From Thamnidium elegans (taxonomy: Eukaryota > Mucoromycota > Mucoromycetes > Mucorales > Mucoraceae): a stretch of 64,000 bases of DNA. Positions within the stretch are counted from its first letter, which is position 1. Every line of letters starts with the position of its first letter. Under the pieces are notes generated by a model. It was given only the letters and a program-made list of their open reading frames with translations, was not told the origin of the DNA and searched no databases. Shown one piece after another: positions 1 through 64,000 of this stretch. The stretch lies in assembly GCA_025201345.1 (NCBI GenBank), contig JAIXMG010000021.1, positions 406,501 through 470,500 of the forward strand. Direction: 5' to 3'. A program made the position numbers and the translations under genes.

Positions 1-343
1 GATTGTCTTGTTTATAATCAGTAGTTTCGGAGTCTATGTAACGGTTAGTACACACACATATTTCAAGTATATATAACTTACTTAGCTTAGAATATCCTCG
101 GAAATGAGGGGATTTTTTCAACTCGATTTCAAGTTTCTGTTCAATAGGTAACTTGAAAAAAGATTTAATAGAGTCAAATGACTTTTGTTGAAGTTCAAGT
201 GGTACACCGTGATTACAGATATAAAAAAATCCAACTTCACTCATGGCATCGTATAGTTCCTTTAAAAACTCTTTGGAAGAAGCAGAATCAGGTTGATCCA
301 ATTGGTACTTTGATAAGTCAAGTATAGGAAGTGAAATAGTCAT
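1..343 (-). CDS. 2-oxoglutarate/Fe(II)-dependent oxygenase, N-terminal part (runs off window)
   Basis: Exon 1 is 343 down to 82 and starts MTISLPILDLSKYQ. A 48-bp intron (81-34, GTAAGT donor, TACTAAC branch site, CATAG acceptor) leads to exon 2 (33-1), which leaves the window. The peptide shows the DIOX_N signature of isopenicillin-N-synthase-like enzymes: a PxxDLS start, then GFFYICNHGVP at about residues 38-48, and FFKLPIEQK followed by FRGYSKL. This family uses Fe(II), 2-oxoglutarate and O2 to oxidise small molecules. The HxD...H iron ligands and the RxS motif lie in the missing C-terminal half, so substrate and activity cannot be judged. The start is the only ATG before a long A/T-rich leader. 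Confidence 0.85.
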   Translation of the reverse strand, partial: MTISLPILDLSKYQLDQPDSASSKEFLKELYDAMSEVGFFYICNHGVPLELQQKSFDSIKSFFKLPIEQKLEIELKKSPHFRGYSKLSKLYILEICVCTNRYIDSETTDYKQDN

Positions 344-891
344 TTTTTTATGATTGAAAGGAAAAGAGAAGTGGGTGTGAGAAAATAAATAAATAAAAAT
401 GTAGATATAGAATGAGAATGTGGTCATATCATCTCGATCTCACGCGATTTTGTACCAGTAAAAAGTTATTAGGCTACGGGCTGTGTATTGAGAAAAAGCT
501 AAAAAAAAAAAACTGCATAATTTTAAACATATACTTTTTGCTATTAGTATTTAATCTATAATTTTTGATTAGAAAGTACTATATGTTCGACACATATATA
601 TCTGTAGTGTGTCACAACGACCTTTTAAAAACAAGTTTAAACCTGTATAAGCGTAGTAAAATGTACAACATGAGAATAACAATGCAATTGTGTTTCGTTA
701 TATCGTAAAAAAACTAAATTTCATAATATTCTATTTAAAACATACTTTTTTCGCTACATATTTTTATATCGTGTATCACATCTTTTTCTTAGATTTTTTT
801 TTATTGGAACAAAAAAAAAGAGAGAAAAAGGGCTATTAATGAACAATCAGGAAACGTAAAAGAATCCGAGTTTCAAGAATAGGGAAGAGAT
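344..891. other. Intergenic, 2OG-oxygenase promoter and RPS29 3' flank
   Basis: A 548-bp A/T-rich spacer with many A and T homopolymers and no convincing coding exon. It must hold the promoter of the leftward oxygenase gene and the 3' untranslated region of RPS29. I see no recognisable RNA gene. Confidence 0.5.
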
Positions 892-1455
892 TTAACGGTA
901 CTAAAATGAAAGATAGATGTTAGTTTTCCTATTATTTCAACGTTTTTTGTACACGTATAAATTTTACCTTGTGGAAACCAATATCGCTGGCATATTCACG
1001 GAAACATTGACGACAGATGTTGAGGTTGTACTTGCGGATCAAACCAGCACGATGAGCACAAACTCTACTATAAAACGCAAAAAAAAAAAAAAAAAAAAAA
1101 AAAGTTAGACCATCACACATAAAAAAAATTTTTTTGCCCAAAAAAAAATACAAGTTTCTTTTTTTCATCAATCAAATCCATTCGGCAATTGCGTTTCTTT
1201 TTTTTTTCAATCTGTCTAGTATACGTCGTTTCAATTGTTCATCATTGTCAATAAGGATTTGATGATTTTTTTCGTAAAAGAAACATGTATTTTTTTTCGG
1301 GTGGCTTATACCGTCATTGCAAAAAAAAAGTAGAAAAAAACTTCTCTTTATACAATGACTAAAAAAAAAAGCATATCGGAATAGTATACATACCAGGCGC
1401 GAGAGCCCTTACCGAAGGACTTGGGGTGAGAATTCCAAACGTTAGCGTGGGCCAT
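892..1455 (-). CDS. RPS29: 40S ribosomal protein S29 (uS14)
   Basis: Three exons on the minus strand: 1455-1394, 1067-968 and a 9-nt terminal exon 900-892. They join in phase to give 56 aa, the usual length of the family. Exon 1 encodes [17 protein letters not shown]. The next part contains the zinc-binding cysteines as CRVC and CRQC in the contexts [17 protein letters not shown] and [17 protein letters not shown]. The last exon supplies only Y, R and the stop codon. The product is a structural zinc protein of the small-subunit head. The long intron 2 (1393-1068) is rich in A and T runs. The terminal micro-exon was chosen because reading through the donor would add a non-conserved tail, whereas splicing gives the expected basic end. 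Confidence 0.93.
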
Positions 1456-2443
1456 GATGTATTTCTGTTTACAAATGCGAAAAAAGAGGAAGAGCCAGTG
1501 AATAGATAGCTTCAAGGCTTCTTTCTTTCAATTTTTTAAGTTGCGACCGATTCTCTTTTTTTTTTAGTAACAGTCACTATTTTTTAAAACAGTGATGATG
1601 GAGCAAAAGTAAAGAGAAATGTGCATAGGCGTACGGTAGTTAGAAGCTTTATTTGATGCTCTGAGAGTTTAGTTTCAAAAAATACTATAGTATCCTCTCT
1701 TGAGAAGCCTAAAAAAAAAAAGAAATTGGTTGCTAGGAAACAAAGTTAACTAAAATGAAAGTAGTTGCCATAGTAACAAAAACCTAAATCATTACCGGTT
1801 TTTGCGTTAGTTATCTCTACCACGAAAACTTCAAAACCAAGCTTAATAACCCTTAAAGGTACTTTAATTTAATATTTATACTATATCTTTTTATACAGAG
1901 CTCAATTCTTTCTAGCGAACAGAGCACTTCCATTTATTTTTTTAGATGTAAAAATGTTGATAAACTACCTTTTAAATATTAATACTTGCAGTAACAATGT
2001 CTAGATCTACTGTGATTTAAATATCTCAAATGTTAGAGATATAGCATGGCCCTATCAAAAAGCAAGTTCCCTTTAATCGTATAGAAAGCAAATTTGAGTC
2101 ATCAAACCTATCTGTGCCAATTGAGAGCGTAGAGTTCAAAAATATTTATCTGAAGCATATAAAAAGGTTTTTTTAAAAATAAAAGAAAGGGAAGCCTATA
2201 AATTATATTGCTTAACTTCTACAGTGCAACCACTTAACAACGCACTTCATCTAATTTCGAGCGCGCTTTTTGAAAAAAAAGTAAAGCACAAGTACACCCA
2301 AAAGGACGGTTTTAAAATTGGAGTATAGGTTTCCGTTTATGATTGGTTAAAAATACAGGGAATATTTTAGTTGAAAATAGATTAAAAAGCGAACACACTT
2401 TTTTATCAGTTATTTTTAAAAAAACAAAAAGGAAAATTGGGTC
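1456..2443. other. Intergenic region between RPS29 and OST1 (divergent)
   Basis: About 990 bp separating two divergently transcribed housekeeping genes, so it should contain both promoters. It is A/T-rich with several long T and A runs. No exon-like stretch or RNA gene was seen. Confidence 0.5.
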
Positions 2444-4128
2444 ATGATCTCGGTCCGTTTACTTTTACTACTCGCGTTTAGTTACGCTTGTGTAGTACTT
2501 GCAATTCCACATCAATTCGAAAACACCAAAGTTATCCGTACAATTGAAGTGACTAGCGCAATTGCTCGTGAAGATGTAGGTATTCGAGCAAAGAATATTG
2601 ATAGTGCACCTGCTTCACAATATTACTTTTATGTACCTGCTATCATTGCCGAAAGCGCTGCTTCTTTTAATGCTTTTTTAAGAAAGGAAAAGACTGAACT
2701 TAAAGTTACTTTTGAACAAGAAGATGTAGCCACGTAAAAAGAGATGATAATATATATATATATGCTAAATGAAGTTTTTGACTCGTGTTTTTTTTTATAC
2801 AGAAAAATGTATGTGTATAAGATTGCTTTACTTGAACCTGTTCAACCTCAACAAGATGTTCTTATTGGTTTAAAGGTTGCTTATACCCATACAGTCAAAC
2901 CTATGCCTATCAAGTTACCTCAAGTTTCTCGTCAACATACCGTTTTTGCTTTTAATTCTTATTTCTTGTCTCCTTATCAAACTATTGAAACAAAGACAAC
3001 ACTTCAGTACGTAAAAAAAAAAAAAAAAAAAAAAAAAAACGCGACATATACATGTGTAGTATCACTAACTTTTTATATTTTTTATATTTTTTAGAACACC
3101 TACCAAGAATATTATTAGCCATACGGGCGCAGGTGGTAAGAGTGCAGCTACCGGTAACAAAGTTATTTACGGCCCATACGAGAACATTGCCCCTCTTTCT
3201 TTTGATATTGCAACCTGTCATTTTGAAAACAGTAAACCCTTACTTACTATTACCAAGCTTGAACGTGACGTAGAAATTTCGCATTGGGGAAATAACTTGG
3301 CAATTGAAGAGCATTATGCCTTACGTAACGATGGAGCCAAACTCGAGGGAGATTTTAACCGTGTTCAATATCAATTGACCAGTCAAATTCACGAACAAAC
3401 TAACGTCCTAAAGTCACTTTCATTTGGTTTACCTGTTTCTGCTCGTGATCCTTATTATCGCGATGAGGTTGGTAATGTATCAACATCACATTTTAGAGTC
3501 GAGAAGGATAAGGCTGTGTTGGAAATCATGCCTCGTTATCCTTTGTTTGGTGGTTGGAATTATACTTGGTATCAAGGGTTTAACGCCGATCTTTCATCGT
3601 ATGTTCATAAGGCCAAGTCTGGAAAGTATATTTTAAATATCAAGTTTGTTGAGAATGTACAAGATATGACTGTTGATAATGCTGTTATTCGCATTGTTTT
3701 ACCTGAAGGAGCTACGTAAGTTTTTTATTATTATAATTATAAATTTAGTAGCATTATGTTAATTAATCATTTTTTTTAGTGATGCCAAGGTTACTACTCC
3801 TTTTGATGTCGATAACCAATACATTGATACTCACTTCACCTACTTTGATTCTACTGGTCGTATGATGATTGTTTTGGAAAAGTCCAATATTGTCAGAGAA
3901 CATGAATTACCTATTCAAATCGAATACGAGTATTCTGGTTTCCGTCTCTTGCAAAAGCCCATTGTCGCTTCTATGGCTATCTTTGTATTGTTTGCTGTTA
4001 GTATCTGTCTTAACAAGATGACATTTACTATTAGTAATGAAAAGGTAAACTTATATATTTTAATTATGTGATGTTTTTATTAATATTATATTGTATAATA
4101 GACAAAGCCTAGCTTAAAGAAGGAATAA
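2444..4128 (+). CDS. OST1: Oligosaccharyltransferase subunit 1 (ribophorin I / Ost1)
   Basis: Five exons: 2444-2733, 2803-3006, 3095-3715, 3780-4044 and 4102-4128, all phases consistent, giving 468 aa. The protein opens with a cleavable signal peptide (MISVRLLLLLAFSYACVVLA). A ribophorin I lumenal domain follows, with family motifs such as KYILNIKFVENVQDM and the GWNYTWYQGF segment. Near the C-terminus are a single membrane segment (PIVASMAIFVLFAVSI) and a short lysine-rich cytosolic tail ending LKKE. Ost1 is the non-catalytic subunit that helps present nascent chains to the Stt3 catalytic subunit during N-glycosylation in the ER. Length is close to the yeast protein. Intron 2 is dominated by a 20-nt A run. 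Confidence 0.93.
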
Positions 4129-4269
4129 TTTTTTTTAGAAAAATAAAAATGCTTTATATATAGTTGTGTACAATTTAACTGTATACATCACCGTTTTTTA
4201 CCATGATACTCTTCGCTTCCACTTTCAATTTACTGAATTTTTGAAAGTGAGGCATATTAAATTTTCATT

Positions 4270-4680
4270 TTATAAACATGTATTTATATATTTAAAAAGG
4301 GTGTGTGTGAAAAGAATTAAAGAGGGGTGGAAAGAAGTAGTTATCCGTTTATATGTAAAGAGGTCTACTATAGGTGTTGTAGTAGATAAAAAGTTAAATA
4401 TATCAGCAGTACTCATTTCCATTGTTCCTTCACCTCTTTCAAATTCATAAACTATAACTAATAAAGGTAAATTTTCACCTGTTGTGTTAATTTCTTCAAA
4501 CACCTGCATAAAAGAAGGGATCAATAAAAAAAACAATAAAAAGTTATGGGATTATTATTTACCTGAACCACACAAATATTATTAATAGCGATATCAACTT
4601 TGTCCCAAGATTGTAAGACTCGAATACCTTTCATAAAAGCGTCAAGAAACTGATTAACATAGACAAAACTAGAGTTTTAG
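4270..4680 (-). other. Possible orphan exons of an unrecognised protein
   Basis: Two open segments on the minus strand join across a good intron (4562-4504; GTAAATAA donor, TGCAG acceptor). They read NQFLDAFMKGIRVLQSWDK, continue into VFEEINTTGENLPLLVIVYE, and run on to about 4270. The composition is protein-like and the splice keeps frame, so this may be the 3' part of a gene or a decayed copy. I found no start exon: upstream of about 4655 the frame meets a stop codon close to a possible acceptor. The family is not recognised. Only about 140 bp separate it from the convergent OST1 stop. Confidence 0.3.
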
Positions 4681-5172
4681 TGATAGTTTTTTGCTTTGCT
4701 TGAGTTTGGAGATAAATATACATTTATACATATTAGCCCATTGTTTTTAATTAAAACGCGCTGTTGTTGAACCCCCTCTTTTTTTTTTGTCTATGTCCAA
4801 AGCATCACATTTGATTCTTCTGAAGCAAAGAAATGCTTACGAAATGTCAAATTAAAAAAGGGTTTGCTTTTCGTCTGTGAAGCCTCCTATAAATTCATAT
4901 GAGCACTAGTATTTTTCTTCGAAAATAAAAGAGGTACGATTGATAGTGTATCCCCTGTATTTTTTTTTCAATATCGTCCAGTAAGCGATGGAAAATATAA
5001 TATATAATAACAGGGAATGATCCTTTTTAAAAAAGAATTATTTATGGGTTCCAAACCAAATAAGAGAAATATTTGCTCTGAAAAAGGATGACATAAATTA
5101 CGTAGTAATAGATGATTCGAAACTCCCGGAAAACAATGATATTTCTTATTTTTTATAACAGTTTATCAGAAT
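4681..5172. other. Non-coding stretch
   Basis: About 490 bp of A/T-rich sequence with no convincing exon on either strand. It could contain the missing 5' exons or promoter of the leftward orphan exons and the promoter of the rightward small gene. Confidence 0.4.
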
Positions 5173-5605
5173 ATGATCCATTCTAAAATACCACCAAAAG
5201 CCTTTCTTTTTCCTTTAAACAACGAACTCATATGTACAAGTAAGTATTTTTTATGTATATATCGTTTAAAAGGAGCTTGTATCTTGTATTTATTTTCTTT
5301 TATAATTTGCTTTTTCTAAGTTCTTTTATTTCCCTAAATACAAAGATACGTCAATCCACACCATGAAAAAGATAAAGGTATTCTCTATCCAAATAATACA
5401 AACCAAGATGTCTTTTATATGTTACCAGAATAAGAGTAGTCAAAAGTGGAGCTGCCACGAATGTTTATCAGCAGATGTGCCTTTAATATGGCCCGAAGAA
5501 AGTATCTTGCTTTTTGTATTTAAAATGTTCGGTTCCTTACATCAGGAATTGATAGAACAAGAAAAAATACACGCTGAATTATTGCAAGAAAGCTTTGAGC
5601 TATAG
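5173..5605 (+). CDS. Possible small two-exon protein, unknown
   Basis: Exon 1 (5173-5239) starts MIHSKIPPKAFLFPLNNEL and ends at a perfect GTAAGT donor. Exon 2 (5346-5605) follows an AAAG acceptor. The join stays in frame to give 108 aa, ending in HAELLQESFEL. A CHEC pair occurs in the middle (QKWSCHECLSADV), too little to call a zinc site. A competing frame in exon 2 (YVNPHHEKDKGILYP) also looks protein-like but ends after 28 codons and needs a different junction. No family recognised. It could equally be a remnant. Confidence 0.35.
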
Positions 5606-6263
5606 TTAGCTTCAAAGGCTCTTAGGCGAGATGGAGATTCAAGATAGAGGATCACCTAGCCTTATTGTAGAAAACCCTCCTAAAAACCATCGTTTGTTTT
5701 ATAAGCAAGTTTCTAACTTACAAATCCACACTTGCACTTTATGAAAGACAAAATCTTATCCTTGTTTAATTCTAATAAAATAAATAAAACTTTATATTAC
5801 ATCTACTTTTAAGTAAAATATAATATTTAGTTAGCATTTTTTTTAAAAAAAAATGGCTGTTGCGTATATTTATAAAAAAGCTCAAGGCTCAAAATTCGCG
5901 CTGATGAATAAGGCAAACTTGCGCTTATTGACAGACATATTTTTTTTTGACAGCACACCATACAGCAAATTATAGCTCAAGTACAATTTTGGCAAATAGC
6001 CTTACGGCAATTCCGAGATTTCGTTTCATTTAAAAACTCCAACTATACACATTTTGAGCTAGAGAAGCCGATAAAAACGCATAAACACCCAGCTAGATGA
6101 AAGAACTCCCCTTTTTAAAACGTTAAGCCAATTGGTGACTAACTTGAAGAAAAAAAAAGTGACTGTTTACACTAGGATACCAGCGAATTTTTTTTTCTTA
6201 TTTATTAATTTTTTTTTCCTTTCTTTTATTTTCAAGAACGTTTTGAATTTTACAACAAAAAAC
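5606..6263. other. Intergenic, upstream of eIF2-gamma
   Basis: About 660 bp with no convincing exons. The last 100 bp before the start codon is a T-rich leader typical of highly expressed genes in this window. Confidence 0.45.
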
Positions 6264-7996
6264 ATGACAGAAGCAGTCCAAATTGATGTCACCAAGTTGA
6301 CACCTTTGTCACCTGAAGTTATTTCTAAGCAAGCTACCATCAATATTGGTAAAGAAGCTATATTAATTACGAAAAAAAAGGACAGATTGATTGACTGAAA
6401 ATTTTTTTATAGGTACTATTGGTCACGTAGCTCACGGTAAATCTACTGTTGTTAAAGCCATTTCTGGTGTTCAAGTAAAAATAATCGATTCCTGCAGTTC
6501 CCGATGAATTTTAAACAAAAGCGAAACAAAAAAAAACTAATCTCGTGTTTTTTTTTCTTTCTTGTAGACTGTTCGTTTCAAGAATGAGATGGAGAGAAAT
6601 ATTACAATCAAGCTTGGTTATGCCAATGCAAAGATTTTCAAGTGTAGAAACCACGAATGTCCCAGACCTGGATGTTACAAGTCTTATGGCTCATCTAAGG
6701 AAGATAATCCTTTATGTGAACGTCCTGGTTGTGGTGGTACCATGGAACTTGTTCGTCATATCAGTTTTGTTGGTAAGCTGCGGAATTTCATTTTTTTTTT
6801 TTTTGGTAAAAGTCTTGTTTCTAACTAATTTTTTTTTTCTCTTCAGATTGTCCTGGTCACGATATTCTCGTAAATATATATATAACATTTTTTTTTATGC
6901 GTAGATAGAGTTGGGTTTACTAAAATAGAAACGAATTGAAAAAAAAAATAGATGACTACTATGCTTTCCGGTGCAGCTGTTATGGATGCAGCTCTTTTAT
7001 TGATTGCAGGTAACGAAACCTGTCCTCAACCTCAAACATCCGAGCATCTTGCAGCTATCGAGATTATGAAGCTTCAACATGTCATTATCCTTCAAAACAA
7101 GGTCGATCTTGTCAAGAAGGAAGCTGCACATGAACAACATCAAGATATTCTTGCATTTGTCAAGGGTACAGTTGCAGATGGCGCACCTATTGTCCCTATC
7201 TCTGCTCAGCTCAAGTATAACATTGACGCAGTAAACGAATATATTACCAAGAAGATTCCTGTCCCCATTCGTGATTTCTCTGCTGAACCTAGATTGATTG
7301 TTATCCGTTCTTTTGATATTAACAAACCTGGTGCCGATGTTGATAACCTTCAAGGTGGTGTTGCTGGTGGATCTATTCTTAAGGGTGTCCTCAAGATTGG
7401 AGATAATATTGAGGTACGTCCTGGTGTTATCATTAAGGATTCAGAGGGCCGTATTCGTGCTCGTCCCATCTTATCCAAGATTTTGACCTTGGCTGCTGAA
7501 ACTAACAAGTTAGACTTTGCTGTTCCTGGTGGTTTGATCGGTGTTGGTACTCAAATGGATCCTACCTTGTGTCGTGGTGATCGTTTGGTAGGTCAAGTCT
7601 TGGGTTATCCCGGTACTTTACCCTCTATCTATACAGAACTTGAAATCTCTTATTTCTTGTTGCGTCGTTTATTGGGTGTCAAGACTGATGATAAGAAACA
7701 AGCCAAGGTTGCAAAATTGACCAAGGGTGAATTACTCTTGGTTAACATTGGTTCCGTATCTACTGGTGGTCGTGTTGTTGGTGTTAAGGCTGATCTTGCA
7801 AAGATCATTTTGACCGGTCCTACTTGTACTGAAGTTGGTGATAAGGTTGCTATTTCAAGAAAGATTGAAAGACATTGGCGGTAAGTTATATATGTATTGT
7901 TAAAAGTGGTGAAATATCTAATTTTTTTTCTATTGTAGTCTTATTGGTTGGGGTAAGATCAAGCGTGGTACTGTTCTGGAAGCAGAAGCAAATTAA
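6264..7996 (+). CDS. GCD11: Translation initiation factor eIF2 subunit gamma
   Basis: Six exons: 6264-6348, 6413-6474, 6568-6772, 6847-6869 (23 nt), 6952-7880 and 7939-7996, all in phase, giving 453 aa. It is the GTP-binding subunit of eIF2, which carries initiator Met-tRNA to the 40S subunit. Visible motifs: the P-loop GHVAHGKST (about 32-40), the zinc-knuckle cysteines in [14 protein letters not shown] and CERPGCG, DCPGHD for switch II, NKVDL for guanine recognition, then the EF-Tu domain II and III regions ending [14 protein letters not shown]. Two internal introns sit next to the P-loop and the DCPGHD box. Other long open frames begin upstream of 6264 only by reading leader sequence. The MTEAVQIDV start fits the family. 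Confidence 0.95.
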
Positions 7997-8366
7997 ATGG
8001 GTTTTATATATACATAAAAAAAAAAAAAGCATCTTTTTGATAAAAATAAAAAAAAGTATAATTGTATTGAAAGAGAGATTATGTGGATTTTTATTTTTAA
8101 AAAACATCCTTTTTTTTTTTTTGGGATAGAAATAAAATATTGTATTAAAAAAAAGACGTATAAAAAAAAAAAGAAAAAAAACAAGTTTTGTTTTTTTTTC
8201 GTAAATTACTATTTTAGAAATATAAATGTGTTTGTTGTAATGCTAGCTTTTTTGTATTTGTTTTTTTGGGTGAAAAGTTTATATAATCTAATGGGGGAAG
8301 GGGAGGTGAATTTTTTTCTTTTTTTAAATCACTTTTTTTCTTTTTTCTTCTTTTTTTTTTTTAGTT
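7997..8366. other. Convergent 3' region of eIF2-gamma and DED1
   Basis: A 370-bp stretch between two convergent stop codons. It consists largely of A and T homopolymers with A/T-rich motifs that could serve as polyadenylation signals. No gene seen. Confidence 0.5.
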
Positions 8367-10688
<2,322 letters not shown>

Positions 10689-11963
10689 AATATAATTATT
10701 ATTTTAAGAAAAAATAAAAAGAAAGAGAAAAAGAGAAAGACGGGTTAGAAAAAAAAAGAAAGTCAATAAACACCGCAGCGTTTATTTGAAACCCCAGTTA
10801 GGCATTGAGCTTAAAGTGTAAACCGTCACGGTTCTTTAACTGCATAAATAAGAAACGAAAAAGAAGATGAAGAGAGATACGTAAAAAGAAGCATTGAAAG
10901 ACAATCAAAGTGTATGGAGGGTTGGGTTTATGTATAGTACACAAAATCAATTGAAGTCATTTTCTTGTTAAAAAAGTAATTGGTGTGTGTAAAATATTGT
11001 ACACTAGTTTTAGTAGGCTTAGCGCTCTGAAAGATACATACGTCATAGCACATTTTACCACTTTACCAAAATAAAAAAAAAGAAGTGCCTTTTCTTATAG
11101 TAAGCAGGTAAACACATAAAAAATCTCTAATTTACTTTTTGTATGGTACCCCCCCTTGTATCAGAGTACCCAACACCAAACCTCATGTTTTTTTTCTGTA
11201 GATTTTAGATCCGTGTAACCCAGGGCATTTTCTTTTTCACAATAAGATATACAGTAGTAAAATACAGGGAGAAAAAGGTAATGATTTATTCTTTGAGCTG
11301 GGAGTCTATCATTTATTTTTTAGCTGTGTATTTTGCTAAAGCAAAATCTTTTTTCATGGTTATTGTTTACGAACTAAAGCAAATCCTGCAAGGGAGAAGA
11401 CTTGTTAAAGATCTAATGTTGGACCATATCTAAACGAATCAAACTATAAATCATCTAAACATAGTATAGTAGGGTTTATTATATTTCGTAATTCCAGGAA
11501 CCGAGAAAGGGAAAAAACTAAAGGTATTCTTATTTTCTTTAACTGTTGATGAGGCCCATTTTTTTGTTAACCAAGAAGTACTTTTTTTTTTTCATATTGC
11601 ATATACCTGATCCTTTTTTTAAAACAATTAACACGGCCTATTTAACGTGTACAGCTGAAATATATCTCAGTATTCCGTTGACATTTTGCATATATGTCCC
11701 GGTTTAGGAGAATTACAGGTTTCTTTTTATTACGTGCTTCTGATTTGAAGGATAACAAGATCAATTGCATGTAGCTAAACTTAAGCTTGATTGAGCTCGA
11801 AAGCGTACATCATGCTCTCTCCTTTGACAGTATTATACATACTTTGCTGTAAAATAAAACATCTTCTTTTGTTTTTGCTCCGGACCGGAAAAAAAAAAAC
11901 TCACTCCAAAAGAGTAAATAATTAAAGAAAAACAAGTTATTCCTTTTCTTTTCTTTTATAACC
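10689..11963. other. 1.3-kb divergent intergenic region
   Basis: Lies between the DED1 start and the next rightward gene, so it should hold both promoters. It is A/T-rich and without a plausible exon on either strand. A short C run occurs around 11150. No tRNA T-loop signature was found. Confidence 0.45.
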
Positions 11964-12402
11964 ATGTCGTTAAACTTTTTTAAATCAACACCTCAAAAGA
12001 CAGATGCTTCGCTTGAGTTTAAGACTGTTTTAAGCAACTTGAAAGAAAAGAACGATACAACGCCTTTAGATATCGATAAATTTATACAACAGGAAAATGT
12101 TAACTTAGGTTCACACCAAGGTAAGAAAGAAAAAGAAAAACGTCATGTCAATGTATTTTACTAATAGCCTATTGTTAGAGTTTTATAAAGAGACAGTAAA
12201 AGATACCGAAGCACCACTCGCAATAAATGAAAATAACCAACAGACCAAAGAAAACACACGGCTGTTAGTCAACACTCTTTTAGAACTGACAAAAACTATG
12301 CCAGAACTTAAATCAAAGGCAATTGAATATAATGAGAAAGTTAAAGTTACTTTGGAACAAAATAATCAAACTATTGATACTATTCAATCTATCAACTTGT
12401 AA
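11964..12402 (+). CDS. Small coiled-coil protein, unknown
   Basis: Two exons, 11964-12120 and 12179-12402, give 126 aa. The 58-bp intron has a GTAAGA donor, a TACTAAT branch site 16 bp before a TTAG acceptor, and keeps frame. The protein starts MSLNFFKSTPQKTDASLEF and ends QTIDTIQSINL. It is rich in K, E, N and Q with heptad-like hydrophobics (LLVNTLLELTKTMPELK), suggesting a helical or coiled-coil adaptor. The size and style resemble small subunits of larger assemblies (kinetochore, BLOC-type), but no family can be named. It ends 213 bp before SES1 on the same strand. Confidence 0.7.
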
Positions 12403-12615
12403 TAAAAAAGACGTTTTATATATACCAAAAAAAATACTCTTAATGTACACGCATCAAAAGTGAAAAAGCCGCAAGTGATCTTTCTTCTACTACTCCGCCA
12501 CAATTTTTTTTTTTTTTTTTCTATTATAAAAAACAAATTTTTTTCTCTCTTTTTATTTTTTTCTCCCCCTTTCTCTTTTTTTTTTTGACGTATCAAGAAA
12601 ACTTAAAAAAAAAAA

Positions 12616-14161
12616 ATGCTTGACATTAACTTGCTTTTGGAAGAACGTGGTGGTAACGTTGAGATGGTCAAGGAGTCTCAAAAGAGACGTGGTGGTTCCG
12701 TTGAAATTATTGATGAAATCATTGCTGAATATAAGGAATGGACCACTCGTACGTATATATAAAAAGAAAAAGAAAGTATATACATGTATATATATTTACG
12801 TGTAATTTATAGTTCAATTCACCAGTGACCAAAAGAACAAGGAAGCTAACGTTATCCAAAAGGAAATCGGTAAGAAGTTCAAGGCAAAGGAAGATCCTGC
12901 TGAATTAGTCGCCAAGAAGAATGCTCTTCAAGCTGAAAAGGACGCACTTGTTGTTCAAGCCAAGGACAAGGAGACTTCTTGGAAGAACAAGTTGAGTACT
13001 CTTGGTAACATTGTTCACTCTTCTGTTCCTACTTCCATGAACGAGGTACGCATTTTTTTTTTTTTTTTTTTTTGGTATTTATATGGGGTTACTTAAATTT
13101 TATTTGAAAATAGGATAACAACGAGATCATTCGTACCTATTACGCTGATGGTGTTGAACCCGTCAAGAGAACCGATATCATGTCTCATCACGAAGTTCTT
13201 AGCCGTTTGGACGGTTACGATCAAGAACGTGGTGCCAAAATTGCTGGTCACCGTGGTTACTTCTTAACTGGTGTTGGTGTTGATCTTAACTTGGCTTTAA
13301 TTACCTATGGTCTTAACTTCCTTGCTAGATTCGGTTATAAAAAGTTACAAACTCCTTTCTTCATGAACAAGGAAATGATGGCCAAGACTGCTCAATTATC
13401 TCAATTTGATGAAGAACTTTACAAGGTACACATAAAAAAAAAAAAAAAAAAAAAAATGGGATTATTATGACTAATATTTACTAACACAAAAAAAAAAAAA
13501 AAAGGTATCCGGTGATGGTGAGGACAAATATCTTATTGCTACCTCCGAACAACCCATTTCCGCTTTCCATGCTGGTGAATGGTTCGAAAAGCCTTCTGAA
13601 CAATTACCTATCAAGTATGCCGGTTACTCTACCTGTTTCCGTAAGGAAGCTGGTGCTCACGGTAAGGATACCTGGGGTATCTTCCGTGTTCATCAATTCG
13701 AAAAGATTGAACAATTTGTCTTGTCTGCCCCTGAAAACTCTTGGGAATTATTCAACGAAATGATTGATCACTCTGAAGAGTTCTTCAAGAGTCTTGGTCT
13801 CTCTTACCGTGTTGTTTCTATTGTCTCTGGTGCCTTAAACAACGCTGCTGCTAAGAAGTACGATTTGGAAGCTTGGTTCCCTTACCAAGGTGAATACAAG
13901 GAACTCGTTTCTTGTTCCAACTGTACCGATTACCAATCTCGTAGCTTAGAAATCCGTTGTGGTGTCAAGAAGATGTCTGATCGTGAGAAGAAGTACGTTC
14001 ATTGTCTTAACTCTACTCTCTGTGCTACTGAGAGAGCCATGTGTGGTTTATTAGAGACCTGGCAACGTGAAGACGGTTTGGAAATTCCTCCTCCATTGGT
14101 TCCTTATATGGATGGTAAGACTTTCATTCCTTACTCCAAGCCTAAGCCTACCAAGAAGTAA
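12616..14161 (+). CDS. SES1: Seryl-tRNA synthetase, cytosolic
   Basis: Four exons, 12616-12748, 12813-13045, 13114-13425 and 13505-14161, in phase for 444 aa. The protein is a class II aminoacyl-tRNA synthetase that charges tRNA-Ser. The N-terminal 110 residues form the expected antiparallel coiled-coil arm ([13 protein letters not shown], then a K/E-rich helix pair with a KETSWKNKL turn). Class II motif 2 appears as [27 protein letters not shown], and motif 3 near the C-terminus as [17 protein letters not shown]. The end [22 protein letters not shown] is a basic eukaryotic tail. The last two introns are short and dominated by T or A runs. Confidence 0.95.
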
Positions 14162-14537
14162 ATGTAGTTTCATGTCCATCAATAAAAAGAAAAAAGTAAT
14201 AAATAGTTTATATATACATACACATTATTTTGGTATAAACACTTTTGAGAACTTATCGCGTCTAAATCCAAATATCACAAAATTATTTCTCGAGAAAATT
14301 CATGCATTTTTTTTTTATTATACCAGAATGTTCATTCTTTAATGTATCACAAAAAGAGTTTGAACTTATTCTTGTCCATCATCACTCTCTTATTTACTGT
14401 TTATGTTAGGCTTGGACAAACTTTCATTTGTGTCACGAATATCGACAACATAACATCTCTAAGCCTGTATTTTTTCTATTTTTATTTCTTTCTTTCTTTT
14501 TCTTCTTCAAAAAACTCTATCTCTCTCTTGATATACT
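14162..14537. other. Spacer and promoter of the first Sel1 gene
   Basis: 376 bp between SES1 and the first Sel1-array exon. It contains the element TCACGAATA at 14433-14441, one of a set of similar motifs (TCACCAATA-like) 66-113 bp upstream of the first exon in the other copies. The rest is T/C-rich leader. Confidence 0.4.
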
Positions 14538-16107
14538 ATGTTTCTTCATCGTAAGCGTCAATATATATATATATATATATATTGCATGTATTAATCGAAT
14601 ATTTAATCATTTCCCTCCTTTAGGAAGCGGCAATACTTGGTACCAAAAAGCACAAACATATTACGATAGTCAAAATCATGACCTAGCTTTTCTCTATTTC
14701 ACAAAAGCGGCCAAGTCCAACCACACACTTGCCCAAGTATTCCTAGGCCACATGTACGAGCACGGCCAAGGCACAATGCAGGATGACACTGAGGCATTGT
14801 ACTGGTACACACAGGCCAAAGAAACCAGCGACGCAGAGCACCAACTCGTAATAGCGTACATGTACCACGACGGAGACATAGGCGGTATAAGTGACCACAA
14901 GAAATCACTGGAATGGTTCCAAGTATCCGATAAAAACGGCAACCCTCGTGCATACAGCTGTATCGCAATTTTATACGGTACTGGTAAAGGGACCGAAAAA
15001 GATTGCAAGCTAGCATTGAGTTCATCGATGCAATTTGAAAAAGATAAAAGTAGCAGTAATATTTTAGTAGATGTAGCAACAACTTACTTATTTGGTAAAC
15101 ATAGCGTGGATCAAGATTTCGATGAAGCAGAGTCTTGGTTTATAAAGGGTGTCGATAAAGAAGAGGAAGATGCCATGTTTGGTATGGGCTTATTGTACGC
15201 TATACGTACAGACCAAAATCAATGCTGGAAGAAGGCCTATCTGTGGTATACCGAAGCTGCTAAACACAACCATGATAGAGCTCAGTGTGCTTTAGGGTGG
15301 CTGTACCAACACGGACTTGGCTGTAGAAAAAATTATACCATAGCTATGCAATGGTATAAAAAAGCAAAGAAAAACGGAAACCAAGATGCTATTGCTTACA
15401 TTGCGTCTTTCTATCATTACGGGTACAGTGTACCTGTAGACTATTTAAAAGCTTTATCCATATACGAAACGGCAATAAATAATGCAAATGCGTTGAACGG
15501 TAAAGGACTCATGTATCAAAGCGGGTCAGGTGTAATTCAAAGCCATAGTGTGGCCATGTCGTATTTTAAAATAGCCGCTGATTTGGGTTACAGTGAAGCC
15601 TTTAATAGTATCGCAGAAGTATACCAGCATGGATACGGTAGAGACGTAGATTTAAATAAGGCATTTTCTTATTATAACAAATCAGCTACATGCATTGAAA
15701 GTGTATCTAGTAAAGGGATGTTTAACCTGGGGCTAATGTATTTGGAAGGTCTAGGAACAGAAATCGATCAAAGATTAGCATTGGTTTGGTTACGGAAGGC
15801 AGCGACTTATGGAAACAAAAGAGCTAGCGAGTATATAGATCAACTGGTCAAGAGTTCGACTCAGTTACCGCAAATCATTTATAATACAGAAAGGATTCAA
15901 GTGATTATGAAGGAGAGGATACTACAAGGCATTCAATTACAAACACTGCAAGAGAAATTAGCTAGTCTTACAACCGAAAACGAGTTATTGAAAAAGATGG
16001 TGACAAATAATGGGACAAAAAGAACAGAACCGTTAAAGTTCCTTTATGTTCAAAACACAGAAACTATTGATTTGGAGAAGGCACCCAAAAAGTTCCTTCA
16101 AATTTAG
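14538..16107 (+). CDS. Sel1-repeat (SLR) protein, array copy 1
   Basis: A 13-nt first exon (14538-14550, MFLH plus one base) is joined across a phase-1 intron (GTAAGC donor, CTTTAG acceptor) to exon 2 (14624-16107), giving 498 aa. The body is a solenoid of about a dozen Sel1 repeats with the A..LG.MY..G.G pattern (for example AQVFLGHMYEHGQGT, AQCALGWLYQHGLGC). After the repeats come SSTQLPQIIYNTERIQV, a coiled coil (LQTLQEKLASLTTENELLKK), a linker with PLKFLYVQN and the end KAPKKFLQI. No signal peptide or membrane segment is seen, so it is probably intracellular. SLR proteins act as adaptors in signalling or ERAD; the target here is unknown. The first stretch (14640-14960) has more C and G than the rest. 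Confidence 0.88.
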
Positions 16108-16513
16108 GATTTTCATGTAAAATAAAAATATGTATGTTTAAAAGCGCCTTTTTATTAGTTTTTTTTTTCACTGATTACGACTTGGGTTTTCCCCCAAGGT
16201 GCTACATAAATTAAACTTTTACTTGTCTAACATTAATATTTGGGGGGGGGGTTTAATTGTCAAAAAGTATCCAACACTTCGGTAAATCTGTATGTTACAA
16301 TTACTGATAAAAATACGCTACATAAACACACAAGAATAGATTTCAAGTTATTTGTTTTATCATAGGTTGCGAAGAGAGTTCACGGTGTCACACACATGTG
16401 TTACCAATACGGACGTAATATCCTTTTTATTTTCTTTTCTTGATTCCTTTTTCTCTCTTTTTTTTTTTTTTTGCTTTTCTATTTTTTCGTTAAAAAAAAA
16501 TAACCTAGTACCT
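16108..16513. other. Spacer between Sel1 copies 1 and 2
   Basis: It contains a 3' flank shared with other copies (ACTTGTCTAACATTAATAT at about 16221-16239), a G10 run near 16241, a block at 16262-16310 that resembles the block upstream of copy 3, and the TTACCAATA element at 16401-16409. Confidence 0.45.
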
Positions 16514-17149
16514 ATGTTTATATTTGATTCTAGTAAGTATTTCATTATATTCAGGATACACCCTTATTTGAGCTAACACTCTCCTTCTCTTTAGAATCCG
16601 GTAAAGAATGGTTTCAAAAAGGTGAAACCTTCTACAAAGCACAAGTATACAACCAAGCCTTCATATTTTTTTTACAAAAGCAGCCGAAGTAAATCACACG
16701 CAATCTCAACTTGCTTTAGGCGATATGTACATTCAAGGCCAAGGAACCGCCGAAGATTTCAAGAAGGCATTATTCTGGTACAGAAAAGCAGCAGATAAAG
16801 GACAAATGTGTGCTTTGCTGCTGTGCCTCGAGCTGTCAGTAGTACTGAAGTAGATCAATTGAGTATAAAAGAAACTCAATTGCATAGCCCGAAAGAAAGG
16901 CTAGCAAGTCTGATAGCAGAAAATGAATTATTGAGAAAGGATACCACAAGTAACGAATCAAAAGATACAAATACCTCGAGCAAAGATAAAAAACTAGAAC
17001 GGCTAAAGTTTTTTGAAGTTCAAAATGAAAATGTAATTACAGAAAAGAAGAAACCAGTAAAGTTTTTTTCATTTGTAGTCTTAACTCTAAAAAATTTCCC
17101 CTTTTTTATGGTCCATAAAAAAACGAAACGGATACTCGTATCACGTTGA
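16514..17149 (+). pseudogene. Sel1-repeat array copy 2, broken by frameshift and internal deletion
   Basis: The first exon (16514-16532, MFIFDS plus one base; GTAAGT donor) and the TTTAG acceptor at 16594 are intact. Exon 2 reads SGKEWFQKGETFYKAQVYNQ and then loses frame in an 8-T run at about 16666-16673; 6 or 9 T would restore it. Past this point the shifted frame encodes one more Sel1 unit (LALGDMYIQGQGTAEDFKK) and stops abruptly around 16800. It is fused to the C-terminal region: the coiled coil (KERLASLIAENELLRKD), LKFFEVQNENV and KKPVKFFSF. About ten repeats are therefore missing compared with copies 1 and 3. The C-terminal part remains open to 17149. Whether it is transcribed is unknown. 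Confidence 0.82.
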
Positions 17150-17533
17150 TACGAGGAACAAGTGTTTTCCCTCTTTTAAAAATACCCCCAACAACTCGGT
17201 AACAGTATGTTACAATTTCTTGTAAACGACAGAAATAACAATAATAAAAAAGAGTAAAAAATTGCATACATATACATATAATCTTTTACTAAACCTTCTT
17301 TTAAAATCACCCAATATCTCGACCGTTGTGTATTATTTGGATCACAAATAATAAATATGCTTTTTTCTTTTTTTAAAAAAAGGTTATCGTATATCTTATG
17401 ATAGGCTTAGGCGTTTGATTTATGATACTACAGTCATATTATGTGTCACCAGTAAAAACATTTAATCCAAGCCCGTGTTCCCTTCTACTTTTTAGTTCCT
17501 TTTCTTTTTCTTTTTGTAAAAAATCCAAGCATC
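17150..17533. other. Spacer and promoter of Sel1 copy 3
   Basis: Holds a block around 17187-17215 (CAACAACTCGGTAACAGTA, then TGTTACAATT) that resembles the one upstream of copy 2, and a TCACCAGTA element at 17446-17454, 80 bp before the first exon. Confidence 0.4.
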
Positions 17534-19033
17534 ATGTTTAGTTTTCTCAAACGTTGGTATACATTCGTAGTATGCTTTTTGATGCTGTTAAACTAATAAT
17601 TTATGATACTCTCCCTTTTCCCTTTAGAGTCTGACACAGAGTTGTTCGAAAAAGGAAAGACACACTTTGATAATCAAAACTATTCGAAAGCCTTGGAGTA
17701 TTTTGTAAAATCACACGAAGCTGGTCATTTAGCATCTAAGACGTATATAGGAAAAATGTATTATGATGGTTTAGGAATGACAAAAGACTATAATACGGCG
17801 TTAATTTGGTACAAATTGGCAGCAGATGTCGAAGAGCCTGCTTCACAGTATATGATTGCGATCATGTACCACGAAGGAAAAGTAGGTAGTAACCCAGATT
17901 ATCAACAGGCGTTGGAATGGTATCAAAAATCGGCTAAAAATGGCTATATTAGCGCTATGAAATGCTTTGCTCTAATGCATTTTGAAGGGCAAGGGACTGC
18001 GAAAAATCACCGTATAGCATTGTATTGGTTTAAAGAAGCATTCGATAAAGGCGACAGCGATACTGTTTATTTAATTGCGCTCATCTATCTTCTTGGTGGA
18101 CATGGTGTTGATCGAGATTTTGATTTAGCAGAAATCTGGTGTATGAAGATTGTGGCTAAAGAAACCCCACAATCGATGCTTATAACAGGAATGCTATACG
18201 GCTTTCGTGATGACTCTAAGCAAAGCTGGGAGAAGGCTTTCGAATGGATGACGAAAGCCGCAAAGTATAATGTTGGCGCCCCACAAATGTTGCTAGGAAA
18301 TTTTTACCTGGATGGACTAGGATGTGAAAAAGATTATAATTTAGCTATAGAGTGGTATAAAAAAGCAGCGGAAAATGGAGAGAGGACTGCTATCGCTCAA
18401 ATTGCAATCATGTACCATTATGGGTATGGTGTACCCGTGAATTATAATGAAGCTTTAAGATTATATCAAAAAGCTGGAGATTGCGGAGAAGCATTGAATG
18501 GTATAGGGATATTATATCAAGGTGGACTTGGTGTATACCAGAGTCATAGTGCTGCAATGTTTTATTTTGAAAAAGTGATAGAAATGGATTTAAATGACGC
18601 TTTTAATAGCATTGGAGATGTCTATAAGTATGGATACGATAGAGATATGGATTTAGAAATGGCATTTAATTATTACACTAAATCTGCAAATTCTTTTGAC
18701 AAAGATGGTATGCTTAATCTCGGACTAATGTATATGGAAGGCTCAGGAACTAAAGCCAATAAGGACCAGGCATTGTATTGGCTTCGAAGGGCAGACTTAT
18801 TTGGAAAGGAAGAAGCCAAAAAATTTATCGACGAAATTGTTGCTGATTCAACACAGTTGCCCCAAATTATTGATAATACAGAAATTAGTAAAGAACAACA
18901 GTTACAAATATTGGAACAAGAAATAGCAGCGTTAATGGCCAAAAAAAAGTTACTGTTAAAGAATATCACAAAAGATGATAAGACAGATGTAACTACAAAA
19001 AAGAAGAAATCAATGAAATTTTTCCAATTATAA
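17534..19033 (+). CDS. Sel1-repeat (SLR) protein, array copy 3
   Basis: First exon 17534-17552 (MFSFLK plus one base; donor GTTGGT is weaker than in copies 1, 2 and 6). The phase-1 intron ends CTTTAG and exon 2 is 17628-19033, giving 474 aa. About eleven Sel1 units are visible, such as SKTYIGKMYYDGLGM, ISAMKCFALMHFEGQG and LALIWY-type helices, and the duplicate-prone part LLGNFYLDGLGCEKDYN. The C-terminus has TQLPQIIDNTEISKEQQLQ, a short coiled coil (LEQEIAALMAKKKLLLK) and the end KKKKSMKFFQL. No signal peptide. Its 3' half is nearly identical to pseudogene copy 5, which suggests recent duplication or gene conversion. Base composition is A/T-rich like its neighbours. Confidence 0.88.
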
Positions 19034-19639
19034 TCTTTTACTCGCCTTTCTTTTTTATCTTTTTCAAATGTATCACAAGAAATGAGCTACTACTTGGCCA
19101 GCATTGACACGAGAAAATATACACTTTTACAATAAAATGAATTGGCTAAGTTTTTTGTAATGGTGCTTTTCAAATAAAACCTGACGAAAATAAACATTTT
19201 CGGCAAGAGAGAATACATATGTATGTGCCACTTTGTTTACTTGGGCGTTTTTTAAATATAAGTTGTAAATAAAAATAGATCCAATCATAATCTTTAATTC
19301 GAACCTTATTTATAAACACATCAACGCTTGCCTTTTTTCTCTTTTGTTTTCTTTTCGATAAAAAAGAAACCATACAAAAAGAGTGACTCTTGAATTTATA
19401 ACATGAGTATACGGCACAATCTACCAATTTTGAAGAATATCCGGTAACTGTAGGTGACAATCGCTGCTAAAATAAAAACAATACCAAGAATCGGTATTTT
19501 TAAGTTAGTTATTGTTTGTCTTTGGCTTAGGAAAATAAGTTTAATACAATAATACATGCATATCTTGCGTGAGTCACCAATATGAATGTAAGCCTTTTAT
19601 TTTCGTTTTCTTTTTATTTCTTTTTAAAATATTATTATC
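19034..19639. other. Spacer between Sel1 copies 3 and 4
   Basis: Its first 150 bp is a 3' flank also found after copies 4 and 5 (AGCATTGACACGAGAAAATA at about 19099). Further on lies the TCACCAATA element at 19574-19582, 58 bp before the first exon of copy 4. No additional exon seen. Confidence 0.45.
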
Positions 19640-21075
19640 ATGTTTAATTTTAATGAACGTTAGTATATATTTAAGTGTACTCTTCAATGCTGTTATGCTA
19701 ATATTGTATTACTTTCTCCACCCCTTTTCCTTTAGAACGTGGAATCGAGATCTTCGAAAAAGGAATAACATGTTATAAAAGGAAAAATTATGAGCAAGCT
19801 TTTTTGTATTTCTCAAGAGCGGAACAGTTTGGTCATGTTCGATCCTTAACTTATTTAGGAAAAATGTACCAGTTCGGGTTAGGAACAACGAAAAACTGTC
19901 GTAAGGCATTATCTTTGTACAAATTAGCAGCTGAAAACGCCGATGCTTTGGCCCAGCGAATTCTTGGGCGTTTGTATTATGAAGGAGAGATAACTGGTAG
20001 ACCGGATTATAAACAGGCGTCGGAATGGTTTCACAAGTCAGCTAATAATGGCGATTCTACTGCATGTAAATATCTTGGGTTTATGTATCTGGAAGGAAAG
20101 GGAACGAATAAGAATTACAAAAAAGCTTTAGAATGGCTTAAGCAAACGGTAGATAAAGGTCATAATGATACTTCATCTATTATTGGAGAAATCTACATTT
20201 ATGGTGACTACGGCGTTGACCAAGATTTTAATTTAGCGGAAACTTGGTTTCTGAAGGGTATGAATGAAAACGACTTACGGTCACTATATGGAATGGGACT
20301 ACTATGCGGTGTACGCAATGACTCCAAACAAAGTTGGAAGAAGGCTTTTGAATGGTTTACTAAAGGTGCAAAATGTAATGAAAGTAATGCACAAAATTCT
20401 CTAGGAGAAATGTATCAGGATGGACTGGGTTGTGAAAAAAATTATAAATCAGCTATGAAGTGGTATGCATTAGCGGCGGAAAATGGAAATATGAACGGCT
20501 TTGCTAATATTGGAACTATGTATCATTATGGATGCGGTGTAACAATAAATTATAAAATGGCTTTGGAATTTTATAAAAAAGCAGGTGATTGTGGAGAAGC
20601 ATTGAATGGTATAGGGTTATTGCATCAAGGCGGGCTTGGTGTACTGCGAAACCATAATACTGCAATGATACATTTTAAAAAAGCTGCAGAGAAGGAATCG
20701 AGTGGCGCTTATAATAGTCTTGGAGATACTTATAAATATGGATACGGCACAAATGTAAATTTACAATTAGCCTTCAAGTATTATACTATATCAGCAAATT
20801 GCTTTTCTCAAGACGGTATGCTTAACCTTGGATTAATGTACGCGGAAGGTTTGGGAACTAGAGCCAATAAGGATTTGGCATTACGTTGGTTTCGAAGAGC
20901 GGAACTATTTGGGAATGAACAGGCGAAAAAATATATCCATAAAATCGTTAGTAGCTCAACTCAGTTACCTCGAATCATTAATAGTGCAGCAAATAGAAGA
21001 GAAAGCCCGAATCAGGCCTTCAACGATGCAGCCGCACGAATCAAGGCAGTAAGGCGGGGCTTGGGAATAGAATGA
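19640..21075 (+). CDS. Sel1-repeat (SLR) protein, array copy 4, short C-terminus
   Basis: First exon 19640-19658 (MFNFNE plus one base; GTTAGT donor), phase-1 intron ending TTTAG, exon 2 19736-21075, giving 452 aa. Sel1 units such as LTYLGKMYQFGLGTTKN, ACKYLGFMYLEGKGTNKN and NSLGEMYQDGLGCEKN run almost to the end. Unlike copies 1, 3 and 6 the tail after SSTQLPRIINSAAN is a short basic segment ending VRRGLGIE, with neither coiled coil nor KFF ending. Just downstream (21076-21125) the translation SSKKTNVATKKKN matches the tail of copy 3, so the tail was lost by mutation rather than replaced. Repeats suggest a protein-binding scaffold; function unknown. Confidence 0.85.
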
Positions 21076-21348
21076 TCCGAATAGTTCTAAAAAAACAAAT
21101 GTAGCCACAAAAAAGAAGAATTAAACCACTACTTGTCTAGCATTAATATGAGAAAGTATATACTTTTAAAATAAAATAAATTAGCTAGGTTTCTTATAAC
21201 GGAAAATGATGAGCTTTATTTTATTGTACTATGGCAAAGAAGTTGGCACTTTTGGTAGCAGAAAATGAGCTATTACAAATAGGGACATAATATACGTATA
21301 AACCTAAATTTCCCTTTTTCGTTCTTTTTCTTTCTGTTTTTAAAAAGT
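21076..21348 (+). pseudogene. Remnants of Sel1-family C-terminal tails
   Basis: Two fragments. Positions 21076-21125 continue the lost tail of copy 4 (KTNVATKKKN). Positions 21231-21290 read MAKKLALLVAENELLQIGT then stop, clearly related to the coiled coil of copies 1, 2 and 6 (LASLIAENELLRK). Between them lies the shared 3' flank (TTGTCTAGCATTAATATGAG at about 21137). The second fragment sits downstream of that flank, so it is probably left over from another deleted copy. Confidence 0.6.
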
Positions 21349-21356
21349 TATCACCA

Positions 21357-22950
21357 TGTTAATTTTAGCGAAAGTTAGTATATATTTGAATTATACTATT
21401 CAATAAAGGCGATAGTGACAGTGCAACTTTTACTGGGTTAGTCTACACTCTAGTAAACACGGTGTTGACCAAGATTTTGATTTAGCAGAAACCTGATGTA
21501 TGAAGGATGTGACTAAAGAAAACCCAACTTTGATATTTGTAACAAGGCTATTATACGGCTTACGTGATGACTCTAAGCAAAGCTGGGAGAAGGCTTTCGA
21601 ATGGATGACGAAAGCCGCAAAGTATAATGTTGGCGTCCCGCAAATGTTGCTAGGAAATCTTTATCGGAATGGACTAGGATGTGAAAAAGATTATAATTTA
21701 GCTATAGAGTGGTATAAAAAAGCAGCGGAAAATGGAGAGAGGACTGCTATCGCTCAAATTGCAATCATGTACCATTATGGGTATGGTGTACCCGTGAATT
21801 ATAATGAAGCTTTAAGATTATATCAAAAAGCTGGAGATTGCGGAGAAGCATTGAATGGTATAGGGATATTATATCAAGGTGAACTTGGTGTATACCAGAG
21901 TCATAGTGCTGCAATGTTTTATTTTGAAAAAGTGATAAAAATGGATTTAAATGACGCTTTTAATAGCCTTGGAGATGTCTATAAGTATGGATACGATAGA
22001 GATGTGGATTTAGAAATGGCGTTTAATTATTACACTAAATCTGCAAATTATTTTGACAAAGATGGTATGCTTAATCTCGGACTAATGTATATGGAAGGCT
22101 CAGGAACTAAAGCCAATAAGGACCAGGCATTGTATTGGCTTCGAAGAGCATATTTATTTGGAAAGGAAGAAGCAAAAGATTATATTGACGAAATTGTTGC
22201 AGGCTCAATGCAGTTACCCGAAACCACTGATTTTGTTTTTGTTTTGTCTTAAGTGTAAACTTTATTGATTCATTAAGCGAGAAGGAAAAATTAAAATAAA
22301 GATAAAAAGACTAGTTCGCAAGAAAAGTTGGTTAATTGAACTCTATTTTTCAAAAGTGGTATTATTTGAGTTAAAATTATTAATGGCGTTATTGTGGTCT
22401 TGTTGGAACATTTGTTAAAGGGCTGTACTAGACCAGGATTTCTCCTGTATAACACAGAACCGGTGGTATCTCCAAAAGGTAGAGAAAGCAGTTCCTACTA
22501 TGACAAATATATCATCTGGTATCGATTTCATCTTATTTGATCGGAGTGTACCAGTTGTACTTGATAAATATGTTAAAGCAGTCCAGATAGCGAGTTTGTT
22601 GGGAAATCGACTTTGCATGCATAATAAAAGACCAGTATATCCATTCGTGGCCACAATCAACTGTCATAGGAAAAAGATCTTCCAATAATGATTCCAAATA
22701 TGTATTTTTTTCTTTAGCCCCAATACAGTCTTGTAGTATTCGTCGCCAAGGTGTAAAAACCCAAACCATTGATAGTACAGAAATTAGTCAAGAAAAATAG
22801 TTACAAACATTGGAGCAAAAAATAATAGCGTTAATTGCAAAAGAAAAAAGAAAAAGAGTTACTGCTAAAGAATACTACAAAAGATGTTACGATAGATGTA
22901 ACTGCAAAAAAAAAAAAAGAAGGAACCAATGAAATTTCTACAATTATACT
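21357..22950 (+). pseudogene. Sel1-repeat array copy 5, decayed and interrupted
   Basis: A degenerate first exon at 21357 resembles those of copies 3 and 4. The sequence then jumps into mid-gene homology (about 21405), so the first several repeats are deleted. A TGA at 21495 replaces the tryptophan codon of copy 3 at the matching site. From about 21555 to 22195 the frame is open and nearly identical to copy 3 positions 18205-18845, with only scattered differences. The end is broken at 22232 by about 527 bp of foreign sequence. The tail resumes at 22759 (TIDSTEISQE, then a stop) and continues with frameshifts to EPMKFLQL near 22945. An open frame 21500-22252 (250 aa) survives but is unlikely to make a normal protein. 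Confidence 0.82.
22232..22758. mobile_element. Probable small insertion inside Sel1 copy 5
   Basis: A block with no counterpart in copies 3 or 4 splits the tail of copy 5. It is bordered by an imperfect direct repeat, ACCCGAAACCACTGAT at 22216-22231 and ACCCAAACCATTGAT at 22759-22773, which looks like a target-site duplication or the edges of a microhomology event. Minus-strand frames inside it read WRRILQDCIGAKEKNTYLES and, in another frame, SRFPNKLAIWTALTYLSSTT, as if they were fragments of a decayed gene. No terminal inverted repeats or transposase motif were recognised. Confidence 0.4.
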
Positions 22951-23256
22951 TGTCTGAAGGTGCCACAAGAACTAAAGTACTACCTCTAATCTAACATTAA
23001 CGTGATAAAGTATATGCTCTAAAATAAAATAATTTAGAGAAGTTTCTTATAATGATATGCTATAGTTACTTTTAAGGCGAAGCAAAAAAGTAAAGAATAC
23101 ATGCGTGTATGCCGCTTTGTTTACTTGTTTAGAGTTCAAGGCTATGGTACTACCAATAAGTCTTGTACGTGCTACAACTCCCCCCCCCCCTTTCCTCCCA
23201 CACTTTCAACTTTTTTGTTCCTCTTCTTCTTTCTTTCTAGAAAAAAAGAATTCACT
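22951..23256. other. Spacer between Sel1 copies 5 and 6
   Basis: Contains the shared 3' flank (TCTAACATTAACGTGATAAA at about 22991), a C11 run near 23180 and a TACCAATA element at 23151-23158, about 100 bp before the first exon of copy 6. Confidence 0.4.
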
Positions 23257-25497
23257 ATGACCATTTTTCGTAAGCAACAAAAAGTACATTTTTCTCGACT
23301 ATTAAACTAATATATCTAATTCTCTCCTCATTTTTTTTTATATAAAGAGACGGGTGAGGACTGGTACCGAAAAGCAAGAGTTTACCATGATAGCAAAAAC
23401 TACACGCGAGCCATACTTTACTTCACCGAAGCCTCTGAATTCAACCACGTCCGATCTCGGTTTTACCTAGGACGTATGTACGAAGAAGGCAAAGGAACCA
23501 CAAAAGACTACTTTGAAGCTTTAAAATGGTACAAGAAAGCAGCAGAGCTCGGGGACGTCGAAAGTCAGTACAGTATCGGTATCCTTTACTACCATGGCAA
23601 AATAGGAGACCAACCAGACTACGAAGAAGCTCACTACTGGTTTAAAATCGCTTCTGATAACGGAAACAGTAACTCTCAAACATATATGGGCACGTCTTAT
23701 GTCTGGGGAAAAGGCGTAAAAAAAAACATCCCCTTGGCTATCGAATGGCTCTTAAAGTCATCTAACAATGACCAAAACCCTTACGCACAGTATAATTTAG
23801 GCACTTTGTACCGAGATGGTAACGGTGTTGAAAAAAACTATGCAGTTGCTTTGAGCTGGTTCGAAAAAGCCGCAGAAAAAAACCATCCGTCTGCTCTGTA
23901 TAACGCTGGACTATTCTATAAAAACGGATATGGTATAGACCGAAATTATATGGAGGCATCACAGTTATTTCTCAAGGCTTTTCATTACGGAAACACAGCT
24001 TCTGCTTATTATCTAGCTCAAGTATACTACTATGGTGATACGAGCTTACCAAGAAACTATAACGAAGCATTGCATTGGTTTAAAAAAGCTGCAGGTACAA
24101 AAGAAAACACTGCTGAAGCCCAAAATTATATCGGCAACATGTACCAAAAGGGACTTGGCATGAAATCAAATTACGAGCTGGCAATGGAATGGTATCAAAA
24201 ATCTGCAAGCCTTGAAAACAACATTGCTCAATCAAATATTGGGATTTTGCATTTGGACGGTATCGGCGTTCCAAAAGACGGAGAAAAGGCTCTTGAATGG
24301 TTCCAAGCAGCAGCTAAGAACGGTAACATCAGCGCATATGAGATGCTCGGAAACATGTACAGAAGAGGAAAGGGCGTTGAAAGGGATTATAAAACCGCAC
24401 TAAGTTGGCTTATTATTGGATCTGAAAAGGGACTTTCCAGTGTCTTGTTTACGATTGGAAATATATTTCGTATGGGAGGGTACGGTATTGATCAGAATTA
24501 CGATAAAGCAGAGACATGGTTTATGAAGGGTGTAGAGAAACAAGATCTTGAGTCGGTATTTGGCATGGGTTTACTGTACGATATGCGTAAGGACTCAAAA
24601 CAGAATTGGAAAACGGCCTTTGGATGGTATACAAAGGCCGTAGATAAACTAGGCGCACAAATTAATCTGGGACGCATCTATCAGTTCGGACTTGGACGTG
24701 CCAAAGACTACTCTGAAGCTATGAAGTGGTATGAAAAAGCAGAGGCAAATGGAAGTTGTGAAGCTACTGCTCATATCGGTACTTTGTACCATTACGGACA
24801 GGGTGTACCCACCAATTTAACAGAGGCTTTAAACATGTACGAAAAGGCTGGAGATTGTGGAGCTGCATTAAACGGTAAAGGTCTATTGTACCAGAACGGA
24901 CTTGGCGTAACTCAAAACCATGATACTGCAATGTTTTATTTCGAAAAAGCAACAGAGTTTGAATACGGCGATGCTTTTAATAGTATAGGTGATGTGTACA
25001 GATATGGATACGGTAAGGCGGTAGATTTAGATACGGCGTTCATGTATTATACAAAATCTGCTGAATGCACTGAGCATATATCAAATCTGGGTCAATATAA
25101 TCTTGGGTTAATGTACTTAGACGGACTAGGAATCGAGGTCAATCAAAACTTGGCTTTATTTTGGTTAAGAAAAGCAGCAAAATATGGAAACGAAAAAGCA
25201 GACGAGTATATCGATCGAATTGTTACAAGTTTAGTACAGTTGACACCGGTACCCCACAGCGCCGAAGATATGCAATTGATAATACAAGAATCGCGCTTAA
25301 AAGACATGCAAATACAAAGCATGGAAGATAGAATAGCCAGCCTTATAGCAGAAAACGAAATATTGAAAAGAAAATGTAAAACAGAGAGTACGTCGTTTGA
25401 GAATGAAGTATCGAAATCTATTAGGGGACCTCGAAAGTTCTTTGAAGTGTTGGAATCAGAAGAAAAGAAGACACCAAAGAAATTTTTCCACGTATAA
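23257..25497 (+). CDS. Sel1-repeat (SLR) protein, array copy 6 (longest)
   Basis: First exon 23257-23269 (MTIF plus one base; GTAAGC donor), phase-1 intron ending AAAG at 23347, exon 2 23348-25497, giving 720 aa. This copy has roughly sixteen Sel1 units, several more than its neighbours (for example SRFYLGRMYEEGKGTTKD, YAQYNLGTLYRDGNG, LYNAGLFYKNGYG, YNLGLMYLDGLGIEVN). The extra units lie in the N-terminal half. The tail holds a coiled coil (MQSMEDRIASLIAENEILKRK is its register with one M), a RKFFEVLESEEKK element and the end TPKKFFHV, so two KFF-type motifs. It lacks signal peptide and membrane segments. Its 5' region uses more C-ending codons than copies 3 and 4, like copy 1. Confidence 0.9.
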
Positions 25498-25641
25498 AAC
25501 CCTTTTATTAAAAAATATAAAACGTATTTGATGTATCTTGTCAAAACTGTGAAACACGCACACAGCCACAAGATAAGCAACCCCCCCTTTTTTTTTGTTT
25601 ATACTATCTTTTGTTCTCTTTCTATATCCGTGTTTATTATT

Positions 25642-26202
25642 ATGAAGAATATTGGTGTGATTATTGGAAGTGTTAGAACTGCTAGAATAGGACACGTTAT
25701 TACAAGATGGGTACTGCAATCTATTACAGTAAAACACAATCTCAATTTAGAACTGATCGATCTTAGTGAATGGAATCTACCTTTGCTTGATGAACCCGAA
25801 ATTCCTGCTAAAGGCGTGTACGTCTTTGAAAAGACCAAACGATGGAGCGAGAAAATCAGCTCCAAGGATGGATTTATTTTTATCACTCCTCAGTATAATT
25901 GGGGCTATCCTGCTTCGTTAAAAAACGCGGTTGATTATTTGTTTAAAGAGTGGAACGATAAGCCAGCAATTATTGTTAGTTATGCTTATCGAGGTGGTGG
26001 TAAAGCAGCAAGTCAGTTTAGACAAGTAGTAGAAGGTCTTCGTATGAAACCTACTGAGACTATGCCTGCTATCGTACTTGCCAAGGATATGTTTAATGAA
26101 AACGGTAAAATAAAAGATGATTATCCAGAGTTTACTAGTCTATACGAAGAAGTTGTCAATAAGGCTGTAGTAGAATTAGAGCAAGAATTTAATAAAGTTT
26201 AA
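25642..26202 (+). CDS. NADPH-dependent FMN reductase-like flavoprotein
   Basis: A single exon of 186 aa starting MKNIGVIIGSVRTARIGHVI. The GSVR...R..I phosphate-binding loop and the flavodoxin-like core are those of the NADPH-dependent FMN reductase family (PF03358). The second signature, TPQYNWGYPASLKNAVDYL (about residues 84-102), packs against the flavin, and SYAYRGGGKAASQFR follows. Members reduce quinones, azo compounds or free flavin with NAD(P)H. It is on the same strand as the Sel1 array, 144 bp after copy 6, with no sign of functional linkage. The ATG at 25642 was chosen over upstream read-through because the beta-strand MKNIGVIIGS is the natural N-terminus. Confidence 0.9.
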   Translation: MKNIGVIIGSVRTARIGHVITRWVLQSITVKHNLNLELIDLSEWNLPLLDEPEIPAKGVYVFEKTKRWSEKISSKDGFIFITPQYNWGYPASLKNAVDYLFKEWNDKPAIIVSYAYRGGGKAASQFRQVVEGLRMKPTETMPAIVLAKDMFNENGKIKDDYPEFTSLYEEVVNKAVVELEQEFNKV

Positions 26203-26372
26203 TTCTATTTTATGCATTGTATAAAGTAAAATGTATTTTTTTTTATGGTTTGCCTAAAACGGTAACAATAACAATATTGTTTTAGGAAACAAAGAGTACA
26301 TTGTTTATGAATATAATATATAAAGAGCTTGTTGGTTAATGATGTTTATACTCCTCTTTCATTCTTTCAAGT

Positions 26373-27080
26373 ATGTTTTCAAAGACAAAGATCGAAAATA
26401 TTCTAGGTTTAGGGTTTAATGCTCTTAATTTGAGCTTATATTTAATGACAATGGCAGCATCAGTTATGAAGGCAGTAATGGAATATAGAGACATATCACA
26501 TATCTTGACATGCATTTACGGATTGTAAGCAGAATAGAAAAATATATATATATGTGTAAATGTAATACTAAATGAGTATAAATGTAGTATTTTGTGTTCA
26601 TGGTTGATTGTTATGGAAACCAAGACATTTCAAGTAAACTTCCAGTACTTTGGATTATTTACATTATATCGCGGTAAGAGTATAATTTTCTTACTGTAAG
26701 TATAAGTATATTAAATTATAACCGATAAAACTAATGCTGTAAAAAAAAGATTAGGAAGTATAATTTTTAGTACATTGCACGTATTTATTCTAGTGGCGGG
26801 AATAGTTAATTTATCATTTGGATTGATTTACATGACGATATCTTTTATTCCATCATTCCCTTTACCTAAACCTATAATAGAAAACTGGCAGAATTGGCAA
26901 GAGTACTCTGCAGAAGGATTAGATTTAGATAGGCCAAAAGTAAAGAAATAAGTTTTAGCTATTAGAAATACTACTGTTACACTAATATGAATTTATATTT
27001 AGAATAATTTTGATAATGCTGCACGTTTAAGAAAATCCATGATTGAGATACCCCAACACAGTAAATTGAATCCTGCTTAG
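26373..27080 (+). CDS. Small polytopic membrane protein, unknown
   Basis: Four exons, 26373-26524, 26588-26673, 26794-26939 and 27003-27080, in phase for 153 aa. The donors are GTAAGC, GTAAGA and GTAAAG. Four hydrophobic stretches are visible: around ALNLSLYLMTMAASVM, ILTCIYGFILCSWLIV, FQYFGLFTLYRVAGIV and FGLIYMTISFIPSF. A hydrophilic C-terminus follows, with NWQNWQEYSAEGLDLD and the end EIPQHSKLNPA. The layout resembles small Golgi four-helix proteins (for example COPI-associated or Tvp-type families), but that is only a topological likeness. No open frame longer than about 50 codons spans any exon, so the gene is easy to miss. Confidence 0.72.
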
Positions 27081-27223
27081 TTATAAAAAATAAAATAAAA
27101 TAAGGAGTGTGTAAATGATGAATGCTTTAATGATTAAAATAATATGCATACAATGCATATTACTATAGTTCTAAATGTTGGTAATAATAATAATAATAAT
27201 AATAAATAAGGGTAGTTTTGTTT

Positions 27224-28069
27224 TTATACAGAGAATTTGATCCATAATTTGTATGCTGCTAATAAACCGCTCAAGAAGCCAGACCATGCTTGTGTACTAG
27301 GAGAGTGTGTTGGTTTCCAAATATCACATGCTATAATATAAGGGATTAGTAAATATATAAAGTAATAGAAAACTAGATATTTTAACTTACCACAAAAAAT
27401 ACCATCCATGAGTAACTTGATAATAGAAATTTCAGTTACAAATATCTTTTGTTTATGTTCTTGCAAAGATAACTTGCTTGGATTTTTTTGTAAATTAAGT
27501 AAGGATTTCATATTTTCACGGAGGTCTACAAAGATACCAGCGAACCAACAGTATGCAGATAGTCTTTCGGAACGTTCACCAAGATAGGAACCAAACACGC
27601 CCAGTTTATATAAACAAAATACATCATCAGATATATTATTTACAATAGCATTTGATAAGATAACAGTTTCTGATAAACTATTCTTTGCTAACGAAAACTT
27701 TCCAATAGGCCCTATCGCTGTACCAAGTCTTAATAATTTTCTAGTCATTGAAAAGTTGCTGGTAATTGTTGACCAATGTTTGGCATGTACCAAATTATAG
27801 TGTAACAATATTTTGATAAAGTATTGTAAAACTTTCATAATTTTGTCACGACCATCTAATTCTTTTAATAACTTTTGAATAATGTTTAAACATCTGGTAA
27901 CAAAAGGTCTTGTTGTCTTTTGTGCTGGTTTAGTTGGTTTCTTTAACAATTCATATTCCTCTGGTTCGGGTGTTAAAGGCTTTTGAATATCACGACGTTG
28001 ATAAAAGCTTAATGTCTCTGGTGGTGGAGAAGGTGTAGGGAGAGCGTGGCAGGGAATAGGTGAGTTCAT
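27224..28069 (-). CDS. PEX11: Peroxisomal membrane protein Pex11 family
   Basis: Two exons, 28069-27391 and 27330-27224, give 261 aa. The 60-bp intron (27390-27331; GTAAGT donor, TATAG acceptor) is a multiple of three without a stop, so an unspliced reading is also open (281 aa). The protein has a proline-rich start (MNSPIPCHALPTPSPPPE), then the PEX11 domain: amphipathic helix region LDGRDKIMKVLQYFIKILL, the MTRKLLRLGTAIGPI block, and DDVFCLYKLGVFGSYLG near the middle. A hydrophobic segment closes the protein. Pex11 proteins elongate peroxisome membranes before fission. Two CCGCGG palindromes lie about 80-110 bp upstream of the start. Confidence 0.88.
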   Translation of the reverse strand: MNSPIPCHALPTPSPPPETLSFYQRRDIQKPLTPEPEEYELLKKPTKPAQKTTRPFVTRCLNIIQKLLKELDGRDKIMKVLQYFIKILLHYNLVHAKHWSTITSNFSMTRKLLRLGTAIGPIGKFSLAKNSLSETVILSNAIVNNISDDVFCLYKLGVFGSYLGERSERLSAYCWFAGIFVDLRENMKSLLNLQKNPSKLSLQEHKQKIFVTEISIIKLLMDGIFCGKLKYLVFYYFIYLLIPYIIACDIWKPTHSPSTQAWSGFLSGLLAAYKLWIKFSV

Positions 28070-28151
28070 GGTATCGATAATAAGTTAAAAAGAAAAAAGA
28101 AGAAAAAGTACCTGAAAAACAACTACATTTTATATAACAAAAAAAAACTTC

Positions 28152-28179
28152 TTCCGCGGAACTAATCTATTCCGCGGGA
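28152..28179. promoter_or_regulatory. Paired CCGCGG palindromes upstream of PEX11
   Basis: TTCCGCGGAA (28152-28161, a perfect 10-bp palindrome) and TTCCGCGGGA (28170-28179) are spaced 18 bp start to start, in the promoter-proximal sequence of the leftward PEX11 gene. In such A/T-rich DNA two GC palindromes so close together are conspicuous and may be a transcription-factor site. No factor can be assigned. Confidence 0.35.
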
Positions 28180-28699
28180 GTTAATTGCACGAGTTAAAAA
28201 TAGTTTAAAAGGCGTGGTATTTTTATTTATTTTAAAATACAGTGACCGAAACGCGAGGGGGGGAGGGGGGAGACTATACTGAAAAATGTTGTAATTGCAT
28301 ATTAAACTTATTAGCACGTTTATTTTCTTACAACGCACAAATACTTGAAAAACTACAACATTTCTTTTCCTATCAAACAAAGATAAACCTTTTTATTTGT
28401 AGTTGGTCAATCATACCTGAAAAAAGAGTAGGGCAAACAAACAAATTACTATATTTTGTTATGCTTTTTGACTTCTTTGTTCAACGTAGCTTGATCTTTG
28501 CGTTTGATTACTTGCAAAGCCATAATAAACAGCAGAGAAGAAGATGCTTTTCCGACCGTCAGTCTGTTATTGTCACTGTGCGCTCAAAATATAAACACTA
28601 TGAATGGTTTCTGAACAAGAAGCGATGCCCTAGAAAGCTGAATATGTGAGAAACGCGTCAAATTTGGTCCTAATCTGCAGTATAAATGCTCTCGCTTTT
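28180..28699. other. Unassigned stretch with weak coding look
   Basis: A plus-strand frame is open from 28242 to 28649 but lacks an ATG. Its second half (SDRQSVIVTVRSKYKHYEWF) looks protein-like. An inverted repeat pairs AAATGTTGTA near 28284 with TACAACATTT near 28355. No gene can be supported. Confidence 0.3.
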
Positions 28700-28888
28700 T
28701 CAAAAAAAAAAAAAAAAAAAAAGTTCAGCAGTAATGTCTTCATGATTTGCTTTCTTTTTTTTTTCATTTACACCTTTGGCTGCAATGCTAGCCTGATGTT
28801 TACGATAATAGCGCTGGTATTCCGTAGGACCATCATTTATTATCTTGGGGGGGGGGGTTTCCTTTACAACAATTGCATTGACATCCAT
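28700..28888 (-). pseudogene. Truncated copy of the YQRYY-motif small gene
   Basis: The minus-strand frame starts MDVNAIVVKETPPPK and contains TEYQRYYRKHQASIAAK and NHEDITAEL. It then runs into a 21-nt T tract and stops. It parallels the gene at 29546-28983 from the start codon, including 20 bp before it, through ITAEL. Past the T tract a shifted frame gives EKARAFILQIR, matching QKVRVYISLN of the other copy. This is a duplicated and probably dead copy. A G10 tract inside it encodes part of the divergent TPPPK segment. Confidence 0.5.
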
Positions 28889-28982
28889 TTTTAAAAAAAA
28901 TCGTTTAGTAAAAAAAAAAGGCGTTGCAAAAAAAATATATAAATATATCGTTTATTAAATGATTTATTAAGGTTTTTTTTTA

Positions 28983-29546
28983 TTAAAAGTTGTCTTTTAA
29001 AGCAAGAAGACACGAAAAACAATCTATTAACTTCACTGGATGAGTATCCATAATATCAAAAAGACCACTTCGTAAATCAGATCTGCCCAAAGACATAGAA
29101 GGGGGAGGACCGGGAAACAAGCGAAGAAGAAAATTAATTACCTCTTGCTCTTCATTATCATTATCTTCATCATTATTATTGTTATTAATTTTTGTTCAAT
29201 ATTGAAAGCATAATAATGGGAGAGAGCGTAGGTACAAGTTTTACTGTAATTCTGGTGTTATAACTTTTTATATTGGTACATATTAATAACATATATACTC
29301 ACATAGCTCCAAATTCCTGGAGTAAATGAGGCTCGAGGTTTAAAGAAATATAAACTCTTACTTTTTGGAAAAAAAGTTCGGCAGTAATATCTTCATTGTT
29401 GCTTTTTTTTTTGCCATGATGTTTCTTTTAATAGCTTTAGCGGCAATGCTTTGTCGGTGTCTTTGGTAATAACGCTGGTATTTTGTAAGACCATCGATTG
29501 TTTTCTTGTATTTTTTTTCTTTGGTTATAATTACGTTAACATCCAT
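28983..29546 (-). CDS. YQRYY-motif small protein, unknown, possibly broken
   Basis: Exon 1 starts at 29546 (MDVNVIITKEKKYKKTIDG) and contains TKYQRYYQRHRQSIAAKA. At a 10-nt run (29403-29412) the frame must shift by one base to reach the conserved NNEDITAELFFQKVRVY and LEPHLLQEFGA, which end at a GTGAGT donor near 29302. A later open segment reads EEQEVINFLLRLFPGPPP, RSDLRSGLFDIMDTHPVK and LIDCFSCLLALKDNF, stopping at 28983. The exon-2 acceptor was not identified. The YQRYY...H..IAAK pattern is a short, basic, aromatic helix-like unit of the sort repeated in some DNA-binding or nuclease-associated proteins. No family is assigned. The 1-nt shift may be real or an assembly error. Confidence 0.45.
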
Positions 29547-30452
29547 TTTTTTAAAAAATAATTTGTCGATTATTTGTCGCGAGTCGCAACACCTTCTCGG
29601 ACGATTTTGTATCCGAAACAATTTGGGCAGTTGCAGCCAGTTGCGTATTGATATCAATATGTGACAAAGGCATTATCTTGATAGAATGTTTTGACAACCT
29701 TTCTGGGCTAGCCGAGATTATCGTTTTACCGCGTAAAGGGGGCAAAAACGTGCTTCTTCGAACAACTGCTTTTCTTGTTTTTTTTCCATGTTCACGCAGA
29801 AAGGAAGTTTCTTGGTGCAAACCCTATTTACACGCTCAAAAAAAAATTAGGGCAAAAAAAAAAAAATAGTTTTAACTTTACAATATTACATTCGGGTGGA
29901 CCACATTTGAGCGTTTGTAACAAGTGCTCTTAAGCACAGATTTCGCTTTAAGAAGGATAGTATCATTTTGTATGGATATAAAATAAAACAAATGCGCTAG
30001 AAAAAAGCAGGATAATAAGTGAATATAAGGTATAGCTAAACACCTTTAAAAATGCACATATATATAAATAATAAGAAAGAAGTGATTTTTTTTTTAAAAA
30101 AAAGATAGAATAAGTACTTATTAGGTTGATAAAATACTTTCAGGGCCTATTAGCTCATATGATCTATTTAATCGTTTTTATATACATGTTTTACACTTGT
30201 TGTTGTACACTGAAAATGTCGTTCCAACTTGTTTCGGCCCTTTTATTAGGTTACCCCATTTTTGCTTAAAACAAAGAAAAATATTTTAAAGAGAGCAAAA
30301 AAAAAACACAAACAAATTACTATAAATGGTTATGCTTTTATTGGATTTACATTTGGTAATGGGGATTTCACTATTTATTACACATCTATCAACACGCCTC
30401 TTTTTTTTTTTTTACCTTTATTCTTTCTTTCTTCACTAAACGAAAAAAAAAC
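29547..30452. other. Intergenic region upstream of the MARVEL-like gene
   Basis: About 900 bp without supported exons. It separates the leftward YQRYY gene from the rightward membrane protein, so it should hold both promoters. Several A runs and a T-rich leader precede the ATG at 30453. Confidence 0.4.
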
Positions 30453-31711
30453 ATGGGACTAGTAGATCTTGTTGCACTTGACATTGATACACCAGAAAGT
30501 ATACCGGATTTAGGAATTTACAGACTTGGTTTACATAGCATTCAAATATTGTTTGCCTTCCTTACATTCTGCATAATCATACCCGTCATATCCATTCAAG
30601 GACATTATCATGTAAGTCAAATAAAATAACAAATAAAAAAAAAAAAATTAAACTATTTCACTTTAGGGTTCTAGTTTAGCTGCACCTAATTATACTTTAG
30701 TTGTTACTCTCGTTAGTATATTCGTATCTGCCGCACTTGCTCTTTTTCCATTAGTAAAATACAGAACTCATTTGGTTCCTGTAAGAAATTTCTTTCTTCG
30801 ACCTCGTACAGCCCTTATTTTTACTTGTCTCTTAACCTTTGGTTGGTTTGCTGCCATGGTTTCAATGACGGCGCATGCAAATAACGATGAAAATTGCACG
30901 TTAGATTCTCGTTTACAGAAAAGTGATCGTGGTTACGCTGGTTCTTGGATGAAGCAGGTAAATAATAATCTATAATTGATTTCATTAACATGAAATTAAA
31001 TATTTTTTTTTGTAGTGCAATTCTGCTAAAGCTGCAGCAGCCTTTAGTTGGCTATCCTTCTTTGTTTGGCTTGCAACTGCAGTATGTAACAGTATTCTCT
31101 TTTGGCACGAAAAAAAAGTAAGCCACGAAGAATCTAGAGTTGCAGCCGTAGCGGCAGTAGCACGTAACTTAGACAGCAACAGTAGTTACGACGAAGATGC
31201 TAGAACGATTGTAGATATAGAACTTTCAGACAAAGAAAAAAAGTTTGATACTATGTCGTCTACTATTTCTCATCTACACGATAAAAGTACGGCATCTTCT
31301 CCTTCAAGCGAAGCACACCCGTTACCCACTGCACCGCCAGTAAATACAGATGATTTCTCGTCTTCATTCGTACCCAATTCGTTACCAGTAAACCCTCACC
31401 CTGTACCTTCTTATGATACACCTAGAGCTATTCCAACACATTTAGTTTCTTCATTTAATCCTCATTCCAATATCAGCTCACCTTACTCTGTTCATGCTCC
31501 CGTTGCATCTTCTCCATATTATACTCAATCGCCATCGCCTTACGCTACCACTGCATACCAACAACCTTATCATCACTCACCTGCACCATATAATATACCA
31601 GCAGAACAACAATCATACTCCAATTCACCATCACTGTATCGAGACCCATCTCTTGTCTACCAACCTTCTCAACATAATTATCATTCAGGTCAAACTTACC
31701 CATACAACTAA
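30453..31711 (+). CDS. MARVEL-like four-helix membrane protein with P/S/Y-rich tail
   Basis: Three exons, 30453-30611, 30667-30957 and 31016-31711, in phase for 381 aa. Four membrane segments are visible: LHSIQILFAFLTFCIIIPVI, then TLVVTLVSIFVSAALALFPL, ALIFTCLLTFGWFAAMVS and FSWLSFFVWLATAVCNSILF. Between helices 3 and 4 is a loop with NENCTLDSRL-like residues and a WMKQCNSAKAA segment, the layout of fungal MARVEL proteins (Nce102-like and relatives). The last 180 residues are cytosolic and disordered, rich in S, P, Y and Q (SPYYTQSPSPYATTAYQQPY). Such proteins sit in plasma-membrane domains. The cargo or partner is not evident. It converges with the FAS1 gene, 107 bp away. Confidence 0.82.
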
Positions 31712-31818
31712 AACAAGTCCCTTCTCCTTTTTTTTTAAAAAAAAATAGCAATAAAAAGTGTATTGAAGTTTGAATTTTTATTATTATTATTGTTATTAGT
31801 ATTAAGTATAGATATTAT

Positions 31819-32560
31819 TTAAACATAAAGAAAGTAAAAGAAAAAAGTTGAAGAAAGAATGACAAGAGTACTGGCTAGAGCGGGGATGCCAGCGGAAGAA
31901 GCAGTACCTTCTGTGCTAGCACCAGTAGCAACAGGTGCAGTACCATCACCACTTTCAGTTGGTACCATACCGCCTTCTGTTTCTGTCGGGTTTGGCACCA
32001 TTCCGCCGGTACCCGTTTCTGTTTCTGTGGGGACTCCACCAACTCCAGTTTCGGTAGGGGTTGGTTCAATACCTGTAGTACTTTCAGTAGAATTTGCATT
32101 ATCATCACCCGTTTGGTATTCCAAAACTTATTTTAAAAAGGGGGGCGTAAGTTTTTTTTTAAAAAGAAGGATCAGATCAAAATTATATACTTACTGCCAT
32201 CGATTAAGTGCATAACACCATTATTTAAAAGGATGTTGGGTTGAACTACATTGGTACCATTTACTAAAATAATAATGTTAGTATACATATTAGTGATTGT
32301 ATATATATATATATATATATATTTACCTGTAAATCCGTTATCGGTATTCTCTTCTAAAGTTACGTTTGATCCTCCATATTCAGATTCAGCATTAATAGGG
32401 GAGTTATCAGTCAAGTTAGTACTGTAGTAAACTCCTTGGAAAATATGAGCTTGAATCATATTATTGATTGTTTGATTATCCAAGTTTGAAACATCGATAT
32501 TTTCGAATGCATCGTTATTTGGAACAAAGACAGTAATCTATTTTGAATTTCTAATTTAGA

Positions 32561-32595
<35 letters not shown>

Positions 32596-33697
32596 ACGTT
32601 TGTTGCATCGTTCAAGTCTTCAGCAGTTATATTGGACTGGTCTAATAAAATTTGGAAGACGGACATGTTTTGGTCAGTAGTATTGGTTCGGTTTAACAAT
32701 GATTCAAAGACGGAAGCGTTTTGAACTGCGCCTAATGTACCAGTGAAATTAACAGGAGGAACCAAGACTATAGAAATCTAAAGTTAGTAACGATACTTTT
32801 TTTTGCATATTTTTTTTTCAAACCTTTATTGATAATGTAAATAGCACCATTGGAAGCATTAAACGTGTTATTAATACCAGCATCGTACCCAAGTCCATCA
32901 CCTACAGTCAAATTGCTATCTTCTGGTCCTGGTTGAACCAACAAAGCCGATCCAGAACCAAATTTATTCACTGTACTATTCGTCAAGAACGAATCAAATA
33001 CATACGTCGTATCATTTTGTAAACTTTGAGATCCATTAATAATGTGATAGTAAAGTAGATCGAGTATACTGAATTCCTGTGCAAAAGGCGATGTCGTAAT
33101 ATTGGTACCATTTGAACCACTAATTGTATCATTCGTTGCGTTTTGTTGACTACCCAAGTAATTGACTACCTTCGCGTTCTGGTTTACAAAGAAATCATTC
33201 GACGTCTTATCATCGACGTTGGGCAGTCGAATGAAATTAGCGTGGCTGGTAGGCGAAGCGCCACCCCATGATCTAAGAGCAGATACGAAATCGGGGAATC
33301 CAAAGTTGGATGGAAGAGTCGTGGTACCAATAGGAGGCAAGGATGTACGAGTTGCAGGTCCCTTACTAGCCGTAGTAGGTTTCGTACTGTTTGTTTTGTT
33401 TAATTCCGGTGCCTGTTGATGGGTGAGGTTATAGAATAACCCGTCTGCGGGTACAAATACCGTAAGATTGTTTTTTGGGTCGTTTAAAAGATCGATAATA
33501 GGTTTATAGTCTGGAGACGAAAGTAAAAATTGAGCAAAGTGCGGAGCAGGACTAGAGCCATTTGTACTATTTAAAATTTGAAAGATAGTTTGGTTGCTGT
33601 TAGCGAGAGTGTGGTTGGAGATAGTGTTGTTGTTGTGTTGCTGTGTTACTACAACACTTAACATGCATAGCGTAGAAAGTATAGCACTGATACGCAT
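31819..33697 (-). CDS. FAS1 (fasciclin) domain protein, secreted and probably GPI-anchored
   Basis: Five exons, 33697-32824, 32767-32598, 32537-32327, 32263-32195 and 32126-31819, in phase for 543 aa. It begins with a signal peptide (MRISAILSTLCMLSVVVT). Two FAS1 modules follow: the first with NNLTVFVPADGLFYNLT (about 75-92) and YYHIINGSQSL, the second with NITVFVPNNDAFENID and the closing GVMHLIDG. N-glycosylation sequons (NxS/T) are very frequent. The C-terminus is a T/E/G/P-rich stalk followed by a hydrophobic end (IPALASTLVILSSTFFFYF), as in GPI-anchored wall proteins. The exon-2 acceptor was set at the second TATAG because only that one keeps frame. Probable role: cell-surface adhesion or wall structure. 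Confidence 0.88.
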
Positions 33698-34023
33698 AGT
33701 CGTAGAGTTATAAGTTTTTAGAGAGAGAGAGAAAAAAAAAGTGATTTTATTAAAATAAAAAATGTAATTTATAAGCTAGAATAGCTTAAGGGTCTCAGCT
33801 TAAAACATGGGTAAAAAATAAAAAAAAGTTGAAACATACGCCTTAATTTTATTTTGTGGTTGTATTAAAACCCTTGCACGCGAAAAAAAAAGGACTCTAA
33901 GATATATATGTAGAGAACCGATATATATATATCTATGAAACAAATTGGATATAGTTTCTGATCAATGAAGTCATGATTAGCATTTTTATTTAAAATATTT
34001 TTTGTTTTTGTTTTTGAGATCTA
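33698..34023. other. Intergenic between FAS1 promoter and OYE 3' end
   Basis: 326 bp, A/T-rich. It holds the promoter of the FAS1 gene and the 3' flank of the old-yellow-enzyme gene. No exon seen. Confidence 0.45.
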
Positions 34024-35358
<1,335 letters not shown>

Positions 35359-35689
35359 TTTTATTTTTCTTTTAGGAAAAAAAAAGGTTAAATTCAATAG
35401 TTCATTTTATATCTGTTTTTTTTTTCATTTATCCTAGGGTTAGAGTTTTAGAAAAAAAAATATCCAGAGTGATACATCTTTTTTATGTATATATATATAT
35501 GCGGTTAAAGAAAAAAAAAAAAAAAAAAACTCCTTTTTTTTACTTTATACGTATGATATAAAAAAATTGCGATGTTTTATTTATTATCAAATAATAAAAA
35601 TATTAGATACACATTAGCCTTCTTTTTATCAACAGAAATATAATTGACTTTTGAGTTCAAGATATTCAATTGTAGGATCATCAAGCAAT

Positions 35690-36100
35690 TAGTGGCGTCG
35701 TGGCAGTCGAATTTTGTATCAAGTTCCCTAGCCAACATATACATTTAAGTTCCTGTGGTGTATAATCCGCTGATAGAAGCTCCTCCAAGTTGCTACCAAT
35801 AAGGGAAAATAAAATAACGTTAGCAATTTTTAAAACTAAATGCACGGACTACCTTTTAAATCTAATAAAAAGGGGATCAGTAAAGATTATATTTTTAAAT
35901 ATTAGGTGTTGAGGAAAGGGTCTCACCATAATCACTGCATCCTGAAAAAAAAAGTAATCCTTAGGTGCTCCACCAATTAAGAAATCCTCTAGTAGTGAAT
36001 TGATATCTGGGCGATATCTTTTTGACGCCATATCTTGCCATATTTGATTTGCTACTGTTCTAGCTGTTGTATTTGGATTTACTCCGTCTTTGACATTCAA
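35690..36100 (-). other. Possible coding fragment, unrecognised
   Basis: A minus-strand frame from 36100 reads MNVKDGVNPNTTARTVANQI, then KRYRPDINSLLEDFLIGGAP and DYFFFQDAVIM, up to a GTGAGA donor at about 35927. Further on, near 35800-35690, an open segment reads NLEELLSADYTPQELKCICW and ends at a stop. Both look protein-like, but the joining frame and any start are uncertain. It may be a gene fragment or a decayed mobile-element gene. No motif recognised. Confidence 0.3.
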
Positions 36101-36800
36101 AAGTTAAATTAAAACAGCTTGGTACTCCATATGTACCAGATACCGATTGACCAGAATTTCTATTCGGGCCAGAAACCCAAAAGAATAAGCCTGATAACTT
36201 TCTCCAGCAGAATAACCGAATAGTCTCTTAGGTTACGTGGGATCAAAATTCCAACCTGTGGTTTTCTTTTTCTGAGTTCCCAGGAAATTTGGTCCGAATG
36301 AAAAAAGACGAGGATTGTAAAATATGCATACCAAAGTCTAATACATGGATCGGGGAATTTCTTTTTCGTTTTCAAGCCGGGATAATTATAAAAATGCTAC
36401 CCAAGTATTTTTTTTTTTAATACTTATTCCAAATGACAACAGAATATAGTTTTCTGATATATCCATAAATAAACAGGGACTTATAAGTAATATAATTAGA
36501 AGTAAATAGTTTGAGTATACTTACCAAATTATATGACAATGTTACCAATTAATAGTGCGGAACGTTTTGGTTCGTACAAAAACATTTAGTTGCTGCTAAA
36601 GAAAAGCTCATTGAGGTATTGCAGTTTAAACAATCGCTCACATAAGAAAACACTGCTAATTTCAGCAGCTATAATAAATAATGGTTTTTAATTTATTAAA
36701 AAACAGAAAACGCGTTTCGGACCCAAGTTGCTTAATGTAAAATAGTTGTTCTGAATATATCTTTGATAAAAAAAATTAAAAACGTACTTTTTTGTTTTTT

Positions 36801-37445
36801 TTTTCGATTTTCATTTTTGGGGGTCAACCCCTTTTGTTTTTTGGCCAAAAATCACGGTTTTTTTGGGATTACTCCGGATCCAAGTTTACTTTCTTTGTAA
36901 AAAAAACAAGGATAGTAAAGTGCTCGTTTAGACGCATTTAATCCATTTTAAATCAAATTTTTAATTCAAAAAGTGAAAGAGTAATCACTGCTTAAAAAAA
37001 AAATTTTTTTGGAAAAAATGGCACGCGTTTTTTGTGTAACAATTTTTCTCAATTTTTTCATTTACGTGATTACATAAAATGTATTTTTCTATTACTACTT
37101 TTGGTTATAGCAGCAATTATAGATCTTTAAAAAACCTTCATTGTTTACTTATAAATAAAAGTGCTAAAACCAAAACTGAGCGAGAAAACACGCTTTAAAG
37201 AAAACGCTATTTTAAGTTCCGCTTAAGTCGAATTTTAGTAAAAAAAAAACGTCTTTAAACGTTGATCACTCACTCCGTGTTTTTAGTGGAAATATAATTT
37301 TACATGGATTAGATGTGCCTAAAAGAGTACTTTATCAACATTGTTTTTTTCACAACAAAAAGTAAGGTAGATCGGAAGTAATTGCAGAAAATCTGGGAAA
37401 AAAAAACGAAAAACAAAAGGGGTTGACCCCCCAAAATGATCAAAA
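36801..37445. repeat. Inverted-repeat bounded element (MITE-like)
   Basis: The left arm at 36804-36843 contains GGGGGTCAACCCCTTTTGTT. The right arm at 37405-37440 is its reverse complement (AACAAAAGGGGTTGACCCCC). Flanking bases such as CGATTTT and TTTTTG also match in inverted orientation. The arms enclose about 560 bp with no open frame. A pair of long inverted arms around non-coding A/T-rich DNA is the layout of a miniature inverted-repeat element or foldback. Target-site duplications were not identified. Confidence 0.55.
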
Positions 37446-39350
37446 ATGGCAAAAATTACCGACCATAAAAAAAGTAGAAAAAATCGAGAAAAATATAAAA
37501 CAACAAGCGGTTTTTAATATTTGATGTTAAAGACAATGCCTTGAAGACTAACTTTCACTAAGTAACTTGGGCAAAAGAACCATTTCCTGACTTTTAATTA
37601 TACAAAGAAAACCTTATTTTAAACACTAATAAAATTGCTTTTTTAGAAGTTATGTCTGAATGTTCGTATAAAAACGAATGTTTTAAAAAGGATAATGGAC
37701 AAATAACGATGACTTATAACACTTGAGCTAGCTCTTAACCTTTTCTAAGCTTCTGTAAAGAAAAATACGTTGTGTATCTTGTTTTACAACGGCTCAAACA
37801 TTAGAGTAATTTTGAATCCTATTAAAAAAAAAATGCTTGTAATTAAAGTAGTACAGAACTATGTATTAAAATACCGCATAACAATATATTTAAAGACATC
37901 TATGTATGCTACACGGAACTAAAAGTGTCTTTGGGTTCACGTTATTTGGTTTATACTGTATCCCTTTTCAATCTTTCATCTCTTAGCATCCGTCTGTATT
38001 TAATTAGTTTTCTTAGCTTATTTTCTATGATTCACTGTTGATACACACTCCATTCAAGCTTAATTATCAGTTTGCTTACTATCCTTTTGTTTACAAATAA
38101 CATTGGTAGATAACTCATTCTTGAAGAGTAGAAGCCTTCATATAATTTCTTCATAAATTAAATAAACAAGTTTTAAATAACTTAGAGCAAATTACTTTTT
38201 ATTGCTACTATCTCTTTGATTTATAACCGTACACTTATAAATTTATGCGCGACTCGTATAAAGGTATTGTAGTGTATTTTAGATATATAGGACAAAAAAG
38301 AAGGCTTTATTTAGTAACTAGTTTTGTGAAAAATTGGATTATGCCCTTAAATCGGTAGTAGCGGTGTTAAAGAGGGGCCAGAAAACGTCCTGGGGGGGGG
38401 GGAAATCCAGCCTTAAAAAGAAATGCTGGTGTATAAAAATAGATAACGAAACACACGTACAACAAAATTGATTGACTTTTTTCTACCGCTCGGTATAGAA
38501 AAAAAAAACACGAAAGGAAATTGACCGGGAGGAGCTTACAAGTGAACCGAACCGTATAAGCCATCTTTTTATAAAATAGGCCTCGTGAGTGCTTAGCGTT
38601 GTAGTCGTGCGACCTAAAAATTTTTCTGGCTAAGTAAGGTAAAAAAAAAAATGCGACTGATATGTCTATTAATACTAAACGTAAGGCCTAAGAAAGTTTT
38701 TAGCTGTGATTCTACCAATAAAATACCTTACTGTTATATACACACATGGTCTTTTTTTTTTACATGCACGCACTAACTATACTTTCGCGATTTGCTTGCC
38801 TAAAAGAGATATAAAATTACCTGATTCAGAGAAACAATTGTCTGTGCACTATCCTACAGAATAAAAAATCATCTATACGATAAAGTTATACTTATAATTT
38901 GAAGTTTCTTTTTTGAAATTTAAATTTCTCAATAACAAGATCAGTGTTGAACAATAAGCAATGGTTTTTGCCTATTAGTGCTTTAAATAAGCCAACTCTA
39001 TCGTTACCAAATATACGTAATATTATGTTAATGACAGAGTAGATAGGAACGAATCAAAATGTGCGAAAGTTAAAGTTTAGTAAAGAAACAATGCATACTC
39101 GCCACATTAATTACTACAAAAGCTTTAGACTTGATCTTACAGGGAGTAATTTCTGTACTGTTACAATAAAAAAAAAATAAAAAAAAAAGTGCCGTATCCA
39201 TATTAGGCATACGAAGCAAAAAACGGTAATTCGAATGTGTGGCGAATTTTTAGGCTTACAGAAAAATTCCATATAGCGTAACACTTTTATACAAGAGGAA
39301 AAAAAGAGTATAATATACAGGAAAAGGGACCATCCACTCAACAAAAAACA

Positions 39351-39358
39351 TATATAAA
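39351..39358 (+). promoter_or_regulatory. TATA box candidate of the WWE gene
   Basis: TATATAAA lies about 140 bp before the ATG at 39499 and is followed by a pyrimidine-rich leader. Position and sequence fit a fungal TATA box. Confidence 0.4.
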
Positions 39359-39498
39359 GAAGCTGATTTTCGTGTCAAAAGTATTTTTTTCCTTATAGTT
39401 TATCACTTCCTCTTAGTTTACCACTTTTACAAAGTCTATCACTTTATTCCACAACCACTTCTTTTTTTTTCATACACCGACTTTATACTTTTACAATT

Positions 39499-39711
39499 AT
39501 GGCTTGCGTTCAATGGGTTTATGCTAACGGTAGCTGCTGGGTCGCACTTGACAGAGTAGCTCAAAATGATATCGAATGCTTGTGGTCTAGAAACAACTCT
39601 CACTGGATCCGTTTTCCTTCCGTATCAAGAGGTGCTGTATATGTTGACTTTCAAAAAATGGTTATGCTCTGTAATGGTTACTCTTACACAATTGCTCGTT
39701 GTATTTCTTAA
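39499..39711 (+). CDS. Stand-alone WWE-like domain microprotein
   Basis: A single exon of 70 aa starting MACVQWVYANGSCWVALDR and ending SYTIARCIS. The whole protein matches the WWE fold pattern by eye: a first aromatic pair (QW at 5-6, W14), IE followed by an aromatic (DIECLW at 24-29), a middle strand (HWIRF), and the closing VYVDFQKMVML...Y.IAR block that resembles the YTIDF..M.Q....R element. WWE domains bind iso-ADP-ribose of poly(ADP-ribose) and normally sit next to ubiquitin-ligase or PARP domains. A free single domain would act as a reader or decoy; that role is inference. It has its own TATA box and T-rich leader and no introns. Confidence 0.6.
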   Translation: MACVQWVYANGSCWVALDRVAQNDIECLWSRNNSHWIRFPSVSRGAVYVDFQKMVMLCNGYSYTIARCIS

Positions 39712-40221
39712 TTTTTTTTTTTACATATCATTCTTTTTTGACAGATAGATTATATCACTGTCTTTTTTGCATTACTTTTACTAGACATTTTTTTCCTCTT
39801 TTGCATTACATTCTACCACTTAGACATTTTACTTTACATTATCTTTACATTTACAGAATAAAATTTACTACTTTAACACTCGTATAAAAAAAAGGTTCAT
39901 ATCAATTAGTATTTGTTTATACAATATAACAAGTGTGGCGCAACATAGACAACATCCCAAACTTGACAAATTTCTGTACTGCTATTTTTAAAAATAGCAG
40001 TAATGTTTACAAACAAAAGCATCTTTATCACATCAAAACATTAATTTACAATTAGAAAGAAAAAAAGTATACAATATTTTATTTAAGTTTGTGTGCGAGA
40101 AAGTTTTATGTATGTGCGTGTATAAAGAGAGAGAGAGAGAGAGAGAGAGAGATAGGCAAACAAGAAAAAAGGAAGGGAGAAAAAAAGAGTCTATATATAT
40201 TTTCATTTTTTTTTTTTCGTT
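39712..40221. other. Convergent 3' region with GA microsatellite
   Basis: About 510 bp between the WWE stop and the WDR75 stop. A (GA)n run spans about 40127-40152. A hairpin-like CTGCTATTTTTAAAAATAGCAG sits at 39979-40000 and could be a strong stem in the 3' region. No gene seen. Confidence 0.45.
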
Positions 40222-43141
40222 TTACCAAGCAATCTTTGAAGGGTCTTCTTCTTCTTCCGAATCTTCATCAGAAGAAGATTGTGCTGCAGCTGATTTACGA
40301 GAGATAGGCTTTTGACCTATTGATAATAATAATAAAAAGTTAGCTCTATATATATATAAAAGAAAAGGGTCTACTAATAAAAAGTTTACCTAATTCTTGT
40401 GTAAAGTAATTTGTTAATGATGGGAAATCTTGTTGAGCAGAAGTTGTAATAGTAATATCCAAGCCAGTATCTTGGTTATCTTCATCCTCATCTTCAGACT
40501 CCTCTTGATCTATATCCATAGCATTTGTCTCATCATTCTCAATACGAAGACTCATAATAGAAGACATGAATGTATCAAACAAGACATCTACGCTAGGAAG
40601 AACATGACTTGGTGCAGATAAGCCAGATACATCACCTTCTTCTCTACGTTTTGTTTTGCTCTCCTTTTTATTTGCAGACATGGCTTCTTCACGCATACTT
40701 TGTGCAGTCTTGATTCGAATACGCATTTGTTCATCTGTTTCCTTTTCGTTTTCACGCATACCGTACATATCATTCAATAAATTACGTTCTTCAGTAACGA
40801 GAGAAACAGCTGCTGTTGCAGGTGCACTAGCCTCCTTCTTTTGTTTTGTAGCGGATTGAGTGCTCTTGACAGCATATACAGCAAATTCATATCTATCAGA
40901 AAGACAGACAACAGAACTAGGTTCATTATCGTCTTGTTCTTTAGGAAGCCATGCAATTGATAAACAAGAATGGTTCAAATGTTGTAAGGCGATGGGAACA
41001 GGAGACTTGGCATCAAAGATAACTACTCTTGATTCACTCGTACGAGGATGGTTACGAACAATAGCGAATTGGTTAGATACAGCATCAACAGCAAGATGAT
41101 CTACAGACATCTTATAACTCCACCATACTTTACAAGTCAACATATTCCAGACATACAAGTGTGTCTTGGTCTTAGCGATCAAGAATGGACAATTTTCACC
41201 CAAAAAGTGTAATTTGTCAATATTTTGAGGGTTAGGTTGTGCAAGAACAGATTGAATTGAGTTTAAATAAGGGTCCCATAATGTAATGATTTGACCAAAT
41301 GCAACAGCCAAGATACTACCATCTTCAGAGAAGGTGGCAGTAGTAGGACTGCTATCTCTGTAGACACCAACAGAACGACACATCCATGCAGCTTCTCCAC
41401 TTTGATAGTTACGTCCAAGATCAGTGCTTAAATTCCACACCTTGAATGTCTTGTCCTTGGAGGTAGTGATGGCCATAGGTCCTTGACTGGAGACAGGGTT
41501 AAATGTTAATGAAGTGATGGGCTTAGAGTGAGGATAATCGACACGCGTATGAAGCTTATAAGCCTGGGTATCAGGATCCCAACGCCAGAACTTCAAAAAG
41601 AGTTCAGGAGTTGTGACATTATCATCACGCGTATCTACTGTAGCCATCCACTCACCACTCTTTAAAAACGCAACATGGGATACATGAGCGTGTATAATTT
41701 CTTTTTCACCAGCACGAACAACGCGGTTCATGGGTACAACCTCTAAATCCATGACGTGACTATCAGCATTAGCGTTATAGAATTGGATGCTTCCTTGCAC
41801 GCCGTTCAAGACAACATGGTGGTTACGAGGCTCGATAATGAGACCGGTAGAAAGAGGGTTTAAAGCGTTATCAGCTTGAGCGTACTGAATACCTTGAATG
41901 ACCTGTTCAATGGTCTGTGTAATACTGTTGACTAAACGGATAGAGTTATCGTCTAAACCAAGACAGTAGAAACGATGGTTGGGTGAAATCGTGATGGATG
42001 CAATGCTACCTCCCATTCTAGGCAAAAATTGTTTGTGTCCAGTATCCAACTGCCAAATAACCACAACGGATTCTTCACCACCAGATAAAAGGTAGGCGCC
42101 GTCTGCCATAAACGTAAGACAGCGTACAGGAAGATGATGCCAGTGATGAACGGATCGAATTTGTTCCTTTTCGTCGGTCGATTTATAGTTGGTGATATGA
42201 GTGATGCGACCTGATTTATCACCAATAGCTAAAATAGGCTTGGTAGGGTGGAATTTAAGTACTGTGATTTGTTCAATAGATATATGTTGTTGTAATTGTG
42301 TCTCGGGTACATCTTCCATATCGTTATTAATAGGCCACACATACGCCTTGAAGCGAGCACCAAATGCAAGCCATTTACCGTCTTGAGTAATATCGATCGT
42401 AGTACAATCTCTTAACGAACAAATACGACGCATACGAGTAGGTTGATCTGAATCTCCAAATGAGAAACGATATACAATAGAATTATCTGCCATTTTATCT
42501 AAAAAAGAAAAGTTTTTTTTTTTTTTTTGGTTGTGAATATCCTGAGGTCTTTTTTTTTTAACGCATAAACTCTCTCTCTTTCTCTCTCCCACTATCTCTG
42601 CTGCATTTTCCAATTTTATTACCTTTTTCTTCAGATGTATTTACAACGATATAAGCATGATTAGGTGTCTCGGGTGACATGACCATAGATTCGATTGGTG
42701 CATTTACATTGTATGTCTTTAATAAAATATCATCATTATAATCCCATAATTTAATGGTACCGTCTAAACTAGCGGTATAAAGTTGAAGGTGATTCTTGGG
42801 GTTCAAAATAACGCGGGTGATCTTGTTTGTATGACCGCCTGTAGCGGCTGATTGAGATAAAACCTTGACAACCGCTCCTGTCGCCATACTGAAAATTTTT
42901 ACACAAGGTCCAACAGAAGAAAAAAAGTACCTGCAACAACAAAGCGATTTTTTTTTTTTTTTTAGTAAAGCCCATATCTCCCCTTTGTATACTTTAAGAC
43001 TTACTTTGAATCTTTGGTGAATTCAGTGGGATATTCAGAAATGTTACCACCTGCCTTCTTTGAAAGGACCATGTGATTAGGTGCAACATGTTTTACGTCT
43101 GAGGCATGAACTGCCTTTTGTGTTTTTGTCGTCGAAGGCAT
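40222..43141 (-). CDS. NAN1: WD-repeat protein WDR75 / Nan1 (Utp17), SSU processome
   Basis: Four exons, 43141-43005, 42888-42623, 42498-40390 and 40316-40222, in phase for 868 aa, near the size of WDR75. It starts MPSTTKTQKAVHASDVKHVA. WD-type repeats begin at once (KITRVILNPKNHLQLYTASL followed by DGTIKLWDY) and continue in two beta-propellers (TVLKFHPTKPILAIGDKSG, DGAYLLSGGEESVVVIW, ITTSKDKTFKVWNLS, LAVAFGQIITLWDP). A helical, acidic C-terminus ends SSSDEDSEEEEDPSKIAW, the latter in a separate last exon. Nan1 belongs to the t-UTP/UtpA subcomplex that binds the 5' part of pre-rRNA and supports rDNA transcription. It shares a 229-bp divergent promoter with the PRCC gene. Confidence 0.9.
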
Positions 43142-43370
43142 GAATCAAAAAATTGGTTTTTTGTATGTATAAAAGAAACGGTGAATCCGATCTTGACTTT
43201 TTGATTAAATAGATTCAAAAAAAAAAGGTTTTTCTTTTTTTTTTTTTTTTTCCTTTTTTTTTTTTTCTCGTTTGGCAGATTTTTGTGACTGAGAACCGTC
43301 ACAGCCTTCGGACTTTATCATTTAACATGTATTTTTTTTTTTTTTCAAAGTATCTTTCATTTTTCACCAA

Positions 43371-44602
43371 ATGTCTCTTGTACCAGACTATAGTAGCTCT
43401 GACTCTGATTCAGATAACGAACCCGTACAACAAGTTAAAAAGAGAAGCTTAACTTCTATATTACCACCACCAAAAAAGACGAAATTAATTCAAGTGGAAT
43501 TACCAAAGTTACAAGACGGAGATGAAGAAGACGACACACCATCTAAACCTTTAAAGTCGTCAGTTGGCTTAGGTTTAGCCGATTTATTACCTGCACCTAA
43601 AAACTATAAGGGTCCTGTACCCGTAACTAAAACAACTACTGCTTTTATGCCTCATGCTTTATCGAGAAAAGGAAAAGAGAAGCAAACTGCTGTACAACAA
43701 AAAGCAGAAGAAGAAACTATTCTAGAAGAAACTACTACTGTGCAAGAAGAAGAAGAAGAAGAGGAAGAAATTGTCGAAGAAGAGGTTTATAAGCCAAGAA
43801 AATATACTGGATCCTTTTTCCATATTGGTAAATATTAGACAACGTAATGTAAAAAGGGGAAATGATAATTAAAGTATATATATATATATATATATATAGG
43901 CAAGGAGTTGAAAGAGGAACCTGCTGTAAAAAATACACCTAAACCAGTACAACCTACACCTGGCCCAGTATACTCTGTAGAAAGACCACCGATTACCGAA
44001 GAACCTCAATATACTGCAGTGGATGCATATGCATATGATCCTAACGCCATGTATTCTACCGATCCTTCAACATATTACCAATATCAACAACAATACGAAG
44101 CGAATAATGTGGGAGAGTTAGAAGATGGAGAAGACGTAAGTTGATATATTTTTTTTTAAAAAAAAAGAGATAGTAGTATGATATAACTTACATGTATGTG
44201 TATAGTTACAACGGTTGGTTGGTAAGCGCTTAAGAGGAGAATCAAATATTCAAATCAAAACGATCAATCAAGCAGACATGTTACCTAGTGAAGAGTGGAG
44301 AGAACACCAGGCTTTGACGGCGGCTCCTAAATTTAATAACGGAACCACGGTTCGTAATAGAATTGATAAGAGAAACGAGTTACTGATAATAATAATTTTT
44401 ATAGATGCAAGCAAGTAAATTACAAATGAAAAAGAATAATATTATGGCACTTGCGGCACACGCTGTAAACAACCAAGAGAAATTAGATGAAATGTTTGCT
44501 GCACATAAAAAGACAAGACGTGAAGCAGCAACGAAATACGGTATGTTTTATTATTTGACTGTCAACATTTAACTAAACATTTTATTGTAATTAGGGTTTT
44601 GA
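43371..44602 (+). CDS. PRCC domain protein (mitotic checkpoint / splicing-associated)
   Basis: Five exons, 43371-43827, 43900-44135, 44206-44349, 44405-44540 and an 8-nt last exon 44595-44602, in phase for 326 aa. The N-terminus is acidic and Ser/Asp-rich (PDYSSSDSDSDNEP), followed by a basic SILPPPKKTKL patch and a Glu-rich run. The C-terminal third is the PRCC domain: LVGKRLRGESNIQIKTINQA, the MLPSEEWREHQAL helix, a central NVGELEDGED segment, and MKKNNIMALAAHAVNNQEK. The closing KTRREAATKYGF completes the family signature. PRCC proteins bind splicing factors and, in animals, MAD2B. The terminal micro-exon adds only the last Gly-Phe and stop and is easily missed. Confidence 0.85.
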
Positions 44603-44766
44603 CCAATGACTGTAAAATAGAAACAAAGGAGTAAAATAAAGGGGGAGTTTTTTTTTTGCGTGGTGAGGGAGAGAGAGAGAGAAAACCTATTTCTTTCTCT
44701 TTTTCTTTCTTACATATTTTTTTCTTTCTTCTTCTTTTCTTTATGCTACTTTATGATATTCTAAAA

Positions 44767-46236
44767 ATGGAAAATATAGTAGATTCATCACCACCCTCAA
44801 CAACAACAACAACAACAACAACAACAACCAGGAGACTTCGAAGCTTACATTTACCTTCTTCGTCTTCTTCAGGTTCTAATAATGAAATCAGTAGAAGATT
44901 TAATAGTCTAAGACGACCTGCAACAACTACTACTACTTCTATTCCTCATACTATAAATAATAATAACAATAATAATAATAATAATAATAATGCTGCTGCA
45001 GTTACACAATCTCCATTAGGTTCTACAGTAAATGATACTACAGAAGAACTTGATATACAAAAAGTTCATATTAAACTTGTACCCAACGTAGGTATGACCA
45101 ATAGATGTTTTGTATTTGACGTTGTAGACCGTGAACTAGAAATGAGTGGATCTTGCCTAAAGTTAGGCCGTTACTCTGACCGAACTGTTGTTTCGGACCG
45201 ACTTTCTTTTAAAAGTAAAGTTGTCAGTAGATATCATGCAGAGATATGGCTATCAGAAGATGGCAAGGTATATATATAATGTACAATTTTTATATTCTTC
45301 TTTCTTATGTACGTATGCATATAATAGATTTACATCAAGGACTCTGGCTCTTCTAGTGGTACATTTGTAAATCATATACGTCTCACTGCAGCTAATACAG
45401 AAAGTACGAGACCTCATCAAGTAGTTGATGGTGACTTGATTCAATTGGGAGTAGATTATAAGGGAGGTCTGGAACCCATGTACCGGGCAGTTAGGATGCG
45501 TTTGGAAGTCAACCGTCGTGAGTGGCAAGAATCAAGTTCAAATACCTATAACCTTGCCGCATTTCAACAATTAAAGAATCAGATTAATACTTCTACCTCG
45601 GTCTCTAGGGAAGAAATCCAAGAATGTTGTATTTGTTTATACTGCATAGCTCCTTTTCAAGCTTTATTTATCGCTCCTTGTTCACATATATATCATTATA
45701 GATGTTTACGGCCTCTATTAAATCAAAATTATCCTGGCTTTTCTTGTCCATTATGTAGAACCTATTCAAATTTAGAAGCCAGTGTGGCTGTAGAAGAAAA
45801 CGAAGTATTGCAAATGTTGGCTCAATCCAACACAAATACTACTACAAACAACAACAATACAACTTCTGAAGAAGATGAAGAAGAAGACACTGATAATAGT
45901 CCATTAATAACAACATCTCATAACCGTGAAAAGACTGTATTAGATGAAGATTCAATTCAAGAAGTAATTTATAATAGCACTGCATAAATATTTGATTTAT
46001 TTATTTATTTTATTTTTTACCATTTTTTTTTTTTATTTTTTTTATATATACAATATATTTTAATTATAATATAGTCCTCTTCGCCTAATATTCATTCTTC
46101 GGCTCCATCGATAAGACCTTCATTATTCTTGTACCGTCAAATATCATCGTCAGATGGTGGATTAGCTGCAACATTAATAGGATCACCACCTCGATTTGAC
46201 GCAGGAGGGCTAGGAGTATCTTTAGGAGATGATTAA
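44767..46236 (+). CDS. dma1: FHA-RING ubiquitin ligase, Dma1/Chfr-like
   Basis: Three exons, 44767-45267, 45328-45963 and 46075-46236, in phase for 432 aa. The first is preceded by low-complexity T, S and N runs (CAA and AAT microsatellites in DNA). The FHA domain runs from about residue 95 to 230 with LKLGRYSDR, VVSRYHAEIW and KDSGSSSGTFVNHIRL. The RING is CCICLYCIAPFQ...APCSHIYHYRCLRPLL...FSCPLC. Dma-type ligases bind phosphothreonine targets and delay mitosis or cytokinesis. Donor GTAATT at 45964 joins the last exon, which is clearly coding (SSSPNIHSSAPSIRPSLFLY). Without splicing the frame stops at 45987. An in-frame ATG at 44743 has a poorer context than 44767. Confidence 0.87.
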
Positions 46237-46352
46237 CTTACTCACACGCACACACACACACACAATATGTACTATTAAAAAAAAACTTGTTTGTATCCGA
46301 TATTTTATTTATATATTTTATTTTACAAAGGGCTTATTTTTTTATTTTATTT

Positions 46353-48217
46353 TTACAAGTCTTTTTGTGATTCAGCAGCCAACAAAGCGGCTTTTCTATC
46401 TGCTTCTTGTCTAAGTTCTTGGTTTTCAGTTGATCTTTGCACGAGATGATCAGGTGTTGCCTCAGGGATCATACCAAAGATACGTTGAGACAAAGATCTC
46501 TTATCCTTCTTATTTAATAAAACATTAAGAGAATTTTTACCTTTCCAAACTGGGAGTACAATAGGAACTGTCATTTGACTTTCCTTTTCTTCTTCTTTAT
46601 CAACATGTACAATACAACAACCCATCTCAATAGCTGCAACCTGTTCTTGAACATGTTCTGGGAACTGTTCCATAATAGGAAACGCTTCTACAAGCAAAGT
46701 TTTAAGTGCCTCCATCGTCACTGTAATACGACGCTTATCAGTCATCACCATATCCAATAAAGGCAAACCCTCTGATGTTAAACGGAACGGGCACCCCTTT
46801 TCAAGCATCGTGGTCGATTGACGAACAAACAAACGTACACCTGTATTGACCGTTTGCAGACGCCCGAAATCCTTGGACTCGAGTACTTTTTTAATTGAGC
46901 TGGATACGAAATAGAGACTACGTCCCTTGGCAGTACCTTCAGAACGTAACAAGAATTGGTCACGGGGGAAGTTAGGGTCAAGACCATAAAACTCGGTGAT
47001 TTCATCCAAATCAGGTGAAGTAGGCGACATCATTTCAAAGGGGGCTTCCTTGATACCCGGGACATCTCGTTTAGGCTTTCCTTCAAATAACTTTTCTTCG
47101 CCTTTACCTGTCTTTACCTTTTTAGTTGCAACCTCTCCTTCATCTACACTAGCACGTTTAGCAGGGATTACTTCTTCGTTCGTAACTGCTTCTGGTGATT
47201 CGGCTGCGGCTGCGGTTTCGCTTTCGGTGACTTCCATCTCCTTTTTAGCTTCCTCGAGATCGGCATCAGCAATAGCCTTACCTTCAATTCTAGCAAGACT
47301 CACACGATCTGTAGCAGTTAAAGGAGCAACCTTTTCAAACACAGCGACAAAGAAACCACCCGTATCTTGTTGATGAGGATAGATACGAATACATCTTTCC
47401 AAATGCATGCTATCAGCTTCCTCAGCAGTAGGAGGGAAAGCACTAGCAGGGAACTTCTTACGTTGTCTATCTTCTGCGATATCCTCCAAAGAGTTAAGAT
47501 ACACACCTTCCTTGTTAGTGACCTTCCAGGTACGAAGACCAGGTTTACGCTTTAATTCAGGGAGTTGAGTAGACACATCGACAAGTTGAATAGCCCCCTT
47601 TGTTTGACGAAGCACTTCAGCAACAACAGCTTCGTTCTCAATAGGGTTGAAAGAACAAGTAGAGTAAACAATACGACCGCCTACTTTAACCAATTGACAA
47701 CCTCTAGCAAAGATTTGCACTTGAGTAGAGTGAAGTTGAAGACCACCTGCAACGCTCCAGTTATCCCAAATCTTTTCGTTCTTACGGATAGTACCGTCAC
47801 CACTACAGGGTACGTCACAAAGAACACGGTCAAATTGCCATGGTAACTCTAATTGACCCTCAGGTGTATCGTCACGAGGGACGTGGATGTTGGGGAAATG
47901 AGCACCGTCGTGGTTGGTGGCCATGAAACAAGGTGATTGCAATCTCTTGGATTGATGAACCAACATATGACTACGCTTATAATCCGCATCATTGGCAACA
48001 ACAAGACCTGTAGGCATCTCGTTTAACTTGTTGCTGGAATCAACTGCTTCAATAATTTGGGCGGTTTTGGATCCAGGTGCGGCACACATATCAAGAACCC
48101 ATTGATCAGGTTTAATGTCCATAAGAAGAGGAGGTACCATACTGACTGCCTCTTGTCTACTAATGTTGCCCTACACCCCGAAAAAAAAATACGTTAATAT
48201 CTTTTAACACGCAACAC

Positions 48218-48255
<38 letters not shown>

Positions 48256-48921
48256 ATATACTTACGGCTTCAGTTTCAGTTACCATAAACTTGTGGAATT
48301 TTTGGAATTCAGGTGATTTCTTAATAACAAGTCTAGGTGCATTGACTTGCCATCCGAGGTTATCAGGGTACCAAGGCAAAGGCTTGGGAGGTTCAATTCT
48401 ATGGCCATCAATTTCAACATTTTGCATACTAGGAACATAAACCTTTTCAACAACTTCCAAGATCTCCATAGCGGTACTACAATAAAAATCAATACCATGA
48501 CGCCCCCTTCTACTTTTTTTTTTGTCTTTTACTTACGACTTGCTACCGGTAATACGGAAAGTACTGGGTAAAATAGTCTTGATGAATTGATAAAATTCTT
48601 CAAATTCTTCAGGTGACAAGATTTCTTGGCTCTATATTTGACATTAGCATATATTTTCTTTAATTGTCGTCGTTTTTTTTCTTTCTTTAACTCACCTGGT
48701 AATAACTCTTGAAGTTTTCGTTGTCTCTTTCAATATCGGCATAAGGCTTACGTTCGTCAAAGTACTTTTGCTTCTTTTCCTCGCCTTCTTTGCTGGCCTC
48801 AACAGGCTAAAATAACATGTCAGAAAAAAAAAATGTTTATATTTCTTTCTTTTTTTTTTAAAAAAAAAAATACCTTGTTCTTATTCTTATAAGCTCCACG
48901 CTTCTTCTTTCCAAATCCCAT
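46353..48921 (-). CDS. TRM4: tRNA (cytosine-5-)-methyltransferase, Trm4/NSUN2
   Basis: Five exons, 48921-48874, 48806-48696, 48631-48537, 48476-48266 and 48170-46353, in phase for 760 aa. It starts MGFGKKKRGAYKNKNK, a basic nucleolar-type end. The Rossmann methyltransferase core has the SAM motif DMCAAPGSKTAQ (about 182-193), VANDADYKRSHML, DVPCSGDGTIRKN with the release cysteine, and the catalytic TCSFNPIENEAV block. A C-terminal domain with LFVRQSTTMLEKG and VLLNKKDKRSLSQRI follows, as in fungal Trm4. The enzyme puts m5C on tRNA around the variable loop and anticodon stem. Intron 4 holds a (CT)n repeat (48222-48254). It converges with the FHA-RING gene, stop to stop in 116 bp. Confidence 0.93.
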
Positions 48922-49946
48922 TGTTATAAAGAAATATATATATTCAGGACAAGAAAGATCTTGAGATCAAAAAAAAAAAACTTTTTTTTTTATATCTCAG
49001 GTTCTTTATACATTGATTCGTCCTTACACACCTTAAAAAAAAATGTGACTTCTTTTAGAGAGTAAAAATACGTCCGAAAAAGGCTGGAGAATTACAGCTG
49101 AAGTACTTCGGCATAATGATGGATATCTTGAATTGATATAATCCATTTTACTAAGATCCCACAGCCATTTTACTAAGATCACACAGCCATTTTACTAAAA
49201 CCCCACAGCCATCATTATACCTCTGATGTTTACAATGGCGTTTATATCTATATGCCAAATCTTCTCACCATCTAAGCAAGTTTTGCAAACTTTTAAACAG
49301 TAAACTATATATGATATTAATACATGTACACAATTATTAGCAGGTAGACATACTCAAAGATTTGTAACTTTTTTCGCCTTCTTTTTTTCTAACAAAAAAA
49401 AAAAAAAACCTAGTAAATGTCTGGAGCTGTCAAAAAAAAAAAAAAAAAAAAAGATTAAATGTCATATTATTTTATGTTCAATACCAATAATTTTTACTCT
49501 TAATGCGTAAAAGTCACAAAGAGCAAATACAAGAAATACTCTTCCAGGTTTACAATCTTTGAACTTTTTAGCTAGTCGTATGTTTGTTGGATAGCAACAC
49601 TATCTCTATTTTTTAACTCTATTTTTTTGCACCAAGCAAAGCCGTTCCGGAACCAGTACCTACTACCTCCTTTTCGTTTAACGAAATTCCAGTAGGTTCT
49701 TTTTCTAGTGTATAAACCCCTTTGTCGATACTTGACAAATCCGAATGCTAATTGTGAAGATCTTACTAGGCGTATCTTTCTTCCTCTTTTTTTTTTGTAC
49801 GTAATCCAAATTGAAAAAAGATTCCCATAATTGGCTTTTGTTTTTTCCGAAAGGATTGGGATCTTTCGAAGATAAGGTATATTTCAAAGATGTCTATTAT
49901 GTAATGAAATATATATGTATATGTTTTAATAAAAGAAACTTTTTTT
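48922..49946. other. 1-kb non-coding region with a short minisatellite
   Basis: Holds the TRM4 promoter, the repeat at 49138-49212 and, further on, A runs. No exon is supported before the 3' end of the unknown gene at 49947. A frame at 49705-49887 shows no family features. Confidence 0.4.
49138..49212. repeat. Three-copy 25-bp tandem repeat
   Basis: The unit CCATTTTACTAAGATCCCA plus CAG occurs three times in a row with small changes (GATCCCACAG, GATCACACAG, AACCCCACAG). It lies about 220-290 bp upstream of the TRM4 start codon. Such blocks can carry regulatory sites or simply be replication slippage products. Confidence 0.6.
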
Positions 49947-50628
49947 TTAGCTAATATCATTTATGGTTACTTTTAGTTCATCCAAGTACAATAATCCTGG
50001 AACAGGGTAGCCTAAGCTATGGGCCTTTTGGAATAAATGGTAAACGGGTTGACTGTGACTTAATGGGAAATGTACTACAGTATAAAAAAATAATTATAAA
50101 TAATGGTTGTGCTATATGTATAACTGATATATTACCAATAGAATGACTGGCATAGGTATGTTCCATCTTTTAAATTTTTCTATTTTAAGCTGATCTACAA
50201 AACCCAATAGTCGACAGCTGAATTTTACGATAGGCACAGCGTAACTATTTGTCTTGATCGTGTCATAATCACAAAGATCATCAGACTTCTTCTTTCTCTT
50301 CAATATATTTAATGATATCGTCTATACTTCTATTTTATGTAATACAATCAATAGTAAGAGATGCTATTTTTAACGATGTATAAATGTGTTATCATAAATG
50401 CTTCGTATGCTTCAGTAGTACGTATACTTACTAAGTTTGTTCTCATTAATATTTTATGGTTTTTTTTTTCATGTTCGTAGTCCAAATAAAAGTCTCTAAT
50501 TTTTTTTTAATAAGATAGATGGTATGGTTCGAGACAAATGTACAATAACATCAAACGGATATATTTATTATTTAAATCTGACAAAGCTTCATGTAAATCA
50601 TCCAGAGAAGGTATATTATATATATTTT
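49947..50628 (-). CDS. Intron-rich gene of unknown function, C-terminal exons
   Basis: Five exons fit together with all phases agreeing: 50628-50544, 50495-50432, 50321-50199, 50166-50136 and 50074-49947. They encode about 144 aa: NIYNIPSLDDLHEALSDLNN, DFYLDYEHEKKNHKILMRTN, LNILKRKKKSDDLCDYDTIK, NSYAVPIVKFSCRLLGF, HTYASHSIGVHFPLSHSQPV, then YHLFQKAHSLGYPVPGLLYL, ending VTINDIS. Introns are 32-110 bp with GTAAGT, GTAAT and GTACAT donors. More coding-like segments upstream (TFPNITVPILWSHSYRLMD near 50890 and a K/E/S-rich segment near 51200) suggest the gene starts as far as about 51250, but an in-frame stop and an unresolved junction leave the 5' half uncertain. Family not recognised. Confidence 0.55.
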
Positions 50629-51250
50629 CTAATCGATATTTATCAATAATTAACTTTTATAATACGCAGGAAGTTTTAAATGTTACTGTTTGTATTTGGG
50701 TCAACACGAAAAATATTAAACCATAAGTAATAATGATTGCGTTAAAAGAGATGCAGGCTATTAAACAAAAGTAAATATATAGTTTATAATCTATATGTGA
50801 TCTATAACAGAAATAAGTAGAATTTACTTCGATTCTAGAATTTGAATTGTTGGCATCATTATCCATCAACCTATACGAGTGACTCCATAAAATTGGCACA
50901 GTTATATTAGGAAAGGTGACTAGATTGTAACCGGAAGCTGCTCAGTTGAGTACAAGAAAATTAACGAAATGCATAGTATATCTTCTTAATATCGTAAATT
51001 CTTCTACAGTAGCTCGAAAAAATTGTTAGATGTATTATGTTTGTTATATAGTTTATCTATTTGACAGTTATTTTGTAAGCATAATTTACTCTGTAGATTT
51101 TGAACGGTTCTTTCAACATTCTAGAAACTTTGCATTTTCTCGAAAAGTAAAGGTAATCCTTGCTTTTCATTAGACTTTTTTCTTTTATTCTTTGAACTTT
51201 CTGAAGATTCAGAAGCTTTAGGATCGTTAAGTACTCTTTTGGATATTTAA
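50629..51250 (-). other. Likely 5' exons of the same unknown gene, unresolved
   Basis: Minus-strand segments with protein-like content: NVERTVQNLQSKLCLQNNCQ (about 51120-51030), EEFTILRRYTMHFVNFL (about 51005-50950), TFPNITVPILWSHSYRLMDN, ending at a GTAAAT donor near 50830, and PASLLTQSLLLM (about 50750). Junction phases could not all be satisfied, and a TAG interrupts the most 5' frame. Either exons are missing from my model or the gene is decaying at its 5' end. Confidence 0.35.
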
Positions 51251-51274
51251 TATGTTTTAAAAAGAATTGACAAT

Positions 51275-51310
<36 letters not shown>

Positions 51311-51663
51311 GTAGAAGATGGCAACAACAACAACAACAACAACAGCACAACTCTCAACTTATGGTATTTTTACTTGAAGACTTCCATCATGCCTCGATAA
51401 ATATATACATATATGTATTGATCGTTTCTGCTTTTTAGGCTGTACACTTTTTTTTTTTGAAGGAGTTTAACGTTTTAACTGGGTTTTTTTTTCTTTTGGC
51501 ATCTGCAGGTCCAAGTCAAAACAATCAGGCACAGAAATAATAATAAATAAATATTAATGTCTGATCAGTGTACATTTCGTATACGTTTTGATTGATATAT
51601 GTATTAAATTATAAATATTTATTTTATAAAAGAGAGAGAGAGAGTACTAATATACTTTTTTTT
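51251..51663. other. Spacer with A26 and CAA repeats
   Basis: About 410 bp holding a long A tract (about 51280-51306), a (CAA)n microsatellite (about 51321-51341) and the 3' flank of the 96-aa gene. No exon seen. Confidence 0.4.
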
Positions 51664-51954
51664 TTAGGTGCAATAAGGCATAGAATTCATGCCATACTTT
51701 TTAGATGACAAGTCTAGTTCCTGCATCATGGTGTTTAAATCGGCTGGTTGCTTTGGTTTCGAATTAGGACTTAAATCGTGCGCATACGGAGATACTTGAA
51801 GCGGATGAATAGAAGAAGGATCCATCGAGTAATCTATTGACATGTCTGTTTCGTATGCTTCAAAGATATTATAAGTTGACCTTTTTAAAGGTTGGTCTAC
51901 TTCTTTATTTGTTGTTGGTTTAGTTTGGTTATCAGTACTAGTAGTATTTGACAT
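51664..51954 (-). CDS. Small hypothetical protein (96 aa), probably disordered
   Basis: A single exon starting MSNTTSTDNQTKPTTNKEVD and ending SSKKYGMNSMPYCT. It is rich in S, T, N, P and D, without membrane segments or cysteine pairs. A stretch PLKRSTYNIFEAYETDMSID could be a short linear motif region. It resembles short regulatory or disordered fungal proteins in style only. Start context AAC ATG T is ordinary. The 3' side has T-rich sequence with likely polyadenylation signals. Family unknown. Confidence 0.55.
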   Translation of the reverse strand: MSNTTSTDNQTKPTTNKEVDQPLKRSTYNIFEAYETDMSIDYSMDPSSIHPLQVSPYAHDLSPNSKPKQPADLNTMMQELDLSSKKYGMNSMPYCT

Positions 51955-52474
51955 GTTGTGTTGAACATTTAAAAAAAGTTGGAAAAAAAAAAAAAAAAGT
52001 TATAAATAAATTTGGGGTTTTCACGCGGATATTAAAGATGCCAAGTATCAACCGGAGCAGCTTTTCCCTTTTAAGTTAAGTCGGATGCCGACACAAAAAG
52101 TGCTGCAATTTCTCATGTTTTAACGTTTCCGTTAAAAAATAAAGTCAGCAGGTTTCCAGTGGGATATTGAAGGTGGTACGATTTAAACTGTGGGTGCACG
52201 TACACCATCATATCGGTAAGCTTTTCATTGGTTAAAGAAGAATTATAGTAATATTTTATTTATAAGTAAAAAAGAAAAGAGAAAGAGTTGACATATACAG
52301 ATATATAAAAAAAAAAAGAAAGAAAGAAAGAAAGAAGATTTCATAATACATAGAGAAAAAAAGATTATTTACACACAAAAAAAGAAAAAAAAAAGAAGAT
52401 TATGCAGTGAAGTGAGTGAGTGAGTGAGTTGGAGTTGAGTGAGTGAAAAAAGATATTATAATGTATAGAGTAAA
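51955..52474. other. Intergenic with GTGA and GAAA microsatellites
   Basis: Carries GAAA repeats (about 52315-52336) and GTGA repeats (about 52411-52445), and the promoter of the 96-aa gene. It is slightly less A/T-rich around 52020-52200. No exon seen. Confidence 0.4.
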
Positions 52475-52705
52475 TTAATTTGAACAGGTTACTTCGCTTG
52501 CGGAAGGTTCAAGACTTGGAAATGATACATAATCTTCTTTAAAAGATAGTGCTCTTTTGTGATTCCAATTCATACTACAGTCTGAAGGTGACGATGAACT
52601 TGTAGAAGTCATTGAGCAGGTACGAACCAATGGACTATCACGGTTATCTTGATCGTCTTTATTGTTATTTCCTTTACGCTTCCAATCGTTGAAAAATTGA
52701 AACAT
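52475..52705 (-). CDS. Small hypothetical protein (76 aa)
   Basis: Starts MFQFFNDWKRKGNNNKDDQD and contains a serine-rich segment (CSMTSTSSSSPSDCSMNW), then HKRALSFKEDYVSFPSL, ending SEVTCSN. RALSF and RTCSM look like basophilic (PKA/Snf1-type) phosphorylation sites; this is inference. The frame is open further upstream to 52831, but that part is a low-complexity leader. Unknown family. It neighbours the 96-aa gene on the same strand, and both are short and Ser-rich. Confidence 0.5.
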   Translation of the reverse strand: MFQFFNDWKRKGNNNKDDQDNRDSPLVRTCSMTSTSSSSPSDCSMNWNHKRALSFKEDYVSFPSLEPSASEVTCSN

Positions 52706-53362
52706 ATTTTGTATTTGTGGTGATAAAAAATAAATAAAATAAAGAAAGAATAATAATGATAAAAAAAAAGGGTATTTATATACTTTTTTTTTTTTTACGG
52801 ATCGTCCTTCTGGACTCACTCTTTCAGCCAAACAGATTATTTTTTCCCTTGTGTTACCAACCAGCCAAAAGGAAATATATTGAAAAATGGGCCCAGAATA
52901 AAATAAAAAAAAAGGTCCTTCTTTATTATTATCATCACAAGACTCTTCTTTTTTAAAAATAAGATGTTAATCTAATCCTTTTTATTTTATAGCAAAAATA
53001 ACTACTACAATAATAAAAAAATAAAAAAATATTCTAGGCCTTCATTAAATAAAGCACGCTATTATATTATATTTCTTGCGTGGGGTTATTTATAGTAACA
53101 AACCGTTATAATTATAAATATACACTCCTCTCACTCAATTATATCTAAAAGTAGATATAGTTTTTATTATTCCAACATGTGGAAAAAAAAGCTTCCACAA
53201 GTAATCGTTTTCTTGAACCAATCATTTATTTATCTGACTTGTAAAAAAAAATTATTGACCACATTTTTTTTTTGTCTACGTCACTTTGGACCTTTTTTTT
53301 TTTTTTTTTTTCTCCTTTTAAACATAGTATACACACACACACACACACACACACACATCTTA
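52706..53362. other. Divergent promoter region before the Swi3/Rsc8 gene
   Basis: About 660 bp between divergent genes, with many T runs. A (CA)n run (53331-53357) ends just before the ATG at 53363. A frame open from 53177 only reads leader sequence. No RNA gene seen. Confidence 0.4.
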
Positions 53363-55111
53363 ATGGAAGAACCAACAGATAAACTTTCACCCATGGACAC
53401 CCACTCACCTTCTAAACAAGAACAAGACGTTACCATGGAAGCTGCATCAGCTGTTGAACTTGTCACTACTGAAGAACGACAAAAGATAGATGCCGAAAAG
53501 GTAGCAGCACGCGCAAAGATTGAATTAGAAGCTCGTCGATACCTTGTCGAGCAAACTCAACCTGTCACTGTACCTAAATATGCTTCCTGGTTTGACATGT
53601 CTATTATTCATAACATCGAACGCGTTTCTTTACCAGAGTTCTTTACAAATAACAATTTATCAAAGACCCCATTGATCTATCAAGATTACCGTGATTTTAT
53701 GATCAATACTTATCGTTTAAACCCTAAAGAATATTTAGCCGTTACTGCTTGCAGAAGAAATCTGGCTGGTGATGTCTGTGCCATCATGAGAGTACACGCG
53801 TTTTTAGAGCAATGGGGTTTAATTAATTACGAGGTAAAGAAAGATACATATATATATATATATGTGTGTGTGAGTGTACTAAACATTTACCCCTAGTGCG
53901 ACCCTTCAACATGGCCTTCTTCCGTTGGCCCACCATTCACTGGCCACTTTAGAGTAACAGCCGATACACCTCGTGGTTTAGCTCCTTACAAACCCAACAT
54001 CAAACCTACTGTAGAAGCTAAAGAGCAACAAGACATGAACGTCGAATTACGGCAAAAGGTATTTGAGAACAGTTCTGGCAAAGATACAAAGCAATACCAC
54101 TGTACAACATGTGGTGCCGAATGTTCTCGTGAACGTTATCACAGTGTCAAGACAAAGAACATGGATATCTGTGCTCTTTGTTATAAAGAAGGTAGATTCC
54201 CCATCACAAGTTTCAGCAGTGATTTTATTCGATATGAACCTTTTGCTTACAAGCATGGAAGTGAGGATGAAACGAAATGGACAGATGAAGAAACTTTATT
54301 ATTATTAGAGGCTATTGAGTTATACGATGATGATTGGAACACAATTGCTGAATATGTTGGAACAAAGACAAGAGAACAATGTATCTTTTACTTTTTACAG
54401 TTACCTATTGATGAACCTTACCGTGAATCTGAAGGTGAAACCACCATCTTGGATCATAAAAGAACTCCCTTTTCACAAGCTGATAATCCTGTCATGTCCA
54501 TCTTGGCCTTTTTAGCTTCTGCTATTGACCCCAAGATTGCTGCAGATGCTGCAGATGCTGCAATTGCTTGTCAAGAACAACAATCTAATAAAAGAAAGAA
54601 CAATGAGGATGATATGGAAATAGATAGCATTAAAAAACCTCGTACAGCTATTGAAAAAGCTGCTTCAGTTGCATTAGGTTCTGCTGCTGCAAAATCCAAA
54701 TCATTATCTATTATTGAAGAAAAAGAAATTCGTAGATTGGTTCATTCTGTTGTAGATACCGAAGTAAAGAAATTGGAGTTAAAAATGAATTATTTTGACG
54801 AATTGGAATCTGTATTAGAAAACGAATTAGAGACAATTACACAACAACGTAAAGATATCTTTGCTTATCGTTTATCTGTAAAGAAATCAGAAGCTTTGTT
54901 ACAGGAAGAAATTAAAAGAAGGGGTGGTATTGAAGCTGCGGTAGAAAACGGCTGGACGCCTCAAGAATTACAGCAATTTGTTCAATCTAATTTATTTAAA
55001 GAGGATTACCATTTGGTTGATTTATCTCACTTGGATCAAGACGGTTTAGTTCATCCCACTTCCGCTATGGAAGAATCCGAAAAGGAACCTCTTGCTATTT
55101 TATCTCTTTAA
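53363..55111 (+). CDS. RSC8: SWI/SNF-RSC complex subunit Swi3/Rsc8 (SMARCC)
   Basis: Two exons, 53363-53833 and 53897-55111, in phase for 561 aa, the Rsc8 length class. The SWIRM domain spans about residues 68-160 ([20 protein letters not shown], then [40 protein letters not shown]). A ZZ-like zinc finger follows ([16 protein letters not shown]...[13 protein letters not shown]). The SANT domain is [20 protein letters not shown] with [18 protein letters not shown]. The C-terminal leucine zipper used for dimerisation lies in the K/E-rich region ([20 protein letters not shown]). These subunits form the base of the chromatin remodeller. It converges with SEC16. A (CA)n run sits in the leader. Confidence 0.92.
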
Positions 55112-55303
55112 AAACAAAAACAAAAATCATCTCTCTTAATCTTATCGCATCATTTAAAATAAAACAATATATATATATATATATATTGACTGTAGTAACC
55201 GTAACTGATCATTTGATCTATAATCTTTTATCTGTAAAAGAATATAAAATAAGCAAAAAAAAATAAAATATAGTATTTATTTATATATATATAAAAAGAA
55301 AGG

Positions 55304-56443
55304 TTAATTTTGGTTTGTGTTGAGTACATCAACGTAACGAGAACGCATTGGCTTTCTTGCACCACCACCTACTCTTCTACCAGCAGGAGGTGTATTAAAC
55401 GTAGGTATAGCAACATTAGGTGGTCCTCCTGTAGTAGGTACATTAGGTGTAGAATTGATACGCATAGGAGGCATACTAGAAGGTTTTAATCCAGCAGGAG
55501 GAGCCATTGAAGGAGCAGGAGGAGGAGGAGCCATAGAAGAAGAAGAAGGAGGAGGAGCTGAAGATCCTACGGTAGGTGATCCCATAGCAGGTTGAGGTGT
55601 AGCTGCTTTAGGTGGAGGTGGTGTAGCTGCAGCTACAGGCTTTGAATCATTCTAGTTATATGTATTAGTAAACTAAAAAAAAAAAAAATTACATCTATAT
55701 TAAACTTACAAGTTTGTTAACCCATCGCTTTTCCTTTTCGTCATAATAGAATGAACTTTGTTCACCCAAATTAGCTCTTACAGCCTTCTTTTCTTCGGCA
55801 GTTGAAGCCTTTTCCTTACGACCAAATAATGAAAAGAGTCCCCATCCACCTTTAGTTTCCTTCTTTTCTTCATTGTTACTACTGACTTCATTTGGCTTTT
55901 CGGCAGTTGTGTCATCATCTCCATCGGCCTTTGTAGTTTGTTTAACAGGTTTAGGCTTAGAATTGCCAAATCCAAGATCGTCCTCATCGTCGTCTAATAC
56001 AGTTGTTTGTGCATCAGTTTGGGATGCGGGTGCATACGCATCAGGTTGGTAGCTTGTGACAGCTGGAGTTTCAAGTTGATAGGGTTCAACTGTATCAGTT
56101 GTCTCAGCAGTAGGTACATAAGTCCCAGTATGTTGGAAAGGAGAGCGAACACCGCCGTTACCGCCACCACCGCCTACAGCAAAAGGTGATGAAATAGGTT
56201 GTACATGTGGGGCATTGTTTTGGAAAGGTGATTGAATTCCAAATGGCGTCGTTGTAGCAACAGCAGTAGCTTTATTGTTATCAGCTGACTCAGTGTAACC
56301 ACCTCCATAGTTATATCCATAATTGTAATTCTCACCTTGAAGCGTATCATGTGCTTCTTTTCCGGCATGTGTGATTCCATTTGAATCTATTGAAGAACAT
56401 GTGAGATTATTATTATATTTTTTTTTTTTACTTTCGTAATTCT

Positions 56444-56484
<41 letters not shown>

Positions 56485-59400
56485 ATTTTGCATATAACCA
56501 ATTGATGAGGTACCCTGATATATGGGCACTGTTTGATTAACAGAAACGTTTTCTTCAATTGAACCAATCAACATATCAAAGCTTTCCTTGTTTAGTAAAC
56601 TTGTAACATCACTATATAAACGGTAATAAGGGTATTAATAAATAAAAATAGGGTAAAAATGATTATAAGAGGGGGTCGTACCTGTTTGTGCTGGTGTTAC
56701 AGATTTCTCCAATTTTCTTCAATTGTTGTAATTCATCCGAAGAAATATGCTTTGCAATCATATCACGATAAACTTGAGATTCATGAGTAAACCCAAATTG
56801 AGATAGCCACCAAGCAAGAATAAGCTTATACTGGTTTAAAATGATATTCTTTGATAATCCAAACTCGTATAATTCCGTAAGGTATAAAGCATCTAGATTC
56901 ATATACATATCCACACCTTCTGCTGCAATAATTTGAGATTCTAGACTCTTAAATGTATCGGGTGACAACATATAACTAATTTTTTTTTAAGGTTTAGCTC
57001 ACTTACAAAGAGAAAAAAAAAAAAAAAAAAACTCCCGAAATCTGACACTTTTTAAGCTTACCAAATATACGCATCTTGCAGAGAATCGGTTTTCTTTAAT
57101 TGATCGCCTAATGCCTTGATAGATTCTAGATCGTTAGATGATCGATTACGTAATACAAGACCGAGTGCCTTTTTCCAATCTTGTAAAGATTCCTTGGTGC
57201 AAACAGTAGGATGCTCATCTACGGAATTTCTAGCCAACTCCATAACTAGCAACAACGAAAAAAAAAAAAAAAAAAAAAAAAGTTAGCATATATTACTCAT
57301 TTTTTGTCATAGGACCCTTCTTTTTTGTTACTTACCCGCGTCTGCACCAGCACCACTAAAAACGGAATACAACATACGCAATGACTTTTTATCTCCAGGC
57401 ACTTGGACCTTTAACTCATCATCACCAGTTGAGAAAAGCTCTCTATCGATAAACTGAGCCATGACTCTCTTAAAGGCTTCGGAATCTTGACTCTGACTAA
57501 TAATCAAAGCATGAGCCCACATATCATTTTCTGCTGCAAATTGACAAGCTCCGTCACGATCACCTTGAATTAAAAACTCTTCTAATTTATCCAATGATAA
57601 ATGTGTTTGTTCATTTGATTGTGTACAAAGTAATTTAGTAATAGACTTATCTAATTCTCCACTAAAAAAAAAAATCCATTTGTCAGTAAAAAAAAATTCC
57701 CCAATTAAAAAATTCACTTTACCCATCACCTAAAGTGTGATCTTGATATTGAATCATTAATTTCACAATATTCCATAACAAGGCCTTACTTTCTTCAAAC
57801 TCAGGCACACGAGACTCGATATACTCCAAAGCCAATTTTTGTTTATCTTGATTTTCAGACTGAACAATCACAGAGTACTCAATAAATCGCTTTAAACTTG
57901 TCATCATATTTTCCTTCTTTTGATCTAAAACAGAAGTAACAGGCACAACCGGACTAAACGCATCATGCGTACTAAACACACCAGGTGATAAACTAGCTGA
58001 AGGTGTAGTGGATCGAGAAATACCCGCTAAAGGACGTCCACACTCGCAACAAAACTTTGCTTTGGCCTTGTTCTCTCCTTCACATTCTGGGTCTGGACAA
58101 GCCGTCAACATGGGCCGAGGGGAAGCAATACGTTCAGTCATAGGAGGTGGAACAGTAGCTGATCTTTCGATATGTTGACTGTAGTATCCTGCAAATGGTG
58201 ATCCGTTTTGTTTACGATCAGGTTCCGTAATACTGTTGGACCGTTGTTGAGAAAATGAGTGCATTGCACTAGCTGCAGAAGATGGTGAAATCATATTTCT
58301 TCTTGGAGGAGGGGAGACAACACTTCTGGGAGGAGGTGTAGCAACCATGTTACGTTGGAGAGGAGAAGAAGGAGTGTCTAACATGCTACGTTGAGAAGGA
58401 GGAGAGATCACGCTTCGTTTAGGAGGAGGAGGAAGTGCTTGGTTGGGCGTTGCTTCAGATGCTTGAGAAGGCTTAGCATCTTGTGGAGGCGCGTACGAAG
58501 AATGTATGGTTCTTTCAGTATGTCGAGGCTTTTCATCAACTTGTTGTTGAGGCTGATACATGGAATGGCTTGCATCTTCCGTTGCTTGAGACCTATAAGC
58601 TGAATAATCAACAGAGGCTTCAGGTTGCTTCGTAGCTTCAGGAGTATAATCCGTAGCTTGTTGAGGCTCATAGGAAGAATAACCAACAGTTTGTTGGTTA
58701 GGTAGATAGCCGGAATAATCAACTGCTTGATCAGTTTGTTGTTGTTGTTGAGGTAGATAACTAGAATAGTCAACTGTTTGGTCATTTTGTTGTTGTTGAG
58801 GTTCGTAAGAAGAATAATTTACGGTTTGATCATTTTGTTGTTGTTGGGGATGATAACCAGAATAATCAACTGCCTGCTCAGTTTGTTGTTGCTGAGGAAG
58901 ATAACTAGAGTAATCAACTGTTTGTTCATTTTGTTGTTGAGGCTCGTAAGAAGGATTTAATGCTTGATCATGTTGCTGTTGAGGTTCATACGAGGAATAG
59001 TCAACAGTTTGCTCAGATTGTTTTTGCTGGGGCTCATATGAAGAATAATCAACGGTTTGTTCAGATTGTTGTTGAGGCTCGTACGAATAAGCTTCTTGAG
59101 AATCAGTTTGATCTTGTTTAGATTCGGTAGCTTGAGGTTGATACGATGTAGCTTTGGCGTCATTTTCAGGTACTTGTTGTTCAGGTTCAGCAAGAACAAC
59201 AGCGGTATCCTCCAACTTGATCAAGGAAGTTTCTTCTGCTTCGTCATACTGATTAGGATTGTTATAAACCGGCTCCTTTGCATCAGTTTTTCCCTTGCTA
59301 GAATCAAGGCTAGAGCCAGATATAAGAAGATCCAATTCATCACTTGCTTGTTGATCACAATCATCCTTCTTGGATCCACCAAATATCAAATCATCTAAAT

Positions 59401-60814
59401 CATTTAAATCATCTTGTTCTTTTGTATCCTCTGCAGTAGCAGTAGTAGCAGCATCATACGATTCCATCTTTGCAGAAATTCCAGAAGGAACAACGGCCTC
59501 TTCTTGTTGTTCTTGAGGAGGATTGACAACAGATTGTTTAGGCGGTGCTGCGTTCTTTGGCGGAGGAGGAAGTATATCTTGTTTATCATCAGCAGGAGGA
59601 GGAGGTAAAACAGACTTGCCCTTAGGAGGTGCCATAGGAGGAGCATCAAAATTGTTTGTACAAACCGGTTGTTGTTGTTGTAAATCCTCTGCAAAGAAAT
59701 CAGATTGAGAATAATCTTGATTAGCAGCAGTAAACCCATTATCAGTTGTAGGCGCATATTGTAAATCCGTAGCCTCATACCCTTGGTAATTATAATCCTG
59801 TGGTTGACTAATAGTAGCAGTAGTGTCTGCAGGAGCATAATTTTGTTGGAACTCATATTGTTGAGATGAGTAATGCTGAGTATCAATTGTTTGTTCGGAT
59901 TGAATTTGAGCAGGAACTTCTGCTACTGCATTGTTGACAGGAGCATGCGATTGGGGATTATAATAGTCTTGGCCATTTGTTTGTTCGGTTACAGGAGCGT
60001 AAGCGTTTGGATCATAGCTGGTTTGATCGTAAGTTTGTTCGGTAGCAACACCAGCATCATACGTAGCAGCGGCAGCAGTAGTAGGTTCAGTTGAAACAGC
60101 GGCGTAAGTAGCAGGATCATAACCTTGTTGAGCATAGTATTCGGCGTACTGAGGATCATATTGGTAATCGTAAGTTTGTCCCTGTTCATCATATGTATAT
60201 TGGCTCATATCATACTCTTGATTCGTATTAGGATCATAATAATGAACTTGACCTTGCTCATCGTAATAATAATGTAAATTAGGATCGAATTGAATCCATT
60301 GATTAGGATCATATTCTACCTGTTGTTGTTGCTGATCGTAATTACCGGTAGCAATTGTGGTATTATTATTATTCTGTTCGGGTTGTTGAGAGTAATCATA
60401 GTTTGAATAAGTATTAGGATCAAATGCTTGAGTAAGAGAAGTTGCTTGTTGTTGACTGTTATTAGCAGTACCAGGTTGTGTATTAACAGCTTGTTGTCCT
60501 GCGCCATCAAAGAAAGATCCCGAATTGGCTTGAACTGGTTGCTCAAAGAAAGATGCCCCCGACGCGTTGGATGTCAAAGGAGCTTGAACGGGCTGAGAGA
60601 AAAAGAGGTCATTATTATTACCGTTATCTGTAGAACTACCAAATAAACCAGAAGCATCTGCTAAAGTTTTCTTTTCACTGTCTACTTTCTTTTCATCAAC
60701 CTGTTTAGGTACTTCAGATGTACTAGTCTGTTGAAGCATTTGACTGAATGGGTCATCTCCAGCCGAATCCCCGAATAAGATGGAAGGATTGGGTTCTTCT
60801 TTGTGAGAAGTCAT
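55304..60814 (-). CDS. SEC16: COPII coat assembly scaffold Sec16
   Basis: Seven exons, 60814-57723, 57661-57336, 57245-57062, 56975-56682, 56611-56484, 56386-55710 and 55651-55304, in phase for 1682 aa. The first 900 residues are disordered and Q/Y/N/P-rich, with a tandem block of VDYSSYEPQQQ-type repeats (about 58590-59090). Then comes CPDPECEGENKAKAKFCC and ECGRPL, a zinc-ribbon-like element. The central conserved domain starts near SLKRFIEYSVIVQSENQDK and continues with ENDMWAHALIISQSQD, DAYICYMLSPDTF and YKLILAWWLSQFGFTHESQV, the alpha-solenoid that binds Sec13. The C-terminal part is G/P-rich with YYDEKEKRWVNKL, as in Sec16, and ends VDVLNTNQN. It organises ER exit sites. Long A and T runs fill the introns. 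Confidence 0.92.
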
Positions 60815-61287
60815 TATTTCTAAACAAGCACAACGTTAGTTAATCTAGCTTTAGTCTGTTTCGTAAAAAATGATGAAACGATGTCTTTACAAATGGTTTT
60901 TATGGAACAACCCCAATATCAATTTCTTTGTGTTTCTAAATTCAAAATTTAAGCGGTTTTATTTGCACATCCAGATTTGCCCACATCCCAGCGACTGTTT
61001 ATTTTAAATTACGCTTAGATTTGTTTAGTTCACATGCAAGAGACGCGTCAACTGGATCACTTAAGATATACGAGTAATGATCAAGTCAGTACGGCGATTA
61101 AGTTGCAAAATACCTAATATAAACTATTATTTTTTTTTTAAAAAAAAAAAAAAGTGTACAATAATATTAAAAGTGTTAATGTTATCTTCTATTTAGATAT
61201 ATGTGTATGTGTGTATCAATAAACATTGTGGATCTCATTCATTGGATAATATTTAGTTTTTTTAACTTTTTTTCATTTATTAAATTA
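60815..61287. other. Spacer between formin 3' end and SEC16 start
   Basis: 473 bp between two genes transcribed leftward, so it holds the SEC16 promoter and the formin 3' flank. There is a T/A run near 61130-61155. No exon. Confidence 0.45.
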
Positions 61288-64000
61288 TTAGGGGCTAGGT
61301 AGTTCACCTTTATCTGCTAAAGAAGCAAGCTTCTTCATTCTTTCGGAACTAGTAAATCTTTTGGATCCACTTCTAGCTCTAGGTAGTGGCGGTGCTTCTT
61401 CTTCATTTTGAATATGTCTTAATAAATCTTCAGCCTTTACCACCATAGATTCTGCTCTAGTCTTTCTTCTTTCTCGGACAGACATTCTACGACTCTTTCT
61501 TTGAGAGGAAGTAGCTGCCATTTCTCCCGATCGAAGTTTTTCTAATAGGTTATCCATAATATCTTTATCATCTTGGTTTTCAGAAGACCCTATACATTTT
61601 AAAATATATTTTAGTTTATGTAACCTTTTTTCTTCTTCAAGCGCGTTATTGTCTTACCATCACTCATATCCAAACGAGCCTTGAGACGTGCTTTACGTTG
61701 TTCTTGGAATTCCTTCGCCTTTTCTGCTTGCTGTGCCTTTTTCTTATGCGTTTCAATATCAGATTTTGCTTTAGTCCAACTAGAATTAAATGTTTGGAAA
61801 ATACCAAAGAATTCATCAGGTTTCATATCACCTGGATCTTCGCCAAAGTATGACACCACATCTTTATAAGCTACATCCATCGAGGTATATCTCACTTCAA
61901 GTTGATCGAATCGCTCAATGGCACGGTCACGAAATTTGTACATAACACCGGCATAATTATCACCTTGTTCTGCTTCGTAATCGGGTCCATAGTGATAATC
62001 GAGTTCATGAATTAATGTTTGAAGTCCTACACGAAGTTCATTATAGTCCTTGATAAGATCTTGAATAGTTACTGCAATTCCAGAAAAAAATTAATACACG
62101 TTGGTTATAGTATAGCATCTGTATAATTTTACCTCTGCAAGCTTCTCTACAAACCTCCAAATCATTTACCAAATGATTGCTAATAGAAGGAAATTTTTCT
62201 TCTACCATGGTACATAAAAAGTGTAACAATGTTGTATCATTGCTTGAAGCACGTGTATCTACTAATTTATTGATACTACTGACACGAATACCAAACGCGC
62301 CACCCTGGAAGTTTGTACCGTTCAAGAAATTACCTACCATTAAAATAATCTATACGAAATAAATGTTTAGTATCACACACATGATACTTTCTTGATAAAT
62401 TACTTACATTAAGAAGATCTTTGAAAGCCTCTGAGTCTTTTATACTGGTAGAAGCGTCCATAACATTTGTCATATTTCTTCCCAATTGAGTGATACGCTC
62501 ATGGAAAGTAGTAACAAACAACATATTGCTAATACGTTCCTTGAATCGATCAATAGACATGATCTCGGCGCAAAATTGGTCTGGTTTAGAAAGACTTTGC
62601 AGGTCTTCTTCGGGAGCGGTCTTCATAAACACAGATAATTTACCTAATTCATCATGCGATGGTGCATTCGCCAACAAGTTTCTTAAAAGTACTTCTGTAC
62701 AAAACTTTTCATCCACTGCCAACAATTTCTTTTTAAAGTCGTTGAATGAAATATTTTTACATTTAGCAAGAACAGCAATACCTTTTTTTTTTTTAAAAAA
62801 AAAACTGATTAACATATATTACTTATTTTTCTTAGCGACTTTTACTTACTGATATTATATGCCTTTCTAGAATCAATAATTGAAATTTCCGGTCTCTTTT
62901 CTTTCTTTGCAAGTTTTTTACTAGCAACAACCTTTTGAGCAAACACTTCTTCCATACGGTTAAAAATACCTTCTACATCTAATAATTCTTCAAGTGCTTC
63001 ATCTTTATCTGCTGATGCTGCCGTTTTCCAAATCGTAGAACTGATATGGTTTGCATTTAATTTTTGCCATTGTAATTGTCGTGTCTTGACTGCAGGTAAA
63101 TGTTTTAATTGCTTACGAAGAGAAGCAACATTGATAGTTGGTCCCCCAGGAGCAAAGGGAGGTGGGGGAGGTGGTGGCGGTGTACCGGGAGATGATCCAG
63201 AACCTGGGGGTGGAGGAGGAGGGGGAGGTGGTGGTGGGGGCGAGGTACCTATAGTTGTTTGATATCTAGAGCCTGGTGGAGGAGGAGGTGGAGGAGGAGG
63301 TGGTGGTGGAGGGGAGGGTGATGCGCTGTCATTAGGAGAATAATTCGCAACATCTCTCGACATACCAGATGCAGGAGGCATTGGTGGTGGTGGAGGGGGA
63401 GGTGGTGGTGGGATAGCGGTGGAAGAGACAGAGCTGTTCGATGGAATGGGTATTGGCTGCTCTTGATCCCTTTTGGGTGCTTCTTCTTCTTCATTGATAG
63501 AATTAATCATCGATGAGAGCACATCATTATCGGTAATAGACGCGCTTCTATTCCCTTTCTTATTACTAGAATTGGAGCTTCTAGAAGGCTTTGGTGTATA
63601 AATATTCATATCAAATGAATCTTTTCTTCTGGGTAAGGATTCATCAGACGTATTGGTCTGTTCCAGTGGTATAGCTTCCGCATGAACATGTCTGCGACGA
63701 TTATTTGAACGTCTTACGGCAGAACCCATCAATGGCATGGTCCCTGGAAGCACAAAATCATTCAACCCACTACTTGATCCAAATTGTCGAGCAAGTTGTG
63801 ATTTAAATTCTTCTGTTAATCCAAGTGATACAGATTTATATTTATTTTTATCTGCTTCCGCATTTAAAAAGGTAGATGGAGTATCTTCTTTGGTATCTAT
63901 TTTTCGACTTTCCAATGAGTCTTGTGCACGGATTCTTCCAAAAGCAGTTCTAAGATCCTTCCTTGATATTACTACATCTCCTTCCAATTTAGAATCGTCG
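61288..64000 (-). CDS. Formin (FH1-FH2-DAD), 5' part missing
   Basis: Five exons visible: 64000-62850 (continues beyond the window), 62781-62408, 62349-62133, 62071-61658 and 61589-61288. Phases agree between them. The N-terminal part shown is Ser-rich. FH1 is several poly-proline stretches (63160-63420) that bind profilin and SH3 domains. FH2 begins at INVASLRKQLKHLPAVKTRQ with LQWQKLNANHISSTIW (the lasso/knob) and contains FKERISNMLFVTTFHERI and IILMVGNFLNGTNFQGGAFG, the conserved core. The linker QLEVRYTSMDVAYKDVVSYF leads to the end, where MDNLLEKLRSGEM is the DAD consensus and RRKTRAESM the basic patch that contacts DID. This is a diaphanous-related formin (Bni1/SepA type) nucleating actin cables. 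Confidence 0.92.

Follow-up and report, generated by a model that had tools for sequence, protein, structure and literature searches.

What a head-to-tail array of Sel1-repeat genes does for its host, and what its products share beyond the repeat, is the question raised by a locus of Thamnidium elegans (Mucoraceae), and some early-diverging fungi have expanded sets of such repeats. In the window, the 64,000-nucleotide stretch of DNA analysed here, the genes follow one another on the forward strand as four open copies (1, 3, 4 and 6) and two broken ones (2 and 5), accompanied by a tail remnant. This is the layout that had been proposed from a sequence-only reading of the locus, and the gene-level claims on the array are firm.

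Copy 1 (14538..16107) consists of a 13-nt exon 1 (14538-14550), an intron (14551-14623) and an exon 2 (14624-16107) with six Sel1 stretches, a helix and two tail motifs (16030-16050 and 16084-16104). Copy 2 (16514 to about 17149) retains a 19-nt exon 1 (16514-16532) and an exon 2 starting at 16595; the majority of its repeats are gone, and two tail motifs are still encoded (17000-17020 and 17054-17074). Copy 3 (17534..19033; exon 1 of 19 nt at 17534-17552, intron 17553-17627, exon 2 17628-19033) contains seven Sel1 stretches and a single tail motif (19010-19030). Copy 4 (19640..21075; exon 1 of 19 nt at 19640-19658, intron 19659-19735, exon 2 19736-21075) has eight Sel1 stretches and has lost its tail. 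It is followed by the coiled-coil tail remnant (21231..21290, forward strand), which reads MAKKLALLVAENELLQIGT and then a stop. Copy 5 (about 21316-22950) comprises a remnant of the 5' end, an open stretch (21497-22252) and a tail remnant (22760-22948); upstream of 21398 most repeats are absent, and the 3' end is interrupted by an interspersed repeat of unassigned strand and approximate edges (22232..22759), a piece of which (22255-22750) has 22 further matches in the genome at 68-89%. Copy 6 (23257..25497; exon 1 of 13 nt at 23257-23269, intron 23270-23347, exon 2 23348-25497) is the longest, with 13 Sel1 stretches in a frame of 715 residues. It ends in a predicted long helix (25261..25386, residues 638-679) and a predicted disordered stretch with two tail motifs (25429..25494), PRKFFEV at 25429-25449 and PKKFFHV at 25474-25494, the latter forming the final seven residues.

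All copies with a readable 5' end (5/5) follow the same exon plan at the sequence level. Exon 1 measures 13, 19, 19, 19 and 13 nt, is followed by a phase 1 intron of 73, 62, 75, 77 and 78 nt, respectively, and precedes a single large repeat exon, as the sequence-only reading had it. The intron acceptors were picked by hand to keep the frame; the splice model of copy 3 is independently supported, because its spliced translation is identical to the deposited protein P0004 over all 412 residues of the latter. The same reading took the micro-exon and the tail as traits of the array family, and both are present in the array, but neither is confined to it: the micro-exon plan recurs in nine of ten modelled Sel1 genes on other contigs, and the tail in Sel1 genes elsewhere and in a Ras-fold protein. 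A tailed Sel1 gene with four motifs on C23 has a single open frame without the micro-exon, and its deposited protein begins inside that frame. As exons so small are easily overlooked, a first exon of 13-19 nt provides a practical annotation marker for such Sel1 genes.

Sel1 repeats are found by Pfam in all five open reading frames scanned in the window (copies 1, 3, 4, 5 and 6: E 7.2e-51, 2.4e-61, 8.3e-65, 4.5e-34 and 8.8e-114), with PF08238 scores of 116-368 bits against a curated cut-off of 30.7. No kinase or chitin synthase appears in the Pfam listing of these five frames, and all families other than Sel1 stay below their curated cut-offs, in agreement with the claim that the proteins are free of such domains. 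The AlphaFold model of copy 6, the one copy modelled, predicts a superhelix of helix pairs extending to residue 629 (pLDDT mostly above 90; 86.2 on average for the whole model), the long helix at residues 638-679 and a probably disordered tail (residues 677-715 below 50). The closest solved structures, ranked first, are Sel1 proteins, and in the model the tail is not docked on its own repeats. The N-termini of the spliced models, judged by eye, do not look secretory (for example, MFLHRSG and MTIFQTG), and the C-termini (KFLQI in copy 1, KFFQL in copy 3, KFFHV in copy 6 and RRGLGIE in copy 4) lack a prenylation cysteine. We infer a cytosolic location and an adaptor role for the array proteins.

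The tail consists of the long helix followed by a short motif, P-x-[KI]-F-F-x-[VLI], present in one to four copies. A C-terminal end matching [KI]-[FYI]-[FL]-x-[VLI] recurs in three of the four open copies of the window and in eight of 16 other Sel1 regions scanned (nine genes), the remaining eight regions being tailless. Among these nine genes, seven have I in place of K, two carry the tail out of frame with the long open reading frame, and one carries it behind a stop. The idea of a conserved tail in the array holds for copies 1, 3 and 6, but copy 4 has lost the tail and copy 3 is left with one motif only. In Sel1 proteins of distinct subfamilies the motif lies at the extreme C-terminus; the array relatives P0002 and P0003 (Helicostylum and Mucor flavus) end in DPIKFFHL and DPIKIFHL. 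The tail is not indispensable, since it is missing from copy 4, which is open, and the Helicostylum protein P0001 has a C-terminus without the motif. The single-copy protein on C23 has homologues in Mucor flavus and Helicostylum, and all three orthologues (about 84% identical) retain the four motif positions, slightly altered. When the tails were shuffled 20,000 times, the two motifs of copy 6 and the four of the C23 protein were reached by none of the shuffles, and the two of copy 1 by 0.005%.

The tail is also found outside the Sel1 proteins. Protein P0121, encoded on C13, is Rab-like, with a Ras fold (Pfam Ras E 1.6e-20) and a K-F-F tail at its C-terminus. Its G1 loop is intact; where its relatives have DTAG and GNKxD it reads DTDN and VGNA, and the tail takes the place of the cysteine pair present at the C-terminus of 13 of the 14 relatives aligned. 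The Mucor flavus model of this protein is tailless, and 3.4% of shuffles yield a single motif such as its tail has. Because the same ending is borne by Sel1 proteins and by an unrelated switch-like protein, it might serve as an attachment signal that has not been described.

At the DNA level no enrichment of the motif was found in the whole genome for three patterns compared with reversed controls: P-x-K-F-F-x-[VLI-type]-stop occurs at 21 sites against 18, P-x-K-[FY]-F-x-V at 41 against 31, and [DE]-P-x-K-F-F at 12 against 16. Of the 21 C-terminal sites, on both strands, only three, belonging to the Rab-like gene and two Sel1 genes, are preceded by 100 or more open codons; the upstream frames at the other 18 do not exceed 64 codons, in a screen that would miss last exons shorter than 100 codons. 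Five of the 41 sites lie in already-known Sel1 tails, none of 12 that were translated reads as a C-terminal tail, and one adjoining a Sel1 locus on C64 is out of frame. Two of the 12 [DE]-P-x-K-F-F sites are the already-known ones on C10 and C13. The word CTAAGCC, counted in both orientations, lies in the 350 bp upstream of 12 of 15 genes, including the Rab-like gene, in a set where eight genes are close copies of one subfamily. It occurs nine times in the window against 4.5 expected (two of 100 shuffles reach nine), three times ahead of Sel1 copies, and is a weak candidate for a shared promoter signal. A longer promoter block turned up at only three sites (C14:382k, or L047; C22:151k, or L043; and L042).

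At the DNA level the array copies are 64-73% identical (matches longer than 300 nt), except for copies 3 and 5, which are 91% identical over 835 nt; the array is therefore old apart from this pair. Amino acid changes have been selected against: dN/dS is 0.14-0.37 in all six pairs among copies 1, 3, 4 and 6, with dS of 2.0-3.3, near saturation, in five of them, and 0.26-0.41 in ten pairs among five paralogues elsewhere. These ratios point to purifying selection on the Sel1 paralogues, and no diversifying selection was seen in the pair comparisons.

The explanation that we prefer, tentatively and at a little short of probable, is that the array encodes tandemly duplicated cytosolic Sel1 scaffolds. 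It would belong to a wider Sel1 expansion in which genes are gained by duplication and lost again. The groove of the repeat superhelix would hold a client, the long C-terminal helix might pair the scaffold proteins, and the flexible tail with its one to four motifs might dock them to a common partner. In favour of this view are the Sel1 repeats in all five frames scanned, the low dN/dS ratios, the predicted fold of copy 6, the motif repeats beyond shuffling, their retention in the C23 orthologues and the similar endings of P0002 and P0003. Counting against it are the near-saturated dS, the tailless copy 4 and P0001, the isoleucine in seven of the nine tailed genes elsewhere, the tailless half of the regions scanned, the lack of genome-wide enrichment in DNA and a model in which the tail stays off its own repeats. 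A further-reaching version, which we regard as unlikely, takes the motif for a portable signal for docking or assembly in the Thamnidium-Helicostylum-Mucor flavus lineage. An expanded set of Sel1 scaffolds and a degenerate Rab-like protein would carry it and together make up a signalling or trafficking system not yet described, which might assemble through the tails. If so, the tail would stand where the relatives of the Rab-like protein have their membrane-anchoring cysteines. A motif common to many scaffolds and found once on a Rab-like protein offers a direct handle on the Sel1 expansion, as identification of its binder would make the purpose of that expansion testable.

The tail might instead be an inherited C-terminus with no role of its own, in a repeat family that simply gains and loses members, and its match in the Rab-like protein a coincidence. 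This explanation is possible though doubtful. The broken copies 2 and 5, the tailless copy 4, the DNA counts equal to their reversed controls (21/18, 41/31 and 12/16), the tailless Mucor flavus Rab-like model and the chance rate of its single motif are all in line with it, but it sits poorly with the four motifs kept in the C23 orthologues, the repetition of the motif beyond shuffling in copies 6 and 1 and the C23 protein, its extreme C-terminal position across Sel1 subfamilies, and the identity of the three pattern sites with long upstream frames. An Atg8-interacting (AIM/LIR-type) motif, linking the scaffolds to autophagy, appears very improbable. The AIM/LIR core, [FYW]-x-x-[LIV], fits most of 18 listed instances (FFHV, FFEV and FFKL among them), but it is very permissive, FFSF and IFHL fall outside it, the acidic residues usual before it are mostly missing, and it does not demand the conserved preceding K, the P at -3 or the second F.

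Self-assembly of the tails in the manner of fungal amyloid signalling is improbable, if less so than the autophagy link; in this reading K-F-F-x units would meet as short beta segments and join the scaffolds, perhaps together with the Rab-like protein. One study (PMC3497264) describes KFFE as a four-residue amyloidogenic unit, linked pairs of which aggregate, fastest with an intermediate linker; copy 6 contains KFFE with a second motif 15 residues further on, and the C23 protein has four motifs. However, the linkers in that study are of 4-8 residues against at least eight here, the KFFE peptides are ThT-negative and mostly disordered (PMC3497264), and the prolines and charges flanking the motif and the single-motif tails are unfavourable. 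That the array represents the known fungal adaptors Hrd3/SEL1L (ER degradation) or Chs4/Skt5 (chitin-synthase activator) is barely credible. The repeat is common to both, and the sequence matches include chains of SEL1L (E 2.8e-40) and Hrd3 (E 1.2e-4), but bacterial Sel1 proteins score above them, the close relatives found are unnamed, and the termini of the window copies look neither secretory nor prenylated.

The suggestion that the family may be undescribed is sustained: the close relatives returned are labelled hypothetical protein or, in UniRef, 'HCP-like protein', 'Uncharacterized protein' and 'Beta-lactamase', and no description of a tailed Sel1 family or of the tail was found in the open-licence papers searched. 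Sel1-like repeat proteins (PF08238), such as 6ok3 of Oxalobacter formigenes, share the repeats with the array; the family definition does not include the long C-terminal helix, the repeated K-F-F tail or the fungal micro-exon plan. SEL1L/Hrd3 and Chs4/Skt5 likewise use Sel1 repeats in eukaryotic adaptors, whereas the window copies have N-termini that, by eye, do not look secretory and no prenylation cysteine; SEL1L/Hrd3 is characterised by a signal peptide and a membrane anchor, Chs4/Skt5 carries a C-terminal CaaX-type prenylation box, and copies 1, 3, 4 and 6 have none. Compared with Rab GTPases, P0121 shares G1 and lacks intact DxxG and NKxD and the prenylation cysteines. The kinase-Sel1 proteins P0112 and P0180 of Mortierellaceae, 32% and 28% identical, have the repeats in common with the array and differ in their protein kinase domains (precomputed Pfam list); the automatic scan of P0112 found no terminal tail motif. 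PMC8778642, a single survey, describes some Glomeromycotina Sel1 proteins as joined to kinase or MLKL-like domains, unlike the five scanned window frames with Sel1 alone, and states that in those of the MLKL-like type the Sel1 part has 'no clear function in fungi'. Expanded Sel1-like families of high copy number are reported for Glomeromycotina, Rhizophagus irregularis among them (PMC8647823 and PMC7550596); as in T. elegans, many copies of Sel1 genes occur there within one lineage of Mucoromycota.

The plus strand carries six copies of the Sel1-repeat gene, arranged head to tail within the window (C14:406501-470500; contig C14 measures 640,033 bp in an assembly of 34.1 Mb and 64 contigs). The array is flanked on the 5' side by a class II aminoacyl-tRNA synthetase core domain, seryl-type by our reading, and on the 3' side by an FMN reductase. 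Copies 1, 3, 4 and 6 have long open frames and copies 2 and 5 are disrupted, which bears out the four open and two broken genes of the sequence-only reading. The stretches passing as Sel1 repeats number 6, 7, 8 and 13 in the four open copies, respectively, and 4 in the open part of copy 5. DNA identity between copies amounts to 64-73% (matches >300 nt), with the exception of copies 3 and 5, which share 91% over 835 nt. The first repeats are missing from copy 5, and an interspersed repeat (window 22232-22759) with 22 further genome matches at 68-89% identity interrupts the copy's 3' end; the flanking words, judged by eye, may represent a short target-site duplication. Searching proteins with copy 6 retrieved a partial deposited protein of T. 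elegans (P0004, BDF21DRAFT_425802), whose 412 residues all agree with the spliced copy 3 translation.

The proposed gene plan, a 13-19-nt exon followed by a phase-1 intron and one large exon, fits copies 1, 2, 3, 4 and 6. The first exon is 13 nt long in copies 1 and 6 and 19 nt long in copies 2, 3 and 4, the introns span 62-78 nt, and the remainder of each gene is a single exon. Splice models follow GT..AG, with acceptors picked by hand to preserve the frame; the donors of copies 3 (GTTGGT) and 4 (GTTAGT) are atypical, and the copy 3 splice is exactly that used by the deposited protein. Among ten Sel1 genes modelled elsewhere, all selected for a visible ATG micro-exon upstream, nine are consistent with a first exon of 13 nt followed by a phase-1 intron 58-92 nt long, and the tenth (region L044) has the identical micro-exon and donor but gave no match to the acceptor pattern that we used. 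A tail-bearing gene on contig C23 is one open frame without a micro-exon. The presence of the plan in genes on other contigs and its absence from the C23 gene imply that it typifies a larger group, not all Sel1 genes.

Values of dN/dS range from 0.14 to 0.37 in six pairs among the open copies (dS >2 in five of the six) and from 0.26 to 0.41 when five paralogues located on other contigs are compared in ten pairs. The ratio is 0.51 for copy 3 against broken copy 5, and 0.19-0.32 for the remaining copy 5 pairs. These values point to purifying selection for the greater part of the time that the family has existed.

The tail consists of one to four P-x-K-F-F-x-[VL] units located after a helix. Counts over 18 hand-listed motif instances are 14 for P, 16 each for K and the first F, and 15 for the second F; the list includes only one of seven similar genes elsewhere with I for K (KPLIFFEV type), so that the K count overstates the motif, which is more fairly written P-x-[KI]-F-F-x-[VLI]. 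Conservation of the tail, ascribed to this family in the sequence-only reading, holds for copies 1, 3 and 6, which terminate in the motif, and fails for copy 4, which has lost it. When seven tails were shuffled 20,000 times each, the two motifs of copy 6 and the four of the C23 protein were reached by 0 of 20,000 shuffles, and the two of copy 1 by 0.005%. A single motif was reached in 0.7% (copy 3), 0.6% (L039a) and 3.4% (the tail of a Rab-like protein) of shuffles; the L043 tail in this set has no K form. Shuffled tails terminated in the motif in 0.01-0.08% of cases.

A genome search with copy 6 returns at least 106 matches at about 40 places by our grouping. We fetched 20 regions and scanned 16 for the tail, omitting L051-L054 (another Sel1 type) and discarding chance matches in other frames by eye. 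The tail adjoins a Sel1 gene in eight of the 16 regions, in nine genes (two K, seven I); in two of these it is not read in the frame of the long ORF, and in one it follows a stop; the other eight scanned regions contain no tail. One region (L042, G000:C22:223300-228500) has a 1320-codon Sel1 open frame in which several 36-residue repeats have identical scores at 108-nt steps, as if recently homogenised. The 24-mer CCGCATAAATTTTTTGACCTATAA occurs at C10:7028, C17:520628, C19:562, C20:502182 and C32:292555 with an identical upstream frame, and is probably a dispersed repeat. Twelve of the 15 genes inspected, among them the Rab-like gene (region L092), have the word CTAAGCC upstream; its window positions include 14459, 17404 and 19524, and its 9 occurrences there against 4.5 expected are weakly above chance.

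The single-copy C23 gene (G000:C23:673409-674900, region L048, protein P0145) encodes four K-[FY]-F motifs. All four motif positions are retained, with small changes, by the orthologues from Mucor flavus, Helicostylum pulchrum and one further source (81% identity in the search, 83-85% aligned). Among the 120 of 245 matches listed, identity beyond the orthologues is at most 35%, and the lower matches that have names come mostly from bacteria and in some cases from Mortierellaceae; within the limits of the search, this family looks narrow. The fungi named among the matches listed for the copy 6 protein (120 of 341 that passed the search threshold) are P0001-P0004 and P0112, a Mortierellaceae kinase-Sel1 protein. 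The helix and double motif are kept in P0002 (Helicostylum) and P0003 (Mucor flavus). P0001 (Helicostylum pulchrum, 874 aa) has two consecutive array-like Sel1 blocks, suggestive of a fusion between tandem copies, and ends past the helix without the motif.

We translated all 21 genome sites of the C-terminal pattern on both strands. At three of them the upstream frame stays open for 100 codons or more; these three belong to two Sel1 genes and a single-copy Rab-like gene on contig C13 (655,683 bp; G000:C13:57426-58504). Its protein, P0121, is deposited as a T. elegans P-loop NTPase (Pfam Ras, E 1.6e-20). The G1 loop is intact, and DTDN and VGNA replace the DTAG and GNKxD of its relatives; these degenerate boxes make nucleotide handling doubtful. 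Sixteen of 24 matches were aligned, comprising 14 relatives, P0121 and its Mucor flavus orthologue. Two C-terminal cysteines are found in 13 of the 14 relatives (spaced in one), and P0121 has none there. Its structure model (mean pLDDT 71) predicts a long C-terminal helix (193-238) and a low-confidence stretch before EEPIKFFKL, and the terminal PIKFFKL resembles the Sel1-protein tails. The Mucor flavus gene model (P0122) stops early and has no tail; a K-F-F tail on a Rab-like protein, seen in one gene of one species, is suggestive.

Sel1 superhelices are protein-binding scaffolds. In the array proteins, the C-terminal helix might pair two proteins into dimeric adaptors, the motif in the flexible tail would dock these on a common partner, and the adaptors would there gather clients. 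The tail might instead be a self-assembly motif or an autophagy motif, or an inherited C-terminus without function. We regard dimeric adaptors gathering clients on a common partner as the likeliest of these candidate readings.

The sequence-only reading held that a family with this conserved tail may be undescribed, and our search of the open-licence literature found nothing on the family, exon plan or tail. The main text of the T. elegans genome paper (PMC7928374) does not mention 'Sel1'. The expansion of Sel1 proteins in Mucoromycota is itself already known (PMC8647823, PMC7550596, PMC8778642).
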